Origin: a bacterium
GTDB lineage: Bacteria > SM23-31 > JAUVVT01
DNA: 7,879 bases
Direction: 5' to 3'
Assembly: GCA_030616165.1 (NCBI GenBank)
Contig: JAUWXV010000175.1
Location: 1 to 7,879, forward strand
Below, piece by piece: positions 1 to 7,879 of the stretch. The translations under genes and the position numbers were made by a program. Position 1 is the stretch's first letter, and each line of letters begins with the position of its first letter. A model generated the notes under the pieces. It ran no database searches, was not told where the DNA came from, and was given only the letters and a program-made list of their open reading frames with translations.

Positions 1-12
1 AAACTTTAATTA

Positions 13-49
13 TATTCTTTATCCCTTGCAGAGCAAGGGATAAAGAATA
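13..49. repeat. Perfect 17-bp hairpin downstream of the SDR gene
   Basis: Arms at 13-29 and 33-49 are exact reverse complements around a 3-nt loop (AGA); the core is TTATCCCTTGC / GCAAGGGATAA. It lies 40 bp beyond the SDR stop codon and could end that transcript. In the minus direction, however, it is followed by TAATTAAAG rather than a T run, so a classical intrinsic terminator is not supported. Its outer TTATCCC / GGGATAA arms resemble those of the hairpin at 4468-4497, so it may be another member of a dispersed palindrome set. Confidence 0.7.
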
Positions 50-70
50 GGTTAAAAGTTTTTGGTGCAA

Positions 71-86
71 CCTTTTTACAAAAAGG
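71..86 (-). other. Weak A/T-rich hairpin just after the SDR stop
   Basis: CCTTTT (71-76) pairs with AAAAGG (81-86) around a 4-nt loop, starting 4 bp past the stop codon. It is a short, mostly A-T stem with no following T tract. It may help protect or end the 3' end of the SDR transcript, but it could be fortuitous. Confidence 0.25.
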
Positions 87-89
87 CTG

Positions 90-824
90 CTAACTTATCA
101 GTCTGCCGCCGTCAACGGCGTAGGCTCCTCCAGTTATAAAATCGGAGCCTTCTATCAGAAATGCAACGGTAGAAGCAATATCTTCAGGAGACCCCATCCT
201 TTTCAACGGAATAGATGCAATTATCTCTTCTCTTTCCTTTTCGGTAAAATCTTCCGGAAGAATTATAGGACCCGGTAATATGCAGTTGACCTGAATATAA
301 GGAGCAAGAGTTTTTGCAAAAGCCTTTGTTAAAGCGATTACTCCTGCTTTAGATACACAATATGGAATATAATTAGTATATGGTCTGATACCGCTCCAGT
401 CGGCTATATTTATAATTTTTCCCTCTTTTCCTTTCAACATCTCGTCAGCGGCATACTTTGAACAAAGAAATGTTCCTTTCAGATTTATATCTATTGTTTT
501 GTCCCAATCTCTCTCAGTAATTGTTTTAAAAGGTGTTTTAAAAAAGACCGCAGCATTGTTTACGAGGATATGCAAGCTCCCAAACTCTTGTAATATTTTT
601 TCAATCATATTTGTAACTTCTTCTGCCTTCGATATATCTGCTTTAAGAGCGGCTGACCTTACACCAAATTTCGTTATCTCTTCCACTACTTTTCCCGCCT
701 CTTTCTGAGAGGTTCTATAATTAACAATAACATTTGCCCCTCTCTCTGCAAGAGTCAAAGCAATACATTTTCCAATCCTTTTCGCACTGCCGGTAACAAG
801 CACAACTTTATCTTTTAATATCAT
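90..824 (-). CDS. SDR-family NADPH-dependent reductase, pteridine reductase (PTR1/FolM)-like
   Basis: A 244-aa Rossmann-fold short-chain dehydrogenase/reductase, full length for the family and expected to be cytosolic. The cofactor motif is TGSAKRIG (11-18), with Arg16 where ordinary FabG-type SDRs have Gly. The YRTS stretch (36-39) after strand 2 suggests NADPH. NNAA is at 89-92 and the YxxxK pair is Tyr155/Lys159. Thirteen residues before Tyr155, where classical SDRs have the catalytic Ser, there is Asp142 (in IADWSG). The Asp-Tyr-Lys triad, the KRIG loop, the NNAAVFFKTP segment and the C-terminal DGGRLIS are hallmarks known from Leishmania PTR1 (Asp181/Tyr194/Lys198) and E. coli FolM. I therefore infer reduction of a pterin or dihydropterin. 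The exact substrate is open, and similar proteins are often annotated simply as 3-oxoacyl-ACP reductase. The ATG at 822-824 has only a weak AAAAAG upstream, and no other Met precedes the Rossmann motif. Confidence 0.88.
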   Translation of the reverse strand: MILKDKVVLVTGSAKRIGKCIALTLAERGANVIVNYRTSQKEAGKVVEEITKFGVRSAALKADISKAEEVTNMIEKILQEFGSLHILVNNAAVFFKTPFKTITERDWDKTIDINLKGTFLCSKYAADEMLKGKEGKIINIADWSGIRPYTNYIPYCVSKAGVIALTKAFAKTLAPYIQVNCILPGPIILPEDFTEKEREEIIASIPLKRMGSPEDIASTVAFLIEGSDFITGGAYAVDGGRLIS

Positions 825-847
825 TATTGCTTTTTATTTATGTTTGA

Positions 848-871
848 AGAGACGCATTGTAATGTGTTTCT
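848..871. repeat. Degenerate palindrome AGAGACGCATT / AATGTGTTTCT
   Basis: Bases 848-858 pair with 861-871 around a 2-nt centre (GT). Two of the eleven pairs are G-T, so the fold is better as plus-strand nucleic acid than as minus-strand. The GAGACGCATTG pattern looks like a decayed copy of a dispersed intergenic palindrome. It lies in the leader region upstream of the SDR gene. Confidence 0.5.
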
Positions 872-886
872 ACTATAAAAAAGAGG

Positions 887-960
887 TATATGGGCGAAGC
901 ATTTTTTTATATTTCATAAACTTTTCGAAAATTATTTGTTTGAATGCTTCGTACCCACAT
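887..960. repeat. Inverted-repeat-bounded MITE-like element (GGGCGAAGCATT type)
   Basis: The left end (about 887-903) contains GGGCGAAGCATT. The right end (943-960) contains AATGCTTCG followed by TA and CCCACAT. CGAAGCATT and AATGCTTCG pair perfectly over 9 bp, and GGG/CCC pair beyond a 2-nt bulge. About 39 bp of AT-rich DNA lies between them. There is no coding capacity. It looks like a small non-autonomous repeat element inserted between the threonine synthase and SDR genes. Confidence 0.5.
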
Positions 961-984
961 AAATAACATGATTTCATTATTTAA

Positions 985-1005
985 GGACGAACCACCGGTT
1001 CGCCT
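985..1005. repeat. Palindrome CGAACC-ACC-GGTTCG with GG/CC flanks
   Basis: CGAACC (988-993) and GGTTCG (997-1002) are perfect arms around ACC. The flanking GG (985-986) and CT (1004-1005) extend the stem past one mismatch. It sits 14 bp beyond the threonine synthase stop codon. It is shaped like a REP-type intergenic repeat and could stabilise or end the thrC mRNA, although no T run follows on the minus strand. Confidence 0.5.
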
Positions 1006-1018
1006 CTACAGGAGATTT

Positions 1019-2518
1019 TTACGATGATGTAATTATATCGATAACTTCTTCGATAATTTTTTGAACTTTTAGAGGTTTATTGGCAAATTTTCTTTCCATG
1101 ATTCCAAATGATTTAAATTTACTGTCAACCTCCTTATCAACACCTTCGGTATGATAGCCAATAGTAGCAATTGGGTCTTTCAACTGGTGTCCAGTTGCAA
1201 TACAAACCACAATCTCATCAGGTTGAATAATCTCCTCTTCATACAAAACCTTTGCCCCTGCAACCGATGCTGCCGATGCAGGTTCGCATCCGAATAATCC
1301 ATTAAGTCCAATTATGGCTTTCGCATCAAGAATCTCCTCATCCGTAACCTTCCTGACCAGACCATTTGTAAATTCCAATGTCCTCAAAGCCTTTTTCAGG
1401 TTTACTGGATGATTTATCTCAATTGCACTTGCGACAGTGCGAGCTTTTATATTGTGTTTCTTCATATACTGGTAGTATTCATTAATTATTTTATTATCAA
1501 CATTCCCATTATTCCAGTGCAGTTTTTTCTCGTTGTATAAAACTTCCAGAGTCGGAGCACCAGTTGAATTGACCATAACAATTTTTGGAATCTTTTTTAT
1601 CAAACCCAGTTCAAAAAGTTCCATAAATGCCTTCCCGAATGCCGAGCCGTTACCCAGATTCCCCCCTGGGAGAATAATCCAGTCTGGAGCCTGCCAGTTT
1701 AATCCCTCTAAAACTCTATACATAATGGTTTTCTGTCCCTCCAGCCTGAATGGATTAACTGAATTCATTATATATACACCTTTTTTTCGTGCCATCTCTT
1801 GTACAAGCGCCATTGCATCATCAAAATCACCCTCTATTTGAATAGTCTTTGCCCCATATTCCAAGCCCTGAGAGAGTTTGCCGTATGCTATCCTTCCTTC
1901 TCCGAAAATTATAAACGCATCAAGAATTCCCGAGTTTCTTGCAAAAGCAGCGAGCGATGCAGAAGTATTACCGGTTGATGCACACACTGCTTTGGTTATA
2001 TCTAACATATTAGCATGAGTAAACGCAGCTGTCAATCCATTATCCTTAAACGAACCACTCGGATTTGTGCCCTCAAATTGTATATAAAAATTTTTATATA
2101 TAAAGTCTAATTCCTTCTTATTTAGATATTTATCATCTAAAATTTTCATTGTACCATTCTTATCCTTGAATATCTTGCCAATGATATATTTCCCCACAAA
2201 ACTTGTATGATACGGAGTAGTATGTCCCTCTGCACCGTCTAAAGAGACAATCTGCCTGGAAAAGGTCTGTTCATTTTCTATATTGACAAATGGGAGTAGT
2301 TCTCTAAACCTCCACACTCCGCTTCTGTCAAAAATAAACCCTATGTTTCCCCTTCTCGCTTCGTAAAATCTTAAGTCCTTTGGATAGTTTATTTTATCCC
2401 ATTCATATTTCACATCGAGCAAATTCCCACATTTTTTACACTCAGTAACTGCCTCTCCAAAATCGTAAGTTTCTCCACATTTTGGTATAATACACTGTTG
2501 ATATACTGGCAAACTCAT
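1019..2518 (-). CDS. thrC: Threonine synthase (PLP-dependent), with N-terminal zinc ribbon
   Basis: A 499-aa cytosolic PLP enzyme of the fold-type II (tryptophan synthase beta) family. It converts O-phosphohomoserine to threonine and phosphate, the last step of threonine synthesis. A zinc-ribbon-like start carries Cys9/Cys14 and Cys27/Cys30. The PLP lysine is Lys158 in NPSGSFKDNG (152-161), STGNTSASLAA spans 181-191, the phosphate-binding loop GGNLGN is at 285-290, and FGCEPASAAS (409-418) and ATGHQLKDP (441-449) lie near the C-terminus. All catalytic motifs are intact. It is longer than the roughly 350-430 aa of many bacterial enzymes because of the N-terminal extension and an internal segment around 110-145. 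The ATG at 2516-2518 is backed by AAGAGG at 2525-2530 with a 6-nt spacer. Its neighbours are not threonine-pathway genes, so it is probably transcribed alone from the candidate promoter at 2583-2611. Confidence 0.95.
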   Translation of the reverse strand: MSLPVYQQCIIPKCGETYDFGEAVTECKKCGNLLDVKYEWDKINYPKDLRFYEARRGNIGFIFDRSGVWRFRELLPFVNIENEQTFSRQIVSLDGAEGHTTPYHTSFVGKYIIGKIFKDKNGTMKILDDKYLNKKELDFIYKNFYIQFEGTNPSGSFKDNGLTAAFTHANMLDITKAVCASTGNTSASLAAFARNSGILDAFIIFGEGRIAYGKLSQGLEYGAKTIQIEGDFDDAMALVQEMARKKGVYIMNSVNPFRLEGQKTIMYRVLEGLNWQAPDWIILPGGNLGNGSAFGKAFMELFELGLIKKIPKIVMVNSTGAPTLEVLYNEKKLHWNNGNVDNKIINEYYQYMKKHNIKARTVASAIEINHPVNLKKALRTLEFTNGLVRKVTDEEILDAKAIIGLNGLFGCEPASAASVAGAKVLYEEEIIQPDEIVVCIATGHQLKDPIATIGYHTEGVDKEVDSKFKSFGIMERKFANKPLKVQKIIEEVIDIITSS

Positions 2519-2582
2519 ATCAAACCTCTTAAAATTTTTCTGATGATAAACAATAAAAAAGATTAAATATTAAGTAACTTTA

Positions 2583-2611
2583 AATATAAATATTCTTAAA
2601 CATTATTGCAA
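2583..2611 (-). promoter_or_regulatory. Candidate sigma70-type promoter for threonine synthase
   Basis: Read on the minus strand, TTGCAA (2606-2611) stands 17 bp upstream of TATATT (2583-2588). That matches the -35/-10 consensus at 4/6 and 5/6. It would give a leader of roughly 58 nt ending at the AAGAGG ribosome site. The region is very AT-rich, so chance matches are easy and this is only a candidate. Confidence 0.35.
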
Positions 2612-2632
2612 TATAATAAAAAATTTTATTTT

Positions 2633-2797
2633 GAAATCCCCCTTAAAAAAGGGGGACATAGGGGGTTGTAAAAAATGAAAATATATTACAATAAAAACTA
2701 ATTATAAAACTGAAACCAATCAAAGATTATTCCGAAACTTCAGAACAGATCTAAGAAAAACAACCCCCTTAATCCCCCTTTGATAAGGGGGAATTGC
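2633..2797. repeat. Inverted pair of CCCCCTT-AAGGGGG repeats around a 90-bp AT-rich core
   Basis: This element explains most of the 419-bp gap between the MBL-fold gene and thrC. Copy 1 (2633-2669, plus orientation) and copy 2 (2760-2797, reverse orientation) are near-identical when one is reverse-complemented. Each has a CCCCCTT hairpin (2638-2644/2649-2655 and 2774-2780/2785-2791, 4-nt loops) followed by AGGGGGTTGT. The spacer 2670-2759 has no convincing ORF. The layout is MITE-like: two facing copies of one repeat, or a short element with long terminal inverted repeats. It lies upstream of the candidate thrC promoter. In the rest of the gap (2519-2582 and 2798-2937) I see only AT-rich DNA. 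Confidence 0.7.
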
Positions 2798-2937
2798 AGT
2801 AACCTGCTCACTATCTCATTGCTTTTTTCAAATCAATTAATTTAATAAATATTATATTATCAGTAACTTACATTAATTTATCCAAGATTTTTAGGGGGTA
2901 TTCATAATAAAAAATCTATTACGTATAATATAACTAT

Positions 2938-3723
2938 TTATTCAATAACAATAGTCCCGTCTTCATCAGTTCTTAGAAACTTTCCCTTTTTAAAATTTTC
3001 ATAATAATCAATCGTTTCAGGATCTGGTATGCCTTCATATAGCCTTGTTTTTGCTGATAATATAATGTATTCAGGATTTACCTTTTCAAGAACACCTTTT
3101 TCCAGACCGTCGGCTGCTCCGTGGTGGCTTACATTAAATATATCGCCGGGTAAAAGATGGGACGCATAATCATCAATAACCTTCCAGGTTAAATCTCTCG
3201 CATCAGAACCAAGAACAGCAGTTTTACCTGGTGTTATAACCTTTAAAACAATACATCCATCGTGGACTGTTCTATTTTTTACTTGATTTATATTTTTAGG
3301 CGGGTTTAATACAAAAATCTGCGCTCCGGGAATATCTTCTGAAAAATACAGAGGTTTTTTTGAGCGGGAGACTTTTCTTATCGGAATCCCATAATTCCTT
3401 ATTGTATCAATGAGTATAAAATACTCTTTATAACTTTCCGGGTCGCTTTCTATATCTTCTTTCCTTAAATCATAAGGAGTAATCCATACCTCCTTTACTT
3501 CAATGTTCTTTTCAAAGATTTCGTACACACCGTCAAAGTGGTCTATGTGAGGGTGAGTTATTATCAGAAGTTCAATCTCGGAAGTCTCTATATAATCGGT
3601 TAAATTATCCTCATTATATTCTTTATCACCTTTTTTGCAGTCAATTACAATTATTTTCCCATTCCATTCTAAAATTATGCAAGAACCATAACCTACGTTC
3701 AAAAAATGAAATTTATATGGCAT
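2938..3723 (-). CDS. Stand-alone ComEC-like metallo-beta-lactamase-fold hydrolase
   Basis: A predicted soluble MBL-fold metal-dependent hydrolase resembling the C-terminal domain of the DNA-uptake protein ComEC/Rec2, but without any membrane channel domain. Numbering from a TTG nine codons upstream: FLNVGYGSCIIL (16-27) matches the ComEC DVGQGDA opening, and IDCKKG is at 36-41. The metal motif THPHIDHFDG (65-74) supplies His66/His68/Asp70/His71. HDGCIVL is at 163-169, GSDA (181-184) supplies a metal Asp, SHHG is at 208-211, and the closing TDEDGTIVI is at 261-269. The active-site set appears complete. I prefer the ATG at 3721-3723 (261 aa) because the family fold begins just after it. The TTG at 3748-3750 would give 270 aa, and neither has a Shine-Dalgarno. 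No signal peptide or TM helix is seen. It follows the 164-aa gene by 62 bp, so the two are probably co-transcribed. The substrate is unknown; nucleic acid or nucleotide phosphodiesters are an inference from ComEC. Confidence 0.85.
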   Translation of the reverse strand: MPYKFHFLNVGYGSCIILEWNGKIIVIDCKKGDKEYNEDNLTDYIETSEIELLIITHPHIDHFDGVYEIFEKNIEVKEVWITPYDLRKEDIESDPESYKEYFILIDTIRNYGIPIRKVSRSKKPLYFSEDIPGAQIFVLNPPKNINQVKNRTVHDGCIVLKVITPGKTAVLGSDARDLTWKVIDDYASHLLPGDIFNVSHHGAADGLEKGVLEKVNPEYIILSAKTRLYEGIPDPETIDYYENFKKGKFLRTDEDGTIVIE

Positions 3724-3785
3724 TATATAAAAATATTTATCAAGTATCAAATAAATTGTATTAAAATTAAAAATATTAATTAATT

Positions 3786-4280
3786 CTATTCTATTAGTTC
3801 ATTTTGGTTTTTAAGAATTAAATCTATTAAAAATTCTAAACAAAATCTTGAATTTTCAGGTGCATTTTCATTTTTAAAGTTTACTAATATATTTTTTGTA
3901 TCAGGCCATATTCTACCATTCTCAATATAAATATTACGTGGAATCAAAGTTTCAAATCTTTTATAGTCTTTATAATTTACATCAATAAATTTCTTTGATA
4001 CTAAAGTTTCAAAAGGTATAATAGCATAAACAATATCTAAAGGTTTGCTTACTTTTTTATATGCACGTCTAACTTTATTATTAAATAAACCAAATGCTTT
4101 AGCTATATTAACTAAACAAGCAACATAGTTTTTAGCTTTTAACTTCTTTTTTGCTTTTTTTAAATAATCTTTCATTTCTTTATCTTTTATAAGATAAATA
4201 CCGAAAAATTTATTATAAATTTTTACTAAGGGATTAATAAATATGGAAATTATAGTGCTTAAAACCGATATTAAATCCAT
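3786..4280 (-). CDS. Hypothetical 164-aa protein, AT-rich, upstream of the MBL-fold gene
   Basis: I do not recognise this protein. It starts with a hydrophobic or amphipathic segment (about 3-30, with Lys20 and Lys24), which could be a membrane anchor. A very basic stretch follows (KKAKKKLKAK, 41-50), then a helical-looking stretch NYVACLVNIAKAFGLF (51-66). The C-terminal part reads YKDYKRFETLIPRNIYIENG (103-122) and ENSRFCLEFLIDLILKNQ (142-159). It contains no histidine and no obvious catalytic motif. By hand count the 500 bases 3781-4280 hold about 105 G+C (21%), far below the flanking aconitase gene, and Lys, Asn and Ile dominate. The ATG at 4278-4280 has only AAAAAG directly before it, with no proper ribosome site. 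Being 62 bp upstream of the MBL-fold gene in the same direction suggests a two-gene unit. The low G+C fits a horizontally acquired gene. Confidence 0.65.
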   Translation of the reverse strand: MDLISVLSTIISIFINPLVKIYNKFFGIYLIKDKEMKDYLKKAKKKLKAKNYVACLVNIAKAFGLFNNKVRRAYKKVSKPLDIVYAIIPFETLVSKKFIDVNYKDYKRFETLIPRNIYIENGRIWPDTKNILVNFKNENAPENSRFCLEFLIDLILKNQNELIE

Positions 4281-4374
4281 CTTTTTATAAAAAATTGTGT
4301 AAATACTGCAATTTTAATTTTATACAAAATGTATTTTAAAAAAAATATTCTTATTAAATTTTATTTTTTATAGC

Positions 4375-4402
4375 TCTCTGTTGGTGTTGTCACCAACAGA
4401 GA
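4375..4402. repeat. Hairpin A: 12-bp perfect stem, loop TTGT
   Basis: TCTCTGTTGGTG (4375-4386) pairs exactly with CACCAACAGAGA (4391-4402). It shares the GTTGGT / ACCAAC core with hairpin B three bases away, of which it is an inverted variant copy. It lies between the aconitase stop and the start of the 164-aa gene. Confidence 0.85.
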
Positions 4403-4405
4403 AAA

Positions 4406-4433
4406 TGTGTGTTGGTCACAAGACCAACACACA
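4406..4433. repeat. Hairpin B: 12-bp perfect stem, loop ACAA
   Basis: TGTGTGTTGGTC (4406-4417) pairs exactly with GACCAACACACA (4422-4433). Reverse-complemented, it is the same 28-nt sequence as hairpin A, including the loop TTGT, except for three base pairs that are flipped C-G to G-C. This is a REP/BIME-like facing pair. Confidence 0.85.
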
Positions 4434-4467
4434 GCATCAATTCATACGTGACATGACACTGGTTCAA

Positions 4468-4497
4468 ATTATCCCCTGACTGAAGTCAGGGGATAAT
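4468..4497. repeat. Hairpin C: 14-bp perfect palindrome, CCCCTGACT type, after aconitase
   Basis: ATTATCCCCTGACT (4468-4481) pairs exactly with AGTCAGGGGATAAT (4484-4497) around GA. It starts 13 bp past the aconitase stop codon and is well placed to end or protect that mRNA, but only TTTG follows on the minus strand, a poor U tract. The CCCCTGACT / AGTCAGGGG core recurs exactly at 6930-6949, so it is a dispersed repeat rather than a gene-specific terminator. Confidence 0.8.
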
Positions 4498-4510
4498 GAT
4501 TATTGAACTT

Positions 4511-6448
4511 CTACAAATTTTTCGCACCTTTTGTAAATTGGAGAAGGCCACCTGCGAAGAGGATATTTTTCTGCCTTTCTGAAAGAGTGTAATTACATAA
4601 TATTTCAATATTTTTTGTTTTATTTTTTAAGACTACAGGTTCACCTATTTTGATATGTTTTTTCAGGTCTGAAAATTCCAGTTGGTCTCCCTGGTCTATT
4701 TTATCATAATCATCAACGTTAGAAAATGAAAGTGGGAGTATCCCGAAATTTATAAGATTGGCAAGATGAATCCTTGCAAAAGATTTAACAATTACTACTT
4801 TTAATCCAAGATACATAGGAGCAAGAGCGGCATGCTCTCTGCTTGAGCCCTGTCCATAATTTTCCCCACCAATTACAATACCTCCACCCTTCTCTTTAGC
4901 CCTTTTTGAAAAATCAGAATCGACCATTGAAAAAACATACTCGGAAATCGCTGGAATATTCGACCTCAAAGGAAGAATTTTTGCTCCTGCAGGCATAATA
5001 TGGTCTGTGGATATATTATTACTCACTTTTAGAAGAACTTCTCCACTGTATACTTCAGATATCTCCTTTCCAATGGGAAGCGGTTTTATGTTAGGACCTC
5101 TTATAATCTCTACCTTTGCCCTTTCCCGGTCACCAAGCGGAGGAATAATCATATTATCATTGATACAAAATTTTTCATACATCTCAATCTCTATCCTCTC
5201 TCCAACGTCTCTTGGGTCTGTAATTACGCCTGCAAGCGCTGATGCAACGGCGGTTTCCGGGCTGCAAAGATAAACGTTTGCCGAGATTGTCCCAGAACGC
5301 CCTTCAAAGTTTCTGTTAAAAGTTCTCAAAGAAATAGCATTGGTTTCTGGTGCCTGTCCCATTCCGATGCAGGGACCACATGCAGACTCAAGAATTCTTG
5401 CACCAGCCTTGATTATATCAGTCAGTGCATCATTCTTGGCAATCATTTCTAACACCTGCTTCGACCCCGGTGAAACAACCATACTTACATCCGGATGCAC
5501 AGATTTCCCTTTAAGCATCGCTGCTACTGTCATCAATTCCATATATGAAGAATTTGTGCAGCTACCAACACAAACTTGTTGAACTTTAAGCCCGGCTATA
5601 TCTTTGACCATCGAAACATTATCCGGGTTATGAGGCTTTGCAATTAAAGGCTCAAGTTCACTTAAATTTATTTCAACAATCTCATCACACTCAGCATCGG
5701 GTTCTGCTTCAAGTGGAATCCAGTCTTCTCCCCTTTTTTGAGCAATCATGTATCTTTTAGTGTTTTCATCGCTCGGAAAGATAGATGTAGTAGCCCCGAG
5801 TTCCGCACCCATATTTGTGATTGTTGCCCTTTCCGTTGCTGAAAGTGTTTTAACACCATCACCACCGTACTCCATAATCTTTCCTGTTCCACCTTTAACC
5901 GTCAGTCTTCTCAAAAGTTCAAGGATTACATCTTTTGAAGTAACCCATGGATTTAATTTTCCTGATAATTTTACCAGCACCACTTTGGGCATTTTTAAGT
6001 AAAACGGACCTCCACCCATAGCCACTGCAACATCAAGCCCACCTGCACCAATCGCTAACATTCCCAGCCCGCCTGCAGTCGGTGTATGACTGTCCGAACC
6101 AAGAAGGGTCTTTCCGGGAACTGCAAATCTCTCAAGATGAACCTGATGACATATTCCGTTGCCGGGCTTTGAAAAATATATTCCATATTTTGCGGCAGCA
6201 GTCTGAAGAAATCTATGGTCATCAGCATTTTCAAAACTGCTCTGAAGCATATTGTGGTCAGCGTAACTCACTGAAAGTTCAGTTTTAACTTTCGGGATGC
6301 CAAGCGCCTCAAATTGAAGATAAGCCATAGTACCTGTAGCATCCTGGGTCAAAGTCTGGTCTATTTTTATTGCAATTTCTTCCCCCGCTTTCATCTCACC
6401 AGATATCAGGTGAGATTTTATTATCTTCCGGGTTATATTTAATCCCAT
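4511..6448 (-). CDS. Aconitate hydratase (short, Aquifex-type aconitase)
   Basis: A 645-aa cytosolic [4Fe-4S] enzyme that interconverts citrate and isocitrate via cis-aconitate in the TCA cycle. The cluster ligands are Cys297 (VGSCTNSS, 294-301), Cys357 and Cys360 (CGPCIGMG, 357-364); the 60- and 3-residue spacings match aconitases. Other motifs are QDATGTMA (35-42), GSDSHTPTAGGLG (117-129), NNISTDHIMPAG (477-488), the substrate-binding GQGSSREHAAL (532-542) in the swivel domain, and SFARIHLANL (556-565). The length is well below the roughly 750-900 aa of mitochondrial, AcnA and AcnB enzymes and fits the putative Aquifex-type aconitase group. Homoaconitase or 3-isopropylmalate dehydratase relatives are less likely because both domains are fused and the aconitase motifs dominate. 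The ATG at 6446-6448 has a strong GGAGG at 6454-6458 with a 5-nt spacer. No other TCA gene adjoins it. The 155-bp gap upstream shows no convincing promoter to me. Confidence 0.93.
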   Translation of the reverse strand: MGLNITRKIIKSHLISGEMKAGEEIAIKIDQTLTQDATGTMAYLQFEALGIPKVKTELSVSYADHNMLQSSFENADDHRFLQTAAAKYGIYFSKPGNGICHQVHLERFAVPGKTLLGSDSHTPTAGGLGMLAIGAGGLDVAVAMGGGPFYLKMPKVVLVKLSGKLNPWVTSKDVILELLRRLTVKGGTGKIMEYGGDGVKTLSATERATITNMGAELGATTSIFPSDENTKRYMIAQKRGEDWIPLEAEPDAECDEIVEINLSELEPLIAKPHNPDNVSMVKDIAGLKVQQVCVGSCTNSSYMELMTVAAMLKGKSVHPDVSMVVSPGSKQVLEMIAKNDALTDIIKAGARILESACGPCIGMGQAPETNAISLRTFNRNFEGRSGTISANVYLCSPETAVASALAGVITDPRDVGERIEIEMYEKFCINDNMIIPPLGDRERAKVEIIRGPNIKPLPIGKEISEVYSGEVLLKVSNNISTDHIMPAGAKILPLRSNIPAISEYVFSMVDSDFSKRAKEKGGGIVIGGENYGQGSSREHAALAPMYLGLKVVIVKSFARIHLANLINFGILPLSFSNVDDYDKIDQGDQLEFSDLKKHIKIGEPVVLKNKTKNIEILCNYTLSERQKNILFAGGLLQFTKGAKNL

Positions 6449-6603
6449 AATAACCTCCGAAGTTTAATCTTTTTTTTCTGTATGTCCTTTTCTTATATAA
6501 GTCTTTAAAACATTCTGGACATTTTGCATAAAATATTAAGATATAGATTTTAATTTTTTAAGTAATTTTTTCGCTCAGCGATATACACCTATAGACACTT
6601 TTC

Positions 6604-6873
6604 TTAACCACCCTCTTTTTTACCAACACCCTTAAATGCAAAAAACACAAACAGAGTGGAACCCACAACCGCAATTACTTTCATAGAAGCTATTTTGTAG
6701 TCTATTGTTGGTGCAAGGTCTTGTTCCAAACGACTATACCCTTCTAATCTCTCCATGTATTTATCCATATCATAATATTGAGCATTTGTGTATATCATTT
6801 TTGGAGTTGTCCAAATAACTATAATTAAAGCAACAGCTCCTAAAATAAGAACAATTCTTTGTATTAAATTCAT
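6604..6873 (-). CDS. Small two-helix membrane protein, function unknown
   Basis: I do not recognise a named family for this 89-aa protein. An N-terminal hydrophobic helix (about residues 4-22, RIVLILGAVALIIVIW) is followed by a roughly 40-residue polar segment rich in Tyr, Asp and Glu. A second hydrophobic helix (about 64-81, MKVIAVVGSTLFVFFAF) leads to a short basic tail GKKEGG. By the positive-inside rule the single N-terminal Arg and the C-terminal lysines would place both ends in the cytoplasm and the polar loop outside. The gene is clearly translated by its signals: AGGAGG lies at 6879-6884, 5 nt from the ATG at 6871-6873. An out-of-frame ATG sits inside that spacer. It stands alone between the transketolase and aconitase genes, with repeat-rich DNA upstream, so the context says nothing about function. 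Confidence 0.7.
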   Translation of the reverse strand: MNLIQRIVLILGAVALIIVIWTTPKMIYTNAQYYDMDKYMERLEGYSRLEQDLAPTIDYKIASMKVIAVVGSTLFVFFAFKGVGKKEGG

Positions 6874-6906
6874 ACATACCTCCTTTTATAATTGGCAAAC
6901 CTCTCA

Positions 6907-6929
6907 TTAATAAGCCTATGGCTTATTAA
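6907..6929. repeat. Palindrome D: 10-bp perfect stem, loop TAT
   Basis: TTAATAAGCC (6907-6916) pairs with GGCTTATTAA (6920-6929). It directly abuts palindrome E and forms part of a run of three hairpins upstream of the 89-aa gene. Confidence 0.75.
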
Positions 6930-6949
6930 CCCCTGACTTTAGTCAGGGG
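6930..6949. repeat. Palindrome E: second copy of the CCCCTGACT / AGTCAGGGG hairpin
   Basis: CCCCTGACT (6930-6938) pairs with AGTCAGGGG (6941-6949) around TT. The two arms are identical to the core of the hairpin at 4468-4497; only the two central bases and the outer arms differ. This shows a dispersed repeat within the window. Confidence 0.8.
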
Positions 6950-6972
6950 GTAGAAACATCGCCTTAAGTTTC

Positions 6973-6990
6973 AAACCATTTCAATGGTTT
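6973..6990. repeat. Palindrome F: AAACCATT / AATGGTTT
   Basis: AAACCATT (6973-6980) and AATGGTTT (6983-6990) form a perfect 8-bp stem around TC. It is 23 bp from palindrome E, has the same tiny loop size, and completes a REP-like cluster. Confidence 0.65.
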
Positions 6991-7009
6991 TTATCCATAT
7001 AATCCCTCC

Positions 7010-7128
7010 TGCCCTTTGCGTCTGCGGTTAATCTTATAAATTCGTAAATCGTCATTCGTAAATCGTAAATCCCTTCTCTGTGCCCTCTGTGGTTCCATTT
7101 TTCATTCGTAAATCATAAATCATAAATC
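7010..7128. repeat. 7-bp tandem repeats (TAAATCG/TAAATCA) with TCTGYGGTT modules, running into the transketolase stop
   Basis: Read on the minus strand, 7128-7101 is GATTTAT, GATTTAT, GATTTAC, GAATGAA. The stretch 7070-7041 is GATTTAC, GATTTAC, GAATGAC, GATTTAC, then GAA. All units are 7 bp. Each block adjoins a similar module, TCTGTGGTT (7086-7094) or TCTGCGGTT (7021-7029), each preceded by related TGCC/TGCG sequence, so the whole looks like a two-copy composite repeat. The first unit supplies the last two codons and the TGA stop of the transketolase gene. No ORF or CRISPR-like architecture is present. Confidence 0.7.
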
Positions 7129-7879
7129 TTTTATTTCTTTTTTAATACTTTCGGTAGAAAGACCGAATTTTTGATACAATTCTTTCGAGTCTCCAGATTC
7201 TCCAAAATCACTGAGACCCAATCTTTTTACTTTTGTTGGTAATTTTTCACTCAACAGTTCACAAACAGCACCCCCAAGACCTCCATTAATTGTATGGTCC
7301 TCAACCGTTATTATTTTCCCTGTTTTTTCTGCACTTGATATTATCAATTCTTCATCAATTGGCCTTATAGTATGAATATTAATAACTTTTGCACTAATTC
7401 CCTCATTTTCAAGTTCGTTGGCTGCCGTTAATGAATTATACACCACTCCCCCAGAAGCGATTATTGTAATATCACTTCCTTCTTTTAAGACTACCCCTTT
7501 CCCGAAATTAAATTTATAATCTGAAGGATTAATATCTTCGAGTTTCTGACGAGTCAATCTGAAATAACAGGGACCGTCATATTCAACAATATATTGAACT
7601 GCTCTTTTAGCCTCGATGTCGTCAGCAGGTTGAATAATTGCAATATTAGGCAGAGACCTGATTAAAGAAACATCTTCAAGCGCCATCTGGCTGTATCCAT
7701 CTTCACCTATCCCCACACCTACGTGAGTCCCAACAATCTTCACATTTGCCCTGGTATAAGAGATTGACATCCGAATTTGTTCAAATCTATTGACTAAAAA
7801 ACAGGCAAAACTGCATATAAATGGAATCTTGCCGGAAAGAGCAAGACCTGCTCCTACCCCTACCATATTTCCTTCTGCT
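7120..7879 (-). CDS. Transketolase, C-terminal subunit (5' end outside the window)
   Basis: The reading frame is open to the window edge. The codons before the internal Met at 7864-7866 read A-E-G-N, giving AEGNMVGVGAGLAL, which corresponds to the family's AEQNMVGVAAGLA motif. The gene therefore starts beyond 7879, and its N-terminal 50-60 or so residues are missing. The Glu at 7873-7875 is the expected ThDP-activating glutamate. The pyrimidine-binding domain follows, with GTHVGVGIGEDGYSQMALED, then LPNIAIIQPADD and GPCYFRLTR. The C-terminal transketolase domain carries GSDITIIASGG, HTIRPIDEE, TVEDHTINGGLGGAV and GLSDFGESGD. It is half of a two-subunit transketolase (sugar-phosphate two-carbon transfer). 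The ThDP-diphosphate-binding half should lie upstream, outside the window. 1-deoxyxylulose-5-phosphate synthase is related, but these motifs fit transketolase family proteins better. Its last codons GAT-TTA-TGA coincide with a 7-bp repeat unit. Confidence 0.88.
   Translation of the reverse strand, partial: AEGNMVGVGAGLALSGKIPFICSFACFLVNRFEQIRMSISYTRANVKIVGTHVGVGIGEDGYSQMALEDVSLIRSLPNIAIIQPADDIEAKRAVQYIVEYDGPCYFRLTRQKLEDINPSDYKFNFGKGVVLKEGSDITIIASGGVVYNSLTAANELENEGISAKVINIHTIRPIDEELIISSAEKTGKIITVEDHTINGGLGGAVCELLSEKLPTKVKRLGLSDFGESGDSKELYQKFGLSTESIKKEIKDL

Follow-up and report, generated by a model that had tools for sequence, protein, structure and literature searches.

A REP doublet with a GCT foot and unequal ends, from a dispersed and probably mobile bacterial repeat family

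Two perfect hairpins face each other in an intergenic region of the window, i.e., the whole stretch of 7,879 nucleotides analysed here, and the sequence of one is converted into the reverse complement of the other by flipping three base pairs. What kind of element this pair is, and why its halves are unequal, are the questions that the locus raises. A preliminary description of the DNA had proposed selection on a folded structure, as in REPs (multi-copy, mostly extragenic palindromes) and BIMEs. Its geometry was correct to the base: hairpins A and B (Table 1) are both 28 nt long, with a perfect 12-bp stem and a 4-nt loop, and are separated by 3 nt. Re-comparison of A with the reverse complement of B likewise gave differences at positions 2, 4, 12, 17, 25 and 27, which form the three flipped pairs. 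The fold z-scores were -8.4 (+ strand) and -8.6 (- strand), values equalled by 0 of 200 shuffles, and the window contains two occurrences of the core GTTGGT-N6-ACCAAC, where 0.00 are expected. The pattern suggested earlier for searching the genome, with a spacing of N8-10, gave 0 matches and cannot match, because the true spacing is N6. The 12-bp stem holds in the window but not in the family as a whole, in which the stem comprises 11 bp after a GCT foot and the outermost T-A pair of the two hairpins is not general. The doublet thus reads 5'-GCT-(CTC TGTTGGTG TTGT CACCAACA GAG)-AAAAT- in its left half and, after AAAAT, (GTG TGTTGGTC ACAA GACCAACA CAC)-AGC-3' in its right half. Integron attC sites were set aside from the hairpin reading, the GTT/AAC arms being of opposite polarity.

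Table 1. Features of the doublet and its surroundings (window positions; C19 is the contig name used for covariance-model matches)
Feature	Position	Strand	Sequence or remark
Intergenic region holding the doublet	4281-4510		aconitase gene 3' end to start of 164-aa ORF
Hairpin A	4375-4402		TCTCTGTTGGTG/TTGT/CACCAACAGAGA
Hairpin B	4406-4433		TGTGTGTTGGTC/ACAA/GACCAACACACA
Left REP, C-type	4373-4401	+	covariance-model match C19:4369-4408 (+), 59.6 bits
Left REP, foot	4373-4375	+	GCT
Left REP, 5' arm	4376-4386	+	CTCTGTTGGTG
Left REP, loop	4387-4390	+	TTGT
Left REP, 3' arm	4391-4401	+	CACCAACAGAG
Spacer	4402-4406		AAAAT
Right REP, GTG-type	4407-4435	- (foot-first)	covariance-model match C19:4400-4439 (-), 53.6 bits
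Right REP, foot	4433-4435	-	GCT (mirror AGC on +)
Right REP, stem		-	GTGTGTTGGTC / GACCAACACAC
Right REP, loop		-	TTGT (ACAA on +)
Right flank	4436-4460	+	ATCAATTCATACGTGACATGACACT; shared with other copies; ends in terminal arm TGACATGACACT of a larger repeat

The doublet is one copy of a dispersed REP doublet, not a local duplication. With the 230-nt intergenic region as the query, BLAST found 42 matches in the own genome; of the other five genomes in the class, four also yielded many matches, so that the further copies for which the preliminary description had proposed to look are present. An alignment of 53 units of 40 nt served to build a covariance model, which was used for a census from which opposite-strand duplicates were removed: approximately 30 REPs were counted in the own genome (G000), 18 in G001, 22 in G004, 36 in G005, 2 in G002 and none in G003, i.e., the family occurs in five of the six genomes of the class, with 18-36 REPs in each of three related genera. 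The same model, under stricter filters, found no REP in 284 more distant genomes. Because the model was trained on members of four of the censused genomes, their re-finding is partly by construction, and the informative parts of the census are the copy numbers and the absence elsewhere. The counts are lower bounds because many copies, as repeats, sit at contig ends; the own-genome assembly has 343 contigs and is 90% complete. The sequence identity can extend beyond the hairpins: the right flank is identical in L009 and L010, with 80-nt matches at 99-100% on contigs C227 and C159, and 67 nt at C274. As in the definition of REPs, the copies are mostly extragenic, with 96 of 102 outside ORFs of at least 100 aa and 6 inside, while such ORFs cover 54% of the loci. 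Rfam gave no match at gathering thresholds, and no viral contig contained an exact match to the 27-nt core.

The position of the doublet, 3' of the aconitase gene and 5' of the 164-aa ORF (which, among 21 genomes, occurs in no other), allows for the reading that it terminates transcription of the aconitase gene or stabilises the 3' end of its mRNA and was selected in place, with its spread a side issue. Read on the - strand, TTTTC follows hairpin B, a terminator-like arrangement of which one was found, compared with 0.1 in shuffles, downstream of the aconitase gene. However, this T run derives from the spacer of the family, which is A-rich after the C-type REP in 17 of the 21 oriented doublets, and the dispersed copies adjoin unrelated genes, in either orientation. 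In four relatives (G001, G002, G004 and G005), no doublet lies 3' of the orthologous aconitase gene, and this speaks against a conserved role in regulation at that place; the regions compared have diverged too far to count as empty sites, and neither a clean empty site nor an excision was seen. Selection in place is hence rather unlikely, and the doublet may act as a terminator as a by-product.

A larger repeat was also considered as the moving unit. At L010:1785-1940 (G000:C159), a unit of approximately 155 nt encloses the doublet within 12-nt near-inverted ends, AGTGTTATGTCA and TGACATGACACT, of the pattern AGTGT.ATGTCA. One or both ends are common to L009, L017, L019 and L024, the last three sharing parts of the unit, and the window retains its right arm only. 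The REPs could therefore be cargo of a MITE moved by some other transposase, a reading that we regard as quite improbable: doublets without these ends occur in the own genome (L014, L016) and in G001, G004 and G005, and the part common to the whole family is the REP pair.

When the REPs of a doublet are read from the foot, each carries GCT 5' of the stem, and the loops of the family are TTGT, TTTT or TTAT (97 of 102 REPs). A and B are therefore the same REP facing outward, and it is for this reason that the earlier reverse-complement comparison gave a common loop. The GCT foot was found by exact position in 72 of 102 scored REPs; in the inspected TCCT/CCCT exceptions, GCT is present farther upstream, beyond an insert. 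In aligned intact copies, G5 and T7 of the foot are at least 90% conserved, and the base before the tag is A, T or C; the GCT foot is thus a conserved tag at one foot of the hairpin, as REPs have. An insert of 13-26 nt (CGTGCCCTTCGGG... or CCTGTCCTTCGGA) interrupts the 5' arm of one REP, leaving the foot and the remaining hairpin intact, in several doublets (left REP in L009-L013, L023, L025 and L026; right REP in L017-L019 and L022). Among close pairs, 18 of 19 have their feet outward, with centres 30-69 nt apart, so that the pairs are doublets of two close inverted REPs, as in BIMEs. The preliminary description had also noted that the two loops could kiss, an idea that was not supported. Such complementarity is automatic for inverted copies with one loop sequence, and some doublets carry two different loops (TTGT with TTTT, TTTT with TTAT).

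The two REPs of a doublet belong to different classes. When classified by the inner 3' arm, 22 of 22 non-redundant feet-outward doublets were heterodimers, 20 of them clearly a C-type with a GTG-type; this was reached in 0 of 100,000 permutations, a value that overstates independence because doublet copies are related. Classification by the outer 5' arm gave 19 of 22 (p 0.003); the 3' arm classes were preferred after this first result was known, because several left REPs carry the 5'-arm insert. The three flips in the window are the two end types of the family, not an isolated event. In the alignment of 53 REPs, 95.2% of stem cells are paired, compared with a shuffled mean of 80.8, and 67 cells are changed on both sides, compared with 23.0 +/- 3.1 in shuffles. 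No shuffle reaches the covariation score of this alignment; its count of doubly changed pairs, 5, is unremarkable in itself (110 of 500 shuffles). The stem varies at its three basal pairs and at the pair closest to the loop, the positions flagged in the preliminary description; the alignment was collected with an upper-stem pattern, so that conservation is inflated there, but not at the basal pairs. Covariation thus supports a hairpin stem that is conserved as a stem and, with it, the proposed selection on a folded structure; complementary mutations in REPs have been reported before (PMC2817692). An origin of the flips without selection, either through chance or through one template switch (hairpin copying) at this locus, was also considered. 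One such switch can replace both arms at once, and the reading is compatible with the window alone, but it is highly improbable given that all 22 doublets, drawn from four genera, show the same two end types and that pair changes are spread over the variable stem positions of 53 sequences.

The REP/BIME reading gains further support from RAYT (TnpA-REP) genes, a search for which had been suggested at the outset: one is flanked by these same REPs in each of two related genomes, G004 (L047) and G005 (L029), in the arrangement called a REPtron, with a C-type REP upstream and a GTG-type REP downstream. The G004 protein (185 aa) matches NCBIfam REP_Tyr_transpos (NF047646) at 85.8 bits (cut-off 80) and Pfam Y1_Tnp at 26.6 (cut-off 23), and the G005 protein (181 aa), 51% identical to it, matches NF047646 at 70.5 bits, below the cut-off. 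Both contain NHIH, YIHNNP and YSSASFY motifs and hence the NH[LIV]H, YIH[QN]NP and SS motifs of TnpA-REP subclass 2.6 (group 5), together with a length near its approximately 179 aa; the WQ motif of this subclass is replaced by WK in both (IWK, compared with IWQ in L159). A PDB sequence search with the RAYT gave no match. Among the RAYT loci examined in the own genome, none is cognate to these REPs; in this 343-contig, 90% complete assembly, a gene missing from the assembly cannot be told apart from a lost gene. The own genome holds many RAYT-like matches, including at least two RAYTs with other REPs. These matches include L079, L082, L084, L099, L100 and L104, and several are bordered by hairpin repeats of their own; for example, GTAG-CCGAGCCTG surrounds L079 and CGCCCTGGGT lies close to L082. 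As L029 and L047 looked cassette-like, the idea that small genes are carried as cargo between left and right ends was also considered; it was not supported, as close pairs are mostly doublets and the sole gene-length left-to-right pair found encloses the RAYT.

The nearest RAYTs outside the class are flanked by REPs with unrelated stems and the same GCT foot, in a comparison that was scored non-blind. The REPs of L160 read GCT-C-CTTGTGGATG-TTAT and GCT-CGCTGTGGATG-TTAT, and those of L161 read GCT-C-CCGGCGGATG-TTAT and GCT-CGTCGGGGAAG-TTGT; the foot is GCTTC in L159 and L176, and L177 has GCT on one side. Left and right REPs are unequal in L159, L160 and L161. At the more distant RAYTs examined, the foot is a different one, or the same scan detected no hairpin. 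In a RAYT tree, whose foot labels were set from the flanking hairpins of the closest relatives (L178 by kinship only), the GCT foot requires at least two changes and has one origin in 37% of bootstrap trees; GCT-foot RAYTs are clustered, and a single clade was not adopted. A more distant RAYT, L165 (G141), is flanked by unequal REPs whose foot, CTGA, resembles the CnGA given for class 3 in PMC6006769.

DNA folding suggests a reason for the unequal ends. As single-stranded DNA, the native window doublet is predicted to form two hairpins at -27.0 kcal/mol, compared with -12.4 when forced into one long hairpin, whereas a homodimer control, in which the right REP was replaced by a copy of the left, folds into the long hairpin at -38.3 kcal/mol. 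The unequal ends break left-right pairing while each hairpin remains perfect, so that two short hairpins would form instead of one long one. Most doublets behave like that of the window; long pairing is still favoured in 2 of 22 (L031 and the third doublet of L029), and several others are weakened by their outer-arm inserts. We infer, by analogy with known RAYT systems (PMC8266576, PMC3116915), that this BIME-type REP doublet is likely read by a RAYT and moved as a non-autonomous element. The RAYT, a single-strand HUH/Y1 nuclease acting on DNA in its single-stranded state, would most likely read three parts of each extruded hairpin (the GCT foot, the loop and the upper stem), cleave near the foot, and move the doublet as a unit, of which the ends, C-type at the left and GTG-type at the right, are unequal like the REPs bordering the RAYT gene. 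The repeat is hence probably mobile, and the base swaps, by keeping each hairpin perfect and breaking left-right pairing, may serve to maintain two short hairpins in single-stranded DNA.

The family belongs to the known REP/RAYT kind; its tag is neither GTAG (GT[AG]G) nor CGTC. Like REP/BIME elements and REPtrons (E. coli Y-Z; GTAG and CGTC superfamilies, PMC3733652), it shows extragenic palindromes with a foot tag, inverted doublets, dispersed copies, heterodimer preference and a RAYT flanked by cognate REPs; it differs in its GCT tag, its perfect 11-bp stem without a bulge, and the lack of any heterodimer exception in our sample, and its copies number tens, compared with hundreds in E. coli or Pseudomonas. 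The REPINs of Pseudomonas fluorescens SBW25 (PMC3116915) share the inverted doublet as the apparent replicating unit and the RAYT association, but are symmetrical and pair end-to-end as one long hairpin, whereas here the long pairing is broken. IS200/IS605 elements have in common with this system an HUH/Y1 enzyme, left and right ends that differ, and subterminal hairpins whose foot is preceded on the 5' side by a guide sequence, but here there is no sign of a gene and its ends moving as a unit, and the G004 protein, while over the REP_Tyr_transpos cut-off, scores far below the cut-off for IS200. In protein there is a likeness to subclass 2.6 (Bertels group 5), for which PMC6006769 lists 179 aa (181-185 aa here), the same NHIH, YIHNNP and SS motifs, and atypical REPs without GT[AG]G; WK stands here for WQ, and stems are perfect here, compared with the weaker secondary structures reported there. 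The main text of that paper gives neither a foot consensus nor GCT for subclass 2.6, and GCT would be a foot sequence for a RAYT type whose REPs were described only as atypical, common to lineages with otherwise unrelated stems. We tentatively propose that GCT REPs could be a third tagged group, with its own RAYT lineage and found in several unrelated bacterial lineages, in which fixed, unequal left and right ends serve to prevent the formation of one long hairpin. Heterodimer preference is already known, reportedly "has no obvious explanation", and was suggested to protect from nuclease clearance (PMC3733652); the proposal, if true, would supply a reason for it. The present family is an unusually clean case, with all doublets unequal, the same left/right order at the RAYT, and hairpins kept perfect by paired swaps.

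Several other repeats were seen. A second palindrome family, CCCCTGAC-TGAA/TTTA-GTCAGGGG, occupies 4468-4497 and 6925-6952 of the window and recurs elsewhere in the own genome, where G000:C163 holds a tandem run of it. At L012:1700-2000 (G000:C215), a doublet lies between two near-identical 60-nt copies, each with a GGTCAGACA hairpin repeat, as if one repeat had landed inside another. The window also contains, at 13-49, 2634-2795 and 7040-7139, a 17-bp hairpin (TATTCTTTATCCCTTGC), inverted CCCCCTT-rich arms and ATTCGTAAATC repeats.
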